Assembly (NCBI RefSeq): GCF_000733855.1
Contig: NZ_JPOJ01000001.1
Coordinates: 1,178,001 to 1,242,000, forward strand
DNA: 64,000 bases
Source: Methylomicrobium agile
GTDB lineage: Bacteria > Pseudomonadota > Gammaproteobacteria > Methylococcales > Methylomonadaceae
Direction: 5' to 3'
In this document: positions 1 through 64,000 of the stretch, piece after piece
How positions within the stretch are numbered: the stretch's first letter is position 1
Layout: every line of letters begins with the position of its first letter
The notes under the pieces: generated by a model
Database searches by the model: none
What the model was told of the DNA's origin: nothing
What the model saw: only the letters and a program-made list of their open reading frames with translations
Made by a program: the position numbers and the translations under genes

Positions 1-236
1 CAGTGCTTCGCCATCCTTTAAACTATCCGGACGATGCCGGCGCCAAGGCCTTCGAGCAAAATTGCCATACGGCTTGCCATAGTTGGTATCGGGTGGATAG
101 GGCCGGCCAACGGCGTACCGACTGGCGGCCGACCGTGGAACGGATGATCGAGTTCAACAAGGCGCCGATAGCGGACGAACAGCGCGAATTGATCGTCGAT
201 TATCTGAACCGGCATTACACGCTGGCCAAACCTTGA
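1..236 (+). CDS. c-type cytochrome-like protein, 3' part (truncated by window edge)
   Basis: The reading frame is open from the first bases and stops at 234-236, so only the C-terminal ~77 residues are visible. They contain CHTACH, which as CxxxCH is one residue longer than the usual CxxCH haem c motif, followed by a stretch resembling the helical end of small periplasmic cytochromes (WRPTVERMIEF, then DYLNRHY). The stop codon overlaps the ATG of the TonB receptor gene (TGATG), so the two are translationally coupled. An electron-transfer role in the periplasm is an inference; the N-terminus and any further haem sites lie outside the window. Confidence 0.55.
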   Translation, partial: VLRHPLNYPDDAGAKAFEQNCHTACHSWYRVDRAGQRRTDWRPTVERMIEFNKAPIADEQRELIVDYLNRHYTLAKP

Positions 237-2116
237 TGGATCTAACGAGAGCAGGCTTGACGGCCGTGTGTCTGGTCGTGACGGCGCCGGTGTTGTTCGC
301 CGACAACGGCCTGGAGGTCATCACCACCGAGGACATCGAGCGGGAGAAACCGGCTAGCCTGATGGAATTGCTGCGCAAACGCGGCGGCGTCGGTGACAGT
401 TCCGGTGCCTTGAGTCTGCGCGGCGTACCCAAGGTGGCGCTATATGTCGATGGCTTTTCGCGCGGCGGTTCGGTGTTCGAACTGGACAAGGTCAAGCCGC
501 AGGATGTGGCTCGTATCGAAATCGTCCGCGGTGCGGCCTCCAACCGCTACGGCGCCGATGCCTTGGGTGGGGCGATCATCGTCACCACCGTGCAAGCCAA
601 GCCGAAAATGTCTCTGGGCTTGGTGCAAGGTTATGACAGCGTCGATAGCCATTACAGCCGCGCCATCGCTTCCGGCGGTCAAAACGGCATCGATTTGCGC
701 GCCAGTTTCGAAGACAGCCTCGCCAACCGTTGGCTGATCCAGCGTGGCGACAGCCCACTGACATCATTGGCGCAGACTCAGGCTACCTGGCTCGCCAAAC
801 GCGGTGGCGACATCAAGGCTGCTTATCGCAACGACTGGCTGACAGCCGGCGCCGAACTCAATTATCTGGAACAAACCCGCAATTACGGTCGGCCGAACTA
901 TTACAACGAATACACGACGCTACGGCCGCGGCTGTTTTCGGAAATACGTTTCGGCAATTTAAAGCTGAGCGGCAAATTGATGTACGAGGATTTGCGCACC
1001 GATGTTTATCGCGATAGCGGCAATGTGAGTGATTTGGCCTTATACATGCAGGGGCCGGAAACCGAAAAAAATTTCAATCTGGAAGTACAGGGCGAATACG
1101 GCGGTTTCAACGCCGGCTTGGTGTATGCCGTCAATCAGGCTGGCATCGAACAGAATCTGGCCGACGGCGGCCGGCGATTGTTCGGCATGAAAAGCACGGT
1201 GGATAGAATGGGGCTGTTTGCCGGTTACGGTCTGGACTTTTTCGGCGATTGGCATCTGGACGTCAGCGGCCGTTACGATCAATACGATTATTCCGGCATA
1301 TCGATCTACGACGCCGGCCTGGAAACACACGAGGCCGATGCCTTCAAACAAGCCTTCAACCCCAAACTGGCTTTGTCCTGGAAGGCTTTGTCCTGGCTGA
1401 GTTTGCGCGGCTCCGCCGCCACCGGTTTCGTACCGCCCGACCCCGTCACTCTGTATTACCGGCAAACCCGGCCGAATTATCTGATTCTGCCCAATCCCGG
1501 CTTGCGGCCCGAACAATCGACCACGCTGGATTTCGGTTTCGAAACCGCTTGGCAGGGCGGGAAGGCGGAACTGACTTGGTTTTATACCCGTTGGACCGAC
1601 AAGATGGAGCGGCTGGTGACTGCCGGTACGCCGACGACCCAGCAAACCGTCAATCTCGGCGCATCGGAATCGCAAGGTCTGGAATTCAGCCTACAGCAAG
1701 GTCTGCTCGAAGACTTAAATCTGAGCTTCAACTATACCCTGACGGCCACGCAAATCACCAAAAGCCTTGATGCCGCCTACATCGGCAACGAACTGGCCTA
1801 CCAACCGCGCCACAGGATCAATGCGGTACTGACCTATACCGGTATCAAGGATTTGACCGCCCGGCTAAATCTACACCACGAATCGGAGCAATATATGGAT
1901 TTTCGCAATCTGCGCCGCGATGCCGCAGGCAACGCCTGGTACAACCAAGCCTACGCCACGCTGGATTTTCTGCTGACCAAAAAACTGCAATGGGCCGGCA
2001 ACGGCGTGAATTTGACCTTGGCGCTGAATAATCTGACCGACAACCGCTTCCAGAAAAGCCTGTTTCAAGTCGATGTCGGCCGGGTGGTGCGCGGCGAGAT
2101 TGAAGTGCAATTTTAA
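236..2116 (+). CDS. TonB-dependent outer-membrane receptor
   Basis: A 626-residue protein with a signal peptide (hydrophobic residues ~6-22, probable cleavage after FA), then a plug domain at ~27-130 with the typical LRGVPKVALYVDG and IEIVRGAASNRYGADALGGAI segments, then a beta-barrel ending in phenylalanine (EIEVQF). It has no N-terminal signalling (STN) extension, so it is unlikely to drive the FecIR pair 1.6 kb downstream by the classical route. I chose the ATG at 236 over the TTG at 233. The gene overlaps the cytochrome stop and the ABC ATPase start (TAATG). The substrate cannot be read from sequence; a metal chelate or cofactor imported with the adjacent ABC genes is plausible. Confidence 0.9.
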   Translation: MDLTRAGLTAVCLVVTAPVLFADNGLEVITTEDIEREKPASLMELLRKRGGVGDSSGALSLRGVPKVALYVDGFSRGGSVFELDKVKPQDVARIEIVRGAASNRYGADALGGAIIVTTVQAKPKMSLGLVQGYDSVDSHYSRAIASGGQNGIDLRASFEDSLANRWLIQRGDSPLTSLAQTQATWLAKRGGDIKAAYRNDWLTAGAELNYLEQTRNYGRPNYYNEYTTLRPRLFSEIRFGNLKLSGKLMYEDLRTDVYRDSGNVSDLALYMQGPETEKNFNLEVQGEYGGFNAGLVYAVNQAGIEQNLADGGRRLFGMKSTVDRMGLFAGYGLDFFGDWHLDVSGRYDQYDYSGISIYDAGLETHEADAFKQAFNPKLALSWKALSWLSLRGSAATGFVPPDPVTLYYRQTRPNYLILPNPGLRPEQSTTLDFGFETAWQGGKAELTWFYTRWTDKMERLVTAGTPTTQQTVNLGASESQGLEFSLQQGLLEDLNLSFNYTLTATQITKSLDAAYIGNELAYQPRHRINAVLTYTGIKDLTARLNLHHESEQYMDFRNLRRDAAGNAWYNQAYATLDFLLTKKLQWAGNGVNLTLALNNLTDNRFQKSLFQVDVGRVVRGEIEVQF

Positions 2117-2841
2117 TGGCAGCTCAAGCAGGAAATTGGGCCGTTTCGGCCGAACGCTTGATCAAACGCTATCCTAACGGCCATCTGGCTTTGGAGGGTG
2201 TCGATCTGCAGATTCGGCGCGGCGAGGTATTCGGTCTATTGGGGCAAAACGGCGCCGGCAAGACCACCTTGCTGAAAATTCTCTGCGGTTTACTGCAACC
2301 GTGCCGCGGCCGGCTCAGGATACTCGATATAGAAGCCAAGAACGGCTTTCATCACATCAAGCGCTGCTTGGGCGTGGTATCGCAAGATATCAATCTCGAT
2401 CAACCGTTGACCGTGCTCGGCAATTTGCAACGGCATTGCAGTTATTTTTCGATTCCCCGCCGGCAAGCCTCGGCACGCATCGCCGAATGGCTGCACATTT
2501 TACAGTTGGAACACGCCGCCCACCAGTCCATCCATCAACTATCCGGCGGCAACAAGCGTAAGGTGATGATCGCGCGCGCCTTCATCACCGAGCCGCAACT
2601 GTTGATCCTGGACGAGCCGACCAATGCGCTCGATCCGTCGGTGCGCAGCGTGGTTTGGGACAGGATATGCGCCTTTGCCGATCAGGGCGGCACGGTATTG
2701 CTGTCCACTCACCACTTTCAGGAAGCCGAGCATCTTTGCGGCCGAGTCGAGCTGATTCATCAAGGTCGATTGCAGACGCTGGATAGCGCCGAATCGCTGG
2801 AAAGCCGCTTTTATGCGCTTACGGCAAACGAAGCGGCATGA
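2116..2841 (+). CDS. ABC transporter ATP-binding protein (ABC-2 type)
   Basis: A 241-residue nucleotide-binding subunit with Walker A GQNGAGKTTLLK (~42-53), signature LSGGNKRKV (~143-151), Walker B LLILDEPTNALDP (~161-173) and the switch histidine in STHH (~198-201). It partners the permease whose start overlaps its stop by four bases (ATGA at 2838-2841). This half-transporter pair resembles ATPases found in PQQ-dependent alcohol-oxidation clusters (PedC-like), and a cytochrome lies just upstream, but that link is an inference. It acts on the cytoplasmic face of the inner membrane. Confidence 0.9.
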   Translation: MAAQAGNWAVSAERLIKRYPNGHLALEGVDLQIRRGEVFGLLGQNGAGKTTLLKILCGLLQPCRGRLRILDIEAKNGFHHIKRCLGVVSQDINLDQPLTVLGNLQRHCSYFSIPRRQASARIAEWLHILQLEHAAHQSIHQLSGGNKRKVMIARAFITEPQLLILDEPTNALDPSVRSVVWDRICAFADQGGTVLLSTHHFQEAEHLCGRVELIHQGRLQTLDSAESLESRFYALTANEAA

Positions 2842-3596
2842 TGTCGTCGGGATTTTGGGCGTTTGTCGCCAGAACCTTGGCCGAAAGTCTGGAAAACTGG
2901 CGCTACGCGTTGTTTCGTATGGTGTTTCAGCCTTTTGTTTATCTGTTGGTATTCGGCAAAATTCTCGGCCAAGCCTTATCGGGCAGCGGTTATTCGTTAA
3001 CCGTAGGGCCGGGCATCATAGCCATGCTGGTGATGAATACGGCATTGAACAGTATCGGCGGCCTGTTTTCGCGCGGTTACTATTTCCGCAGCATGGAAGG
3101 TTGGTTACTGGCACCCCTCAGCCTTCGCGCCCTAATGTTAGCCTGGGTGACGGGAACAGTGCTGATAGCCACCTTCGCGGGTTTGATCGGCAGCCTGATA
3201 CTGTACCTGCTTTTAGGCTATCAGCCGGTATCCCCGTGGACGGAATTGCTATGCCTGCTATACGGCGCGGCGGCGTTCGCATTATTGTGTTGCATCGGCT
3301 ATACCTTGCCGTCAACGCCAGCCAAGGCTCAAGACTTTCTGGCATTTTTGTTGATGCCGATGATGTTTCTCGGCTGCACTTTCTTCAGCTATGCGATGCT
3401 GGAATCCCCCTGGAATGTCGTCGCGCTGCTGCTACCAACCACTTATCTCAGCGAAGCCTTGCGCATAGTTTACGGCAGTCAATCTTCCGCTCTCGATCCA
3501 ACGCAGATCGTCGGCGGCGGCATCGCCGCGCTTATATTGCTATTCATTGTCGCCGATTGGTCTTTTCGGCGCAGGTTTCGTGATTTTCTTTGGTAA
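2838..3596 (+). CDS. ABC-2 type transporter permease
   Basis: A 252-residue hydrophobic protein with about six membrane segments, for example FVYLLVFGKILGQAL near residue 34, IIAMLVMNTAL near 59 and IVGGGIAALILLFIV near 228. Topology and length match ABC-2 permeases. It is the last gene of the cytochrome-receptor-ATPase-permease operon and is coupled to the ATPase by a four-base overlap. After its stop there is a ~170-base AT-rich gap before the sigma factor gene; I see no strong terminator there. Export versus import cannot be decided; ABC-2 permeases usually export. Confidence 0.85.
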   Translation: MMSSGFWAFVARTLAESLENWRYALFRMVFQPFVYLLVFGKILGQALSGSGYSLTVGPGIIAMLVMNTALNSIGGLFSRGYYFRSMEGWLLAPLSLRALMLAWVTGTVLIATFAGLIGSLILYLLLGYQPVSPWTELLCLLYGAAAFALLCCIGYTLPSTPAKAQDFLAFLLMPMMFLGCTFFSYAMLESPWNVVALLLPTTYLSEALRIVYGSQSSALDPTQIVGGGIAALILLFIVADWSFRRRFRDFLW

Positions 3597-3786
3597 TTAA
3601 AAAACGGTGACAATGGTCTGTCTGTTTTTGGGTTATTCGGAAAATAGGGCATATCGCCGAATACGCGAAATATAACATAGTTTAATTTTTAGAGAGATAC
3701 AACCTATTGAAGATAAAGGATTAAATAATTGGCATATATCGTGCTTATTTAGTAACGATGTTATGTCGACAAAGGATGACCTTTTC

Positions 3787-4290
3787 ATGACCGAAAAAAT
3801 ATCTCACAACATGTTACAGGCTTGGTTTCACCGTTATTCGTCCGATCTCGAAATATTCTTTTGCCGAAAGATTGGCGAATCGGATGCCCCGGATCTGGTA
3901 CAGGAAGTCTATCTACGGGCGATAACCTATTCATCATCGGCGGCCATTATTCAGCCGCGCGCGTTTTTGTTCAAAATAGCCGCCAACTTGGTCGTCGACC
4001 ATGTTCGTAAACAGAGCTACCGCCAATGCGACAATTATGAAGAAATCGAAGAAGAGACGATTACCAGTATTCTGGGACCGGAGGATACTTTGTGCGGAAC
4101 AGAACGCCTAAGAAAGTTTCGCGATGCTTTGGCGCAATTGCCCGCCGATCATCGGCAAGCCTTTTTGCTGAATCGTTTCGAAGGTTTATCTCATATGGAA
4201 ATCGCGCAATTTATGGGGGTTTCCGATAAAACCGTAAAGCGTTACATTACGAAAGCCTTCGATCATTGCTTGAGCAGCCTCGAATTATAA
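3787..4290 (+). CDS. FecI-like ECF sigma factor
   Basis: A 167-residue sigma factor with region 2 (DAPDLVQEVYLRA, then FKIAANLVVDHVRKQ) and region 4 with a helix-turn-helix (LPADHRQAFLLNRFEGLSHMEIAQFMGVSDKTVKRY). I prefer the ATG at 3787 because AAGGA lies about 10 bases upstream; an in-frame ATG at 3763 would add eight residues but has no visible ribosome site. The FecR-like gene follows after ~230 bases, the usual pairing for iron or metal-starvation signalling. No STN-containing receptor is adjacent, so the inducing signal is unknown. Confidence 0.88.
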   Translation: MTEKISHNMLQAWFHRYSSDLEIFFCRKIGESDAPDLVQEVYLRAITYSSSAAIIQPRAFLFKIAANLVVDHVRKQSYRQCDNYEEIEEETITSILGPEDTLCGTERLRKFRDALAQLPADHRQAFLLNRFEGLSHMEIAQFMGVSDKTVKRYITKAFDHCLSSLEL

Positions 4291-4518
4291 AAGGGTACAA
4301 ATACAAGTTAGTTTATAAGAGGCCGGGCTGAAGTTTATATTTGACCGCTATGCCGGTATACTGGCCCGATACAGCGATAACCGGTCTTTCCGGAGGCGCT
4401 TTCGGGGTTCCGGTTTGCTTGGATGCCTGGCATTCAACTGATTTTTCGAATAAAACAGCGGTATGTTTATGCGGCTTTCAACCATCAGAACCTCGGTTTA
4501 CCGAATAATGAAAGATTT

Positions 4519-5493
4519 ATGATAGAGCAACCCGATTCCAATGCCGTTCGCCGACAGGCCATTGCTTGGTTGGTTAGCAAGCAATCCGGAGCGTTTAGCG
4601 CAGAGGAGAGACAGGCGTTCGAGCGTTGGTTGGCGGCCGATCCCGATCATAGCCGAATCTACCGGCAAATAGAGGCGGCATGGATGGGCTTGCCTTGCCC
4701 GAGCATCGAATTGGCGGCCGCGCGTAAAAAAGATCGGCGTTTATGGCGGCATAGTCAAAGATTGGCCTTGGCGATTGCTGCCAGCATGGCGCTTGCCGTC
4801 GGGCTTTGTGCCTGGGAAGGTTGGCCACTTGCCGACAATAGCGTCTTTCGTACCGCGAAAGGCGAGAGGCGGAATATTACCTTGGCCGATGGTTCTTCCG
4901 TCGAGCTTAATTCCGACAGCGAGCTTGCCGTCTATTACAGTTGGCGAGGCCGTTCTTTAGCGCTACTGCGCGGCGAAGCCTTGTTCGGCGTGGCTCCGGG
5001 TAAACTGCGGCCTTTCGAGGTGACGGCGGGAGGCGGACGAATTCGCGATATCGGCACCCGTTTCGATGTGGTCGTCGGCGCTTCGCAAAATCGCGTTTCG
5101 GTATTGGAAGGCGCCATTGATCTGCGATTGGCCGCCACGGGCGATCAACGCCAAACCTTAGCCGGACAGGCAATAACCTACAATGCCGTGACAGTGCTTT
5201 CGGAACCTGAAGCGGCCGATGTCAAGGCGCTCACGGCTTGGCATACCGGCAAATTGATTTTCCGCAATACGCCGTTGTCGGAAGTCCTCAATAAATTGGA
5301 GCGTTATCATCCCGTGCATTTCCGGCTTGCGGAGCCGTCATTGGCTTTTTTGCCTCTGGGCGGAGTCTTCGACAATAACGATCTCGAACGCTTTCTTGTT
5401 ACCTTGGAAGCGGTTTTGCCGGTCGACATTAAACGCGATAAAAACGGTGATGTGTTGATCGATCGCCGTCGCTCCCGAAAGTTTTCAAAGTAA
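4519..5493 (+). CDS. FecR-like anti-sigma regulator
   Basis: A 324-residue protein. The N-terminus (RRQAIAWLVSKQSGAFSAEERQ) matches the cytoplasmic DUF4880/FecR_N sigma-binding helix. A single membrane segment follows at ~88-105 (LALAIAASMALAVGLCAW), then a periplasmic FecR domain (GERRNITLADGSSVELNS; EVTAGGGRIRDIGTRFDVV) and a C-terminal STN-like fold. I chose the ATG at 4519; an upstream in-frame ATG at 4423 would add 32 unrelated residues. It should sequester the sigma factor encoded upstream. The expected TonB receptor gene is missing: downstream lies the glmS/glmU scar. Confidence 0.88.
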   Translation: MIEQPDSNAVRRQAIAWLVSKQSGAFSAEERQAFERWLAADPDHSRIYRQIEAAWMGLPCPSIELAAARKKDRRLWRHSQRLALAIAASMALAVGLCAWEGWPLADNSVFRTAKGERRNITLADGSSVELNSDSELAVYYSWRGRSLALLRGEALFGVAPGKLRPFEVTAGGGRIRDIGTRFDVVVGASQNRVSVLEGAIDLRLAATGDQRQTLAGQAITYNAVTVLSEPEAADVKALTAWHTGKLIFRNTPLSEVLNKLERYHPVHFRLAEPSLAFLPLGGVFDNNDLERFLVTLEAVLPVDIKRDKNGDVLIDRRRSRKFSK

Positions 5494-5555
5494 CCGTAGT
5501 GACCTGAAAAACATAAATCACAGAAGGGGATCGTGCAGGCTTTGCAGCCCCCCGC

Positions 5556-5804
5556 TTATTCCACCGCCACCGATTTCGCCAAGTTTCTTGGCTGGTCGAC
5601 ATCGGTGCCTTTCAATACCGCGACATGGCAGGCCAGAAGCTCAGGGCCTTGGCCTGTTCGTTCCGATGCACCCGCTCCAGATGGCTAAGCGGGTTCCGGT
5701 CGCTCGTTCCGAGCGCTTCGTCCTCGGTTTCGGGCTGGCTCGTCACTACCGCCGCCTGTTCCGCGACCGCCATTTCGATGATATCGGTCAGGTAATATTC
5801 GAAC
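5556..5804 (-). pseudogene. Chimeric glmS/glmU fragment (broken duplicate)
   Basis: Read on the minus strand, 5804-~5643 encodes ~50 residues close to internal GlmU (EYYLTDIIEMAVAEQ... [14 protein letters not shown]). Next to it, 5640-5556 encodes the last 23 residues of GlmS (ending LAKSVAVE and TAA) in a different frame. The genuine genes at 8438-11639 hold both segments ~2.4 kb apart, so the copy has lost everything between. Several differences from the resident genes (LAKSVAVE versus LAKSVTVE, ND to SD and others) suggest an old duplication or DNA from a relative. The GlmU part begins two bases after the Doc toxin stop codon. Confidence 0.8.
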
Positions 5805-6197
5805 TTAAGTGATTTCCATCGGCTTCGTATTGGCTCTAATCCAGTCTGCAAATGCTGTTTCGGACAGACGCCCTTCCGCAAGCCTTAACATGGCAACCAC
5901 GCAAGACGGATCATCGGCCATCAATTTCTGACCGTTCAAAGCCAGAAACAGCTCGGTAACCGTAAAGGCTGTTCGTTTGTTGCCGTCAATAAAAGGATGA
6001 TTACGAGTAAGATCAAAGCCATAGGCGGCAGCCGGCGCCGACAAATCCGGGTCATCGTAACTGGCTGAATTTCGAGGGCGAAACAGCGCCGATTCCAACA
6101 AGCCACGCTCACGAATCCCCACCGCGCCGCCATGCTCTGCAAGGTGTTCCTCATGCAAAGCAAGAACAACGGATTCCTCGACCCAAACAACCGGCAT
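5805..6197 (-). CDS. doc: Doc/Fic-family toxin (death-on-curing type)
   Basis: A 130-residue Fic-fold protein with the central motif HPFIDGNKRTA (~78-88), matching HxFx(D/N)GNKR of Fic/Doc proteins, and the Doc-type start (WVEESVVLALHEEHLAEHGG, then GIRERGLLESAL). Family members transfer a phosphate or AMP to translation factors. The start overlaps the antitoxin stop (TAATG), the usual antitoxin-first order. The stop is followed at once by the glmU-like fragment, so the module sits at a recombination junction. Confidence 0.88.
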   Translation of the reverse strand: MPVVWVEESVVLALHEEHLAEHGGAVGIRERGLLESALFRPRNSASYDDPDLSAPAAAYGFDLTRNHPFIDGNKRTAFTVTELFLALNGQKLMADDPSCVVAMLRLAEGRLSETAFADWIRANTKPMEIT

Positions 6198-6385
6198 TAC
6201 TTCGCCAGTTCGTGCAGCACATCACGGCGCTTTTTCATGATCTGCCGCGCCAGGGTCATTTGTTTCTCGAATTCTGGATCATAGGGCGTCAGTCGAAAAC
6301 CTTCCGGCGATTCGGTCAAAAATACCCTATCGCCTTTTTCAAGGCGCAGCTTGTCCAATGCTTCCTTAGGCAAGACGACGCCCAC
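6197..6385 (-). CDS. AbrB/MazE-like antitoxin (start uncertain)
   Basis: The 62 residues from a GTG at 6385 (MGVVLPKEALDKLRLEKGDR) form the second half of a SpoVT/AbrB DNA-binding fold, with a C-terminal tail that would neutralise the toxin. The coding resemblance extends upstream of this GTG: the in-frame codons at 6386-6418 read FTLKLTTAGNSV, the usual AbrB beginning, but no ATG, GTG or TTG precedes them before a TAA at 6419-6421. The antitoxin therefore starts at CTG (6412 or 6406), or is N-terminally truncated. It is coupled to doc by TAATG. Confidence 0.75.
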   Translation of the reverse strand: MGVVLPKEALDKLRLEKGDRVFLTESPEGFRLTPYDPEFEKQMTLARQIMKKRRDVLHELAK

Positions 6386-6558
6386 GGAATTGCCAGCCGT
6401 TGTCAGCTTCAGCGTGAATTATTCAGAAATAAGTTCAAGAGATAGTTATTAAGAATTGTAGGGATAATCGAAAGTTAGCGTTTGCCAGAAGGCCACTTCG
6501 AGAATTGAACGTCGATCCCTATCTCTTAAAAACGGGGATAATCGAACCAAACAAAAAG

Positions 6559-6606
6559 ACGACCGGTCCAATTTTTTTTGACATTTTAGACGACCGGTCG
6601 TATATT
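6559..6606 (+). promoter_or_regulatory. Sigma-70 promoter with TetR-type palindromic operator
   Basis: The -35 box TTGACA (6578-6583), a 17-base spacer and the -10 box TATATT (6601-6606) form a near-consensus promoter. A perfect 12-base palindrome ACGACCGGTCGT (6590-6601) fills the spacer, and a second partial copy ACGACCGGTC lies 31 bases upstream (6559-6568), about three helical turns away. The arrangement is that of a TetR-family repressor controlling its own gene, and the tetR remnant follows directly. Confidence 0.72.
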
Positions 6607-6612
6607 AATCGC

Positions 6613-6860
6613 CTGCAAAAGCTCACTCAAAAACAAACCAAGCGTGAAAATTTACTCAATCAAGACGTCTCCTTGCTCATGCTTCAGGGCGGGCTAAAAG
6701 AGATTCTTGAGGCCGTACAAATTCTTTTTACCGCTATTTCAAGATTTTGCAGCCGCGTCGATCGCTCACTGCATAGTGATTTACGTGGAATAGAGGATTT
6801 CCCGAATGACTTGGACTTTCTTGAAGCCTATGGCGTCTCTGTTTCCAGGTCAAACGACGG
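6613..6860 (+). pseudogene. TetR-family regulator remnant
   Basis: The frame reads KQTKRENLLNQDVSLLMLQG then GLKEILEAVQI, which is the HTH region of a TetR-family repressor. About four residues between LLMLQG and GLKEIL are missing, and after VQI the PKGS segment is lost, so the reading shifts away from the FYxYF core. No start codon is visible between the promoter and this segment. No ligand-binding domain is recognisable downstream. The rest of the gap up to 7017 shows no convincing gene. Confidence 0.55.
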
Positions 6861-7017
6861 TCAAAGAACATGCTGAAAAAGTGGGATTCGAGCAATCGAA
6901 TTTCGCAGATGAAAATCGGCATCGACCGGCAACAGCGGAAGTTTAACCGAGTTAAATAGCGCGTTTGTAGCGGTTTGCAAACGCGCATTTTTAAAATTTC
7001 GACATTCAATCCGAGCC

Positions 7018-8187
7018 ATGACCATGATCCAGAAAACACTCATAAAGACCTTGTGCAGCCTGCTGCTGACTTCAACGATGGCCCATGCCGAAATATTGGC
7101 GATGGTGAACTACGACGGCAAGCCGGGCAGCACCCCGCGCCGGGAAGGCATTGCGATCCTCGATGTAGATCCTGAGTCGCCGCAATTCGGCAAAATCTTA
7201 ACCGATCTGCCTCTGCCGCCGGATACGGTTTCCCATCATTTCTTTTATAACAAAGATTTAAGCAAGGCCTATATCACCGCCTTGGGCAACGGCGCCTTGC
7301 GCGTGATCGACATGAAGCGCACGCCGTACACCATTAAATTACTGGATGTGCCTGAGTGCGAAGTCGGCGAAGACATGGCGTTCACCGCGGACCAAAAAAC
7401 CTGGTATCTCACCTGTATGGGATCGAGTAACGTGATTGTCGGCGATGCGCGGACGGATAAAGTCAGACAGGTCATTGCCGCCAATGGCCCGGACACCTTT
7501 ATTCGGTACCCGCACGGCATTGGGCTGCAGGAAGAGATCAATCGGCTCATCGTTACCAGCACCGTGCGTCCGTCCGACCTGAAAGATCCCGGTGAAACCG
7601 TCACCGTCATCGAAGCGGCGAGCGGCAAGGTACTTTCCACGCATAAATTGTCCGACCAACCCAGTCCGTCGGGTTCAGCGCCGGTAGAAGCGGTATTCGT
7701 GCCGCATGCGAACCCACCGCTGGCTTATATCAATACCCTGTTCGAAGGTAAATTATGGCGGGCGACATGGCAGGCGAATAGTGATACGTTTGATTTTCAG
7801 CCCATTTATGACTTTTCGGCAATCAAGCAGGGCGTTCCTTTGGAAATTTACTTTAACCGGGCACACGATCGGTTATACGTCACTACCGCAAAGCCCGGCG
7901 CTTTGAATATTTTCGACATCAGCGGCCAATCCATAGCAAAACCTATTTTACTGAAATCGATTCCAACCGCCGCGGGCTCTCATCATGTCGTCTTTTCGCC
8001 CGATGAAAAATATGCGTTCGTGCAGAATAATTTTTTAAATCTGCCCGAAATGGACGATGGTTCGATTACCGTGATCGATTTGCATAAAATGACCAGGAAA
8101 ACCAGTATCGATACGCTGAAAAAGATGGGTTTAAAACCCCACGACATTTACATGCTGCCGGCATGGCACACGGATGATGCGCATTAA
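7018..8187 (+). CDS. YVTN-type beta-propeller protein, periplasmic
   Basis: A 389-residue protein with a signal peptide (hydrophobic core ~10-19, cleavage near AHA-E) followed by YVTN/YncE-like repeats, for example GDARTDKVRQVIAANG near 143, TVIEAASGKVLSTHKL near 195 and FSPDEKYAFVQNNF near 327 with TVIDLHKMTRKT near 352. Such propellers bind partners or ligands; proteins of this type accompany PQQ-linked catabolism genes. It stands alone, between the dead tetR gene and a strong terminator, and may once have been controlled by that regulator. No enzymatic residues are evident. Confidence 0.8.
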   Translation: MTMIQKTLIKTLCSLLLTSTMAHAEILAMVNYDGKPGSTPRREGIAILDVDPESPQFGKILTDLPLPPDTVSHHFFYNKDLSKAYITALGNGALRVIDMKRTPYTIKLLDVPECEVGEDMAFTADQKTWYLTCMGSSNVIVGDARTDKVRQVIAANGPDTFIRYPHGIGLQEEINRLIVTSTVRPSDLKDPGETVTVIEAASGKVLSTHKLSDQPSPSGSAPVEAVFVPHANPPLAYINTLFEGKLWRATWQANSDTFDFQPIYDFSAIKQGVPLEIYFNRAHDRLYVTTAKPGALNIFDISGQSIAKPILLKSIPTAAGSHHVVFSPDEKYAFVQNNFLNLPEMDDGSITVIDLHKMTRKTSIDTLKKMGLKPHDIYMLPAWHTDDAH

Positions 8188-8246
8188 GGATACGCCCAAA
8201 AGTAACGTCCCGAAACTCTCCCACGGAAGCCCGATTCCTCTTTCTG

Positions 8247-8272
8247 AAAGTGTCGGCTAAACCGACACTTTT
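8247..8272 (+). terminator. Rho-independent terminator, possibly bidirectional
   Basis: A perfect 10-base stem (AAAGTGTCGG / CCGACACTTT) with a 5-base loop ends in T residues, 60 bases after the beta-propeller stop. The A-rich left arm gives U residues on the other strand, so it could also stop glmS transcription arriving from the right. Confidence 0.75.
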
Positions 8273-8437
8273 CCCAGAGGCCCTGCAACTGTACAGAGGG
8301 TTGCATGAGCAAGCGTACCGGCTCATGCAGAGGATATTGAGTTCCTTTACCAAAAAAATTTACGATTTTAAATTCGTCGGTATGGATTTTTACGACTTTA
8401 TCATCACGAAACAATGCGGAAGGGACCGAGGCAACGG

Positions 8438-10267
8438 TTATTCCACCGTCACCGATTTCGCCAAGTTTCTTGGCTGGTCGACATCGGTGCCTTTCAATAC
8501 TGCAACATGGTAGGCCAGAAGCTGCAGCGGAATAGAAAACACGATCGGCGAAACTTCGTTTTCGACCTGGGAGATTTCAATATACTGCACGTTGCCGTCA
8601 TCCGAAGCGCTAAACCTTTCGTCTTTGAATACGATCAATTGGCCGCCGCGGGCGCTGACCTCCTGCATGTTCGATTTCAACTTTTCGAGCAGGCTGTTGT
8701 TCGGCGCTACCGTGATCACCGGCATGTCGGCGTCGATCAGCGCCAGGGGACCATGCTTCAACTCACCGGCCGGATAGGCTTCGGCATGGATGTAGGAGAT
8801 TTCCTTCAACTTCAGCGCGCCTTCCATCGCAATCGGGTAATGCGTCCCCCGGCCGAGGAACAAGGCGTGCTCTTTCTCCGCGAACTGCTCGGCCAATTCC
8901 TTCACCTTGTCGTTCAATTCCAGTGCTTTTTCGATCTTGCCGGGCAGGCCGAACAGTTCGGAGGTGATTTTTTCTTCCAACGCATTGGGCAGATGGAATC
9001 GGCGGCCGATGGCGATCACCAGCAGCATCAGCGTGACCAGCTGGGTCGTGAAGGCCTTGGTCGAGGCGACCCCGATTTCCGGGCCGGCCCGGGTCATCAG
9101 CGCCAAGTCGGATTCCCGGACCAGCGAGCTTTCCGGCACGTTGCAGATCGCGACCGAGTATTTGGCGCCCTGCCGTTTCGCTTCCTGCAGCGCGGCCAGG
9201 GTGTCTGCGGTTTCGCCCGACTGCGAGATCGTGACGATCAGCGTATCCGGCGCCAGCACCGGATTACGGTAACGGAATTCGCTGGCGACTTCGATGTCGC
9301 AAGGGACGCGCGCGAACCGTTCGAACCAGTAGCGCGCGACCAGTCCTGCATGGTAGCTGGTTCCGCAGGCGAGAATCTGCACCGATTTGATCCGGTCGAA
9401 GATTTCATTGGCGTTGTGCCCGAACGCGTTTTCCTGCAGGCGGTTCTTGACGAAGCGGCCTTCCAGCGTCTGCGAAATCGCGAACGGCTGTTCGTAGATT
9501 TCCTTCAGCATATAGTGCCGGTAATTGCCTTTATCGACCGCATCCGGTTTCAGGCCGCTTTCCTTGATCGGACGCTCGACGACATGGCCTTTCGCATCGT
9601 AAATGACCAGTTGATCGGTCTTGAGGGCGGCGATATCGCCGTCTTCGAGAAAGATGAAGCGCTGGGTGACCGGCAGCAGGGCGGCCACGTCCGAGGCGAT
9701 GAAATATTCGCCGATTCCGACCCCGATCACCAAAGGACTGCCTTTGCGGCAGGCGATCAGAAGCTCCGGACTGGCCGTGCTGATGATGCCGAGCGCATAG
9801 GCCCCTTCGAGCTTTTTGACCGTCTGCTTGACCGCATCCAGCAGCCCGCCTGTGGTTTCCAGCGCATGGTTGATTTCGTGCACGACAACTTCGGTATCGG
9901 TTTCGGAAGTGAACTCGTAGCCGTTCCGCTTTTGCGCACAACGCAAATCTTCGTGATTTTCGATAATGCCGTTATGCACGACCGCGACTTTGTTGCGGCT
10001 GACATGCGGGTGCGCATTCTCGGTACAGGGCTTCCCGTGTGTCGCCCAGCGCGTATGCGCAATCCCGAGCGTGCCGGACATCGGATCGGCGTCCAGCGAA
10101 TCCGCCAATCCCTTGACCTTGCCGACTTCCCGTTTCCGCCGGATGTTCTGACCGGCAACGATCGCGATCCCGGCCGAATCGTAGCCGCGGTATTCCAGCC
10201 GCCGTAAACCTTCGAGTAAAATCGGAACCACGTTCCGTTCCGCAATGCCGCCTACGATGCCGCACAT
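8438..10267 (-). CDS. glmS: Glutamine--fructose-6-phosphate aminotransferase (isomerizing)
   Basis: 609 residues, full length for GlmS, which makes glucosamine-6-phosphate from fructose-6-phosphate and glutamine for peptidoglycan and LPS. After Met the nucleophilic Cys2 begins the glutaminase domain (MCGIVGG). Two SIS sugar-isomerase domains follow (LACGTSYHAG near 301, SQSGETADTLAAL near 350), and the C-terminus ends in LAKSVTVE. The ATG lies one base after the glmU stop. The 3' end is the segment recognised by Tn7-type elements, but no Tn7 genes lie downstream. Confidence 0.97.
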   Translation of the reverse strand: MCGIVGGIAERNVVPILLEGLRRLEYRGYDSAGIAIVAGQNIRRKREVGKVKGLADSLDADPMSGTLGIAHTRWATHGKPCTENAHPHVSRNKVAVVHNGIIENHEDLRCAQKRNGYEFTSETDTEVVVHEINHALETTGGLLDAVKQTVKKLEGAYALGIISTASPELLIACRKGSPLVIGVGIGEYFIASDVAALLPVTQRFIFLEDGDIAALKTDQLVIYDAKGHVVERPIKESGLKPDAVDKGNYRHYMLKEIYEQPFAISQTLEGRFVKNRLQENAFGHNANEIFDRIKSVQILACGTSYHAGLVARYWFERFARVPCDIEVASEFRYRNPVLAPDTLIVTISQSGETADTLAALQEAKRQGAKYSVAICNVPESSLVRESDLALMTRAGPEIGVASTKAFTTQLVTLMLLVIAIGRRFHLPNALEEKITSELFGLPGKIEKALELNDKVKELAEQFAEKEHALFLGRGTHYPIAMEGALKLKEISYIHAEAYPAGELKHGPLALIDADMPVITVAPNNSLLEKLKSNMQEVSARGGQLIVFKDERFSASDDGNVQYIEISQVENEVSPIVFSIPLQLLAYHVAVLKGTDVDQPRNLAKSVTVE

Positions 10268-10268
10268 G

Positions 10269-11639
10269 TCATTTCTCCTTTTTTACGGGCCGTTGCCAGC
10301 CGGGAATTGAAACCTGTTTCGCCCTGGACAGGGTGAGCTGATTTTCAGGGCTGTCCTTGGTGATCGTCGAGCCGGCGCCGATCGTCGCATAATTGCCGAT
10401 CGTGACCGGTGCGATCAATTGTGTGTCCGAGCCGATGAACGCGCCGTCGCCGATTACGGTCCGAAACTTGTTCACGCCGTCGTAATTGCAGGTGATCGTG
10501 CCGGCGCCGATGTTGACCTGGCTGCCGACCGTGCTGTCGCCGATATAGCTCAGATGGTTGATTTTCGAACCCTGACCGACCGTGGATTTTTTGATCTCGA
10601 CGAAATTGCCGATATGCGCCTCTTCGGCCAATACCGTCTCCGGGCGCAACCGCGCGAATGGACCGACCCGACTGCCCTGCCCGATCACCGCGTTTTCGAT
10701 CACGCAGTTCGGCAGGATTTCGACATTGTCCTCGATAATCGAATCCTTGATCTGGCAGTTGGCGCCGATTTTGACGTTGCTGCCGATGTTGAGGCGGCCT
10801 TCCAGAATCACGTTCACGTCGATTTCGATATCCTGGCCAAGCGCTTCGAGCGTGCCTCTCAGATCGAAACGCGCGGGGTCGTAGAGCGTGACGCCTTGCG
10901 CCATCAGGACCCTGGCCTGTTCGTTCTGATACACTCGCTCCAGGTGGCTGAGCTGGTTCCGGTCGTTCACCCCGAGCACTTCGTCCTCGGTTTCAGGCCG
11001 GCTCGTCACCACCGCCACCTGTTCCGCGACCGCCATTTCGATGATATCGGTCAGGTAATATTCGCCCTGGGCGTTGTGGTTCTTCAACTGACCGAGCCAT
11101 TTTTTGAGCTGTCCGCCCCGCACCGCCATGATGCCGGTGTTCACTTCACGGATTTGCCTCTCGGACTCGTTCGCGTCTTTTTCTTCGACGATTCGGGTAA
11201 CGGCGCCTTGGCCATTTCTAACGATCCGGCCATAGCCTTTCGGATTGTCGAGCATCACGGTCAGCAGGCCCAGCGATTTTTCGCCGACGTTCGCCAGCAG
11301 CCCTTCCACGGTCGATTTTTTCAGCAGCGGCACGTCGCCGTACAGAATCAATACATTATCCTGCTCCCGGATCTGATCACCGACCTGCTGGACCGCATGG
11401 CCGGTGCCGAGCTGCTGCTTTTGCTCGAACCAGCCGGTTTCGATGTCTTTCAACGTATCGAGCACCCGTTCCGCGCCGTGGCCGTAAACGATTAGGATGT
11501 GGTTGTTTTCGAGGCCGCGGCTCATGTCGTAGACATGGCGAAGCAAGGGTTTACCGGCGATCTTGTGCAAGATTTTCGGCAATTCCGAACGCATCCGGGT
11601 TCCTTTGCCGGCGGCGAGTATGATCGTGGTCAGGTTCAT
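10269..11639 (-). CDS. glmU: Bifunctional UDP-GlcNAc pyrophosphorylase / glucosamine-1-P acetyltransferase
   Basis: 456 residues. The N-terminal uridyltransferase domain starts with MNLTTIILAAGKGTRM (nucleotide-binding LxxGxGTRM), and the C-terminal half is a left-handed beta-helix with hexapeptide repeats (for example VNIGAGTITCNYDG near 377). It makes UDP-GlcNAc from the downstream GlmS product. I chose the ATG at 11639, preceded by AGGAA. An ATG at 11726 in the same frame would add 29 residues with no GlmU similarity. It is co-directional with the atp operon but separated from it by a terminator and a palindromic repeat. Confidence 0.97.
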   Translation of the reverse strand: MNLTTIILAAGKGTRMRSELPKILHKIAGKPLLRHVYDMSRGLENNHILIVYGHGAERVLDTLKDIETGWFEQKQQLGTGHAVQQVGDQIREQDNVLILYGDVPLLKKSTVEGLLANVGEKSLGLLTVMLDNPKGYGRIVRNGQGAVTRIVEEKDANESERQIREVNTGIMAVRGGQLKKWLGQLKNHNAQGEYYLTDIIEMAVAEQVAVVTSRPETEDEVLGVNDRNQLSHLERVYQNEQARVLMAQGVTLYDPARFDLRGTLEALGQDIEIDVNVILEGRLNIGSNVKIGANCQIKDSIIEDNVEILPNCVIENAVIGQGSRVGPFARLRPETVLAEEAHIGNFVEIKKSTVGQGSKINHLSYIGDSTVGSQVNIGAGTITCNYDGVNKFRTVIGDGAFIGSDTQLIAPVTIGNYATIGAGSTITKDSPENQLTLSRAKQVSIPGWQRPVKKEK

Positions 11640-11688
11640 GGCAATTTTCCTGCGCCTCTGTGTTGTATGCGGATTTCCAGTAGAAAGT

Positions 11689-11756
11689 GTAGGGTACGCT
11701 GCGCGTACCTTTTTCCAGCGCATCAAGCACTGATAGGTACGCGCAGCGTACCCTAC
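11689..11756. repeat. REP/BIME-like palindrome pair with GTAG ends (family B)
   Basis: A perfect 21-base inverted repeat: 11689-11709 starts GTAGGGTACGC and 11736-11756 ends GCGTACCCTAC, with 26 bases between. Each arm is itself a hairpin (GGTACGC-TGC-GCGTACC) preceded on its own strand by GTAG, the layout of a bacterial interspersed mosaic element. It sits between the atp operon terminator and glmU. Confidence 0.75.
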
Positions 11757-11810
11757 CAGGGGTTTCGCTCAATGCGGAGCTTGGGATCGAGAGAAATTAT
11801 ACAAAATAAA

Positions 11811-11844
11811 AAGCCCGATAACGTCATTCGGCGCTATCGGGCTT
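11811..11844 (-). terminator. Terminator of the atp operon
   Basis: A 10-base stem AAGCCCGATA / TATCGGGCTT with a 14-base loop, followed on the minus strand by TTTATTTTGT. It lies 35 bases after the atpC stop, so glmUS probably has its own promoter. Confidence 0.8.
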
Positions 11845-11878
11845 GATTTATTCGCGTGGAAAACGCGGATTTTCGCGT

Positions 11879-12301
11879 TTAGCCGCCGCGTTTTCTGAGC
11901 CGTTCCAGCGTACGAAGCTGCATGATCGCCTGGATGAGCTGCGCCTGCGCGGTCGCGTAGTCGACTTTTCCGGACTTGTCGGCCAGGGCTTCCTCGGCTC
12001 TGGCTTTGGCCTGCAAGGCCGCCGCTTCGTCGATATCCCGCGCGCGGATCGCCGTATCGGCCAGAATGGTGACCAGATGCGGCTGTACTTCAAGAATGCC
12101 GCCCGAAATGAAATACGGGAGGCTATCCTTGTCGCTGACCTTGACTCTGACCTCGCCGGGGCTCAAGCGCGTGATCATCGGCGCGTGCCGCGGCGCGATG
12201 CCGACTTCACCCATTTCGGCGGGTGCGAACACCATTTCCGCAGAGCCGGAAAAGATTTCCTTCTCGGCGCTGACGATATCTACGTGTACGGTCATGACCA
12301 T
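11879..12301 (-). CDS. atpC: ATP synthase F1 subunit epsilon
   Basis: 140 residues, typical for epsilon: an N-terminal beta-sandwich ([50 protein letters not shown]) and a C-terminal helical pair ([32 protein letters not shown]). It belongs to the central stalk, couples rotation to catalysis and can inhibit ATP hydrolysis. It is the last gene of the operon, 18 bases after atpD. An alternative ATG lies two codons downstream at 12295. Confidence 0.96.
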
Positions 12302-12319
12302 GTTTTATCCCGTCAAAAA

Positions 12320-13759
<1,440 letters not shown>

Positions 13760-14626
13760 TTAAACAGCAGCTGCGCCGCCGACGATTTCTGAAATTTCCT
13801 GAGTAATGGCAGCCTGCCGAGCTTTGTTGTAGATCAACTGCAACTCGCCGATCAGGTTGCCGGCATTGTCCGACGCGCTCTTCATCGCGATCATTCGGGC
13901 CGCCTGTTCGCAGGCATTGTTTTCGACCAGCCCCTGGTACACCTTCGATTCGATATAGCGGGTCAGCAAGTGATCCAGCACTTCTTTCGCATCGGGCTCA
14001 TAGATATAGTCCCAATGGCCGTTCAGCTTGTCTTCGATGTCTTCGGCGACGACCGGCAACAGTTTTTCGATGGTCGGACGCTGCGTCATCGTGTTCACGA
14101 ATTCATTGCTGACCACATACAATTCGTCGATCTTGCCCTGTTCGTATTCGTCGAGCATCAAGCGAATTACCCCGGCAATATCATGCAAATGCGGCGTGTC
14201 GCCCAGCTTCGAAAGCTGGCCGACCAGTTGCACTTTTTTGAGCGAGCTGAAGAAAACGGTCGCCTTGGCTCCGATCGTGCTGACTTCGACCTCGATGCCG
14301 GCTTTGTCCCACTCGGTCAACTGGCTCAGCGTGCGCCGGAACAGGTTCGAATTCAGGCCGCCGCACAGGCCGCGGTCCGAACTGATAATGATCAGACCGA
14401 CCCGTTTGACATCGCGCTTGATCAGATACGAATGCTTGTACTCGGGATTCGCATGCGCCAGATGCTTGATGATACGGCCGATGCGCAGCGAATACGGCCG
14501 TGTCGCCTGCATTCTGTCTTTGGTCTTACGCATTTTGCTCGCGGCGACCATTTCCATCGCGCGGGTGATCTTTTGAGTATTCTTGATACTCGCGATCTTG
14601 GTGCGTATTTCTTTGCCGACTGCCAT
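13760..14626 (-). CDS. atpG: ATP synthase F1 subunit gamma
   Basis: 288 residues. The N-terminal helix ([20 protein letters not shown]) and the C-terminal helix ([20 protein letters not shown]) form the rotating coiled coil, with the central [16 protein letters not shown] segment near 78 as a family hallmark. It is the central shaft linking the c-ring to the alpha-beta hexamer, positioned between atpA and atpD. Confidence 0.97.
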
Positions 14627-14638
14627 GGAATGCGCCCT

Positions 14639-16180
<1,542 letters not shown>

Positions 16181-16192
16181 TTTATATCACTC

Positions 16193-16726
16193 TCACTGTA
16201 GCGCTTTTTGCATGTGTTGGAGTTGACCCTTGATCGAACCGTCTATCACCTTGTCGCCTGCGCGCACCAGAACACCGCCGATCAACGACTTGTCGATCGA
16301 CACATTCATGCGGACTTTCTTGCCGAACTGCTTTTCGAGCTTGGCCGCAAAACTCTGCTTGCCTTCTCCGCTGAACTCATAAGCGGCATGGACCTCGACA
16401 TCCAGATAGCCTTCATCCTCCGCCTTGTGCGCTTCGAAAATCCTTGCAATCTGCGGGACCAGACTCAGGCGCCGGTTTTGCACGAGCAATTGCAGAAAAT
16501 TTGTGCCTTCCTGGTCGAGCCGGCCTTCGCCGATATCGAGCATCAATTTCGTCAAACGCTCGTTGCCGACCTTCGGGTTATTGACATAAGCCGCAAGGAT
16601 GTCATCGTTCAAAACACTTGACAGGAACGCCAGCGTTTTCGACCACTTTTCAGAAGTTCCGGTCTCTTTGGCTCTCTTAAAGACAGCCGCCGCATAAGGC
16701 CTTGCCAATGTTGCCAATTCGCTCAT
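16193..16726 (-). CDS. atpH: ATP synthase F1 subunit delta
   Basis: 177 residues with the OSCP/delta pattern: LARPYAAAVFKRAKE at the N-terminus, FLQLLVQNRRLSLVPQIARIF in the middle and LIGGVLVRAGDKVIDGSIKGQL at the C-terminus. It fixes the peripheral stalk to F1. I chose the ATG at 16726; the in-frame TTG at 16735 is less likely. It follows atpF by 11 bases. Confidence 0.95.
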   Translation of the reverse strand: MSELATLARPYAAAVFKRAKETGTSEKWSKTLAFLSSVLNDDILAAYVNNPKVGNERLTKLMLDIGEGRLDQEGTNFLQLLVQNRRLSLVPQIARIFEAHKAEDEGYLDVEVHAAYEFSGEGKQSFAAKLEKQFGKKVRMNVSIDKSLIGGVLVRAGDKVIDGSIKGQLQHMQKALQ

Positions 16727-16737
16727 TATGCTCAACC

Positions 16738-17208
16738 TTATAATTTATCGGAGACTTTGCTGATGATGCCCTGATGCTTGTTTTGATCGATTTCCGCACC
16801 GAGAATCTGCTCTGCCGCGCTGACTGCCAGAGCCGCCACTTCTTTACGCAGCGCTTCCTTGGTTTGTTCGATTTCCTGCTCGATCTGCGCTTTGGCTGCT
16901 TGGATACGGCGCTCCGCTTCCTTGTTGGCGTTATCCTTGGACTCCTCAACGATCTCATTCGCGCGTTTCTGCGCCAGCGTGACGATCTCCGAAGACTGAT
17001 CCTTTGCGTCCTTGATGATGTTCTTGGCTTTCTTCTCGGCCAGTTTCAAATCTTCCTGGCTTTTGTCGGCCGCCGCCAAACCGTCGGAAATTTTCTTTTT
17101 GCGCTCTTCCATGGCGTTGATGAAAGGCGGCCAGATGTACTTCATGGTAAACCATACCAGAAGTGCAAAGGTGATCATTTGTCCAATCAGAGTAGCATTG
17201 ATACTCAC
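16738..17208 (-). CDS. atpF: ATP synthase F0 subunit b
   Basis: 156 residues: one N-terminal membrane helix ([20 protein letters not shown]) and a long charged coiled coil ([20 protein letters not shown] onwards), the standard dimeric peripheral-stalk subunit. There is only one b-type gene, as in other gammaproteobacterial H+-ATPases, rather than a b/b' pair. It lies between atpE and atpH. Confidence 0.96.
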
Positions 17209-17250
17209 GATGCGTTCCTCTTGTCGTTTTTAGGAAATAGTAGGCTCAAT

Positions 17251-17556
<306 letters not shown>

Positions 17557-17589
17557 TTAAGTTGTAAAGAACAGTTTAAAAAATAAAGA

Positions 17590-18387
<798 letters not shown>

Positions 18388-18747
18388 TCAGCGCATCAAT
18401 AGCGCAAACCAAAAAACCGACAATGCCGTCAGATAGCCGACGAGCAGCGGTAATAACTCTATGTCAGGGATTTGAAAAATCAGGACGAAAATAGCCGCCG
18501 TCAACAGCAGCTTGCCCACTTCGCCAGTGTAAAATGATACGACGATCTTGCGCGCTTCCTGCCCGATCGCCTTTTTAATCCTGTATGCAAAAAACAGGTT
18601 CGGAAAAAACGCCGCCGCCCCGCCCAGCGCCGCGGACAAGGCCGCCATTTTTCCGACGGCGGCGGCAAAACCGGCCGCCATCAGTATCATGATCAGAATT
18701 TGATAAAGCAGTATCTTGCTGACAGTAGACAAGGTTCTACCTGCCAC
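18388..18747 (-). CDS. atpI: ATP synthase assembly protein I
   Basis: 119 residues, four predicted membrane helices (ILLYQILIMILMAAGFAAAV, LSAALGGAAAFFPNLFFAYR, LLLTAAIFVLIFQIPD, LLVGYLTALSVFWFALLM). Its size, hydropathy and position as the first gene of the atp operon identify it. Family members help assemble the c-ring or carry magnesium; the exact role is unsettled. Confidence 0.9.
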   Translation of the reverse strand: MAGRTLSTVSKILLYQILIMILMAAGFAAAVGKMAALSAALGGAAAFFPNLFFAYRIKKAIGQEARKIVVSFYTGEVGKLLLTAAIFVLIFQIPDIELLPLLVGYLTALSVFWFALLMR

Positions 18748-18842
18748 ACAGCGCTCCAGTCAATTTAGCTGGGGAATTATAACGGCCGAGGCATTTTTAA
18801 TCAAGGAGGAATGAAGCCGCCGCAACGCTGCGGCGTTTGGGG

Positions 18843-20132
18843 TCAATTCATGCGGACAGGATCGTTTTCGAAGCGCCGGATCAACAGGCCGGAAGCGCGC
18901 AGGACGTCCAACTCGGCTTCGATTTCCGCCTGCATCAGATCCAGCCGGGTCAAACGGGTTTCGGTCCTGGAACGCGACGCATCCAGAAGCTCCAGGAGAC
19001 TGCCTTTCCCCAGACGGTAACTGGACTCTCCCATTTCTTGGAGATCCGGCAGCTTGGCGATCACGTTGCGCTCGAAGTCCGCCCGCGTTTCCCGGCGCCG
19101 CGCCAGCATTTCGACGGCGCGTTCGAGCGCGCTCCGCGTGCGTGCGAGCGCCAAATCGTGCTGCAGCCGCGCGGCATGTTTTGCCGCATTGGCACGCGCA
19201 ATCGCGCCCTGGCCGCGATCGAAAATCGGTAAATCGACCGAGACACCGGCAAAGCTGGTGTTGCCGTAAGGCGAATCGGTGAACGCCGACCCGACCTGAA
19301 AAGTCGGCGTCGGCCAGCGTTCGCGCTTGGCCCGCGCCACATCGGCCTCGGCGGCGATCTCTCCGCGCCGGGCCGCTTCGATGTCCGGATGCGAGGCTTC
19401 GGCATCCGCCCATAACGCGTTAATGTCGGTCGGCACGTTCAGGCTCGACAGTTCGCCCCGCGCCTCCGGACGCCAATCCGACAATCCCAGCAGAATGCTC
19501 AATTCGGCCGCCGACGCGGACAAATCGTTGCGCAAGGTTTGCCGGCGCGTCTCGACATTTTTGGCCTCGATGTCGATGCGCAGCAGATCGTAGCGGCTGG
19601 CGCTGCCCGCCTGCAGACGTCCGGAGACGATGCCGGACAGATGTTCGACGTAGCGGGCCGTTTCGTCGAGCACGGCGATGCGCTGCCGATTCGCCAACTG
19701 TTTGACGAACAGCGCCCATTCGTCGTAAATCAGGCCGGCAAAGTCGGCGGCGATATCGGCGGCGGCCGCGTCCGCCTTTTTTTCCGCGGCCTCCAGGCGC
19801 ATGCCGCGCTGGCCGGCGATCAGCACCGGCACCTCCAGGATGACCTGCTGCTGCACGTTGCCGTCGTACATCGTGTTGGTCCGGGTCAACAGGTCGAAGC
19901 GCCCGTAGCTGAGCCGCGGATTCGGCAACACGCCGGCTTCGACGATTTCCGCGCCGGCCGCTTCGATGCGCTGTTGCAAGGCGGCATAACGCGGACTGCG
20001 TTCGCGGGTGATATCCAGCAATTGCTGCATGGTCACCGTTTCGGGCAGCTCGGCGGCAACGGCCCTGACCGCGGCCAGCATGGCCAGACAGGCAAAAGCG
20101 ACGGCTCGAATTTTCCGATCGCGTGTTTTCAT
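18843..20132 (-). CDS. czcC: CzcC-like outer-membrane efflux protein (TolC family)
   Basis: 429 residues: a signal peptide (AVAFACLAMLAAVRAVAA), then two repeats of the outer-membrane efflux protein fold rich in heptad-type helices (RYAALQQRIEAAGAEIVEAG; GVSVDLPIFDRGQGAIARA). It should form the outer-membrane channel of a tripartite metal exporter with the two preceding genes. The ATG at 20132 overlaps the czcA stop by one base. A longer in-frame reading to 20699 runs antisense-like through czcA and is not the gene start. Confidence 0.9.
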   Translation of the reverse strand: MKTRDRKIRAVAFACLAMLAAVRAVAAELPETVTMQQLLDITRERSPRYAALQQRIEAAGAEIVEAGVLPNPRLSYGRFDLLTRTNTMYDGNVQQQVILEVPVLIAGQRGMRLEAAEKKADAAAADIAADFAGLIYDEWALFVKQLANRQRIAVLDETARYVEHLSGIVSGRLQAGSASRYDLLRIDIEAKNVETRRQTLRNDLSASAAELSILLGLSDWRPEARGELSSLNVPTDINALWADAEASHPDIEAARRGEIAAEADVARAKRERWPTPTFQVGSAFTDSPYGNTSFAGVSVDLPIFDRGQGAIARANAAKHAARLQHDLALARTRSALERAVEMLARRRETRADFERNVIAKLPDLQEMGESSYRLGKGSLLELLDASRSRTETRLTRLDLMQAEIEAELDVLRASGLLIRRFENDPVRMN

Positions 20133-23100
20133 CAAGACTCCTCCTGTATATCGTCGGCCTCTTCCGGGGTGATCAGGCGCTTCGGCGTGATATACGCATA
20201 AATGACCGGCAGTACCAGCATGGCGACGAAAAACGTAGTGAACATGCCGCCGACGATCACGACCGCAAACGGCTGCTGGGTTTCGCTGCCGATGCCGGTC
20301 GACACCGCCATCGGCAACAGCCCTAGGAGTGCCAGCAGCGACGCCATCAACACCGGCCGCAAGCGGTCTACCGCGCCTTCCACGATGGCTTCGGACAGAA
20401 GCTGTCCGCCGCGCCGGCGCTCTTCGATCGCGCTGAGCACCAAGAGCCCCATCAACGACACCTGCCCCAGCAAGGCGATAAAACCGATCGCCGCGCTGAC
20501 CGACAGCGGAATGCCGGCGGCAAGCAGCAAAAAAACGCCGCCGGCCAGCGCAAACGGCGTGCACAATAGAATCGCCAGCGCGCTGCGCGCCGACTGCAAG
20601 GCGCTGTACAGCAAGCCGAGCACGATCAGCACCGCGATCGGCACCACCACCGCCAGCCGCCCCATCGCCCGTTGCTGGTTTTCGAACTCGCCGCCCCACA
20701 CCAGGAAACTGCCCTCTTCGAGCTCGACCTTACCGTCTACGGCGGCCATCGCGTCATGCACGACGGAACCCAGATCGCGGCCCTCGACGTTGAACTTCAA
20801 CGCCAGAAAACGGCGATTGGCCTCGCGCTCGATCGAAGTCCTGCCGCGTTCGATCGGCATCGCGGCCACTTCGCGCAACGGAATGCGCGCCCCCGAAGGT
20901 GCCGGCAGTTTCAGATCGCCGATCTGCTCTTTGTCGCTACGCTCGCCGGCCCGCAGAATCGTCCGCACCGGCACCGGCCGTTCGTTTTGCCAGAGTTCGG
21001 TGGTCACCTTGCCGGCCAGGCCGGTTTCGATCGTATCCTGCGCCGCATCGATGGTAATCCCCTCGCGCGCCAGGGCGGAACGGTCCAAATTGATCTGCAG
21101 CTGCGGCACGATGGACTCGCGGTACAAATCCAGGTCGATGACGCCGGGAATGGCCTTCAACAAACTTTTCGCCTGTTCCAGCGTCGCACGCATCCGTTCC
21201 AGATCATCGCCGTAGATTTTCAGGACGACCTTGCCGCGCACGCCGCTGACCGCTTCTTCGACGTTGTCCTTGATCGGCTGCGAAAAATTGAAACGCACGC
21301 CGGGAATCGCGGCCAATTCCTCGCGCATCGCCTCGACCAACTGTTCCTTGTGCAAACCCTCCCGCCATGCTTCGCGCGGCTTCAGATGCACGAACGTTTC
21401 ACTCATGTTGACGCCTTCGTTGTCGGTGCCGTCTTCGGAACGCCCCTGCTGGCTGAGGATGCTTTTGACTTCGGGAAAAGAGAGCAGGCGCTCGCGCATA
21501 TCGAGCAAAATCGCCTGGCCTTTGGCCAGCGAAATACTGGCCGGCATCTCTACGAACACATGCACATCGCCTTCGTCGAGCTCCGGCAAAAATTCGCTGC
21601 CGAGCCGGCCGGCCGCCAGCGCACCGGTCAGCAGCAAAACGCCGGCCGCGCCCAGAACTAGCGGCCGCCGCCCGAGAGACCACGCCAATAGGCGGCGGTA
21701 AAGCGCCCTGAGGCGGAGCAGGAAACGGGGCTCCTCGATCATCGCATGCTTGGGTTGAATCAACACGGCACAGAGCGCCGGCACCAGGGTCATCGCAAAG
21801 ATCAAGCCACCGCCCAGCGCGAAGCTGTAGGTCAGCGCCAAAGGCCGAAAGATGCGCCCTTCGACGCGTTCCAGGGTGAACACCGGCAACAACGCGGCAA
21901 TGATGATCAGCATCGCGAAAAATGTCGGCTTGGCGACGCTAAAAGCGGCATCGACGATCAGCCGGACCATGTCGCGATGGCTTTTGGGATGGCGATGGCT
22001 GGCCTGATGGATGACGCTCTCGACCAGAACCACGGCGCCGTCGAGAATGATGCCGAAGTCGATGGCGCCCATCGAAATCAAATTGGCGGGCATCCCCAGC
22101 CGGTAAAGCCCGGCAAACGCAACCAGCAACGACAGCGGAATGACGCAGGCGACGATCAGCGAACCGCGAATACTGCGCAAAAAGAGCCAGACCACGCCGA
22201 CGACCAGCAAAAACCCATGCAAGAGGTTGTCGTAAACGGTGTGCAGGGTTTTATCGACCAGCTCGGTACGGTCCAGGAACGGCACCAGCTTCATGCCGGC
22301 CGGCAGCATGCGGGCGTTGAGCTCCTCGACCTTGTCGTGCACCGCCGCCAGGACCCGCGACGGATTCTGTCCGCGCCGCAACAGCACGATGCCTTCCACC
22401 GCCTCTTTATGATCGTCCAGCCCCACCGTGCCCTGGCGCGGCGTATAAGCCTGCACCAGACGGGCCACATCGCCTACCGTCAACGGCGTACCGCCCTCGC
22501 TTTTCAAGACGATTTTTTTCACATCTTCGGGCGAGCCGAGATAGCCGACGCTGCGGATCACCATCTGCTGATCGCCGTGGCGCAGAAAGCCCGCGCCCAC
22601 GTTCCGGTTGGCGCTGGCGACGGCGCGGTTGACCTCGTCCAGGGTCAGGCCGAAGGATTCCAACCGAATCGGATCGATTTCGACATGGATCTCCTTGTAG
22701 TAGCCGCCGAAGGTCAGCACGTCGGCAACCCCCTGCACTTGGCGCAGCACCCGCGAGACGTTCCACTCCATCTCCGAGCGCAGTTCGTAGAGCGAATGGC
22801 GATCGCTGGTCACCACGAATTTGTAGATTTCACCCAGCGGCGTGTAATCCGGCGCCAATACCGGCTGCACCGATTCCGGCAGTTCGGCGCCGTTCATGCG
22901 CTCGGTGATCAACGTGCGCGAATAGAAGCTGTCGACGTCATCCTCGAAGGTAATGGTAATCAGCGACAAGCCGAACAGGCTCTGACTGCGCATTTGCAGC
23001 ATGCCCGGCGTGCCGTTCAAGACCCGCTCCAAAGGCACCGTTACTTGCCGTTCCACCTCTTCCGGCGCATAACCCGGCATCAGGCTGATTACGGTCACCT

Positions 23101-23236
23101 GGGTGTTGGTCACGTCCGGATAAGCCTCGATCGGGGTTTCCAGATAGGCATGGATCCCGAACAACGCGATGAGAGCGGTAATCACCAGGGCGGCGACCCG
23201 CCGGTGCACGCAGGTTTCGATTAGCAACTTGAGCAC
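20132..23236 (-). CDS. czcA: CzcA-like heavy-metal efflux RND pump
   Basis: 1034 residues, twelve membrane helices in the RND arrangement. Helix 4 carries DFGIILDGAVVLVES (~398-412), with the two aspartates and glutamate typical of divalent-metal (CzcA-type) pumps. The N-terminus (RRVAALVITALIALFGIHAY) and the EVERQVTVPLERVLNGTPGM porter segment fit the HME subfamily. It uses the proton gradient to export metal across both membranes. The start is GTG at 23236, 10 bases after the membrane-fusion gene. Which metal (Zn, Co, Cd, Ni) is not decidable here. Confidence 0.93.
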   Translation of the reverse strand: MLKLLIETCVHRRVAALVITALIALFGIHAYLETPIEAYPDVTNTQVTVISLMPGYAPEEVERQVTVPLERVLNGTPGMLQMRSQSLFGLSLITITFEDDVDSFYSRTLITERMNGAELPESVQPVLAPDYTPLGEIYKFVVTSDRHSLYELRSEMEWNVSRVLRQVQGVADVLTFGGYYKEIHVEIDPIRLESFGLTLDEVNRAVASANRNVGAGFLRHGDQQMVIRSVGYLGSPEDVKKIVLKSEGGTPLTVGDVARLVQAYTPRQGTVGLDDHKEAVEGIVLLRRGQNPSRVLAAVHDKVEELNARMLPAGMKLVPFLDRTELVDKTLHTVYDNLLHGFLLVVGVVWLFLRSIRGSLIVACVIPLSLLVAFAGLYRLGMPANLISMGAIDFGIILDGAVVLVESVIHQASHRHPKSHRDMVRLIVDAAFSVAKPTFFAMLIIIAALLPVFTLERVEGRIFRPLALTYSFALGGGLIFAMTLVPALCAVLIQPKHAMIEEPRFLLRLRALYRRLLAWSLGRRPLVLGAAGVLLLTGALAAGRLGSEFLPELDEGDVHVFVEMPASISLAKGQAILLDMRERLLSFPEVKSILSQQGRSEDGTDNEGVNMSETFVHLKPREAWREGLHKEQLVEAMREELAAIPGVRFNFSQPIKDNVEEAVSGVRGKVVLKIYGDDLERMRATLEQAKSLLKAIPGVIDLDLYRESIVPQLQINLDRSALAREGITIDAAQDTIETGLAGKVTTELWQNERPVPVRTILRAGERSDKEQIGDLKLPAPSGARIPLREVAAMPIERGRTSIEREANRRFLALKFNVEGRDLGSVVHDAMAAVDGKVELEEGSFLVWGGEFENQQRAMGRLAVVVPIAVLIVLGLLYSALQSARSALAILLCTPFALAGGVFLLLAAGIPLSVSAAIGFIALLGQVSLMGLLVLSAIEERRRGGQLLSEAIVEGAVDRLRPVLMASLLALLGLLPMAVSTGIGSETQQPFAVVIVGGMFTTFFVAMLVLPVIYAYITPKRLITPEEADDIQEES

Positions 23237-23246
23237 GGCCGGCCTC

Positions 23247-24359
23247 CTACAACAGCATCGAAGCTTCGCCGTCGATCAGCAGCGCACCGTCGACGACCAC
23301 CCGCTCTCCGCCGGACAAGCCTTTCAATACCGGCGTCAGACCTTCGCGCGCCTGGCCGATCTGGATCGGACGCGCCTTGAATCGGCCGGGGCCGACTTCG
23401 ACATAGACCACGGTTTCCCGTCCGTCCTTGATCAGCACGGCCGACGCCGGCAGCATGATACGGCTGGGCGCGGACGCCTCGATGGAGACTCGCGCGTACA
23501 TGCCGGGACGCAGCGGAATCTTGGGATCGTCCGCGACGATGAAAACCGATGCCCGGCGCAGTTCGGTCTGGATCGCGGCGCTTTCGCCAACGACGTGGCC
23601 TTGAATCGGGTCTTGCAGCGAGGCGAGCTCGATAACCGCTTTGGCGCCTTTTTCGACCAGCAACAATTCTTTCTCGAAAACGTCGGCGACGATCCAGGCG
23701 GCCGAAGGCTCGCCCAAATCAAGCAGGAGAGCCCCCGCTTCCACAGCGGCGCCGGTCGCCACGTGCGCTTTCAGCACCGTGCTGTCGACCGGCGCGCGCA
23801 CGATCACTTCACCGGCGCGGCCGTCGCCGAGCAGACGCAGGAAGTCCCGGCTGCGTTCGAATTCGGCCCGCGCCTGCTTGAGTTGAGTTTCGGCTTCCAT
23901 CCGTTCGATGTCCAGGCCGACCCCGGCGCGCTGCATTTCCAATTGCCGGTTCAAATGATCCTGCGCGCGCGCAAGCTCCGTTCCCGCCCGGGTGTGGTCG
24001 GCACGTATCTGGACCGCATCGTTGCTGGCCAGCGCCACGACGGGGGCACCCGCCTTGATTTTGTCGCCGACCTGCACGAACACTTTACTCACGCGTCCGG
24101 CCACCACCGTTCCTACCGAGGAAATCGCTTGCGCCCGAAAATCCACTCTTGCCGGCGCCGTGACCACGCTGGCAACGGTCTCCGGCTGCACTTCGCGCAC
24201 CGTAATATAGGGCAGCGACTCCGGACGCAGCGTCACCACGCCCTTGCCGGCCGGCTCGATGGATGATTTTGAAGAAGGCTCGGGAGCCTGCGGGTTGTGA
24301 TTTTCACAGCCGATGGCAGCCAACAACCCAAGAAAAGCAAGCAAAGCAACAATTCGCAT
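23247..24359 (-). CDS. czcB: CzcB-like efflux membrane-fusion lipoprotein
   Basis: 370 residues. The lipobox LAAIGC (near 15-20) marks it as a lipoprotein anchored in the periplasm. The barrel-sandwich segments (AISSVGTVVAGRVSKVFVQV; VIVRAPVDSTVLKAHVATGA) flank a coiled coil (TRAGTELARAQDHLNRQLEM). I chose the ATG at 24359, which gives a proper lipoprotein signal; the frame is open to 24443 but the added residues hide it. It bridges CzcA and CzcC. Confidence 0.9.
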   Translation of the reverse strand: MRIVALLAFLGLLAAIGCENHNPQAPEPSSKSSIEPAGKGVVTLRPESLPYITVREVQPETVASVVTAPARVDFRAQAISSVGTVVAGRVSKVFVQVGDKIKAGAPVVALASNDAVQIRADHTRAGTELARAQDHLNRQLEMQRAGVGLDIERMEAETQLKQARAEFERSRDFLRLLGDGRAGEVIVRAPVDSTVLKAHVATGAAVEAGALLLDLGEPSAAWIVADVFEKELLLVEKGAKAVIELASLQDPIQGHVVGESAAIQTELRRASVFIVADDPKIPLRPGMYARVSIEASAPSRIMLPASAVLIKDGRETVVYVEVGPGRFKARPIQIGQAREGLTPVLKGLSGGERVVVDGALLIDGEASMLL

Positions 24360-24439
24360 GAACTTTCGATCGAATGACAAAGAGAGAACCGGATGCGTTT
24401 TCCGCCCGGTCCCCGCCATGTTACCAATCGAACCTTTCA

Positions 24440-25864
24440 TCAACCTGTCACAGCGTCATGTCGGGAGGCGCCCCGCAAGTGGCCGACGGAAGAGGGAAAG
24501 ACGATGGCGACCCGCGTGCCGACGCCTTGGACGCCGCTGCCGATTTCGACCCGGGCGTTGTGCAGTTCCGCGATTTCTTTCACAATCGCCAGCCCGAGGC
24601 CGCAACCGTCGCCTGGACTGCCCGGCGGCCGGTAAAACCGCTCGCAAACCTTGTCGATTTCGCCGGCCCCGATGCCGGGGCCGGCGTCTTCGACGATCAA
24701 CATACGGCACGGGTCGGCCTGCACCGCGACGTTGATTTGCCCGCCAGGAAAGCTATAGCGAATCGCATTGTCGAGTAAATTATTCACCAGCTCGCGCAGC
24801 AGCGTGGCGTCCGCCGAGACGGCCAGAGGCAACGGCTGCGCATCGAAGCCCAATTCGATGTTGCGTTCGAGCGCCTTCGGCGCCCATTCGAGGCAACACC
24901 GGCGGGCCAGCGCCTTCAAGTCGACCGTTTTGAACTCGGCCATGCCGCCCGCGATCGACTCGGAGCGGGCCAGCGTCAACAACTGCTCGTTCAGATGCGC
25001 GACGCGATCGGCCGCGTTTTTGATCTGCCCCATCGTCAGCTTCATCGCCTCGAAATCATCCGACAACAAGGCGCGCTCCGCCTGCAGCTTGAGCCCGGCC
25101 AGCGGTGTCCGCATCTGATGCGCGGCGTTTTCGACGAACCGGCGCTGGCTCAGCATGGCCGCCCCGAGCTTTTGCAGCAAGGCGTTGATCGTATGCGTCA
25201 GCGAGTGGACTTCAAGAGGCGCATCCTTGTCGGGTATCGGATCGAGGTCTTTCGCCGAACGCTGTTCGATCGCGGCGGCAAGCGCCTTTAACGGCTTTAG
25301 GCCGCCGCCGATGCCCGTCCAGATATGAAAACCGGCAAAGACCACCAACAAGCATTGCGGGACGATGACGGCGGTCAGGATTTGGACCATCATCCGGCGC
25401 CGTTTATTCAGCGTCTCCGCCACGGAAACCCGGACGGCTTCGCGGCTGTCGCGTGGAATCGTGATCAACGAGACGACTCTGACGTTTTTATTTTGCATCC
25501 TGCCGTCGCCGAAGTAAGGCGACGCCTGCTCGACCGGCGGCCCTGCCGGCACGGGGAGCGCCGTGTCGCCGGCAATGAAGCCCGATGAGGCCGATTCGAC
25601 TTTGAAGAAGGTTTTATCGATTGCGTCCCAGCGGAATACCGCCATCGCTTCGGGCGGCAATTCGAAGGTGATTTTATCCTGTTTTCCCTTGACCTGCTGC
25701 GCCAACGAGCTCGCGGAATCGAGCAGCCACTGGTCGTAAGCGGTATTGGCAAAATAGAAGGCCACGAAGTAAGACACGGCCGCATCCAGAAGCACCAGCA
25801 CGAAAAAAGGAAGCGTCAGCCGCGAAAGAATCCGGAAGCGGATACTCTTCGGCTTAGGCCCCAT
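24440..25864 (-). CDS. Sensor histidine kinase, TctE/CzcS-like
   Basis: 474 residues: membrane helix ~15-35, a periplasmic 2CSK_N-type sensor (DQWLLDSASSLAQQVKGKQD; FRWDAIDKTFFKV), a second helix (ILTAVIVPQCLLVVFAGFHI), HAMP, the phospho-acceptor H-box (ENAAHQMRTPLAG), the N-box (LVNNLLDNAIRYS) and G-boxes (DAGPGIGAG; GCGLGLAIVKE). It overlaps the response-regulator gene by 11 bases and precedes the efflux genes by ~80 bases, so it probably senses periplasmic metal. The ATG at 25864 gives a standard N-terminus. Confidence 0.92.
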   Translation of the reverse strand: MGPKPKSIRFRILSRLTLPFFVLVLLDAAVSYFVAFYFANTAYDQWLLDSASSLAQQVKGKQDKITFELPPEAMAVFRWDAIDKTFFKVESASSGFIAGDTALPVPAGPPVEQASPYFGDGRMQNKNVRVVSLITIPRDSREAVRVSVAETLNKRRRMMVQILTAVIVPQCLLVVFAGFHIWTGIGGGLKPLKALAAAIEQRSAKDLDPIPDKDAPLEVHSLTHTINALLQKLGAAMLSQRRFVENAAHQMRTPLAGLKLQAERALLSDDFEAMKLTMGQIKNAADRVAHLNEQLLTLARSESIAGGMAEFKTVDLKALARRCCLEWAPKALERNIELGFDAQPLPLAVSADATLLRELVNNLLDNAIRYSFPGGQINVAVQADPCRMLIVEDAGPGIGAGEIDKVCERFYRPPGSPGDGCGLGLAIVKEIAELHNARVEIGSGVQGVGTRVAIVFPSSVGHLRGASRHDAVTG

Positions 25865-26528
25865 GACCGGCCTCCAGCACGTAACCCAAACCGCGCAGCG
25901 TTCTGATATTGATCCCGAACGGGGCGAGGCGCTTGCGCAAGCGGGACACATACACTTCGATCGCATTGTCCGCGAGTTCCTCCCCTTCGACCGCCAGCCT
26001 TCCGGCAATCGCATCCTTGCTGACGACGCGCCCGGCCTGCAGCATCAACGCCAGCAGCACGCCATACTCTCTGGCGGGCAGCAACAACGGCCGGCCGTCG
26101 GCCGTTACCCGTTGCCCCACCGTATCGAGCGTCAACCGTCCGACCACGGTCTCGTGACCTATCTGGCCCTGGCTCCGCCTGATCAACGCCCTTACCCGGG
26201 CCTGCAATTCGCGCAGATCGAAAGGCTTGGCCAAATAATCGTCGGCTCCCGATTCCAGGCCGCCGATCCGGTCGTCGAGCGCGTTTCTCGCGGTCAGAAT
26301 CAGCACCGGCAGGGGCGATTTACGGGATCTGAGCTGCCTCAAGACGTCCCTGCCGTCGCAATCCGGCAAACCCAGATCGAGTATGACCAAATCGAAAACC
26401 TGAGTCAGCAAGGCCGTCATCGCGTAACTGCCCGTCATTGCATGAATCACGGCAAAACCCCAGTCGCTCAAGCTGCGCGACAGGCCGTCCGCCAGAATGG
26501 CGTCGTCTTCGACAAGCAGCACATTCAT
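25854..26528 (-). CDS. OmpR-family response regulator
   Basis: 224 residues. The receiver domain has the acidic pocket (VEDDAIL), phospho-accepting Asp51 in LVILDLGLPDCDG, T in LILTARN and K in LAKPFD. The C-terminal winged helix (AREYGVLLALMLQAGR; EVYVSRLRKRLAPFG; IRTLRGLGYVLE) binds DNA. It pairs with the overlapping kinase and likely activates the lipoprotein-RR-kinase-czcBAC operon. Confidence 0.93.
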   Translation of the reverse strand: MNVLLVEDDAILADGLSRSLSDWGFAVIHAMTGSYAMTALLTQVFDLVILDLGLPDCDGRDVLRQLRSRKSPLPVLILTARNALDDRIGGLESGADDYLAKPFDLRELQARVRALIRRSQGQIGHETVVGRLTLDTVGQRVTADGRPLLLPAREYGVLLALMLQAGRVVSKDAIAGRLAVEGEELADNAIEVYVSRLRKRLAPFGINIRTLRGLGYVLEAGHGA

Positions 26529-26570
26529 CGCAGAGCGGATGCGGAAAACCTCCGGCGCAGCGCGGTGAAA

Positions 26571-27110
26571 TCAGTGCCAGCCGCCATATTGCTTGGTCGG
26601 ATCGCCGCGGAAACCGGCGGTCGTTTTGTTGGACTCCGGCACAGTGCCCATACTTTCGGCCGCCACGAGCAGGTTGCCGTGCGTATAACCGCCCAGCGCT
26701 TTGGCTTTTTTGGCGATCGCGGTCGAGAGCGGAGTGATGTCGTATTTGGTGACGGTCGGATGGATGACCGCAGTGACCAGTTGTTCGCCGCCGGCCACTG
26801 GATAAAAGGTCAACAGAATCGGCAACGCTGTCCCGGCAGGCACCTGCACACGGTAATGTTCGCTGCCTTGCAAAGCCATTTCGGCGATCACCGCGCCTTT
26901 TTCGTCGCTGACCTTGACCGTTCCGGACTTGACCGGCCCTTTGTCGTCGGAGACCATCCCTTCCAGCGTCACGGCCTGTTCGTACTTGCGGACCGTTTGC
27001 TGCGGAAAGGCACTTTTCGGCGTCTCGTTTCCGCAACCGGCAACCGTAATCAACGCCAGAAGAGACGCCGCCAGGACGCCCCGAGGGAATGAGAATGAGT
27101 TCATAGGCAT
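26571..27110 (-). CDS. Putative periplasmic lipoprotein of the efflux operon
   Basis: 179 residues. The signal sequence RGVLAASLLALITVAGC ends in a lipobox (TVAGC). The mature part (VTLEGMVSDDKGPVKSGTVK; HYRVQVPAGTALPILLTFYP) looks like a beta-sandwich of carboxypeptidase-regulatory or invasin-like type. It has no histidine or cysteine cluster that would show metal binding. Two start codons are possible (27110, 27104). It is the first gene before the two-component pair, 42 bases upstream of the regulator. I do not recognise a specific function. Confidence 0.7.
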   Translation of the reverse strand: MPMNSFSFPRGVLAASLLALITVAGCGNETPKSAFPQQTVRKYEQAVTLEGMVSDDKGPVKSGTVKVSDEKGAVIAEMALQGSEHYRVQVPAGTALPILLTFYPVAGGEQLVTAVIHPTVTKYDITPLSTAIAKKAKALGGYTHGNLLVAAESMGTVPESNKTTAGFRGDPTKQYGGWH

Positions 27111-27192
27111 AAAGTTATTTCCGTCGAATTTGATCGAAACACATCGCCCCCATGCTACGGCATTCGCCGCTATACACCAGCCGCCCGGAGTC

Positions 27193-27246
27193 CCAAAGCC
27201 GGCTTTGGAACACACATGAATACCCCGTTCAAAGCAAGCTTTGAAC
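27193..27246. repeat. Two tandem hairpins between nadA and the lipoprotein gene
   Basis: CCAAAGCCGGCTTTGG (27193-27208) is a perfect 16-base palindrome. GTTCAAAGC-AA-GCTTTGAAC (27227-27246) is a 9-base stem. Both carry the AAAGC/GCTTT core. There is no clear T-run, so they may slow or stop nadA transcription without being classical terminators. Confidence 0.5.
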
Positions 27247-27267
27247 TCCGATGCCGCCAAAGGCCGA

Positions 27268-28365
27268 CTACGCCACTGCCAGCATGTTATCCAGCGCCTT
27301 TTTCGCCAGCTCCGACTCTTTCGGAGGCACCGTAATCCGGTTGATCACATGCCCTGCCGCCAGATTGTCCATCACCCAAGCCAGATGCTGCGGATCGGTC
27401 CGGAACATCGTCGAACACATGCACAGCATCGGCGACATGAAGTGCACATGCTTGCCCTCCGCCTTGCATTCCTCGTTCAAGCGGTTGACCAGGTTCAGTT
27501 CGGTTGCGACCAGCCAGCGGGTATTCGGTTCGGCCTCGCGCACCGTTTTCAGAATGTATTCGGTCGAACCGATGTATTCGGATTTCTGGCAGACTTCGAA
27601 CGCCGCCTCGGGGTGCGAAATGACTTTGGTTTCGGGATAGCGTTCGAGAAACTGGTCGATATGTTCCGGTTTGAAAGCTTGATGCACCGAGCAGAAGCCT
27701 TTCCAGAGAATGATCTTCGCGTTCTTGATCTGCTCGTCGGTCAACCCGCCGCGCGGCTGGGTAAAATCCCATGTGACCATCTGTTCGAGCGGAATGCCCA
27801 TCCGGTAGCCGGTATTGCGCCCCAGATGCTGATCCGGAAAGAACAGCACCTTGGGTCGCCGTTCGAAACTCCATTCGAGGATTTTCCGCGCATTCGAAGA
27901 GGTGCAGACGATACCTTCATGCTCGCCGCAAAAGGCTTTCAGGTCGGCCGCGGAATTGATGTAGGTGACCGGGGTCACTTCGTTTTCGACATCGATCACT
28001 TCGGCCAGCTCTTTCCAACACTGCTGTACCTTCAGCAGATTGGCCATATCCGCCATCGAACAGCCGGCCGCGAGGTCGGGCAAAATCGAAATCTGCTCGG
28101 GGCGCGACAGGATGTCGGCCACCTCGGCCATGAAATGGACGCCGCAGAATACGATGTACTCGGCATCGGAGGCGGCCGCGTTGCGCGACAGCTTCAGCGA
28201 ATCGCCGGTAAAATCGGCATGTTTGAAGACTTCATCGCGTTGATAATGGTGGCCCAGAATCACGCAGCGCTTGCCGAGCTTGGCTTTGGCAGAGGCGATG
28301 CGCTCGTCGCATTCGGCATCGCTCAGCAGAGCGTAATCTTCTATCGGAAAGGGGGTATTAGACAT
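27268..28365 (-). CDS. nadA: Quinolinate synthase
   Basis: 365 residues, condensing iminoaspartate with dihydroxyacetone phosphate to quinolinate for NAD synthesis. Hallmarks are ILGHHYQRDEV (~36-46), the [4Fe-4S] cysteine in VFCGVHFMAE (near 74), SSNARKILEW (near 157), WKGFCSVHQ (near 222) and the terminal cysteine cluster MLCMCSTMF (near 320). It stands alone: no nadB or nadC neighbour is in the window. Confidence 0.97.
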   Translation of the reverse strand: MSNTPFPIEDYALLSDAECDERIASAKAKLGKRCVILGHHYQRDEVFKHADFTGDSLKLSRNAAASDAEYIVFCGVHFMAEVADILSRPEQISILPDLAAGCSMADMANLLKVQQCWKELAEVIDVENEVTPVTYINSAADLKAFCGEHEGIVCTSSNARKILEWSFERRPKVLFFPDQHLGRNTGYRMGIPLEQMVTWDFTQPRGGLTDEQIKNAKIILWKGFCSVHQAFKPEHIDQFLERYPETKVISHPEAAFEVCQKSEYIGSTEYILKTVREAEPNTRWLVATELNLVNRLNEECKAEGKHVHFMSPMLCMCSTMFRTDPQHLAWVMDNLAAGHVINRITVPPKESELAKKALDNMLAVA

Positions 28366-28471
28366 TTTGCTTAGATCTTCACGGCAGGGTTAAAAGCAGT
28401 ATTGACGGATGCGCCAACGCCGATCCGTTCTCCAAAGTTGATATCTCTTTATCAAAATTCTTGTTCTAACC

Positions 28472-28648
28472 CTATTTGGATAATTTTTTAATGATTGACT
28501 TGGCTAAATATTCATCGATTTCGCCATGCCGCGGCACCGGTTGCGATTGTTGAGTTTCTTCATTGACATACCAATCATGTTTTCCGCCGTACCGCTTCAA
28601 TTTACAACCCATTGCTTCAAGGAACCGTATCAAATCCTTTCTTTTCAT
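28472..28648 (-). CDS. hicA: HicA-like mRNA interferase toxin
   Basis: A 58-residue protein that starts MKRKDLIRFLEAMGCKLKR and continues with GGKHDWYVN, the HicA double-stranded-RNA-binding-like fold with its catalytic histidine, then PVPRHGEIDEYLAKSIIKKL. The length is normal for HicA. The ATG at 28648 overlaps the hicB stop (TGATG). The order hicB then hicA is the reverse of the classical one. Confidence 0.82.
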   Translation of the reverse strand: MKRKDLIRFLEAMGCKLKRYGGKHDWYVNEETQQSQPVPRHGEIDEYLAKSIIKKLSK

Positions 28649-28839
28649 CAGGCCACGTGCATTTGTTCTACCTTGCGAATATACGGAATTTCATTGCTTT
28701 CGAGGTCAGCCAGCAAATCCTTCAGATTCTCCTGCAATTCCTCTTTGGTTTCGCCCTGAGTAATATAGTCCGGATAATCATTGATAAAGCCCAGAAAGAA
28801 ATCTTTGCTTTTCCAATAGGTATAACTCACCGTTTTCAT
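28648..28839 (-). CDS. hicB: HicB-like antitoxin (short form)
   Basis: 63 residues: the partial RNase-H-like HicB fold (YWKSKDFFLGFINDYPDYIT, then GETKEELQENLKDLLADL). It lacks the C-terminal DNA-binding domain of longer HicB proteins. I took the ATG at 28839 over the GTG at 28842. It precedes and overlaps hicA by one base, fitting a co-translated toxin-antitoxin pair. Confidence 0.8.
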   Translation of the reverse strand: MKTVSYTYWKSKDFFLGFINDYPDYITQGETKEELQENLKDLLADLESNEIPYIRKVEQMHVA

Positions 28840-28892
28840 CACTTTGATACCTCACAGACTTCCCCGACGCGGACAGGGCTGCGGCTTCGAAC

Positions 28893-28962
28893 GGTGGGTT
28901 CGGCGCGCGGAAAAAACGCTTAAACCCCAAAATTTTTGCGTGGCGCGCCGAACCCACCCTAC
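28893..28962. repeat. GTAG-flanked long hairpin at the 3' end of aspS (family D)
   Basis: GGTGGGTTCGGCGCG (28893-28907) pairs with CGCGCCGAACCCACC (28944-28958), followed by CTAC, i.e. GTAG on the minus strand. It sits two bases past the aspS stop and contains an inner T-rich stretch. It can act as a transcription stop and also fits the REP-type pattern of the other palindromes here. Confidence 0.6.
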
Positions 28963-28963
28963 A

Positions 28964-30748
28964 TCAAGCCTTCTCTTTGCCCGGCTGTTTGACCAGTTTG
29001 ATACCCAACTCACGCAATTGTTCCTCCGGAACGACCGCCGGCGCGCTGACCAAGGGACAAGCTGCCGACTGCGTTTTCGGGAATGCGATCACGTCGCGGA
29101 TCGAGGTCGAGCCGGTCATCAGCATGACCAGACGGTCCAGACCGAACGCCAGACCGCCGTGTGGCGGAGCGCCGTATTTCAAGGCATCGAGCAGGAAGCC
29201 GAATTTTTCGCGCGCTTCGTCTTCCTTGATGCCGAGAATTTCGAAGACGGCCCGCTGCATCGCCGGCCGGTTGATACGGATCGAACCCCCGCCGACTTCG
29301 GTGCCGTTCAGCACCAGGTCGTAAGCGCGCGACAAGGCCTCGCCGGGATTCGCCTGCAATTCTTCAATGGAACACTTCGGCGCGGTAAACGGATGGTGGA
29401 TAGCCGTATAGCGTCGGCTCTTTTCGTCCCACGCGAACATCGGAAAATCGACCACCCAGACCGGCTTCCACTCGCCTTCCAAAAGGCCCAGATCGTGGCC
29501 GAGCTTCACGCGTAGCGCGCCCATCGCCTCGTTCACAATGGAAGCCTTGTCCGCACCGAAGAAGATCAGGTCGCCGTTTTGCGCGCCGGTCTTCGCGAGC
29601 ACGTTGTCCCAGACTTCGGCCGGCGCAAACTTCACGATCGGCGATTGCAGGCCTTCGACCCCGACAGCCAGATCGTTGACCTTAATATAAGCGAGCCCCT
29701 TCGCGCCGTAGATGCCGACAAACTTGGTCAGATCGTCGATCTCCTTCCGGCTCAGGTCGGCCCCTTTCGGCAGGCGCATCGCGACCACGCGGCCCTGAGG
29801 ATCGTTCGCCGGCGCGGAAAAGACCTTGAAATCGACATTTTTCATGTCCTCGGCGATATCGACCAATTCCAAAGGAATCCGAAGATCCGGCCGGTCGATA
29901 CCGTATTTCGAAATCGCTTCCTGATAGGTCATGCGCGGGAAATGCGCGCCCAGGTTCACGCCGATCACTTTCTGGAACAGCTGGCGGATCATCTCTTCCA
30001 TGATGTGCATGATCTCGTCTTCGTCCATGAACGAGGTCTCGATATCGAGCTGGGTAAACTCGGGCTGGCGGTCCGCGCGCAAATCCTCGTCGCGGAAGCA
30101 GCGCACGATCTGATAATAGCGGTCCATGCCCGCGACCATCAGAATCTGCTTGTACAACTGCGGCGATTGCGGCAGCGCGAAGAACGCGTTTTCATGTGTC
30201 CGGCTCGGCACGATATAGTCGCGCGCGCCTTCCGGGGTCGCCTTGGTCAGATACGGGGTTTCGATTTCGAAGAACTCATGATCGTCCAGGAAGTTGCGCA
30301 GCACCCGCGCCACGTCACGACGCACTTTCATCTTTTCCTGCATCGCAAAACGGCGGAGATCAATATAGCGGTAGCGCAGGCGCAGTTCCTCGTTGACCTC
30401 GATCTCGCTTTCGACCGGGAACGGCGGCGTTTCGGACTCGTTTAGCACGACCATCTCGCTCACCAGCACTTCGATTTCGCCGGTGCCCATATTCGGATTG
30501 ATCGTCCCTTCGGGACGCCCGCGCACGCTGCCTTTGACTTTCAGCACATATTCGCTGCGCACATGTTCGGCCAGGGAGAACGCTTCATGCACATCCGGAT
30601 CGAAAACGACCTGCACCAAGCCGGTACGGTCTCTGAGATCGATAAAAATGACCCCCCCATGGTCGCGGCGGCGATGCACCCAACCGCACAATTCGACGGT
30701 CTGGCCGGTATGTTGTTTCGTTAATTCCCCGCACTTGTGCGTACGCAT
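28964..30748 (-). CDS. aspS: Aspartyl-tRNA synthetase
   Basis: 594 residues, a bacterial-type class II enzyme. It starts with [20 protein letters not shown] and the OB-fold anticodon domain ([20 protein letters not shown]). Motif 2 is [18 protein letters not shown] (near 217), a GAD insertion domain follows, and motif 3 is [16 protein letters not shown] (near 530). It charges tRNA-Asp. A 40-base gap with the long hairpin follows its stop, and the FmdB-like gene lies 83 bases upstream on the same strand. Confidence 0.97.
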
Positions 30749-30831
30749 GGTGGTGTTGTTCCTGTCAATCCGAAAAAATCGCCGATATTAACGGCTTATC
30801 ATGCTGAATTCAAGCCGGCTTGTTCAAACCA

Positions 30832-31089
30832 TCAGTGGCTGCAGCTGCCGCTGCAACTGTGCGGCTTGGACGCTTCCGTGCTTTCGCCCGCGACGTTCTT
30901 CTTCGCGCCGCTCTTGAAGTCGGTTTCGTACCAGCCGCCGCCTTTCAAGCGGAATCCGGCCGCGGAAATTTTTTTGATCAGATCGGGCTGGCTGCACGCC
31001 GGGCAATGAATCAGCGGCTGGTCGCTAAGTTTTTGCAAGGCTTCGTGCTCGTACCCGCAGGATTGGCACTGATATTCGTAGATTGGCAT
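30832..31089 (-). CDS. FmdB-family zinc-ribbon protein
   Basis: 85 residues. It begins MPIYEYQCQSCGYEHEAL and continues with CPACSQPDLIKKISAAGF, giving two CxxC knuckles for one zinc, and has a cysteine/histidine-rich tail (SCSGSCSH). This family commonly lies directly upstream of aspS, as it does here. The biochemical role is unknown; a regulatory or RNA-related function has been proposed for such ribbons. Confidence 0.88.
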   Translation of the reverse strand: MPIYEYQCQSCGYEHEALQKLSDQPLIHCPACSQPDLIKKISAAGFRLKGGGWYETDFKSGAKKNVAGESTEASKPHSCSGSCSH

Positions 31090-31182
31090 GGATGACTCCG
31101 GTAAAAAAACAATACTTGAGATAAGGCTAGGCGCGTATTTTTCAAGTGGCTAAGATAGAATATAAGGTTATTCTACAAGAAA

Positions 31183-32241
31183 ATGGCCTTTCAAATGAAG
31201 AAATTAACCCTCAACCGGCCCGACGACTGGCATTTGCACGTCCGGAGCGGCGCGCTGTTGAAAGCGGTACTGCCGCACACCGCCCGCCAGTTCGCCCGCG
31301 CGATCATCATGCCGAACCTGAAGCCGCCGGTCACAACCGTGGAACAAGCGTTAGCCTACCGCGAGGAAATTCTGCAGGCGATTCCGGCAGGGCTCGATTT
31401 TACGCCTTTGATGACCTTGTACCTGACCGGATCGACTTCGCTTGAAGAAATCCGCAAAGCCGCCACCTCGGAGCATGTGCACGCATTCAAGCTCTATCCG
31501 GCCGGGGCGACGACCAATTCCGACTCAGGCGTGGCGGATATCGAGGCCGCCTATCCGTTGTTCGAAGAAATGGAAAAACAGGACATTCCGCTATTGGTTC
31601 ACGGCGAAGTAACCGACGAAACGTGCGACATCTTCGACCGGGAACGCGTCTTCCTGGAGACCCGGCTGGCCCGAATCGTCGATCGTTTCCCGGCGCTGCG
31701 CATCGTCGTCGAGCATGTGACCACGCGCGAGGCAGTCGATTTCGTAAAAGCGCAAGGACCCCGCATCGCCGCCACAATCACACCGCAACACCTTTTATAT
31801 AACCGCAACGCGATTCTGGCCGGCGGCATCCGTCCGCATTTTTATTGCCTGCCGGTCCTGAAGCGCGAACAGCACCGGGAGGCGCTGGTTCAAGCTGCCA
31901 CCAGCGGCAGTCCGAAGTTCTTTCTCGGCACCGACAGCGCGCCGCATCTGACTTCTCTGAAAGAAAACGCCTGCGGTTGCGCGGGATGTTTCAGCGCGCC
32001 TTTAGCGCTCGAACTGTATACGGAAGCTTTCGAAAAGGCCGGCGCCTTGGACAAACTGGAAGGTTTCGCGAGCTTTTACGGGGCCGATTTTTACCGGCTG
32101 CCGAGAAACCGGGGCACAGTGACGCTGGAAAAATCGGCCTGGCAGGTGCCCGGTGTTTATAACGACGGCGACATCGCCATTACGCCGTTGAAAGCAGGAG
32201 AATCCTTGACATGGAAGCTGCAAGCCACTGTTCGAGTCTGA
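31183..32241 (+). CDS. pyrC: Dihydroorotase (class II, homodimeric type)
   Basis: 352 residues. The zinc ligands are in DDWHLHVRSG (~14-23), the carbamylated lysine in HAFKLYPAGATTNSDSG (~103-119), further histidines in LLVHGEV (~145) and RIVVEHVTT (~182), and the catalytic aspartate in GTDSAPH (~254). It cyclises carbamoyl-aspartate to dihydroorotate in pyrimidine synthesis. An alternative ATG at 31195 (MKKLTLNRP) would shorten it by four residues. It is transcribed away from the FmdB-like gene. Confidence 0.96.
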   Translation: MAFQMKKLTLNRPDDWHLHVRSGALLKAVLPHTARQFARAIIMPNLKPPVTTVEQALAYREEILQAIPAGLDFTPLMTLYLTGSTSLEEIRKAATSEHVHAFKLYPAGATTNSDSGVADIEAAYPLFEEMEKQDIPLLVHGEVTDETCDIFDRERVFLETRLARIVDRFPALRIVVEHVTTREAVDFVKAQGPRIAATITPQHLLYNRNAILAGGIRPHFYCLPVLKREQHREALVQAATSGSPKFFLGTDSAPHLTSLKENACGCAGCFSAPLALELYTEAFEKAGALDKLEGFASFYGADFYRLPRNRGTVTLEKSAWQVPGVYNDGDIAITPLKAGESLTWKLQATVRV

Positions 32242-32334
32242 AGAAGCTCGGATTAAGTCCTTGCATGAGGAACGGCTTTATCGGAGTCGTAAAGCCGGGC
32301 TTTGCCACTCCAAAACTTATTCCGCCTTAACGCG

Positions 32335-32736
32335 CTACGGGTTTTTCCCGGAATATACCTGGGCAAAGGCGCTGATAACCTCGCGGACGATCTTGCGCTG
32401 CGGGGCGGGCAAACTCAGATATTGCTCGATCGCCTCCCTTTCCCCGTAATCCAGCGCTTCCTCCCATTGTTTCCGTTTTTCGCGTATCGACAGCGCCGCC
32501 TCTTCGCCGTAACGCAAGGCATGCGGCTCGACTTTCAACCACTCCGCCAGCACCTGTAACTTATCCTGCGAAGGAATCGCCTCGCCGCGCAACCAGCGCG
32601 AAACCGCCTGAAACGACACCGACCGCCCCCAATAGCGGCTGTTGAAACCTTTTTCCAGCACGGCGGGACGGGCTTCATAGCCTGCGGACAGCATGGCCTT
32701 GCGCAGCCGTTCGGCGAATTCGAGTTTTTCATTCAT
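32335..32736 (-). CDS. HTH transcriptional regulator divergent from the type III R-M genes
   Basis: 133 residues. A lambda-repressor-like HTH lies at ~10-70 (FAERLRKAMLSAGYEARPAV, then SFQAVSRWLRGEAIPSQDKL). The C-terminal half (REKRKQWEEALDYGEREAIE) is helical and may dimerise. The ATG at 32736 touches an inverted repeat that also lies just upstream of the methyltransferase gene, so it probably represses itself and sets R-M expression, like C proteins of type II systems. It is larger than typical C proteins. Confidence 0.75.
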   Translation of the reverse strand: MNEKLEFAERLRKAMLSAGYEARPAVLEKGFNSRYWGRSVSFQAVSRWLRGEAIPSQDKLQVLAEWLKVEPHALRYGEEAALSIREKRKQWEEALDYGEREAIEQYLSLPAPQRKIVREVISAFAQVYSGKNP

Positions 32737-32737
32737 G

Positions 32738-32803
32738 AACAAAAAGTTAAATTTTTATAGCCATCCCATCCAACTTTTTGTTGTATTATTTGTTAAATTT
32801 TTA
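32738..32803. promoter_or_regulatory. Divergent promoter region with operator-like repeats
   Basis: An 11-base inverted repeat AACAAAAAGTT (32738-32748) / AACTTTTTGTT (32772-32782) and a 12-base direct repeat GTTAAATTTTTA (32746-32757 and 32792-32803) fill the gap between the regulator and the methyltransferase gene. They are the likely binding sites of the HTH regulator. Confidence 0.6.
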
Positions 32804-32852
32804 ATTGAACTCTTGGTTTAACCGTTTGGGTTTGCCGTCTCAGGATGAAAAC

Positions 32853-35000
32853 ATGGCAAAAGGCCTGCTCGAACAACTTCCCGGCATCGTCGCCGAAGGG
32901 CGGCAAACTGCCGAAAAAATATTGGAAAGCCTGGAAGGCCGTCACCGCATCACACTGCAAACCCGCGAATGGGTGTTGTCTGCCAGAGACAATACCCAGA
33001 ATGATTTGTTTCAAAGCGTAGGTCGGGTTAGCGATAGCGTAACCCGACAAGTCGAAGCCACAAATGTCGGGTTACGGCTAACGCCTCGGCAATTGCTCCT
33101 GCATTGCTCTAGCTCTGTCCATAGACCACCCTTTAATGGTGGCATCCCTGCAAGTCGTAACCCGACCTACACATCGGATCAAACTTGGCGCAATCGCCTG
33201 ATCCACGGCGATAATCTGCTGGCGATGGCCGCACTGCTGGCCGGCGACGACGAGACGCCCAGCCTGCGCGGCAAAATCGATCTGATCTACATCGACCCAC
33301 CGTTCGATTCCAAAGCCGACTGCCGCACCAAAATCACCCTGCCCGGCATGGAACTGGAACAAAAACCGGCCGTGATCGAACAGTTCGCCTATTCCGATAC
33401 CTGGGCGGACGGCACGGCGTCCTATCTGGCGATGATCACGCCGCGCCTGATCCTGATGCGCGAGCTATTGCGCGACACCGGCTCGATCTATGTACATCTG
33501 GATTGGCATGTGGGGCATTATGTAAAATTGGTTCTGGACGAGGTGTTCGGGAAGGATCATTTCATTAACGAGATCATTTGGCATTACCGAAAATGGTCTC
33601 CTCAATCAAAAAACTTCCAACGTAACCACGACACCATTTTTTGGTATGGGAAAAATGCGGAAAATCGTCACTTCATTACCGAATTTCAAGAACAGCCGGC
33701 GGGGACTTTAAAACCAGGGAAAGAAAAGAAACGGCAAACCGTTTTTGATGAGTCGGGTAAGCGCCCCGCAACCCGTGCAGATGGTGAGGCGACCGGAAGC
33801 TCACTGGCCGATGTATGGGATGGCGGTATTTGGAATATCTCCATGATCAACCCCGCCGCGATTGAACGCGTCGACTACGCAACACAAAAACCTGAACAAT
33901 TGCTCAAACGAATTCTTCAACATGCCTGCCCCGAAAAAGGTTTAGTCGCCGACTTCTTCGGCGGTTCCGGCACCACCGCCGCGGTCGCGGAGAAGTTGGG
34001 CCGCCGCTGGATTACCGCCGATCTCGGCAAACCGGCCTGCATGATCATGCGCAAGCGCCTGATCGACCGGAACGCCCGGCCGTTTTTGTATCAGGCCATC
34101 GGCGATTATCAGGCCGAAGCCACTAAATCGCTGGGACAGCAATCCAAAATCGGCGAGCTGGCGCCAATCGTCCTGCAACTGTTCGGCGCGCTGCCGCTGG
34201 CGCCGGAAGACAATCCGGAGCACAATCTGGGTTATCTCCCCGCAGGCGCAGCGTCCGTAGGTCGGGTTAGCGACAGCGTAACCCGACTAGTCGAAGCCGC
34301 AAACGTCGGGTTACGGCTTACGCCTAACCCGACCTACACAAGTGCCGAGGCAAAAAATAAAACCTTGGTCTACGCCGATTCTCCCAACAAACTCACCGGC
34401 GCGGCGACGCTGAAAAAAGCCATCGCCCAGCGCGACACACTGATGGGCGGCTGGGATAAAGTCGTGGTGCTGGGCTGGAATTTCGAGCCATCCATCGGCG
34501 AAACCCTTGCCGCGTTGAACGACGACCGCCTGGAAGTCCGGGTGATTCCGCCGGATTTGCCGGACCGGCTGAGAAAGAAAGGCGGCCTCGACAAGCTGAA
34601 AGGCGCCGTGCGTTTCGCCGGCTTGCAATATCTGACCATCAAACCGGTGCAAAGGCAGCGGCAAGGCGAAGACGAAATCTTATCCGTCGCCCTCGACAAT
34701 TACATCCTGCTCTCCCCGGAAGCCATCAACCTCGACGCAACCAACCGCGCCAAATTGCACGGCATCATCGACAGCGAACCGTTGGCGCTGCTCGAATACT
34801 GGGCGGTGGACCCAGATTACGACGGCAAACTGTTCCGCTCGGTCTGGCAGAATTATCGCGGCGACAACGACGACCCGCTGCGTGTGGCGACCTTGGCCTG
34901 GCTCGTCGTGCCAGCCAAAAACGGCAGCCGCAAGGTGTGCGTGCGGGCGGTGGACGTGTTCGGCTTTGAAGCGGAAGTCGTCGTCGAGGTAGACGCATGA
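32853..35000 (+). CDS. mod: Type III restriction-modification methyltransferase (Mod)
   Basis: 715 residues. It is a beta-class N6-adenine methyltransferase: catalytic motif IV IDLIYIDPPFDSK with DPPF at ~148-151, then the SAM-binding motif I ADFFGGSGTTAAVAEKLGRR at ~367. I chose the ATG at 32853 because AGGAT precedes it; a TTG at 32805 is possible. It overlaps the Res gene by four bases. Two in-frame palindrome insertions add ~50 residues at 56-106 and ~27 at 469-495, both outside the catalytic motifs (VGRVSDSVTR, VGLRLTP). Whether the enzyme is still active is unclear. Confidence 0.88.
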   Translation: MAKGLLEQLPGIVAEGRQTAEKILESLEGRHRITLQTREWVLSARDNTQNDLFQSVGRVSDSVTRQVEATNVGLRLTPRQLLLHCSSSVHRPPFNGGIPASRNPTYTSDQTWRNRLIHGDNLLAMAALLAGDDETPSLRGKIDLIYIDPPFDSKADCRTKITLPGMELEQKPAVIEQFAYSDTWADGTASYLAMITPRLILMRELLRDTGSIYVHLDWHVGHYVKLVLDEVFGKDHFINEIIWHYRKWSPQSKNFQRNHDTIFWYGKNAENRHFITEFQEQPAGTLKPGKEKKRQTVFDESGKRPATRADGEATGSSLADVWDGGIWNISMINPAAIERVDYATQKPEQLLKRILQHACPEKGLVADFFGGSGTTAAVAEKLGRRWITADLGKPACMIMRKRLIDRNARPFLYQAIGDYQAEATKSLGQQSKIGELAPIVLQLFGALPLAPEDNPEHNLGYLPAGAASVGRVSDSVTRLVEAANVGLRLTPNPTYTSAEAKNKTLVYADSPNKLTGAATLKKAIAQRDTLMGGWDKVVVLGWNFEPSIGETLAALNDDRLEVRVIPPDLPDRLRKKGGLDKLKGAVRFAGLQYLTIKPVQRQRQGEDEILSVALDNYILLSPEAINLDATNRAKLHGIIDSEPLALLEYWAVDPDYDGKLFRSVWQNYRGDNDDPLRVATLAWLVVPAKNGSRKVCVRAVDVFGFEAEVVVEVDA
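33019..33170. repeat. REP/BIME-like element inside mod, copy 1 (family C, enlarged)
   Basis: It starts GTAGGTCGGGTTAGCG and ends CGTAACCCGACCTAC. The first hairpin (GTCGGGTTA ... TAACCCGAC) is intact; an extra ~70-base segment splits the second. It is read through in frame as protein. Confidence 0.8.
34257..34337. repeat. REP/BIME-like element inside mod, copy 2 (family C)
   Basis: 81 bases (27 codons), GTAG at the left and CTAC at the right, with two hairpins of the GTCGGGTTA / TAACCCGAC type. The translated peptide VGRVSDSVTRLVEAANVGL nearly repeats the one in copy 1. Confidence 0.85.
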
Positions 35001-37921
35001 GCGGCAATTCGCAACTGGCGCTGGCTGCCGGGCTGACCGACCAAACCCGGCAATTGTGCATCGGCCTCGAAAACGGCGTTGCCGCTATTTTCGACCAGGT
35101 CACGCCGACCACGGCCGCGCTTTTACACGGGTGGTTCGGCGAGGAAGCCTGTGCGATACGAAGCCTGAATTTTCATCCGGGGCAAAAACAGGCGATTTTG
35201 AATACTATCACCGCCCACGAAATTTATGCCGCTGCCGACTTGCAAAGCCTTTATCGACAGGCCGCGCCCGCTACGCTATCGACCGGCACGCGTTTGGCCG
35301 AAGTATCGCAAAGCAAGCACCGGCATCCGAAATACTGCTTGAAAATGGCGGCCGGCACCGGCAAGACCTGGGTGCTGCAGGCCTTGCTGATCTGGCAGTT
35401 GCTGAACAAGAACGCGGCGCTCGCGGAAGGCGTGGACGACGCGCGTTTTACCCGGCATTTTCTGATCGTAACCCCCGGCTTGATCGCTTACGACCGCCTG
35501 CTGGATGCATTCTGCGGCAAGCAGACGGAGGGCGGGCGCGATTTCGCGACCTCGGACATCGCGCAATACGCCGAGCTGTTCGTGCCGGAAAACCATCGCG
35601 AGGCGGTGTTCCATTTCGTGCGCGGCAATGTCTGCGACAAAACCGAAATCGGCCTGAAAACCACCGGCAACGGCATGATCGCGATTGCCGACTGGCACTT
35701 GCTTCGGGAAGCCGGCACGGAAGCCTTCGGCGAAACCAAACTGGAAACGCCGGGCGCCGCGCCCGACCCGCAAGCGGTCGTCAACGCCCTGCTGCCGGTC
35801 ATGCCGGGCAAAGCGGCGGGGAATAGTCTCGACGTGCTGGACAAACGTTTCGCACGCGGCGACGTACTGGATTTTCTGGCCGGCCTGCCGGAGCTCATGG
35901 TGTTCAACCACGCGGCGCTTCACATTCACGACCTCAAGCGCGAGAGCGAAACCACCGAGGTGGAATGGCAACCGAGCCTGACGCGGATCGCCGAGAACAA
36001 GGACCGCCGCTTCATGCAAGTGGATTTTTCGGCGACGCCCTATAACACCGTGGGTTCCGGCAAAAACAAACGCAAGGTGTATTTTCCGCACATCATCGCC
36101 GATTTCGACCTGAAAACCGCGCTGCGGCAGGGCCTGGTAAAGTCGCCGGTATTGGATAAACGCAAGAAAATCGGCGCGCTGCCGCTGGAATTCAAGGCCG
36201 AACGCGACGAGAACGGCAATCCGATCTTAAGCGCAGGCCAGCGGGTGATGCTGCGCGCCGGCTTGCAGAAGCTACGCCAGCTGGAAGCCGGTTTCGCCCG
36301 CCTCGATCCCAACCGGCATCCGAAAATGCTGGTGATCTGCGAAGACGCGGCGGTGTTGCCGCGGGTCGTGAATTTCTTCCGCGCGGAAGGACTGGCGGAA
36401 ATGGATATCATCGCGATCGACTCCGGCAAAAAGGTCGAACTGGGCGAACAGGACTGGGCGCGGGTGCGTGAACGCCTGTTCGAGGTCGACCGGCATGCTA
36501 CGCCGCGCATCATCGTCAGCGTATCGATGCTGCGCGAAGGTTTCGACGTCAACAACATCTGCGTGATCGTGCCGCTGCGTTCCTCGCAAGCGCCGGTTTT
36601 ACTGGAACAGAGCATCGGCCGCGGCTTGCGGCTGATGTGGCGCGAGCCTGAATTCGCCGACAGCAAGCGTGAAAACCGCGAACGCATCGCCAGCGGCCGG
36701 GAACCGGACAGCCTGATCGATATTCTCTGGATCGTCGAGCATCCGGCGTTCGCGCCGTTTTACGCGGAATGGCTGCAGGAAGGTTTGGCGGGAACCGTCG
36801 GCGAAGAACGGCATACCGCCAGCGGCGTCGGCGACATGATTTCGGTCAACTTGCGCGAAGGCTTCGAGGCGTTCGATTTCGCGATACCGTTCATTTTGCA
36901 TGAGGCGGAAGCGTGGCTGGAACATCGGGAACTCGCTATTGGCAAGCTGCCGCCGTTTTCCGCGTTGAGCCCGGCGCAACTGAAGGCGATGCTCGGCAAA
37001 GGCGATGCGTTCGTCTCCCGGGATTTGCAAAGCAGCGCGCTGTTCGGCGATTACCGCATCGACGGCGCGGTGATAAAGGTAACGGGCTATAACGATTTTC
37101 TGTCGCGCCTCACCCGGCGTCTTGCCCAGGCGCTCAGCCGGCCGCTACCGAAAGGCAGCCGGATTGCCGCCCCTTATCAGCAAGTCAATACCGCCGAATT
37201 GGCCGGATGGCTGGAAAGCTATATTCGCGAACGCTTGTTCGGCCGGCCGTTCGAGCCTTTTGACGGTGAAAACTGGCGCCTGCTGCTGTTGCAGCCGGTC
37301 GTCGACCACATCACCCGAGTAATGGCGCCGGCTTTGCTCGAAGCGGCGCAAACGCATGCCGGTAGTACGGGCGAAGTGCATTACCGGCGCCTGTCGGAGC
37401 TTAACCAATGGCCGATGCGGGAAAGCTGTTCGCTTGCGGTCGACAAGTGCATTTATCCGCGCCTGCCCTATGCCGCCCGCAATGGCGACCTGGAGAAAGC
37501 CTTGATCGAGTGGGCGAACCTCGACGACAGCGTCCGGGCATTTTGTAAAATCAGCGCAACCCGGCATGATTTTGCGAAGCGGCGCTATGTCAGGGAAGAC
37601 GGCGTGTTCGCGTTTTATGCGCCGGATTTTCTGCTGCGTACCGGCCAGGCGGTTTATCTGGTGGAAACCCAGGCGCAAGCGCAGATTTCATCGCCGAACG
37701 CGCAAAGAAAACTGACAGCGGCGGCGGCCTGGTGCGAGAGGATCAACGCGTTGCCGGGCAAAGAGCGTTCGCATTTGACATGGCATTATGCGCCGCTGGG
37801 CGAAAGCCTGTTTTACGAATGGCGGCATAAAGGCGAGCGCCTGGCCGAGCTTTGCGACTTCGCCCGCCTAAGCGCGCCGGTTTTGCACGATTCGCAGAAC
37901 CGCCTGAAATCGGAGCTGTAG
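34997..37921 (+). CDS. res: Type III restriction endonuclease subunit (Res)
   Basis: 974 residues. A superfamily 2 helicase core carries Walker A MAAGTGKTWVL (~117-127), VDFSATPYN (~340-348), MLREGFDVNN (~511) and motif VI QSIGRGLRLMW (~536-546). A PD-(D/E)XK-like nuclease lies near the C-terminus (YAPDFLLRTGQAVYLVETQ, ~875-891). The expected catalytic lysine of ExK is glutamine here (ETQ), so cleavage activity is uncertain. The start overlaps the mod stop (ATGA). The stop TAG lies in the GTAG of the first unit of the downstream palindrome array. Confidence 0.9.
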   Translation: MSGNSQLALAAGLTDQTRQLCIGLENGVAAIFDQVTPTTAALLHGWFGEEACAIRSLNFHPGQKQAILNTITAHEIYAAADLQSLYRQAAPATLSTGTRLAEVSQSKHRHPKYCLKMAAGTGKTWVLQALLIWQLLNKNAALAEGVDDARFTRHFLIVTPGLIAYDRLLDAFCGKQTEGGRDFATSDIAQYAELFVPENHREAVFHFVRGNVCDKTEIGLKTTGNGMIAIADWHLLREAGTEAFGETKLETPGAAPDPQAVVNALLPVMPGKAAGNSLDVLDKRFARGDVLDFLAGLPELMVFNHAALHIHDLKRESETTEVEWQPSLTRIAENKDRRFMQVDFSATPYNTVGSGKNKRKVYFPHIIADFDLKTALRQGLVKSPVLDKRKKIGALPLEFKAERDENGNPILSAGQRVMLRAGLQKLRQLEAGFARLDPNRHPKMLVICEDAAVLPRVVNFFRAEGLAEMDIIAIDSGKKVELGEQDWARVRERLFEVDRHATPRIIVSVSMLREGFDVNNICVIVPLRSSQAPVLLEQSIGRGLRLMWREPEFADSKRENRERIASGREPDSLIDILWIVEHPAFAPFYAEWLQEGLAGTVGEERHTASGVGDMISVNLREGFEAFDFAIPFILHEAEAWLEHRELAIGKLPPFSALSPAQLKAMLGKGDAFVSRDLQSSALFGDYRIDGAVIKVTGYNDFLSRLTRRLAQALSRPLPKGSRIAAPYQQVNTAELAGWLESYIRERLFGRPFEPFDGENWRLLLLQPVVDHITRVMAPALLEAAQTHAGSTGEVHYRRLSELNQWPMRESCSLAVDKCIYPRLPYAARNGDLEKALIEWANLDDSVRAFCKISATRHDFAKRRYVREDGVFAFYAPDFLLRTGQAVYLVETQAQAQISSPNAQRKLTAAAAWCERINALPGKERSHLTWHYAPLGESLFYEWRHKGERLAELCDFARLSAPVLHDSQNRLKSEL

Positions 37922-38262
37922 GGCGTTTTCGCGATAGCAAAACGCCGAAGGCTTCAAAGCGATGGCGGATTGCCTGACGGCGAATCCGCCCTACCAGCGT
38001 TGTAGGGTGTTTTCGCGATAGCAAAACACCAATAGACTTCAAAACTATGTGTGGCGGATTGCCTGGCGGCGAATCCGCCCTACCAGCGTTGTAGGGTGTT
38101 TTCGCGATAGCAAAACACCAATAGACTTCAAAGCTATGTGTGGCGGATTGCCTGGCGGCGAATCCGCCCTACCAGCGTTGTAGGGTGTTTTCGCGACAGC
38201 AAAACACCAATAGACTTCAAAGCTATGTGTGGCGGATTGCCTGGCGGCGAATCCGCCCTACC
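37918..38262. repeat. Tandem array of four GTAG-flanked palindrome units (family A)
   Basis: Units start at 37918, 38002, 38091 and 38180 (spacing 84, 89, 89). Each reads GTAGGG(C/T)GTTTTCGCG ... GAATCCGCCCTAC and contains two hairpins, GCGTTTT/AAAACGC and GGCGGATT/AATCCGCC, in inverted orientation. The array fills the whole gap between res and the DcmR-like gene. Confidence 0.88.
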
Positions 38263-38276
38263 AGCTTACAAAACCG

Positions 38277-39071
38277 TCACAAAGGCGAAAAGCAAGGCGC
38301 GAGGCGATCCGATAGCTGCACATGCGTATGCACACAAAGATTGTCATACACCGTAACCCCCGAGATCTGATAAACCGGATACTGGCACACCACGGTGATC
38401 CAGGGATGAGATTCGAGCATCTGGTCAAGCTCGGCCTCATAGGAGATCAGCTGTTCGTGTCCCGGCAGATCCGTATGGGCCCAGCCCATCTCTCCGGTCA
38501 GCAGCAGCTTTTTGATGCCGTCCGCTTTGGCTTCGGCGGCGATGTTCCGCCAGAACTCCAGCATCCGCGCGGTGTTGAAAAAGCCGCCGATGCTGTAGGA
38601 TTCGGCCGTGGACAGCAGCAGTAATCGCTTGTCTCCCCGCGAGGCTTCAAAATCCAGCCCCTCGCTCCGGATCCAGTTGATCACGCGCTGGCTGTCGCCG
38701 TGGTACAAATAGACGATGCGGGCGTCGCCCCCGATGTGGTCGAGGAAATGGGAGCGGAAAAACTGCCATTGTTCTCTCGGACTTTTGTAAAACGCACAGA
38801 TATGTTTGCGCGGCTCGCGCCCCAGGAAAGCAGCCTCCGCCTTCTCAGTGGAAGCCGCGGCATTTCCGGAAGTTTCCAGCAGCGATGAGGTGCCGTTTGC
38901 GGTCGTCACGAAAGCCAGCAAATCGGCGAGTTTGAAGCGTCTTTCGCTACGATTGCCGACCCGGTAGCTCTTCAGCACCCCGCTGTTGCTCCATCTTCTG
39001 AGCGAGGCCTTGCTTACCTTCAACAAGTCGGCCGCTTCGCTGATCGTCATCAATCTTTCTTTATCGCCCAT
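38277..39071 (-). CDS. DcmR-like regulator: MerR-type HTH plus MEDS sensory domain
   Basis: 264 residues. The N-terminal winged HTH (MTISEAADLLKVSKASLRRW, ~8-27) is of the excisionase/MerR type. The C-terminal domain from ~90 (KHICAFYKSPREQWQFFRSH; ARIVYLYHG; LLLLSTAESY) matches the MEDS domain (methanogen/methylotroph DcmR sensory domain), a RecA-like fold that senses small molecules in C1 regulators. No adjacent intact target gene exists: a degraded ORF follows upstream and the REP array downstream. The signal is unknown. Confidence 0.8.
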   Translation of the reverse strand: MGDKERLMTISEAADLLKVSKASLRRWSNSGVLKSYRVGNRSERRFKLADLLAFVTTANGTSSLLETSGNAAASTEKAEAAFLGREPRKHICAFYKSPREQWQFFRSHFLDHIGGDARIVYLYHGDSQRVINWIRSEGLDFEASRGDKRLLLLSTAESYSIGGFFNTARMLEFWRNIAAEAKADGIKKLLLTGEMGWAHTDLPGHEQLISYEAELDQMLESHPWITVVCQYPVYQISGVTVYDNLCVHTHVQLSDRLAPCFSPL

Positions 39072-39093
39072 CTCGAAAACTCGCTAAAAATAA

Positions 39094-39361
39094 TTAGGTT
39101 GTCCGCTTTTTTACGCCGCCTGTCTGATCCGGCGCGAGATAGCTCCTAAACAGCACCGCTTCGTCGAGATCGGCGGTCTCATCGACCACATGGACGCTGT
39201 TGCCAACGCCATAGGCCGGCGTTCCGGAACTGTAGGCCGGCTTGCTTGACCAGCCCGCCGTCGACCTACTCCTGCGGTTCTTTAATGCGCTACTGCGCGT
39301 CCCGGGCGCGACCGATGTAGTCCGCGGTCTCGTCGTTATGGAGTTCTGCCGCACTCGTCAT
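39094..39361 (-). pseudogene. Degraded ORF upstream of the DcmR-like gene
   Basis: From an ATG at 39361 the frame reads MTSAAELHNDETADYIGRAR, then meets two TAG stops within 24 codons. A second frame then continues as VHVVDETADLDEAVLFRSYL to ~39097. The shift between frames with protein-like composition suggests a broken gene. I do not recognise the family. Confidence 0.35.
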
Positions 39362-39572
39362 GGCTTCCTCTCCTGACTCGAACCTTAAGAAGGGCGTAAA
39401 GACCACCGAAAAGCATTTATTTATGGTTCAACTTTACCATTGTGTACAACTATGAAAAAGCATTAATTTAACCTGAGTTCGGGATAAGAAACGACAAACC
39501 CATGCACTCATTTATCAAAGTCACATGCGGATTAAGTGCTAAAGGCTGTTATGCTGTGAAAGCAGTTTATAT

Positions 39573-39802
39573 AAATCCCCCTGCCCCCTTTTTCAAAGGG
39601 GGGAAAGCGGTATTGTCACACGCTATTGTTGTCGATGTAGCCAATGCTCCAGCGCTCCCTTTTCAAAAGAGGGGAAGCTGCATGGTCAAAGGGGCGAGGG
39701 CAGGAGTCGATTCAACCATGGCCCAACCGACATCTTCCTTTGATAAAGAGAGCGGGCATGCTGGCGACATCCCCCCTTTGAAAAAGGGGGCAAGGGGGAT
39801 TT
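39573..39802. mobile_element. MITE-like element with ~31-base terminal inverted repeats
   Basis: The left end AAATCCCCCTGCCCCCTTTT (39573-39603) is repeated inverted at 39771-39802, ending GGCAAGGGGGATTT. A third imperfect copy (GCTCCCTTTTCAAAAGAGGG) lies in the middle. No transposase is inside. An open frame crossing the element has no protein-like features. The rest of 39361-40028 holds only the terminator of the gene at its right. Confidence 0.65.
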
Positions 39803-39967
39803 GCTCTGCAATTAGTGGATGGGGCAACGCCGATGCAGCGCTCAGTTCGCATTCAATTTGACTGTCTCAGACCTAACGGCTTATCCCAAATTCGGGTCGA
39901 TTTACCAAACGACCATTATGAATGACTCATCATTATGCAAAAGAAAAGCGAGAAAAAGCGATTGCGC

Positions 39968-40005
39968 ATAAAAAAGCCTCCTTGACCAACCAGCCAACGA
40001 GGCTT
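39968..40005 (-). terminator. Terminator of the RTX protein gene
   Basis: On the minus strand AAGCCTC / GAGGCTT form a stem with an 18-base loop, followed by TTTTTT, 24 bases after the stop at 40029. Confidence 0.7.
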
Positions 40006-40028
40006 GGAAATGGACGCCAAACGCAATG

Positions 40029-41414
40029 TTAAATCATCACAAAATCGGACGCCTGCAGCTCTTCATGCGCCTGAACGCCTATCAAGGCTATTTCGACGGC
40101 CGCCGCCTTGCCGCCACCGTCTTTGTCGTAGGCCAATACCCCGGTATTTGCATCATAGACCAGATAGGCTTTCTGGCCTTGCGCCTCGCCGGAGGCTTTG
40201 AACCAGATTTCGGATGCCTCGATCGAGGGCCCCAGTTTTTTGAACAGCGAAGCTTTCAAGGCGATTTTGTCTTCGTTCGAAACGAAGTCGGTGACCGTGT
40301 CGACATTCTTCTTTGCATTGAGCGGGGTGTCGAAAACGAAGCGGTCCGAACCGGCGCCGCCGGTCAAGGTATCGTTGCCTTTCACGCCGTTCAGTATGTT
40401 GTCTCCGGCATTGCCGATCAAGACGTTGTTCAACGCATTGCCCTTGCCGCTGATGTTGCCCGTGCCGGTAAGGATCAAATTCTCGACGTTATTCGGCAAG
40501 GTATAGCTGACATCGGAATAGACGGTATCGCTGCCTTGTTTGCCGGCTTCTTTTATCTTGGCGCCCGCATCGTGAACGATATAAGTATCGTCCCCTTTCC
40601 CGCCGGCCAGCTTGGCTCCCGGCGCGGCGGCACTGTCGAAGACGTCGCCGCCGTCGCTTCCCTTCAACGTGCCTTTAACGGGCTGTCCGGTCACATTGAC
40701 CGCAGGCAGAATGGCAAGGCTATTGCTGAGTACCGATTCCAGGGTGCCTGCGCCATCGGTATAACTCGCCTGCACGGACAGGCTTTGCCCCAAATCGTCC
40801 TGGCCTATGACGTAGCTCGAAGTGTTCGCGCCCGAAATCGGATCGCCGTTTCTCAACCATTGATAACCGATGGCGCCCAGGCCGTCGGGGTCGGCCAACG
40901 TATTGCCGGTGGTCAGCGTCTGGCCTTCCGACGTTTGCCCGCTGATAGTAACGGCGCCGGTCGGCGAATCGTTCGCCGGCGCCACCTGGATCGTAACCGT
41001 TTTCGGCTCCGACGCCGCCGCTCCGTCCGTGGCCGTATAAGCGAAGTCGGACGACCCGTTCCAGTTGTGGTCCGGAACGAAGTACAGTACGGCGGCGGCA
41101 AGCGGCGTATCGACCGCGACCGCCTGAGTGAGCGCGGCATCCTGGTACAAGGTCCCGTTCTGCGGCAATGAAGCGGCTTTATAAATGGCGGCATTGTTAT
41201 TGCTCGACAACTGGATCGCGATGGAAACGGCATCTTCCTCACCGTCGACGGACACCTCATTCGCGACAGGCGCCACATCTACCTCGGCAATGTTGATTGT
41301 CGCGGTTCTCGCGGCGGACTCCAATGCGCCGTCGGTCGCTTTATAATCGAAAGCGGTCGAACCGTTCCAATTGGCGTCGGGCACGAAATATAATTCGTTC
41401 CCGCCAAACGCCAC
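40029..41414 (-). CDS. RTX-type secreted protein, 3' part of frameshifted gene
   Basis: 461 residues in a frame one base off from the upstream part (41435-43534). It holds two cadherin-like/tandem-95 modules (YFVPDANWNGSTAFDYKATD and YFVPDHNWNGSSDFAYTATD), an Ig-like module (GYQWLRNGDPISGANTSSYV), and C-terminal calcium-binding RTX repeats (LAGGKGDDTYIV; IGNAGDNILNGVKGNDTLTG; GGAGSDRFVFDTPLN) with a serralysin-like end, the signal for type I secretion. The GTG at 41414 is only the first possible start and is probably not used. No type I exporter genes are in the window. Confidence 0.8.
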   Translation of the reverse strand: MAFGGNELYFVPDANWNGSTAFDYKATDGALESAARTATINIAEVDVAPVANEVSVDGEEDAVSIAIQLSSNNNAAIYKAASLPQNGTLYQDAALTQAVAVDTPLAAAVLYFVPDHNWNGSSDFAYTATDGAAASEPKTVTIQVAPANDSPTGAVTISGQTSEGQTLTTGNTLADPDGLGAIGYQWLRNGDPISGANTSSYVIGQDDLGQSLSVQASYTDGAGTLESVLSNSLAILPAVNVTGQPVKGTLKGSDGGDVFDSAAAPGAKLAGGKGDDTYIVHDAGAKIKEAGKQGSDTVYSDVSYTLPNNVENLILTGTGNISGKGNALNNVLIGNAGDNILNGVKGNDTLTGGAGSDRFVFDTPLNAKKNVDTVTDFVSNEDKIALKASLFKKLGPSIEASEIWFKASGEAQGQKAYLVYDANTGVLAYDKDGGGKAAAVEIALIGVQAHEELQASDFVMI

Positions 41415-41434
41415 GCCGACAACAACCGGCGCCG

Positions 41435-43534
41435 TCAGGGCCGCACGCTGTAAAGCGTGCCGTGCGCCGGCAAACTCAGCACCAGGTATTGCACGCTGCT
41501 ATCGACATCGCTGCCCTGAAGTGTCACTTTCACGGAATCGGCATTTTCCATGTCGTTGACCGTCACATCGTCGGCAGCCGGCGCATCGTTCACATTCGTA
41601 ACGGTCAAGGTAAAGGTGCCGGCTACGCTGGCGCCCTGGCTGTCCGTCGCCGTGACCTTGACATGGATTTGGCCGACCTCGCCGTTTCCGGGAGTACCGG
41701 TAAAAGTTCTGGATTCGGCATCGAACGCCAGCCATCCGGGCAGCGCCCCGCTGCCTACCGGTGCGCCCGCCCCGTCGACCCATGCCGCGGCATAGGACAG
41801 CGTATCGGCGGCGTCCGCATCGGCAAAACTGTCCTCAGGTACCGAATAGCTGAAAACGCTATCTTCGGCGGCCGTTTGGTCGGCAAGCGCATGTTCGAGG
41901 GTCGGCGGCGTGTTCGGATCAATGACGACTCCGGTATCGATCACTCCGGCAGTCGTCGGGTTGTTGGCATAATCGTCGTCTACTGCCGCCAAATCGATCG
42001 TGTAATTACCGCCCGCCGTCAAACTTCGGATGCCGATATAGTAATCGCCGGACGCCGCCGGCATAAAGCCGAGTTTCGTGCCAATTGCGTCCGTTTGCCC
42101 TACGATGTTGCCGCTCGCATCGTAGATGACGAAAAACGCACTCCCGGAATCGGAAGTGACCGCATACAGGGTATTCGCCTGCAAAGCGGCTTTGAACCAA
42201 TCCTGATCGCCCGCCAGGTTGAAAATACCGCTTGCACTGCCGCCGACTTCGATCGTGCCGGTCGTCGTGGTATTGTCGGTGTAGTCGTCCGGCGACGCCT
42301 CAACGTTCAACGTATAACCTCCCGGCGCAGTCCCGCTGATGCCGAGATAGTAAGTCCCCGAAACCGCCGGCATGAAACTGGAACCCGACACACCGACCGG
42401 GAGACCGTTTTCATCATAAACGAACACCAGCGCCGTGTCCTGCTCGCCAGCCGCCGTATAGTCGGCCGACAAGGCGTACAATTGATTCGCGTTCAAAGTG
42501 ACCTGAAACCAGTCGCGATCGCCGTCCGCATTGATAATGCCCGTGGCGCTTTCGCCGACCGCAGCCGTGCCGGTCGTGGAGGCATTGTCGGTATAATCGT
42601 CCGGAGACGACGTCAGATTCAGCGTGTAGGCACCGGCCGCCGTGCCGCCGACGCCAAGATAGTAAGTGCCGGAAGCCGACGGCATAAAACTGCCTCCCGC
42701 CACGCCGACCGGCACGCCGTTCTCATCGTACACGAACACCCATCCGACATCCTGGTCACCGGCCTCCGTATAATTGACGGACATCGTATACAGCGTATTT
42801 TCGCTCAGGGTCGTTTTGAACCAGTCCTGATCGTCCGGAATATCGAGTATGCCGGTCGCGTTGCCGCCGACTTCGATCATACCGGTCGTGGTCGGATTGT
42901 TCGTATAATCGTCCGGCGATTCGCTCAGATTCAGCGCATAATCGCCTTCTGCCGTGCCGCTGACGCTGATGTAGTAGTTACCGGAGGTCGCCGGCATGAA
43001 TGCCGCACCCAACCCGGAAGCCACGTTGCCGTCGGCGTCGAAAATGGAAATCCAGGTGCTATCGCCGGGATTTGCGGCGGTATACTCGGCGCTCACCTGA
43101 TACAGGGTATTCGCATCCAACGTGGCTTTAAACCAATCGCGATCGCCGACGACATTTAGCGAGCCTGCCGCACTGCCGCCGGCGGCAATCGTACCGCTCG
43201 TCGTCTCGTTATCGGTATAATCGTCGGGAGAAGAGGCCAGGGTTAGCGTATAGCCGCTGCCTTCCGTAAGCAGCAATCCGCTGACATCGATATAATAAAC
43301 TCCGGTGACCGACGGCATGAATCCCAGTTGCACGCCCGCTTGCCCGACCGGGTTTCCGCTTGCATCGTAGACGCTCAGCAGCCCTGTCGGAATGAATCCC
43401 AGTTCGCCCAAATCGATGCCTATATCGGTCGTGATTCGATAGAGCGTATTTCCGTTCAAGATGGCCTTGATCCAGTCGTGATCGCCTTGTACATCTATAT
43501 TCCCACTGGCTGTACCGATTAATGTCGCGCTCAT
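41435..43534 (-). CDS. PPC-repeat secreted protein, 5' part of frameshifted gene
   Basis: 699 residues from the ATG at 43534. There are five ~105-residue pre-peptidase C-terminal-type units, each with a GDxDWFKxTL start and a SPDDYTDN end, then a cadherin-like domain (LPGWLAFDAESRTFTGTPGN) and the first half of another module. The frame ends at TGA 41435 just after PAHGTLYSVRP. Inserting one base near 41445 would give LYSDAALTAPVVVG and run on into the downstream part, matching the parallel LYQDAALTQAV module there. Together they would form a ~1168-residue adhesin or exoprotein. Confidence 0.82.
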   Translation of the reverse strand: MSATLIGTASGNIDVQGDHDWIKAILNGNTLYRITTDIGIDLGELGFIPTGLLSVYDASGNPVGQAGVQLGFMPSVTGVYYIDVSGLLLTEGSGYTLTLASSPDDYTDNETTSGTIAAGGSAAGSLNVVGDRDWFKATLDANTLYQVSAEYTAANPGDSTWISIFDADGNVASGLGAAFMPATSGNYYISVSGTAEGDYALNLSESPDDYTNNPTTTGMIEVGGNATGILDIPDDQDWFKTTLSENTLYTMSVNYTEAGDQDVGWVFVYDENGVPVGVAGGSFMPSASGTYYLGVGGTAAGAYTLNLTSSPDDYTDNASTTGTAAVGESATGIINADGDRDWFQVTLNANQLYALSADYTAAGEQDTALVFVYDENGLPVGVSGSSFMPAVSGTYYLGISGTAPGGYTLNVEASPDDYTDNTTTTGTIEVGGSASGIFNLAGDQDWFKAALQANTLYAVTSDSGSAFFVIYDASGNIVGQTDAIGTKLGFMPAASGDYYIGIRSLTAGGNYTIDLAAVDDDYANNPTTAGVIDTGVVIDPNTPPTLEHALADQTAAEDSVFSYSVPEDSFADADAADTLSYAAAWVDGAGAPVGSGALPGWLAFDAESRTFTGTPGNGEVGQIHVKVTATDSQGASVAGTFTLTVTNVNDAPAADDVTVNDMENADSVKVTLQGSDVDSSVQYLVLSLPAHGTLYSVRP

Positions 43535-43689
43535 CTCGTCTCCTCAATAAAGTTGTGATTGTTTTATATTTTCTGTTGACGATACCGCACTTCGATATCC
43601 GAAATTATGACCCCAACAAATGAAAGACGCCCTATTTCTCGAAACTACGGCCAGTAAGACCAACCCGAAACGCTGCATTTTTCTTAAAG

Positions 43690-43870
43690 AAACGCGGCCA
43701 TGAAAAATGCTCGGGTTCCCGCACCCGCCACCAGGCAGCGCAAATCCTCGGGATCGCCGAAATAATTGGGATCGAGCGAGGACAATACAAAGGATCGGCG
43801 GAAGCCAGGATCGCCTGCCCACTACTGCGCGGGCCGGCTCACATGCGCGGCCAGCGCAACGGCATGACAT
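43690..43870 (-). pseudogene. GMC oxidoreductase C-terminal remnant
   Basis: Two adjacent frames give the pieces ASADPLYCP and then SLDPNYFGDPEDLRCLVAG, which together match the conserved C-terminal segment of choline-dehydrogenase-type GMC oxidoreductases (ADP...P.IDPNYF.DPEDL..LV.G). The frame changes between them and stops interrupt both sides. Nothing else recognisable lies in 43535-43937. Confidence 0.55.
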
Positions 43871-43937
43871 GCGGTAGGGAACCTCCTTCCGGGTATTCGG
43901 GCGTCAGGTTTCCGAAGCACCGGGGAAACGGTCCCGG

Positions 43938-44732
43938 TCAATAAGGGCTGACGGGCGGAGTCAACTCCTTATCCAGCTCTTCATCGATATTGAAGTGATA
44001 CTCTTCATGCGCCTTGTCCTGCGGAATCTTGCCGTCGTGCACCAGATATTCGCGCTGCTGGAGATAGGCGTTCTTGAAGAACTCGTAACGGTCCAACGCC
44101 GCTTCGGTGGCAATCTTCTCGGAGGTGAGGTTGTCGGCACGAAAGTCGACCGCATTCGTCGCGAAGAGACCACCGGATATGGCGGTGGAAATACCGGTAG
44201 ACAAGCCCAAACTCACGTAACTGATCGGATTCATCGCCGCATCGCCCATCAAGCCCCCCACGCCGCGCGGCGAACTGGGGCCGAAAAACGGCAGCACCAG
44301 ATAAGGGCCGGTCGGAGTGCCCCAATAACCCAGCGTCTGATCGAAATCTTCGTTATGTTTTTGCAGGTGGATCATCGAGGCCACATCGATAAAACCCGCA
44401 AGGCCGGCCGTCGTATTCACCAGAAAGCGCGCGCCGTCCTGCCCGCCCTGAGCCATTTTCATCTGCAGCAAGTCGTTGATCGTGACGCCGATATCGCCGA
44501 TATTGCTGAAAAAATTGGTAATCCCGCGATCGACGAAGTGGGGAGTGATCCATTGATAACCTTGCGCGACCGGTTTCATCACGTAGTCGTCGAGATTGTC
44601 GTTAAAGGATTGCATGTTGCGATTAAACCCTTCCCACGGATCGCGCTCATCCTTCAGTGCGCTCGCGCAACCGGCCGCTAACGATGCCAAGCCCAATATT
44701 GCCCCTTTCATGAGTATCTTAAACTTTTGCAT
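43938..44732 (-). CDS. mlaA: MlaA (VacJ) outer-membrane lipoprotein
   Basis: 264 residues. The lipobox LAAGC (~18-22) is followed by the MlaA signature (DPWEGFNRNMQSFNDNLDDY; NFFSNIGDIGVTINDLLQ; TLGYWGTPTGPYLVLPFFGP). It removes phospholipids from the outer leaflet and passes them to the Mla pathway. No other mla genes are adjacent. The start is divergent from rnt, 122 bases away. Confidence 0.95.
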   Translation of the reverse strand: MQKFKILMKGAILGLASLAAGCASALKDERDPWEGFNRNMQSFNDNLDDYVMKPVAQGYQWITPHFVDRGITNFFSNIGDIGVTINDLLQMKMAQGGQDGARFLVNTTAGLAGFIDVASMIHLQKHNEDFDQTLGYWGTPTGPYLVLPFFGPSSPRGVGGLMGDAAMNPISYVSLGLSTGISTAISGGLFATNAVDFRADNLTSEKIATEAALDRYEFFKNAYLQQREYLVHDGKIPQDKAHEEYHFNIDEELDKELTPPVSPY

Positions 44733-44854
44733 TTGGCTCTCTCTATTTCGCTATGGTTTCAATACCGCTAAACTTTGCGTAACATATCACAAACGTAATC
44801 GCTCTTCGAGCGCACCACGGCCTCATTCTATCAACCCGCTTAATTCCCTTTTTA

Positions 44855-45484
44855 ATGGATATATCCTCACTTCCTCTAGGCAAACGTTTTAGAGGTTATT
44901 TACCTGTCATTATAGACATCGAAACGGCCGGATTTAATCCGAAGAAGAACGCCTTGCTGGAAATTGCGGCAGTCATCGTAGAATTCAACGCGGAAGGTGA
45001 TCTGGAGATCACCGAACGTTATTCCACCCATGTGATTCCGTTCAAAAATGCCGAACTCGACGAGTCCGCGCTCAAATTCAACGGCATCGATCCGTATCAT
45101 CCGTTCCGGATGGCGATCGACGAGGACGAAGCGCTGCACATGATTTTCAGACCCATCCGGCAGGCGGTCAAACGCAATCTCTGCACCCGCGCCATCCTGG
45201 TCGGGCACAATCCGGCGTTCGATTTGAGCTTCCTGAATGCGGCGATTCAGCGCACGCAAAACAAACGCAGCCCGTTCCATCCGTTCAGCACCTTCGACAC
45301 CGCCACGCTGGGCGGTCTCGCCTATCAGGAAACGGTACTGGCCAAAATCGCCAAAGCCGCCGGCCTCGAATGGGACAACGAGAAGGCCCATTCGGCGCTG
45401 TACGATGCGGAAATGACCGCCGCGCTATTCTGCAAGATCGTGAACCGGTGGAAGCAACTGGAAACGGCGGCAGGGAAACTTTAA
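44855..45484 (+). CDS. rnt: Ribonuclease T
   Basis: 209 residues, a DEDDh 3'-5' exonuclease: VIIDIETAGFNPKKNALLEI (Asp, Glu; ~18-37), GHNPAFDLSFLNAA (~121-134) and HSALYDAEMTA (~181-191) carry the catalytic acids and histidine. It trims tRNA and other stable RNA 3' ends. Length and motif spacing match the gammaproteobacterial enzyme. Confidence 0.95.
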   Translation: MDISSLPLGKRFRGYLPVIIDIETAGFNPKKNALLEIAAVIVEFNAEGDLEITERYSTHVIPFKNAELDESALKFNGIDPYHPFRMAIDEDEALHMIFRPIRQAVKRNLCTRAILVGHNPAFDLSFLNAAIQRTQNKRSPFHPFSTFDTATLGGLAYQETVLAKIAKAAGLEWDNEKAHSALYDAEMTAALFCKIVNRWKQLETAAGKL

Positions 45485-45588
45485 GCGCGGTGCAGGCATG
45501 AGGTCAAAGCGTGTAGGGAGGATGCCGCCACGGACTGCATGGAGCGGTTGCCGGGGCAATCCGCCTTACGGGGTTCGGCCTTACGACA

Positions 45589-46356
45589 TTAAAACCGGTA
45601 ACTCAGGTTGGCATTCACGTTATGCGTGAGAACTGTGTCACCGCCGGTTTCCTGAATGGTTTGCCCCACATACCCCATGTCCACGCCGAGCTGCCGGTTG
45701 AGTTGGAAACTGAATCCCGCCATCGCGCGGTTTTCGCTGAAACCCGTCGCCCCGAAACTATTGGCGTTCAGATGGCAGAGCACCTCGTCGCCCAAGTACA
45801 GCGACAGTTTCGGATCGATGAATGCCAGGGGAAGCCGGAGCGTGGCCATTTGTCGCAGACGGATACCCACGTTGCCCGTAGACTGGTTGACCCGCTCTTC
45901 CAGACGGGTGCGGAGCTTGGCCTTGAAGCGCGCGACCGGAAAGTCGAACAGCAGGTCCTGGTAGGGCCGGCTTTCGTGGTAGTCGGTCTTGCCGAGAGAA
46001 TGATGCCAATCATGGACATAGCCCAGCCAGACGCTGGCGTAGGAATTGACGGAAAAGCCCATCTGCGCATAGAACTGGTCTTCGTTGAGGCGCCAGGCAG
46101 AGGGACTGTCGTCCCGCAGGCGCGTCTGATCGATAAGGGTCCAGCGGAATCCCCGAAGCCCGGGAGAGAAATCGCCGAGCTTTCCGGAAAGAGTGAGCGA
46201 ACTCCAACTGCCCGCCATGTTTTCCACGGAATCGGCTTGTGCCGTTGCCCCCCACAGGCTGCCCGCCAGCAGGACGAACCCAGCCGATCTGGCGGGCAAT
46301 TTGTGGAAATGAAGATTGTTTAGCGCTTTGCTAACGATTCCGGACATCGTTGGCAT
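45589..46356 (-). CDS. DUF2490-like outer-membrane protein
   Basis: 255 residues from the ATG at 46356 (46347 also possible; the frame is open to 46422). A signal peptide (SAGFVLLAGSLWGATAQA) is followed by beta-strand-rich sequence with family features: RLNEDQFYAQMGFSVNSYAS, WLGYVHDWHH, FKAKLRTRLEERV and the terminal NANLSYRF ending in phenylalanine. Its job is unknown. It lies just downstream of the ygiW-like gene on the same strand. Confidence 0.72.
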   Translation of the reverse strand: MPTMSGIVSKALNNLHFHKLPARSAGFVLLAGSLWGATAQADSVENMAGSWSSLTLSGKLGDFSPGLRGFRWTLIDQTRLRDDSPSAWRLNEDQFYAQMGFSVNSYASVWLGYVHDWHHSLGKTDYHESRPYQDLLFDFPVARFKAKLRTRLEERVNQSTGNVGIRLRQMATLRLPLAFIDPKLSLYLGDEVLCHLNANSFGATGFSENRAMAGFSFQLNRQLGVDMGYVGQTIQETGGDTVLTHNVNANLSYRF

Positions 46357-46418
46357 CCGTATTGTTTTGCAAAATTCATAAAAGGGAACGGAGCGAAGCC
46401 AGCCGTTCCCTGGATAAA

Positions 46419-46775
46419 TCAAGGCAACACTTTGAGTTGTTTGACCTCCAATTCTTCCGCCTCGCCGAAGTCTTTGTCGAACTCGCCGCTGATTTCCACT
46501 CGGGTCTTGGCGTCAAGGGTTTGGCCGGCCGGCAGCAGTTGCGGTTCGATTTCCACGCGCAATTTACCGCTGTCATCGGCAAAGGTGTAATGTTTGCCGC
46601 CGTCGTGCGACACTAGCCGGCCGCGTAAGGTCGCGTATTGGTCGTCCGTGCCGGTATCCAGCAATTGCTTGACGGTCATGGCCGGCACATTGCTTGGGCC
46701 GGCGTATTCCGCCAGCGCGGCATTGGCAACGAAAGCGAGAATAATCAAGGTCGTTAAGGTCGATAAGCGTTTCAT
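46419..46775 (-). CDS. YgiW/YdeI-family BOF (OB-fold) periplasmic protein
   Basis: 118 residues: a signal peptide (TLTTLIILAFVANAALA), then the bacterial OB fold (PAMTVKQLLDTGTDDQYATL; HYTFADDSGKLRVEIEP; RVEISGEFDKDFGEAEEL). I chose the ATG at 46775, which gives the signal peptide; the frame is open to 46862. In E. coli the homologue ygiW (visP) is next to qseBC, and here it is again next to a QseBC-like pair, which supports the call. Confidence 0.85.
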   Translation of the reverse strand: MKRLSTLTTLIILAFVANAALAEYAGPSNVPAMTVKQLLDTGTDDQYATLRGRLVSHDGGKHYTFADDSGKLRVEIEPQLLPAGQTLDAKTRVEISGEFDKDFGEAEELEVKQLKVLP

Positions 46776-46885
46776 GGCTGCTTCTCCAAATAATCGATAA
46801 ATGAAAGGCACGTCCCGTACAAACGTGGGTATGCACCGGGATCGTGGCAACCATTTGACCATGCGGCGATGAAGCGAATATGAAG

Positions 46886-48283
46886 CTAAACGGCGTTTTT
46901 TTCCTGCCCGGCGATGGGAAAGTCCAGCACTGCGCTCAAGCCGCGTTGATCGAGGCCGGTCTCGAAATGCAGCGTGGCGCCGTGCAGCGCGGCAATGCGC
47001 TCGACGATGGACAGCCCTAGGCCGCTACCGCTCCGGTCGCTGCCGAGCACCCGAAAAAAACGCCCGGCCAGCCGACTGCGCTGGGATGCTTCGACTCCCG
47101 GACCGTCGTCGCGCACCGCCAGACGTATCCCGCCGGCAATATACTGCGCTTCGATGCGCACCCGGCACCCCGGCGGGCAGTAACGCAGCGCGTTGTCGAG
47201 CAAATTGCGCAGCGCGATACGCAACAGATCCGTGTTGCCGACTAATGCCGCCACGCGGCACTCCACGGCCAACCCGATCTGTCCGGTTTCGGCTTGGGGC
47301 AAATGATAGCAGCGCAGTTCGTCGAGCAAATCCGGCAACGCCACAGGTTCGCGCGGCAATGCCGACGCCTGGGCGGCATCGAAACGGGCCAGCGCCAGCA
47401 GATTTTCGATCAGCGCGGTGCAGCGGTCGGTGTCCTGGTAGAGCTGGCGTAACGACGGCCGATGCTCGGGATGCTGCCGTTCCAGCAACTGGATCTTCAT
47501 CCGCAGCGCGGACAGCGGCGTGCGCAATTCGTGGGCGGCGTCCGCGGTGAAGCGGCGTTCGGCTTGCAGCGCATGGTCCAAACGGCCCAACACGGTATTG
47601 AGCGCATTGACGATCGGTTGCAATTCCACCGGTTGTTCGACAACCGCCACCGGCGTCAAGTCTTCCGGCGTCTTGCCGGCGATGGTCAACGCCGTTTGTT
47701 CGATCGGTCCGATCAACCGGCTGATCGCCAGCCAGATAACCGCGCCGAGTAATGCCAGTAACGTCATGGCCGGCCAGATCAGATCGTCCGCCAATTCTTC
47801 GAGAATTTCGGTGCGTGCTTCCAGCGGCTGGCCGACCTGGACTTCGAGGCCGCCCTCTTCGTCGCGCAAGACGAATACCCGCCACGGCGCCATGCCGACC
47901 CATGCGGTTCGAAACCCTTTGTGCCGATCGAAATCGGTCACGAACGGTTCATCGGGGGTCGGCCCGGTGCGGCGCAATACGCGGTTGTTGGCGACGAGTT
48001 GGTAATAAATGCCGGCATGGCGGCGGTCGCGGTCTATCGGGTCGGTATTCGCCACGGCCGGCCCGGACAAATCGGCTCCGGCCGCGCGAATCAATTGCGC
48101 GGCGTCTTCCAGACCGTCGTCGAACACATCGTTGGTTTCGTCCCAGGCAATATTGACCATGATCGCCAAACTGATCGACCATAACAGCGCGCTGGCCCCC
48201 AGCACCGAAACCAACAATCGCCTACGCAGCGAATAAACGCCGCCGGTCTTGCCGCGCAGCCATTGCGAAAGCCAACCGGTCAC
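46886..48283 (-). CDS. QseC-like sensor histidine kinase
   Basis: 465 residues: membrane helices at ~24-45 (LLVSVLGASALLWSISLAIM) and ~167-188 (WPAMTLLALLGAVIWLAISR), a ~120-residue periplasmic sensor, the H-box (DAAHELRTPLSAL), the N-box (LLDNALRYCPPG) and G-boxes (DDGPGVEAS; GSGLGLSIVERIAALHG). It starts with GTG at 48283, overlapping the regulator stop by four bases. The signal is unknown; stress or adrenergic sensing known for E. coli QseC need not apply. Confidence 0.92.
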   Translation of the reverse strand: MTGWLSQWLRGKTGGVYSLRRRLLVSVLGASALLWSISLAIMVNIAWDETNDVFDDGLEDAAQLIRAAGADLSGPAVANTDPIDRDRRHAGIYYQLVANNRVLRRTGPTPDEPFVTDFDRHKGFRTAWVGMAPWRVFVLRDEEGGLEVQVGQPLEARTEILEELADDLIWPAMTLLALLGAVIWLAISRLIGPIEQTALTIAGKTPEDLTPVAVVEQPVELQPIVNALNTVLGRLDHALQAERRFTADAAHELRTPLSALRMKIQLLERQHPEHRPSLRQLYQDTDRCTALIENLLALARFDAAQASALPREPVALPDLLDELRCYHLPQAETGQIGLAVECRVAALVGNTDLLRIALRNLLDNALRYCPPGCRVRIEAQYIAGGIRLAVRDDGPGVEASQRSRLAGRFFRVLGSDRSGSGLGLSIVERIAALHGATLHFETGLDQRGLSAVLDFPIAGQEKNAV

Positions 48284-48939
48284 GGCGCTTCCAGCACATA
48301 ACCCAGGCCGCGCAGGGTGCGGATCAGGCGGCGCCCCAGCTTTTTGCGCAGGTGGTAAATGTGTACCTCGACCGTATTGCTTTCCACTTCCTCGCCCCAG
48401 CCGTACAGGGCGTCTTCGAGCCGATCGCGACTGACCGGCCGGCCGCCGTGCAGCATTAAGGCATGGAGGATGGCGAATTCTCGTGCCGTCAACACGACGG
48501 CCGCCCCGTTTTGGGTAATCTGTTTGCCTGCCGGGTCAAGCACGATGCCGCCGTGACGCAGCACGCCGGCGGCCTGCCCGGAGCCGCGCCGGATAGCGGC
48601 GCGGAGGCGCGCCGATAATTCTTCCAAGTCGAAAGGTTTCACCAGATAATCGTCGGCGCCGAGATCAAGGCCCGCAATGCGGTCCGACAAGGCGTCGCGG
48701 GCGGTAATCAGCAATACCGGCATGTCGTTGCCATGAGCCCGCAGGCCGGAGAGCAAACGGTCTCCGCTCAATCCCGGCAAACCACGGTCGAGTAGTAGAC
48801 ATTGGTAAGATTGGGTACGCAACGCCAATTCGGCATGGTCGCCGCGTTTAACCCAATCGACCGCATAGCCGTCGAGTTGCAGCCAGGATTGCAGGGTGGC
48901 GCCTAACGACGGATCGTCTTCGGCGAGCAGGATACGCAT
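48280..48939 (-). CDS. QseB-like OmpR-family response regulator
   Basis: 219 residues. The receiver has the acidic pair in AEDDPSLG, the phospho-Asp in CLLLDRGLPGLSG (~51), T in LITARD and K in LVKPFD. The winged-helix DNA-binding domain ends with EVHIYHLRKKLGRRLIRTLR. DRG instead of DLG around the Asp is unusual but keeps the acceptor. It is first in the regulator-kinase unit; the ygiW- and DUF2490-like genes lie downstream on the same strand. Confidence 0.93.
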   Translation of the reverse strand: MRILLAEDDPSLGATLQSWLQLDGYAVDWVKRGDHAELALRTQSYQCLLLDRGLPGLSGDRLLSGLRAHGNDMPVLLITARDALSDRIAGLDLGADDYLVKPFDLEELSARLRAAIRRGSGQAAGVLRHGGIVLDPAGKQITQNGAAVVLTAREFAILHALMLHGGRPVSRDRLEDALYGWGEEVESNTVEVHIYHLRKKLGRRLIRTLRGLGYVLEAP

Positions 48940-49098
48940 AATCTATCGAAGGCGGGCTATACCGGTTTTGAAAGACTTGTTCAAGGATTGATCATTGCCC
49001 CGTAAGGCGGAACCGGTTTACCTGGTCTGCCATTGGGAACGGGCCATGATGCCGACCGGTTTCTGTGAGCTTGGAGCGATAAATCAAGCTTTGTGTTT

Positions 49099-49458
49099 TT
49101 ATCGTCTTTGGATTGGCGGATCGCCTTCGGCATCCACGGCTTCAAGCGCGAAGAATTTATGCAATGGATCACCGGCATGCATATTTAAATTATCCACCAT
49201 CCAGATAATCCGTTCGGCCCGAGGATAAAGCTCAGTTGAGTACCGCCTCCAACCTTTCATGTAAACGCTACCTAACGCGTTCAACGGTATGCGTTGAAAT
49301 GCCCAAAGCCTCACGGATTTCACTATCGGTCCTTTTTTCACCGGCATCGCAGACACCGGCCTTGAGCAAATTGGGGCATATAATCTTTTATACGCCGCTA
49401 TTTTTCCCTTATAAACCCTATCTTCTAAATCGGTACGCTCTTCCTGCGTGAGTCGCAT
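49099..49458 (-). pseudogene. IS630-family transposase remnant
   Basis: From the ATG at 49458 the frame reads MRLTQEERTDLEDRVYKGKI, the normal IS630 transposase beginning, then jumps to LYPRAERIIWMVDNLNMHAG, part of the DDE catalytic region with its second aspartate. About 200 residues expected in between are missing, and the C-terminal glutamate region is gone. No intact inverted repeats were seen. The rest of 48940-49611 shows no gene. Confidence 0.7.
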
Positions 49459-49611
49459 TCTGTATTGAGTAGCCAAACCAACACCGTTCATGTAAATTCC
49501 TCTATATAGGCTACTTAGCCGCCATATCAAGATTGACTGACTGTTACGACTTAATTTTTCAATAACTTGTTAGAATGTCGGAGACTGGCAGCAGCGTAAC
49601 CCGCAGCCCGT

Positions 49612-51957
49612 TTAATGTATGCCGGCTATAGCGTTCAACGCTATCCCCAATTGCTTTAACCGATCGCTGGTTTCGGTGTCGAACTTGAAAGTTTGCAGTG
49701 TCGGCGGCAATTCTCTCAGCAATTCAGGATTGCCCTCCAGCCATTCGTTTTGCACGGTTCCCGCCCAAGTTCGGCTTGGGTCTAAAAAGGTATCGCGCAA
49801 CTGATCCAGTTCTTGCTGGCAAAACGCAGAAAAGCCGGAAGCCTCGAAAATGCCGTAAATCAAGTAATGCTCCAATACCCTTAAATCCGCTTCCACTTCG
49901 GCGATCATCGCGTCCTTGCCGTCGCCGTTTTCCGGCGAGGGTAGGTTCTCGGCCAGCGTTTTGGCGGCATGAACCGCGATGGTGGCAAAGGCATTGGCGC
50001 CAATCAGAGCCTCAAGCGCCGGCCCGACGGTCGGCCCCAACACTTCCCGGCGCTCTTGCTCATCGGTCAGCAACTTGATGCCGTGATTGACGTAGGGTTT
50101 CAACCGTCCCAGAGCCGGTTCGCCGCCGGAATAGTAATTGTCAATAATTTCAATATCCGCGCCGATATTTTCCCGCGCTTTCTTGCGGGTATCGCTGCCT
50201 ACCGGCCCGCGTATCAGCAATTCGACCACCGGCCGGGCAAAACGTAAAAATAACGTGTTCAGGCTATGTTCCAGCAGCAAGACGTACTGTTCGTCATTCT
50301 CGATCAAGCGCTTTTTAACGGCTTTGCTGCCCCATAATTGTTTTTCCAGTTCGCCGATTACATCCAGGGCTTCCTGCTGTAATTCCAACGCCAGATTTTT
50401 CGCCAGCTCCGCAATCATCTGGCGGACATCGCTATGCAATGCTTCCCGCCAATGAATATTGGCTTTGCCCGCATCAAAGACAGGATTGCTGACGCTATCG
50501 AAAATCTGCTGCCGTTTTTCCAATTGCCTGGAGGGCAAGCCGTTCATTTTTTCCCTGACCAAGTTTTCATACCGCTCCCGAAACAATTGCCGGTTTTTCA
50601 CGGAAAGTTCGTTGCCGTCCCGAAAGCGATTGTTGACGTCGGCGCGGATTTTTTGCCAGCGGTTATGCCACCATTGGCTGAACGCTTCGCGGTTATTGTT
50701 TTCCTGGGCGCGTTGGGCTTGCGCCGGGTCTTCCGGGTAAACGGCGGCGACCGTTTGATAAATTTCGCGGGCGGATAGAACAATGTCGTTAATCATGCCG
50801 TCGCAACGTTTTTTCAGCAACGCGGTGCGTTCGTTGTCCAGGTAATGCTGGATGCGCTGTTGCAATTCGTCAATGCCGGTAGCCTTTTTCACTTTGTCGG
50901 GCTGGCCGATGCCGGTCAACGACTGCATTTTTTGCAGCGTTTGCTCAAAACTGCCTACTTGCGGAATGTCAAAGCCGTGCAAAACCAAATGCGCCCCGGC
51001 GGAACCGCGCACGATGCGCTGTTCCGGTATTTGCTGCGCCGCCCATTTTTGCAGCAATTGCCGCCAGTTGTCGTCCAGCACCTGTTGCGAAGGTTGCAGG
51101 TCGATTTGTCCCCAAAACACAAACAATTTATCGGCCAGTTTCAAATACGGATCGCCTTCCGCGCCGAATTTAATCAAATCCTGCTCGTGCGCTTTCAGGT
51201 CAATATCGCGGCGCTGCACCAGAATAATCGCATCGCAATCGGCCAGCATATCCCTCGACTCCTCGATATGCTTGGCCAAACCGGAATCCAGTCCCGGCAC
51301 GTCGTAGAATACCACGCCGTCCACCGCCGCCAGCCTGGACGTATAGAGCCGGGCTTCGTGCATGGCATGGGCGTAGCGTTCGTCGGCAACATAACGCGTC
51401 AGTGACTCCTTCACTTCTTCCAGACGACTGAAACCGTAGGTTTTTCTGCCCTCTTGAATGATTTCATGCAAGGTTCCGCGATGTTGTTCGATCACCATTA
51501 AATCATTATCGGCTTTTTGCGCCGCGCTTTTATCCGGGCTCTCGGCTTGCTCGCGTAAATCCTTCTGGTAAGCCGAAAATTCTTGCTCGGTTTTCGGCAA
51601 GGTTTCCAGGCGCTGTTCGCTATCGTGCGGGACGGAATAAATCTGCGTCGTAGTAAACGTGCAACGGGCGGTTTTTGCGGGCAGCAGATCACAGCCCAAC
51701 CAAGCATTAACAAAAGTGCTTTTGCCGGCTTTTTCCAAACCGACCACGGCGATGCGGAACTCGCCGTTTTGCAGGCGCCGCATTAGTTTTTCCGCCGGCT
51801 CACCAGCCTTGCGCAGCTTGTCTTTTTGTTCAGGGGTGATCCGTAATTCGGCAACGGATGCCAATTCAAGCAGATCCAAGGCATGGCGACGCACGTCCAG
51901 AGCGGTTTTAAGCTGGTGGGCGTAATGGGTTGAGGCGGTTTTCCAGTCCATAATCAT
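49612..51957 (-). CDS. Dynamin-like GTPase 2 of the TerD-dynamin operon
   Basis: 781 residues. The GTPase domain has G1 GLEKAGKSTF (~73-82), G3 YDVPGLDSG (~218-226) and a G4-like FWGQID. The rest is long amphipathic helices (LRKAGEPAEKLMRRLQ; ELAKNLALELQQEALDVIGE) as in bacterial dynamin-like stalks. No membrane helix is obvious; LLIRGPVGSD and similar segments could contact lipid. Third gene of the operon, 14 bases after the membrane-protein stop. Starts at 51957 or 51951 are possible. Likely function: GTP-driven membrane remodelling, by analogy with paired bacterial dynamins such as LeoA or DynA/B. Confidence 0.85.
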   Translation of the reverse strand: MIMDWKTASTHYAHQLKTALDVRRHALDLLELASVAELRITPEQKDKLRKAGEPAEKLMRRLQNGEFRIAVVGLEKAGKSTFVNAWLGCDLLPAKTARCTFTTTQIYSVPHDSEQRLETLPKTEQEFSAYQKDLREQAESPDKSAAQKADNDLMVIEQHRGTLHEIIQEGRKTYGFSRLEEVKESLTRYVADERYAHAMHEARLYTSRLAAVDGVVFYDVPGLDSGLAKHIEESRDMLADCDAIILVQRRDIDLKAHEQDLIKFGAEGDPYLKLADKLFVFWGQIDLQPSQQVLDDNWRQLLQKWAAQQIPEQRIVRGSAGAHLVLHGFDIPQVGSFEQTLQKMQSLTGIGQPDKVKKATGIDELQQRIQHYLDNERTALLKKRCDGMINDIVLSAREIYQTVAAVYPEDPAQAQRAQENNNREAFSQWWHNRWQKIRADVNNRFRDGNELSVKNRQLFRERYENLVREKMNGLPSRQLEKRQQIFDSVSNPVFDAGKANIHWREALHSDVRQMIAELAKNLALELQQEALDVIGELEKQLWGSKAVKKRLIENDEQYVLLLEHSLNTLFLRFARPVVELLIRGPVGSDTRKKARENIGADIEIIDNYYSGGEPALGRLKPYVNHGIKLLTDEQERREVLGPTVGPALEALIGANAFATIAVHAAKTLAENLPSPENGDGKDAMIAEVEADLRVLEHYLIYGIFEASGFSAFCQQELDQLRDTFLDPSRTWAGTVQNEWLEGNPELLRELPPTLQTFKFDTETSDRLKQLGIALNAIAGIH

Positions 51958-51971
51958 GCTTTGTCGTGAAG

Positions 51972-52778
51972 TTATAGGGGAAAAAAGGGCTGAGTCGAGT
52001 CTGACGCTCTGAATCTAGCGAGTTTCAAGATTTCAGCGGAAGGATCAGGCTTAATTTTCCCAATAATGCCCAGTTTGCTGCGGTCGTTTTTAATTGATGG
52101 CTCAGCTAATAATTTTACCCGCAAGAAAAACCGGCTTTCGCTGGTGGTATCAAGCTCTTCATCGGTGCAAATTACCCGCTCGTCAATTGTATTGACGTCT
52201 GGATCTCTCTCAGGATAGCAATAAGCGCGAACGGCATTTTTGATTAACTGTTCGATTTGGTTTTTAGTAACAATTTGATTGGTTTGACTGGCGGAAAAAC
52301 CTGCCAATTGATTGGCGGGGAGGATCAACAATAAGTGGTGCGGCTGATAATCAGGGGATTGTGGTTGTATATTTCTACCTTTTCCAGAGCTTGTATGACC
52401 AAGTCTTGCCGATTTTGTATTATTAGCCCAATAATACATTGCTATTCCTAAAACCAGCAAACTACCGCCCGCAATAAACAGTTTTACACCTATGCTCATC
52501 GCAACATTCTCTGAAACCATCTCTTCTTCCTCTTTTTCTAATTGCTCAGTGACATCTTTTTGTAGGTCATTAATCTTGCATTGGATTGCAGATATTAGTT
52601 CACCCTTTTTGTTAAAAGCATTAGTTACATAGGCGGGTTCTTGTAAATGCTGAGAAAAATCCTTCAGTAACTCATCCAATTTAGAGAATTTTTCTTTATT
52701 CCATTTTTCTTGAATACCTTCCTCTAATCTACCTAAAACACGAAGCACTCTATTAGTATTATAGGAGTCATCGTTCAT
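51972..52778 (-). CDS. Single-pass membrane protein between two dynamin-like GTPases
   Basis: 268 residues that I cannot assign to a known family. The N-terminal ~90 residues are charged helices (FSKLDELLKDFSQHLQ; INDLQKDVTEQLEKEEEE), one membrane helix lies at ~95-117 (GVKLFIAGGSLLVLGIAMYY), and the C-terminal ~150 residues are polar with a QIEQLIKNAVRAYCYPERD stretch. The ATG overlaps the upstream GTPase stop (TAATG), so expression is coupled. A membrane anchor or adaptor for the GTPases is an inference from position alone. Confidence 0.8.
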   Translation of the reverse strand: MNDDSYNTNRVLRVLGRLEEGIQEKWNKEKFSKLDELLKDFSQHLQEPAYVTNAFNKKGELISAIQCKINDLQKDVTEQLEKEEEEMVSENVAMSIGVKLFIAGGSLLVLGIAMYYWANNTKSARLGHTSSGKGRNIQPQSPDYQPHHLLLILPANQLAGFSASQTNQIVTKNQIEQLIKNAVRAYCYPERDPDVNTIDERVICTDEELDTTSESRFFLRVKLLAEPSIKNDRSKLGIIGKIKPDPSAEILKLARFRASDSTQPFFPL

Positions 52779-55700
52779 TATAAATACTCCTCATTCAGCT
52801 GCTTAAGTTGATCTACTACCTGTTGCGATTGTTCATACAAAGGCAGCCAGCATTGCTGCGCTTTTTGGTAATCATTGCGATGTTGCTGATGAGCCTGTAT
52901 CAGCTTGGCGTCAAAATCGCGTTGCACAAATTCCTGTTTTAAATCTATTTTGTCATTTAATTGGTCAATGTAGTCTATTATCATCCTTGAAAATACCTCA
53001 GCACGCATACCAACCTGATTGACTATGTCATGGTGAAAGCTAACATGTAATGCTTCCGGATCGGGCAGGGTCTTATAATAAATCCTTTTAGTAGAGAGCC
53101 ACAGCGTCCACCAAATACGTTCATCCCTCCAGTCAGATTTTAGTTCGGATTGTAGACGAACCGGACCGATTTCAGGCGGGCTTAAACCATCCAACACTGA
53201 CTCGCCCATGTTCAGGTTCCATTCCCGCGCGATGCCATCAATGCCAGCCTGCAAATACCGCAAATACGTTTTCATCAATAAATCCATCGCATCATGAATG
53301 CGTTTACTTTCTTGCTGACTTTGCAATTCTAAGCACTCAGTGACAATATTGTTCAGCCCATCAAGAAACATATCTAAGCTTTCTTGGATGTCATCCTTCC
53401 GTGAATTGTCAGATATTTGAGAAAAATCCTTTAAATCTCTTGCGTAGCGTTTGCAAATGAAAGCCAAGTGGTCTTGAAGTGATTTAGGCAAGTTTTCTAC
53501 CGACGTGCCGGCAAAACTGGGAGATCCATTGACTAATGATTGTTTCATGGCGTCCAGCACCTCTGTTGCCGACTTTCTTAATTGGAATTCCCAGTCACTC
53601 AATGGGCGTAATTTGTTTTCATCTAACCGGCTCTGGAAAATTTCGGTATCAAGCAAACCTTCAATAAAGATATCCAATACGGAATCCATTGAGAGGGCAT
53701 CTAATTCTTTTTTATAGCTTATAATTTTTTCTACCAACTCTTTTAGCTCTCCGTCTGAAGCTAACAGATAATTTAGCTCTCCGTCTGAAGCTAACAGATA
53801 ACTTGTCACAACTGAATTTGCATCCGACTTTTGTAGCTCTCCGCCTGACTTTATGAACTCTAACAGAGACTCTCTCTTCGACTCTGGCCGTTTCTCAAAT
53901 TCGTCATTTAATTCTTTTAGGTTACCTTGAATTTTCTGTCTTTTTTTTAGAGTTTCATTTAACCGACCAATAGGTCTAAGTAATTGCTGCTTTGCCTCCG
54001 CAATAAACTCTTTCAACTTAGCTTCTTGTTCAGCCAGTTTTTTTTGAGCTTTTTCGAAGTTTTCATCCGAACTGTTTAACTGCGCTTCGCATGTTCTGTC
54101 CAGACGGCCGATGTCTTCCTGGACTTGGTTCACGAAACGCTTGACTATGCTGGGGATGACCAAGGCGGGAAAATGCCGCTGAATGTGGCTGCCCAAGCAA
54201 CTATAAAACTCCGCTCCATAGCTGCTTTTCCAAGCGGTATCACTAATCCGCTTAAAATCCTGGTCGCTCCATTTATTGATGTCGCGCGGTAAATCGCCAA
54301 GCACGTCATTAATCAGTGGCTTGAAGTGGTTCTCCAATTCTCCTGCATCGGCTACACGATCGCTGCCCGCTCTTATGAGTAGGGCATACAGCGCCGGCAA
54401 GGAACTTAACGGGCAATAGGTTATATCTTTCAGCTTATCGCGGTGTTCGGGCAATCCGTCGTGCAAAATGTTATGAATCTCTTTCCGCACTTTGTCGATG
54501 TGTTCTTCTTGGCGACGTTGCCAGCCGTCATCTTTACGGAACACATCAATACGATTGAGCACGAATAGCATCCGTGCCGGCGATCCGCCCATGTTTTTGA
54601 CTTGTTTCAGGACTTGCTGAACCAATTCCCGTCGCCGATTCTCGTCGGTTTCCTCCATGTTGTAGGCGACCAGACATAACGCATCCTTGCATTTTTGAAT
54701 GACTTCAGCATTGGTAATGTCGCCTTGATTGCGTAAGCCGGGCAAATCCATCAATTGAAATTGGGTGCTTTGAGGTAAGCCGGATAAGTTCAAGAGTTCG
54801 TCAGGATTGCTAAAACAGGCTAATGGATACGTCAACTCTATGTTCGGCGTTTCCGGTTGGTTTTCGCCTCTGTTTTGATTAAAACTATCCATAATGTTCG
54901 TTAATTTTTCACGAATCTCTTTATCCGACAAATCCGACCATTCGCCACATTTCCATTTCGCACGGTTAGTCTTGTGTACTTTCAAATGGCGGCGACCTTC
55001 AGGGCTGTGTTTGATGTACACCACGCCGGCACTCATTTCTTGCGCCATGCGCGGCATTAAATCGGCACCACAAAGCAGATTGACGAGGGTGCTTTTGCCG
55101 CTGCTGGTCGTGCCGGTGGTCGCCAGAATCAGCGTTGGCGCGTTCAAATCGTTATACAAATGCTGTAAAGCCTTTCGGAAGGAGTCGTTTAATTCGCTGA
55201 ACTGTTTAAAATCTTTGCTCAGGTGTGGATTGTCCGATTGCGCGGCTACTAGGTCGCGGTAAAGAGCGTTCCAGTTCTGTTCAATTTGCTGTGCTTGTTG
55301 GCTGAGTTGGTCAAAAATATTGTCAGTCGTCATCGTTGGGTTGTAAGGTCGTAGATGTGAGGCCGCCCGATTGTGGTAAATGGCTTCCAAGTTCTGTTTA
55401 ATTTGTTTTGCTTGCTGGCCGAGTTGGCTAAAAATATTGTCGGTCGTCATCGTTGGGTCTTCGGGTTGTGGAGGTAAGGTAAAGTTAAAGTCGGTCATGC
55501 CGTAGTTTTTGACGATCGAGGGAAACCCATCGGTAAAACCCTGGCCTATGGCGCGAAATTTCCATTCGGAGCGATGGCGGTAGATTTCGCCGAATAGCAT
55601 GGCGGTTTCTGAGCCGGTATAGTCGTTCAGGTCAAAACGCACTATTTCTTGTTGATTGCCGGGGTTGACGAGACGGATAAAAGCCGAGTGGACCATGCCG

Positions 55701-56050
55701 AAGTTCTGTCGCCGCGTTTGCGCGTCGTGAATGTGGGCGACGATGACCAGCTTGCTGACGCCACCAGGAATTTGCGATAGGATAATGTGGAAGCTTGCGT
55801 TGTCGCCGTTTGCCGTGGGGCTATTGCCGAGGTATTTAATTGATTCGTCAGTGGATTTTCCGTTGTTATAGAAAATCAGGTCGTTGTTGTTGCGCACTTT
55901 TCCCGTTTCGGTGAGCAAAAAAACGCTGGCGTGCAAATCAAAGGCGCAATTTTCATGAAGAGTTATCCAACCCAGGCCAGCGACGATGTTGTCTGCCGAC
56001 CTTTCTTTGCTCAGTGAAACGTTGCCGCCTTTAACAAGAATGATCGACAT
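52778..56050 (-). CDS. TerD domain fused to dynamin-like GTPase
   Basis: 1090 residues. Residues 1-~190 are a TerD domain (GLGWITLHENCAFDLHASVF; FGMVHSAFIRLVNPGNQQE; ETAMLFGEIYRHRSEWKFRA), although the usual acidic GDD calcium motif reads GDN. A 39-residue duplicated linker follows (~198-275). The GTPase core has G1 TTGTTSSGKSTLVN (~311-324), G3 MDLPGLRNQGD (~434-444) and G4 VLNRIDVF (~497-504). The C-terminal half is helical and coiled-coil-like (LAEQEAKLKEFIAEAKQQLL). A strong AGGAG site precedes the ATG. First gene of the operon. TerD fused to a dynamin is unusual and suggests membrane-associated stress or phage response. Confidence 0.88.
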   Translation of the reverse strand: MSIILVKGGNVSLSKERSADNIVAGLGWITLHENCAFDLHASVFLLTETGKVRNNNDLIFYNNGKSTDESIKYLGNSPTANGDNASFHIILSQIPGGVSKLVIVAHIHDAQTRRQNFGMVHSAFIRLVNPGNQQEIVRFDLNDYTGSETAMLFGEIYRHRSEWKFRAIGQGFTDGFPSIVKNYGMTDFNFTLPPQPEDPTMTTDNIFSQLGQQAKQIKQNLEAIYHNRAASHLRPYNPTMTTDNIFDQLSQQAQQIEQNWNALYRDLVAAQSDNPHLSKDFKQFSELNDSFRKALQHLYNDLNAPTLILATTGTTSSGKSTLVNLLCGADLMPRMAQEMSAGVVYIKHSPEGRRHLKVHKTNRAKWKCGEWSDLSDKEIREKLTNIMDSFNQNRGENQPETPNIELTYPLACFSNPDELLNLSGLPQSTQFQLMDLPGLRNQGDITNAEVIQKCKDALCLVAYNMEETDENRRRELVQQVLKQVKNMGGSPARMLFVLNRIDVFRKDDGWQRRQEEHIDKVRKEIHNILHDGLPEHRDKLKDITYCPLSSLPALYALLIRAGSDRVADAGELENHFKPLINDVLGDLPRDINKWSDQDFKRISDTAWKSSYGAEFYSCLGSHIQRHFPALVIPSIVKRFVNQVQEDIGRLDRTCEAQLNSSDENFEKAQKKLAEQEAKLKEFIAEAKQQLLRPIGRLNETLKKRQKIQGNLKELNDEFEKRPESKRESLLEFIKSGGELQKSDANSVVTSYLLASDGELNYLLASDGELKELVEKIISYKKELDALSMDSVLDIFIEGLLDTEIFQSRLDENKLRPLSDWEFQLRKSATEVLDAMKQSLVNGSPSFAGTSVENLPKSLQDHLAFICKRYARDLKDFSQISDNSRKDDIQESLDMFLDGLNNIVTECLELQSQQESKRIHDAMDLLMKTYLRYLQAGIDGIAREWNLNMGESVLDGLSPPEIGPVRLQSELKSDWRDERIWWTLWLSTKRIYYKTLPDPEALHVSFHHDIVNQVGMRAEVFSRMIIDYIDQLNDKIDLKQEFVQRDFDAKLIQAHQQHRNDYQKAQQCWLPLYEQSQQVVDQLKQLNEEYL

Positions 56051-56180
56051 GTTTATTATCTCCTCTAAGCATCTTGTCTCGTTTGCTGGAATTTGGGCAG
56101 CGATGAAATTAAACGCACTCTAAAAACAGTTATCGGTATTGTGGCTTCCAGAATGGCGCTCTTCGATTAACTATAGAATG

Positions 56181-56196
56181 ATTATACAAATTGTAT
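56181..56196 (-). promoter_or_regulatory. Candidate promoter/operator of the TerD-dynamin operon
   Basis: On the minus strand TATAAT lies at 56186-56181, ~130 bases upstream of the TerD-dynamin ATG. It overlaps a 13-base palindrome ATACAAATTGTAT (56184-56196), which could be the site of the WYL regulator encoded just upstream. No good -35 box is visible, as expected for an activator-dependent promoter. Confidence 0.35.
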
Positions 56197-56287
56197 TGAT
56201 TGGGTTCTGCTAAAAATTTAGCTGTTTAGGAAACTAACTGCTTGTCTGATCCAAAAACTCATCGACCATTCCGGCAAACCGGTTCGG

Positions 56288-56445
56288 CTTAGTTATATTT
56301 GCCTCCACAGCTCTCGCAAAGCTTTGGGCCGATGATAACACCGCTTATTTGTTCATAACAATGCTCCAACCGCAGGATGGGCAGGTAAATTTAAAACAGG
56401 GGTTGGCTGGCGGCACGGCCAAGGGTTCCCGTGCTATCAGGTTGG
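56288..56445 (-). pseudogene. Small zinc-ribbon gene with one-base frameshift
   Basis: One frame reads AREPLAVPPANPCFKFTCPSCGW. The next, one base off, reads EHCYEQISGVIIGPKLCESC and ends GGKYN-stop. Adding one G after TGG near 56367 (GG to GGG) joins them into one zinc-ribbon protein with two CxxC knuckles. No standard start codon is in frame near the 5' end. It lies directly downstream of the WYL regulator and upstream of the TerD-dynamin gene. A sequencing error in the G-run is possible. Confidence 0.5.
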
Positions 56446-56447
56446 CC

Positions 56448-57371
56448 TCATTGTTTCACATACTCACCGAGTATTTGCAGTAACGTTTGGCGCAACTCAT
56501 CCGGGCTGATAATCCACACATTCGGCACCCAAAACTTAATCAGCGGCAAAATCTGGTTGTCGTGTGCGACCAACGAGGAAACGATCAGGCTGCCGTCTTC
56601 GAGTTCCTTGTCGATGGTTTGCCTGGGCAACAGGTTGCGGCGCTTGAAATAGTGGGCAACCCCGGCATCGACTTTCAAAACGACTTCGCGCTTGTCCTGG
56701 TTGTACCAGATGCCGTCTTCCTGTTCGATGACGGCAAGTGTTTCCGCATCCGGCTCGAAACGATGTTCGTCGAATTGCAAGGCTTTAAGCTGGCTGAAAC
56801 AGAACGCTTTGAGCTGGCGGTCATGCACGGTGGCCAGATACCAGATGCCGTTGTGGTTGACCAGTTTGTATGGCTGGATGCCGGTATAGGTTTTATCTTT
56901 ATAGCTAAAGTGGATCAGCCGGCACTGATTGATAGCTTGCTCCAGATGCCTGAATTCATCGGTTTTATCGCTGAGGTCTTCGTACTGGTGGCCTTTGACC
57001 AGATACGCCTGGTTAATGCGGCTGTCGAACAGCTCCCGCAGAAACGGATCGTCGAGGTCAGGGAACAGGTCTTTGACGCCGGACAATGCGGCGAAGCGGT
57101 GAATATCGCCGGTGGTGAGTTTCCCCAGATAATAGGGTTCGAGTACGAAACAGTGCCCGTCCTTGGTCAGCGGCAAAAATGCCAGGCGTTCGAGCAAGTC
57201 GCGCTGGATCGTGCGGAGCGTAACTCCGAAATGTTCGGCGAGCGAATGCGGATCAAGTTTTTCACCGTTGTTGAGCCGAATCAGAATGTCGGCCAGACGG
57301 GTGGCGATTTTGTCGTGGGATGAAGAGCGGTGGGTTGGAGCCATGCTGACATATTCGGTGGCATTGGACAT
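56448..57371 (-). CDS. HTH-WYL domain transcriptional regulator
   Basis: 307 residues. The N-terminal winged HTH (LADILIRLNNGEKLDPHSLA; HFGVTLRTIQRDLLERLAFL) is followed by a WYL domain (CRLIHFSYKDKTYTGIQPYK; NGIWYLATVHDRQLKAFCFS) and a C-terminal WCX-like region. I chose the ATG at 57371. WYL proteins bind nucleic-acid or nucleotide ligands and often regulate anti-phage islands (BrxR and CapW type). It is transcribed towards the TerD-dynamin operon. Confidence 0.88.
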   Translation of the reverse strand: MSNATEYVSMAPTHRSSSHDKIATRLADILIRLNNGEKLDPHSLAEHFGVTLRTIQRDLLERLAFLPLTKDGHCFVLEPYYLGKLTTGDIHRFAALSGVKDLFPDLDDPFLRELFDSRINQAYLVKGHQYEDLSDKTDEFRHLEQAINQCRLIHFSYKDKTYTGIQPYKLVNHNGIWYLATVHDRQLKAFCFSQLKALQFDEHRFEPDAETLAVIEQEDGIWYNQDKREVVLKVDAGVAHYFKRRNLLPRQTIDKELEDGSLIVSSLVAHDNQILPLIKFWVPNVWIISPDELRQTLLQILGEYVKQ

Positions 57372-57462
57372 GGGCCAATAATAACAGGAGGGAATGACAG
57401 GTTGTGTCATTGGCAAAAAAGATTTGATTATTTTTTACGTACGTAGGCCATCCTTAATAGAG

Positions 57463-57612
57463 TCAGTTAACTTGAAATACAAGGATAGAGTTTGGCCAAT
57501 TTTCGCCGTGCTTTTTGAGTCGTAAACGGCCAGTTAACCAATGCACTTTGTCCTCTAACAGCCGAAATATCAAAGCCTTGCGATAACCGCTTTTGGCAAT
57601 CCGTTCATGCCG
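57463..57612 (-). other. Unassigned open stretch in a 434-base gap
   Basis: On the minus strand the region reads RIAKSGYRKALIFRLLEDKV and ends in LKKHGENWPNSILVFQVN-stop, without a start codon. The composition is protein-like, so it may be the tail of a lost gene or transposase; I cannot name it. Nearby a 7-base hairpin GCGAACT-GCGG-AGTTCGC lies at 57649-57666. I see nothing else in 57372-57850. Confidence 0.3.
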
Positions 57613-57850
57613 GCAACGCCGTGGTTGGTTTTGGGTTCATTGGGTCAGGCGAACTGCGGAGTTCGCAGCACCCTGTAAGCATTCGGTTTAATTCCCGCCT
57701 ACTTTTTAATGGCGCGTAGTATCTGGAAAAGTTAGGCCGTTGTAATGGGAGAACTGCAGAAGTTTTTAGCGCTTTCGTACTTTACAAGCATTGACGCTGC
57801 CTTTGAAAAGCCCGTATGATGAACTATCGCCGTCAACCAGGAACTCCGCC

Positions 57851-59278
57851 ATGGGACAAGAAATCACGCGGACCCAGTTTGAAGAAAGCGATTTTATCGC
57901 TTTCCGCCAGAAACTCGCCCGGGAAACGACTTTGCTCAAGCAGGTAATCGAACGGAACTCGTGCTCGAAGCAGCCGCCCGTTGCCGGATTCGAGCTCGAA
58001 GCCTGGCTGGTCGACAGGGCGATGCGTCCCGCGCCGGTCAATAAACAGTATCTGGAAACGCTGAACGATCCGTTGGCCAGCGCCGAGCTCGCGAAGTTCA
58101 ATTTCGAACTGAATTGCGAACCGGCGCCCCTGACCGGCAATGTCTTCGGCCAGTTGCACGAGCGCCTGGAGCGCACCTGGCAAAACGCCGTCCGCCATGC
58201 CGAAAGAATGGATCATAGCGCGGTCATGATCGGCATTCTGCCGACTCTTGCGCAAAGCGACCTGCACCTCGGCAACATGTCCGAGATGCACCGTTACCGG
58301 GCCTTGAACGAGCAGATCCTGCAGGCGCGCGGGATGCCGATCCATATCGATATCCACGGCCTCGAACATCTCAGATTCGACCATTACGATGTGATGATCG
58401 AATCGGCGACGACCTCTTTTCAAACGCACATTCAACTGCCGCTGAAATGGGCGCACCATTTTTATAACGCCTCGCTGATCGCTTCCGCTCCCGTCGTAGC
58501 GATCAGCGCCAATTCGCCGTTTCTGTTCGGCAAGGAGCTCTGGCACGAAACCCGGATTCCGCTCTTCGAACAGGCCGCAGAAACAGGCGGTTACAATGGG
58601 GCAGCGCGCGGCCCGCTGCATCGCGTCAGCTTTGGCTCGGGCTATTTGCGGCAGTCGGTGTTCGAATGTTTCGAAGAAAATCTCGGGCATTTTCCGCCCT
58701 TGCTGCCGGTCAATCAGGACACTGACGCCGAACAGTTCGCGCATTTGCGCCTCCACAACGGCACGATCTGGCGCTGGAACCGGCCCCTGATCGGCTTCGA
58801 CGCGGACGGCACGCCCCATATCCGGATCGAGCACCGGACACCGGCCTCCGGCCCGACCCCGGTCGATGCGATCGCCAATGCGGCGTTCTATTTCGGCCTG
58901 GCGCAAAACCTCTGCGAGCAGGCGATGCAGCATGGCCTGCCGCTGACTTTCCCGGCGGCCAAGGACAACTTCTATCATGCCGCCCGGCACGGCCTCGACA
59001 GCACGCTCGTCTGGTCCGACGGTTCCCGGCACCGGATCGAGCAGCTTTTGCAAACCGAGTTCCTGCCGCGCGCGGTTAAAGGCTTACAGTCATTCGGCGT
59101 CAATGCGTCCGACATCGACGATTATTTGGGAATCATCCGCCAACGCCTCGCGAACAAGCAAAACGGCTGCGGCTGGCAAAGGCGCTATGCGAGGAAACAT
59201 CAACACGATTTTGCGGCGATGACCCGTTCCTATCTAAAAAATCAGAACAGCGGCAAACCGGTCGGTGAATGGCAGTGA
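57851..59278 (+). CDS. GCS2-type carboxylate-amine ligase (glutamate-cysteine ligase family)
   Basis: 475 residues. The fold is that of the GCS2/YbdK group: VAGFELEAWLVDRAMRPAPV near 41, ELNCEPAPL near 85, MHRYRALNEQILQARGMPIH near 140, and RIEHRTPASGPTPVDAIANA near 318 with the Arg-Glu pair of the active site. These enzymes couple an amino acid to a carboxylate with ATP; glutamate-cysteine ligase activity is possible but not certain. I chose the ATG at 57851. The 3' end overlaps the M14-type gene by 10 bases. Confidence 0.85.
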   Translation: MGQEITRTQFEESDFIAFRQKLARETTLLKQVIERNSCSKQPPVAGFELEAWLVDRAMRPAPVNKQYLETLNDPLASAELAKFNFELNCEPAPLTGNVFGQLHERLERTWQNAVRHAERMDHSAVMIGILPTLAQSDLHLGNMSEMHRYRALNEQILQARGMPIHIDIHGLEHLRFDHYDVMIESATTSFQTHIQLPLKWAHHFYNASLIASAPVVAISANSPFLFGKELWHETRIPLFEQAAETGGYNGAARGPLHRVSFGSGYLRQSVFECFEENLGHFPPLLPVNQDTDAEQFAHLRLHNGTIWRWNRPLIGFDADGTPHIRIEHRTPASGPTPVDAIANAAFYFGLAQNLCEQAMQHGLPLTFPAAKDNFYHAARHGLDSTLVWSDGSRHRIEQLLQTEFLPRAVKGLQSFGVNASDIDDYLGIIRQRLANKQNGCGWQRRYARKHQHDFAAMTRSYLKNQNSGKPVGEWQ

Positions 59279-60297
59279 CGGAGCGTCTTTTTACCCAATT
59301 GAACAGCCTGCCGGCCGGCTTGCCGGATATCGACACGGCAGGTTTGCGGGCGCTGTTGCCAAAACCCACGCTGATCCATCTGACGGGCAGGCTGGACGAG
59401 CCGCTGTTCGTCTCGGTGCTCTTGCACGGCAACGAACCGACCGGCTTCATGGCCGTGCAGCGCCTGCTCAAAAAATACCGGGATCGGGAGTTGCCGCGGT
59501 CGCTCGCGCTCTTTTTCGGCAATGTCGAGGCGGCCGAGCGCGATGTCAGGCGCCTGGAAAATCAGCCCGACTACAACCGCATCTGGCCCGGCACCGAATT
59601 GCCGGCTTCCCCGGAAACCGCGATGGCGGCGGCCGTATTCGAGGCGATGCGGGAACGCCGGCCCTTCGCAAGCATCGATATCCATAACAATACCGGCCTG
59701 AATCCGCACTACGCCTGCATCAACCGGCTCGATAACCGCTTTCTACAGCTGGCGGCGTTGTTCGGCCGGTTGGTCGTTTATTTCAGGCGTCCTACCGGAG
59801 TGCAGTCGGCCGCCTTCGCCGAGTTATGCCCGTCGGTAACCCTGGAATGCGGACGGCCCGGCCAGCAATACGGCGTCGACCATGCGTTCGAGTTCCTGGA
59901 CAGCTGCCTGCACCTGTCCGCGTTGCCGGAGCAGCCGGTGCACGCCGGCGACATCGACCTGTTCCATACGGTCGCGCAGGTCCGGATTGCCGACCCTGTC
60001 TCGTTCAGCTTCAGCCGAAGCGACTCGGACCTGTTATTGAGCGAAGATCTGGAGCGGATGAATTTTACCGAAATTGCGGCGGGCACGGTGCTGGGGCAGG
60101 CTCGCAACGTCCCGCTTTCCTCCCTCCTGCTCGTCCAGGACGAACAGGGCCATGATGTGGCCGGCCAGTTCTTCCGCCTGAACAACGGCATCCTGCAAAT
60201 CACCCGCCCGACGATGCCTTCGATGCTGACGCTGGACGAACGCGTGATCCGACAGGATTGCCTGTGTTATTTGATGGAACGCCTGAATTTTTCCTGA
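59269..60297 (+). CDS. AstE/aspartoacylase-type zinc hydrolase (M14-like)
   Basis: 342 residues. Zinc ligands are visible in LLHGNEPTGFMAVQ (His and Glu, ~53-66) and IDIHNNTGLNPHYA (His, ~138-151); the catalytic glutamate is in SVTLECGRPGQQYGVDHA (~190-207). This is the succinylglutamate desuccinylase/aspartoacylase family, cleaving amide bonds of N-acyl amino acids. Overlap with the ligase gene and a short gap to the HIT gene indicate one operon, perhaps making and trimming the same amide product; that is an inference. Confidence 0.85.
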   Translation: MAVTERLFTQLNSLPAGLPDIDTAGLRALLPKPTLIHLTGRLDEPLFVSVLLHGNEPTGFMAVQRLLKKYRDRELPRSLALFFGNVEAAERDVRRLENQPDYNRIWPGTELPASPETAMAAAVFEAMRERRPFASIDIHNNTGLNPHYACINRLDNRFLQLAALFGRLVVYFRRPTGVQSAAFAELCPSVTLECGRPGQQYGVDHAFEFLDSCLHLSALPEQPVHAGDIDLFHTVAQVRIADPVSFSFSRSDSDLLLSEDLERMNFTEIAAGTVLGQARNVPLSSLLLVQDEQGHDVAGQFFRLNNGILQITRPTMPSMLTLDERVIRQDCLCYLMERLNFS

Positions 60298-60314
60298 TTC
60301 CACGACTCCCGCCG

Positions 60315-60743
60315 ATGAACGAACCCTTTACCCTGCATCCGCGCCTGGCGGAAGATGCCGTCACGCTCGGACGCTTCGGCTTGTGCCGGCTCCTGCTGAT
60401 GAACGACAGCCGTTATCCCTGGTTTATTCTGGTGCCGGAGAAAACCGGTCTGACCGAAATTTATCAATTAAGTCAGGCCGATCAGATCATCTTGACGGCG
60501 GAATCGAGTCTTCTCGCGGAAAATCTTGCGGCCTTCTACCAGGCCGACAAAATGAATATCGCGGCGATCGGCAACCTGGTTCCCCAGCTCCATATTCATC
60601 ATATCGTGAGATATAAGACCGACGCGGCTTGGCCTGCTCCGGTATGGGGAAAATTCGACCGTATCCCTTATACCCAAGATCGGATCGCTGCGATTACAGA
60701 ACAGGTGCAGGCCTGTTTTGGAAATTTTTTGATCGAGACTTAA
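60315..60743 (+). CDS. HIT-family nucleotide hydrolase
   Basis: 142 residues. The HIT histidine motif is QLHIHHIVR (~96-104), preceded by NIAAIGNLVPQ as in proteobacterial Ap4A-hydrolase-like HIT proteins, with VWGKFDRIPYT after it. It removes a nucleoside monophosphate from dinucleotides or modified nucleotides. The ATG at 60315 lies 17 bases after the hydrolase stop; the frame is open to 60258 but the upstream ATG overlaps that gene. Third gene of the ligase-hydrolase-HIT unit. Confidence 0.9.
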   Translation: MNEPFTLHPRLAEDAVTLGRFGLCRLLLMNDSRYPWFILVPEKTGLTEIYQLSQADQIILTAESSLLAENLAAFYQADKMNIAAIGNLVPQLHIHHIVRYKTDAAWPAPVWGKFDRIPYTQDRIAAITEQVQACFGNFLIET

Positions 60744-60828
60744 AAGGTCAATCCCGAACCACCGGACCGAGGAAACGCCCGGAACCTGTGTCTGGTATGG
60801 GTCTGTCCCCAGTGTTTCACCACGCGGG

Positions 60829-61387
60829 CTTTTGGAAGTTCTTTCGATCTTTTTCAATGTGACGGGGAAAAGAGGTTCAGCAACCTGTAGGGCGTTTTCG
60901 CGATAGCAAAACACCAACCCCCTTCAAAGCCATGGCGGATGGCCTGGCGGCGAATCCGCCCTACAAGGGCTTTTGGAAGTTCTTTCGATCTTTTTCAACG
61001 TGACGGGGAAAAGAGGTTCAGCAACCTGTAGGGCGTTTTCGCGATAGCAAAACGCCAACCCCCTTCAAAGCCATGGCGGATGGCCTGGCGGCGAATCCGC
61101 CCTACAAGGGCTTTTGGAAGTTCTTTCGATCTTTTTCAACGCGACGGGGAAAAGAGGTTCAGCAACCTGTAGGGCGTTTTCGCGATAGCAAAACGCCAAC
61201 CCCCTTCAAAGCCATGGCGGATGGCCTGGCGGCAAATCCGCCCTACAAGGGCTTTTGGAAGTTCTTTCGATCTTTTTCAATGTGACGGGGAAAAGAGGTT
61301 CAGCAATCTGTAGGGCGTTTTCGCGATAGCAAAACGCCGACAGCCTTCAAAGCCATGGCGGATTGCCTAGCGGCGAATCCGCCCTAC
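60829..61387. repeat. Tandem array of four GTAG-flanked palindromes with 141-base period (family A)
   Basis: Core units start GTAGGGCGTTTTCGCG at 60887, 61028, 61169 and (after a C-to-T change just before it) 61310, each ending GAATCCGCCCTAC ~82 bases later. A 58-base spacer beginning AAGGGCTTTTGGAAGTTCTT separates them and also precedes the first. The core is the same as in the array after res. Short open frames inside are repeat translations, not genes. Confidence 0.9.
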
Positions 61388-61454
61388 GATTTTCGAACAA
61401 ATAAAGTCCGTTTTAGCGTTTTAGTCGAGGTTTAAAAACCCGAGGAAAGGAGGG

Positions 61455-61488
61455 ACCGGAGCCGCAGGCATCTGCCTGCGGCTCCGGT
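61455..61488 (-). terminator. Long hairpin after mucD, terminator-like
   Basis: ACCGGAGCCGCAGGCA pairs perfectly (16 bases) with TGCCTGCGGCTCCGGT, with two bases between. It lies 14 bases past the mucD stop. No long T-run follows, so termination may depend on the stem alone. Confidence 0.55.
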
Positions 61489-61501
61489 TGAAACGGCAAG
61501 G

Positions 61502-62908
61502 TCACTTGCCGATCTTGAGCGCCAAAAAGATCGGATTACCGCGCCGCTGAACCAGCAGCGCAATCGGTTTGCCTTCCGGCAGGTTTTTGACCGCCTTGTT
61601 GAAATCGGCGACGTTTTTGATCGCCGTGCTCTGAATGCGCAAAATCACATCACCCGGCTGGATTCCGGCCTCTTTGGCCGGCCCCTTGCCGACGTTTTGC
61701 ACGAGCACTCCGTTCTTCGTCACTTCCAGCGCTTCCCGCTGTTCGGCGGTCGGTTCGGTAACGATAATGCCGAGTTTATTGTCGGATTTGATCTGGCCTT
61801 TATTGCCGATATCCGCCAACTTTTCCTCTTGCTCGGGCAGCAAACCGATCTGGATCGGCACGGTCATCGTCTCGCCCTGGCGGATCAGCTTGATTTCCGC
61901 TTTTTCATCGATCGGCGTCATGCCGACCATCGGCGGCAGCTCGCCCGAGGTTTCGATTTCATGGCCGTTGAATTCGGTGATGATGTCGCCGATTTGAATA
62001 TCGGCTTTCTCCGCCGGGCTTCCCGGAACGACCTTCGCGACCAGCGCGCCATGCGGGCGCTTCATCCCGAACGATTCGGCCAGCTCGCGGGTAACGTCCT
62101 GGATTTGCACGCCGAGCCACCCGCGCGACACTTTGCCTTTCGTCTTGATCTGATCGACGACATTGCTGACCACGTCCATCGGGATCGCGAACGACAAGCC
62201 CATGAAACCGCCTGTCCGGCTATAGATCTGCGAATTGATGCCAACGACTTCCCCGTTCATGTTGAACAGCGGTCCGCCCGAATTGCCCGGATTGATCGCG
62301 ACGTCGGTCTGGATGAACGGCACGTAATTGCCGCCGGGCAGGCTGCGCCCTTTCGCGCTGACGATGCCGGCCGTTACCGACTGCTCGAAGCCGAAAGGCG
62401 AACCGATCGCCAGCACCCATTCGCCGACCTGCAATTTTTCCGGCGATCCGATCGTCACGGTCGGCAAGTCTTTGGCTTCCACTTTCAGTAGGGCGACATC
62501 GGTCCGCGCATCGGAACCGACCAGTTTTGCAACCAGCTCCCTTCTGTCGGTCAGCTTGACGACGATTTCGTCGGCATCCTTGACCACGTGATGATTGGTC
62601 AGCACATAGCCGTCCGACGAGATGATGAATCCGGAACCCAACGATTGCGTATCCCTGGGAATGTAATCCCCTCCAGGCCCATTGAAGAAGTGTTTGAAGA
62701 ATTCTTCCATTTCCGGAGGCAAGCCTTCGGGCAACTGTTGTTCGGGAGGAAGATTGCTGGCTTCCGGAGAAGCTTTTTGGGTAGTGCTGATGTTGACGAC
62801 CGCCACGCCGTTTCTTTTGACCATTTCGGTAAAATCAGGCAATTGCGCGTACGCAGCATGGCCCCACAAAAAGACCAGAAAAACGGACCAACCGAGCCTT
62901 TTAAGCAT
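61502..62908 (-). CDS. mucD: DegP/MucD-type periplasmic serine protease
   Basis: 468 residues. Signal peptide RLGWSVFLVFLWGHAAYA; trypsin-like domain with the triad His in LTNHHVVKDADE (~107), Asp in ARTDVALLKV (~137) and Ser in NPGNSGGPLF (~210); then two PDZ domains (GWLGVQIQDVTRELAESFGM; GVLVQNVGKGPAKEAGIQPG). It degrades or refolds damaged envelope proteins. I chose the ATG at 62908 over a TTG at 62929. It follows mucB as in algU-mucAB-mucD loci. Confidence 0.94.
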   Translation of the reverse strand: MLKRLGWSVFLVFLWGHAAYAQLPDFTEMVKRNGVAVVNISTTQKASPEASNLPPEQQLPEGLPPEMEEFFKHFFNGPGGDYIPRDTQSLGSGFIISSDGYVLTNHHVVKDADEIVVKLTDRRELVAKLVGSDARTDVALLKVEAKDLPTVTIGSPEKLQVGEWVLAIGSPFGFEQSVTAGIVSAKGRSLPGGNYVPFIQTDVAINPGNSGGPLFNMNGEVVGINSQIYSRTGGFMGLSFAIPMDVVSNVVDQIKTKGKVSRGWLGVQIQDVTRELAESFGMKRPHGALVAKVVPGSPAEKADIQIGDIITEFNGHEIETSGELPPMVGMTPIDEKAEIKLIRQGETMTVPIQIGLLPEQEEKLADIGNKGQIKSDNKLGIIVTEPTAEQREALEVTKNGVLVQNVGKGPAKEAGIQPGDVILRIQSTAIKNVADFNKAVKNLPEGKPIALLVQRRGNPIFLALKIGK

Positions 62909-63123
62909 AAAGTTTCTAATCCCAATCAATAAAAATTATCACCTGTCCGCTCATGGGTATGGGCGGCAGGGCCGAAAATAAATTGTTCAAAAATCAAAAA
63001 GTACCGATTCGCACAGCTTGGTCGAACAAGGGAGCGCAAGGGAAAAAAGCTCGAAGCGCCACATGCCGGGAAAGCCCTGCCGGCTTCCCGGTGCATCGAT
63101 CCGGCTTTATTGCGCATCGGAAG

Positions 63124-64000
63124 TTATTCTGGCTGAAGTTTCCGAACGATTGGCGGATTCAACCTGACGCCCTCAACGATGGATTTCACGGTCTCCGGCG
63201 GCGCCTCGCCCATTGCCGTTATCTGATAATCTTCGAGACTCAGGCTGTAGTAGTTGATTGCGCCGACCGACCGCAGCCCCAGATCCATCTCGGGATTTTT
63301 GTTTTCCTTATAGACCGAAATGGACGTGATGCCGTCGCTCATCAATAAATAATCGACGGGCAAATGGGAATCGTGCATCGTTTTTCGCGCAAAATAGATC
63401 GGCCTGAAACCGGCCGGCGAATCCGTTACGGTAAACGGTAAAACGCCGGCATTGCCGTCTTTTATTGCCTGCCCCGCCAACATATTTGCTCGTCCGACCT
63501 CAGCTCTCGCTTCCCTGAACGGCAATGCCGCCCTGACATGCTGTTCGGTGAACACGACCTGTTCGAGAAGCGCGCCCGAAACATCGTAGACGGCGATTTT
63601 CAGCGGCAAGAACTGGAGCTTTTCGACCCAGATCCGCCGTCCATAGCGGAATTGGTCTTTCGGTTCAATATCGATCACATAGGCGGGAAGCATCGCCACG
63701 TCTTCTTTACCGGCGAGCGAGAATTCATAAAAATCGTCCAGCTCGGCCAGCGTCCTGGAAAAATTGACCAAAAAAGAGCGCTCGTAGGGCCGATGGTCGA
63801 ACACCACGTCTTGCGTATCGTTGTAACGGCAACTGACCACATCGCCGTTTCTGACGACCTCCCGCAAGGGCGAGTTCAAAGCGACCAGGCGCTCCTGCTC
63901 CTTTCCACGATCGACCGCATGAAAATATTTCATGGTTTCGAGCCTTCCGTTGCGCCAGAACACCACAGTGCCTTCGTAATTGAGAGTCCTCAAAGCCTGG
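63124..64000 (-). CDS. mucB: MucB/RseB sigma-E regulator (5' end beyond window)
   Basis: About 291 C-terminal residues are visible and the frame is open to the window edge. QALRTLNYEGTVVFW and RLVALNSPLREVVRNGD lie in the lipoprotein-like N-domain; GFRPIYFARKTMHDSHLPVD and SISVYKENKNPEMD in the second domain. RseB/MucB guards the anti-sigma factor RseA/MucA against cleavage and senses envelope damage. The sigma factor and anti-sigma genes should lie just outside to the right. A TTG at 63993 is not the true start. Confidence 0.92.
   Translation of the reverse strand, partial: QALRTLNYEGTVVFWRNGRLETMKYFHAVDRGKEQERLVALNSPLREVVRNGDVVSCRYNDTQDVVFDHRPYERSFLVNFSRTLAELDDFYEFSLAGKEDVAMLPAYVIDIEPKDQFRYGRRIWVEKLQFLPLKIAVYDVSGALLEQVVFTEQHVRAALPFREARAEVGRANMLAGQAIKDGNAGVLPFTVTDSPAGFRPIYFARKTMHDSHLPVDYLLMSDGITSISVYKENKNPEMDLGLRSVGAINYYSLSLEDYQITAMGEAPPETVKSIVEGVRLNPPIVRKLQPE

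Follow-up and report, generated by a model that had tools for sequence, protein, structure and literature searches.

In-frame palindromic repeats in the linkers of a Type III-like DNA methyltransferase from Methylomicrobium agile

Intragenic palindromic repeats in described systems

The occurrence of palindromic repeats within genes has been described before. According to PMC3733652 (BMC Genomics 2013), GTAG/CGTC REPs are present within genes, with a preference for proteins of DNA synthesis and repair, and two Xanthomonas recB genes have different REPs at nearly the same position; the palindromic elements of Rickettsia are cited there (refs 13, 14) as a precedent for in-frame elements in many coding genes. 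Neither restriction nor methyltransferase genes come up in the main text of that article. A search of the open-access literature yielded, among the matches listed, no report of REPs inside a Type III mod gene, and no paper on translated repeat peptides was found by literature search.

The mod gene described here is located in a window of 64,000 nucleotides (the whole stretch of DNA that was analysed) of the Methylomicrobium agile genome. Its case resembles the known intragenic GTAG/CGTC REPs (PMC3733652) in the in-frame GTAG-tagged doublets, often of 20–30 amino acids, in the presence of double insertions within one gene and in the bias towards DNA-processing proteins. It differs from them in that a single protein family harbours about ten repeat families at four recurrent sites, including nested insertions, and in the use of tree-based counts and a control gene. 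The Rickettsia RPEs (as cited in PMC3733652) are likewise palindromic elements that lie in frame within coding genes, but they are distributed over many unrelated genes of one genus, whereas the mod repeats are found in one protein family of many species; the likeness is one of mode of action. With the REPIN/RAYT systems the mod element shares the GTAG end, the inverted pair of REPs, the dispersed copies and the presence of RAYT-type transposases in the genome. Unlike those systems, it lies in a coding region, and no cognate RAYT was found among the Y1_Tnp matches of the genome. Intragenic REPs are a known phenomenon; what is new here is how many independent families and events have accumulated at fixed sites of one protein family.

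The mod gene and its two inserts

The positions of mod, res, the inserts and the linkers are given in Table 1. An alternative TTG start upstream of the mod ATG would yield a protein of 731 residues. The mod product matches PF01555 (E=1e-40) and the MTase_III profile (E=4e-76), and its closest solved structure is that of EcoP15I Mod (4zcf_A, E=6e-18). The DPPF sequence (motif IV) precedes DFFGGSGTT (motif I), which is the motif order of beta-class amino-methyltransferases. The res gene adjoins mod directly at the 3' side, with an overlap of 4 nt at the mod stop codon, and its ORF is open. On the basis of these features mod is predicted to encode a Type III-like Mod, acting in methylation and, together with Res, in restriction. 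A scan for promoters and terminators gave signal at chance level.

Table 1. Location of the genes, inserts and empty linkers in the window
Feature	Position	Strand	Remarks
mod, Type III-like DNA methyltransferase	32853–35000	+	ATG 32853, stop 35000; 715 aa; carries both inserts
GTAG REP doublet (REPIN-like) copy 1, 5' part	33018–33085	+	In frame from codon 56; linker V1; 93% to copy 2; multicopy
Insertion of another multicopy repeat (TCGGCAATTGCTCCTGCATTGCTC...), nested in copy 1	33086–33157	+	72 nt; frame kept
Copy 1, 3' end (TAACCCGACCTAC)	33158–33170	+	68 + 13 = 81 nt, as long as copy 2
Linker V2	33342–33347	+	After motif IV; empty here; CCCTC-type palindromes in L008, L012, L026, L066, L077
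GTAG REP doublet copy 2	34257–34337	+	81 nt, 27 codons; in frame; linker V4
Linker V5	34659–34664	+	Near residue 619; empty here; about 23 homologues carry palindromic repeats at this site
res, Type III-like restriction helicase	34997–37921	+	974 aa; PF04851 (ResIII), REase_III

An earlier note on this DNA had recognised two palindromic elements inside mod that leave the reading frame unbroken, and both are indeed in-frame copies of a multicopy REP doublet. The first segment comprises 153 nt or 51 codons and starts with GTA, codon 56, at 33018 rather than at 33019 as the note had placed it, while its end at 33170 was correctly assigned. What the note had not described is that this segment consists of an 81-nt element split by 72 nt of another repeat. 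The second element, as had been noted, measures exactly 27 codons. All three insertions (81, 72 and 81 nt, corresponding to 27, 24 and 27 codons) preserve the frame. Copies 1 and 2 are 93% identical across 70 shared nt, and the matching peptides VGRVSDSVTR and VGLRLTP reported earlier are encoded by both. Each palindromic unit bears the GTAG tetranucleotide at its outer end (GTAGGTCGGGTTAG...CTAACCCGACCTAC). Two such units, inverted relative to each other and separated by a short spacer, make up the element, an architecture that is supported by the RNA fold of the 81-mer (−48.5 kcal/mol, compared to −23.9 kcal/mol for shuffles; z=−7.2). Of the nested repeat, query positions 64–128 recur at many other places in the genome, and the same repeat also interrupts a different GTAG element at locus L178.

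The inserts are situated away from the catalytic motifs, in agreement with the earlier claim, DPPF and DFFGGSGTT being located elsewhere. In an AlphaFold model of Mod both inserts have pLDDT values of mostly 25–40, with better values for the flanks on most sides. The very low confidence fits disordered loops, but the evidence for disorder is weak because the mean pLDDT of the whole model is only 61.6. Since the inserts are 51 and 27 residues long and predicted to be poorly ordered, one might suppose that they have inactivated mod and that the ORF is decaying. This is very unlikely in view of the 715 open codons, the intact catalytic motifs, the open res gene and the substitution pattern relative to the mod gene of the sister species (L001), with dN 0.057, dS 0.224 and a dN/dS ratio of about 0.26. 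Judging from these rates, mod is under purifying selection.

Genomic copies and close relatives

The 4.5-Mb genome contains the 81-mer at 32 separate positions, which excludes a product of chance. The full-length genomic copies that were checked (among L083–L107) lie outside long ORFs. None of the 18 other full-length genomic copies has both a length that is a multiple of three and an open frame when all six frames are considered (0/108 copy-frames); the length of both mod copies is divisible by three, and they are open in exactly the frame that is used. Copy 2 is nearest to copy 1 (93%), the other genomic copies reaching at most 86% identity over a comparable length. In the simplest reading, copy 2 would be derived from copy 1, or both would stem from one unusual open variant. 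The element at L132, considered as a third intragenic copy, probably is not one, since the protein there is likely to begin with MKDIDWSD, downstream of the element.

The nearest homologue, from Methylomicrobium sp. RS1 (L001), shows 91% nucleotide identity to mod outside the two linkers. It carries the 81-nt element at V1 without the nested repeat, and nothing at V4. In L005, a Methylomonas MAG, half of the element is found at site 1, and in both genomes the element is multicopy. The related versions in L001 and L005 indicate that the insertion at site 1 is the older one. The nested repeat and copy 2 are probably younger than copy 1, because L001 has the plain element at V1 and none at V4. 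Copy 1 at V1, common to the sister species, would thus have come first; later, in the present lineage, the second repeat family would have inserted 72 nt in frame into copy 1, and copy 2 would have appeared at V4, probably derived from copy 1.

The earlier note had argued that the same peptides in homologues from distant species would point to an original Mod domain, palindromic by coincidence, rather than to an insertion. Such peptides do occur, but at site 1 only, as the related versions in L001 (of the same genus) and L005; all other homologues have a different sequence there or none. Alignment with Mod homologues, which the note had suggested, shows that almost all others lack both elements or have other repeats instead. 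This alignment and the multicopy search, in which the same DNA recurred across the genome with the checked copies outside long ORFs, refute an original domain, the likelihood of which is negligible. The claim that intergenic-type REPs have here turned into protein sequence thus holds.

The elements may have spread by transposition, for the GTAG families with the help of a RAYT. Thirteen Y1_Tnp (RAYT-type) matches above the cut-off are present in the genome; a cognate RAYT is not evident among them, as 0/13 are flanked by the mod-type REP. One locus, L180 (G000:C1:2707000-2711500), encodes a 189-residue RAYT-type transposase with many GTAGGTCGGGCAAC/GTTGCCCGACCTAC repeats on both sides. These belong to a GTAG REP family that is related to, but different from, the mod REP, and L180 is the best local RAYT candidate. 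At L179 (G000:C1:953120-953860) a unit of ~208 bp, made up of a REP doublet together with a portion of the nested repeat, is tandemly repeated. Within the window, arrays of another GTAG-tagged repeat (GTAGGGCGGATTCGCC...) occur at 37900–38261, just 3' of res, and at 60880–61387, with spacings of 89 and 141 bases.

Palindromic repeats in four linkers of Mod homologues

About 80 homologues were aligned and traits were counted on 82 genes, with repeat families assigned by eye from their DNA signatures. Recognisable palindromic repeats are present at V1, V2, V4 or V5 in 31 of the 82 homologues, and 51 have none. The earlier description of repeats becoming protein as rare therefore needs correction: insertions are frequent in this family, and intragenic REPs had been reported previously (PMC3733652). 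About ten unrelated palindromic repeat families are distributed over the four linkers, mainly in Proteobacteria, and the sites of both inserts in the window are variable linkers that hold other palindromes in other species. When the tree is built with the linkers excluded, the minimum numbers of state changes on it are 8 (V1), 5 (V2), 7 (V4) and 21 (V5), at least 41 in total. Most families are multicopy in the genomes of their carriers; for GTAGGGTGCG in G094 and AAATCCCCC in G246 only the self-match was found in the carrier genome at E≤1e-7.

Linker V1 contains GTAGGTTGGGGTGAGC (L153), GTAGGTCGGGATTTATCCCGAC (L008), GTRGGAGCGAYGCCC (L006, L013), the CCCTCTCCC type (L043, L156) and TGTCATTCTGCGCGG (L069). 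At V4, GTGGGAGCGGCTTTAGCCGCGA (L153, L006) and the CCCTCACCCC type (L031, L012, L066, L156) are observed, and at V5 doublets of CGTCATTCCSGC with stems of 28–29 bp (L007, L008), GAGCCTGTCGAAG (L027) and GTAGGGTGCG (L019, L156). In three genes, L008, L153 and L156, three of the linkers are occupied by repeats. Translation of the CCCTC family gives LPSPSGRGVGGEG at V2, SPQPSPKGRG at V4 and LTPALSQGERE at V5. The reading frame of a single repeat varies with its site, and conservation at the peptide level is absent; what moves is consequently the DNA element, with the protein merely tolerating it. In-frame nesting may have occurred a second time at V5 of L008 (locus positions near 5700–5840), where a CTCCCCGC-GCGGGGAG hairpin lies inside a CGTCATTCC doublet.

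Long palindromes, defined by exact arms of 12 nt, were compared with synonymous-codon shuffles. They are present in 13 of 83 mod genes, against a mean expectation of 0.8 (maximum 3). Of the 18 places, 16 lie within the four linkers, which make up 9.5% of the length, a statistic that is descriptive, given the assignment of families by eye and the use of the same data to recognise V2 and V5. The res genes, used as a control, show no palindrome excess (5/72 genes, 2.85 expected). For 12-nt arms the remaining ORFs of the loci slightly exceed the shuffles (6 vs 2.5), and their palindromes with 13-nt arms contain no recognisable repeat families. In BLAST comparisons of mod with the masked loci only linker matches were used, since the unmasked conserved N-termini of mod also matched.

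Very probably, the linkers that house the two GTAG REP doublets are disordered parts of a functional Type III Mod, and palindromes that keep the frame survive there because the linkers are flexible. Tolerance of this kind, which may well be neutral, is the most likely explanation of the pattern. The host gene would act as a sieve: mobile palindromes would land anywhere, and the survivors would be those that keep the frame in flexible linkers, and V1, V2, V4 and V5 would therefore have gathered about ten unrelated families independently. Rather improbably, the linkers are themselves selected or targeted, as recombination tracts between alleles, as spacers whose length tunes Mod-Res/DNA contacts, or through a transposition preference. 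The very high recurrence of about ten families at four sites speaks for such a role, as do the three-site carriers and the over-representation of other DNA-processing proteins among REP hosts (PMC3733652). However, families, frames and lengths differ by site without a common peptide or target, the 51 homologues mentioned above are free of repeats, and plasmid homologues with short linkers have none either. It is similarly doubtful that recruitment has gone beyond tolerance to a benefit, with the repeats serving, for instance, as homology tracts through which recognition segments are exchanged, or keeping the Mod domains at an adjustable distance.

In this family, insertions have in effect scanned a Type III methyltransferase under natural conditions: dozens of independent events mark its permissive sites, and non-coding repeats regularly become protein, as filler in whatever frame stays open. 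Whether DNA-processing enzymes host repeats by tolerance or by benefit thereby becomes testable.

A class-wide search for an independent test sample returned the window's own genome only. Further material came from three viral-collection loci and eight plasmid records, from which six plasmid homologues could be aligned. These are more distant, have minimal linkers and contain no palindromic repeats; they neither confirm nor break the linker pattern. In L186, L188, L189 and L191 the plasmid mod homologues come after a RelE/ParE-HigA toxin-antitoxin pair and a recombinase, and in L186 and L188, where res is short or missing, an IS1380-type element comes next.
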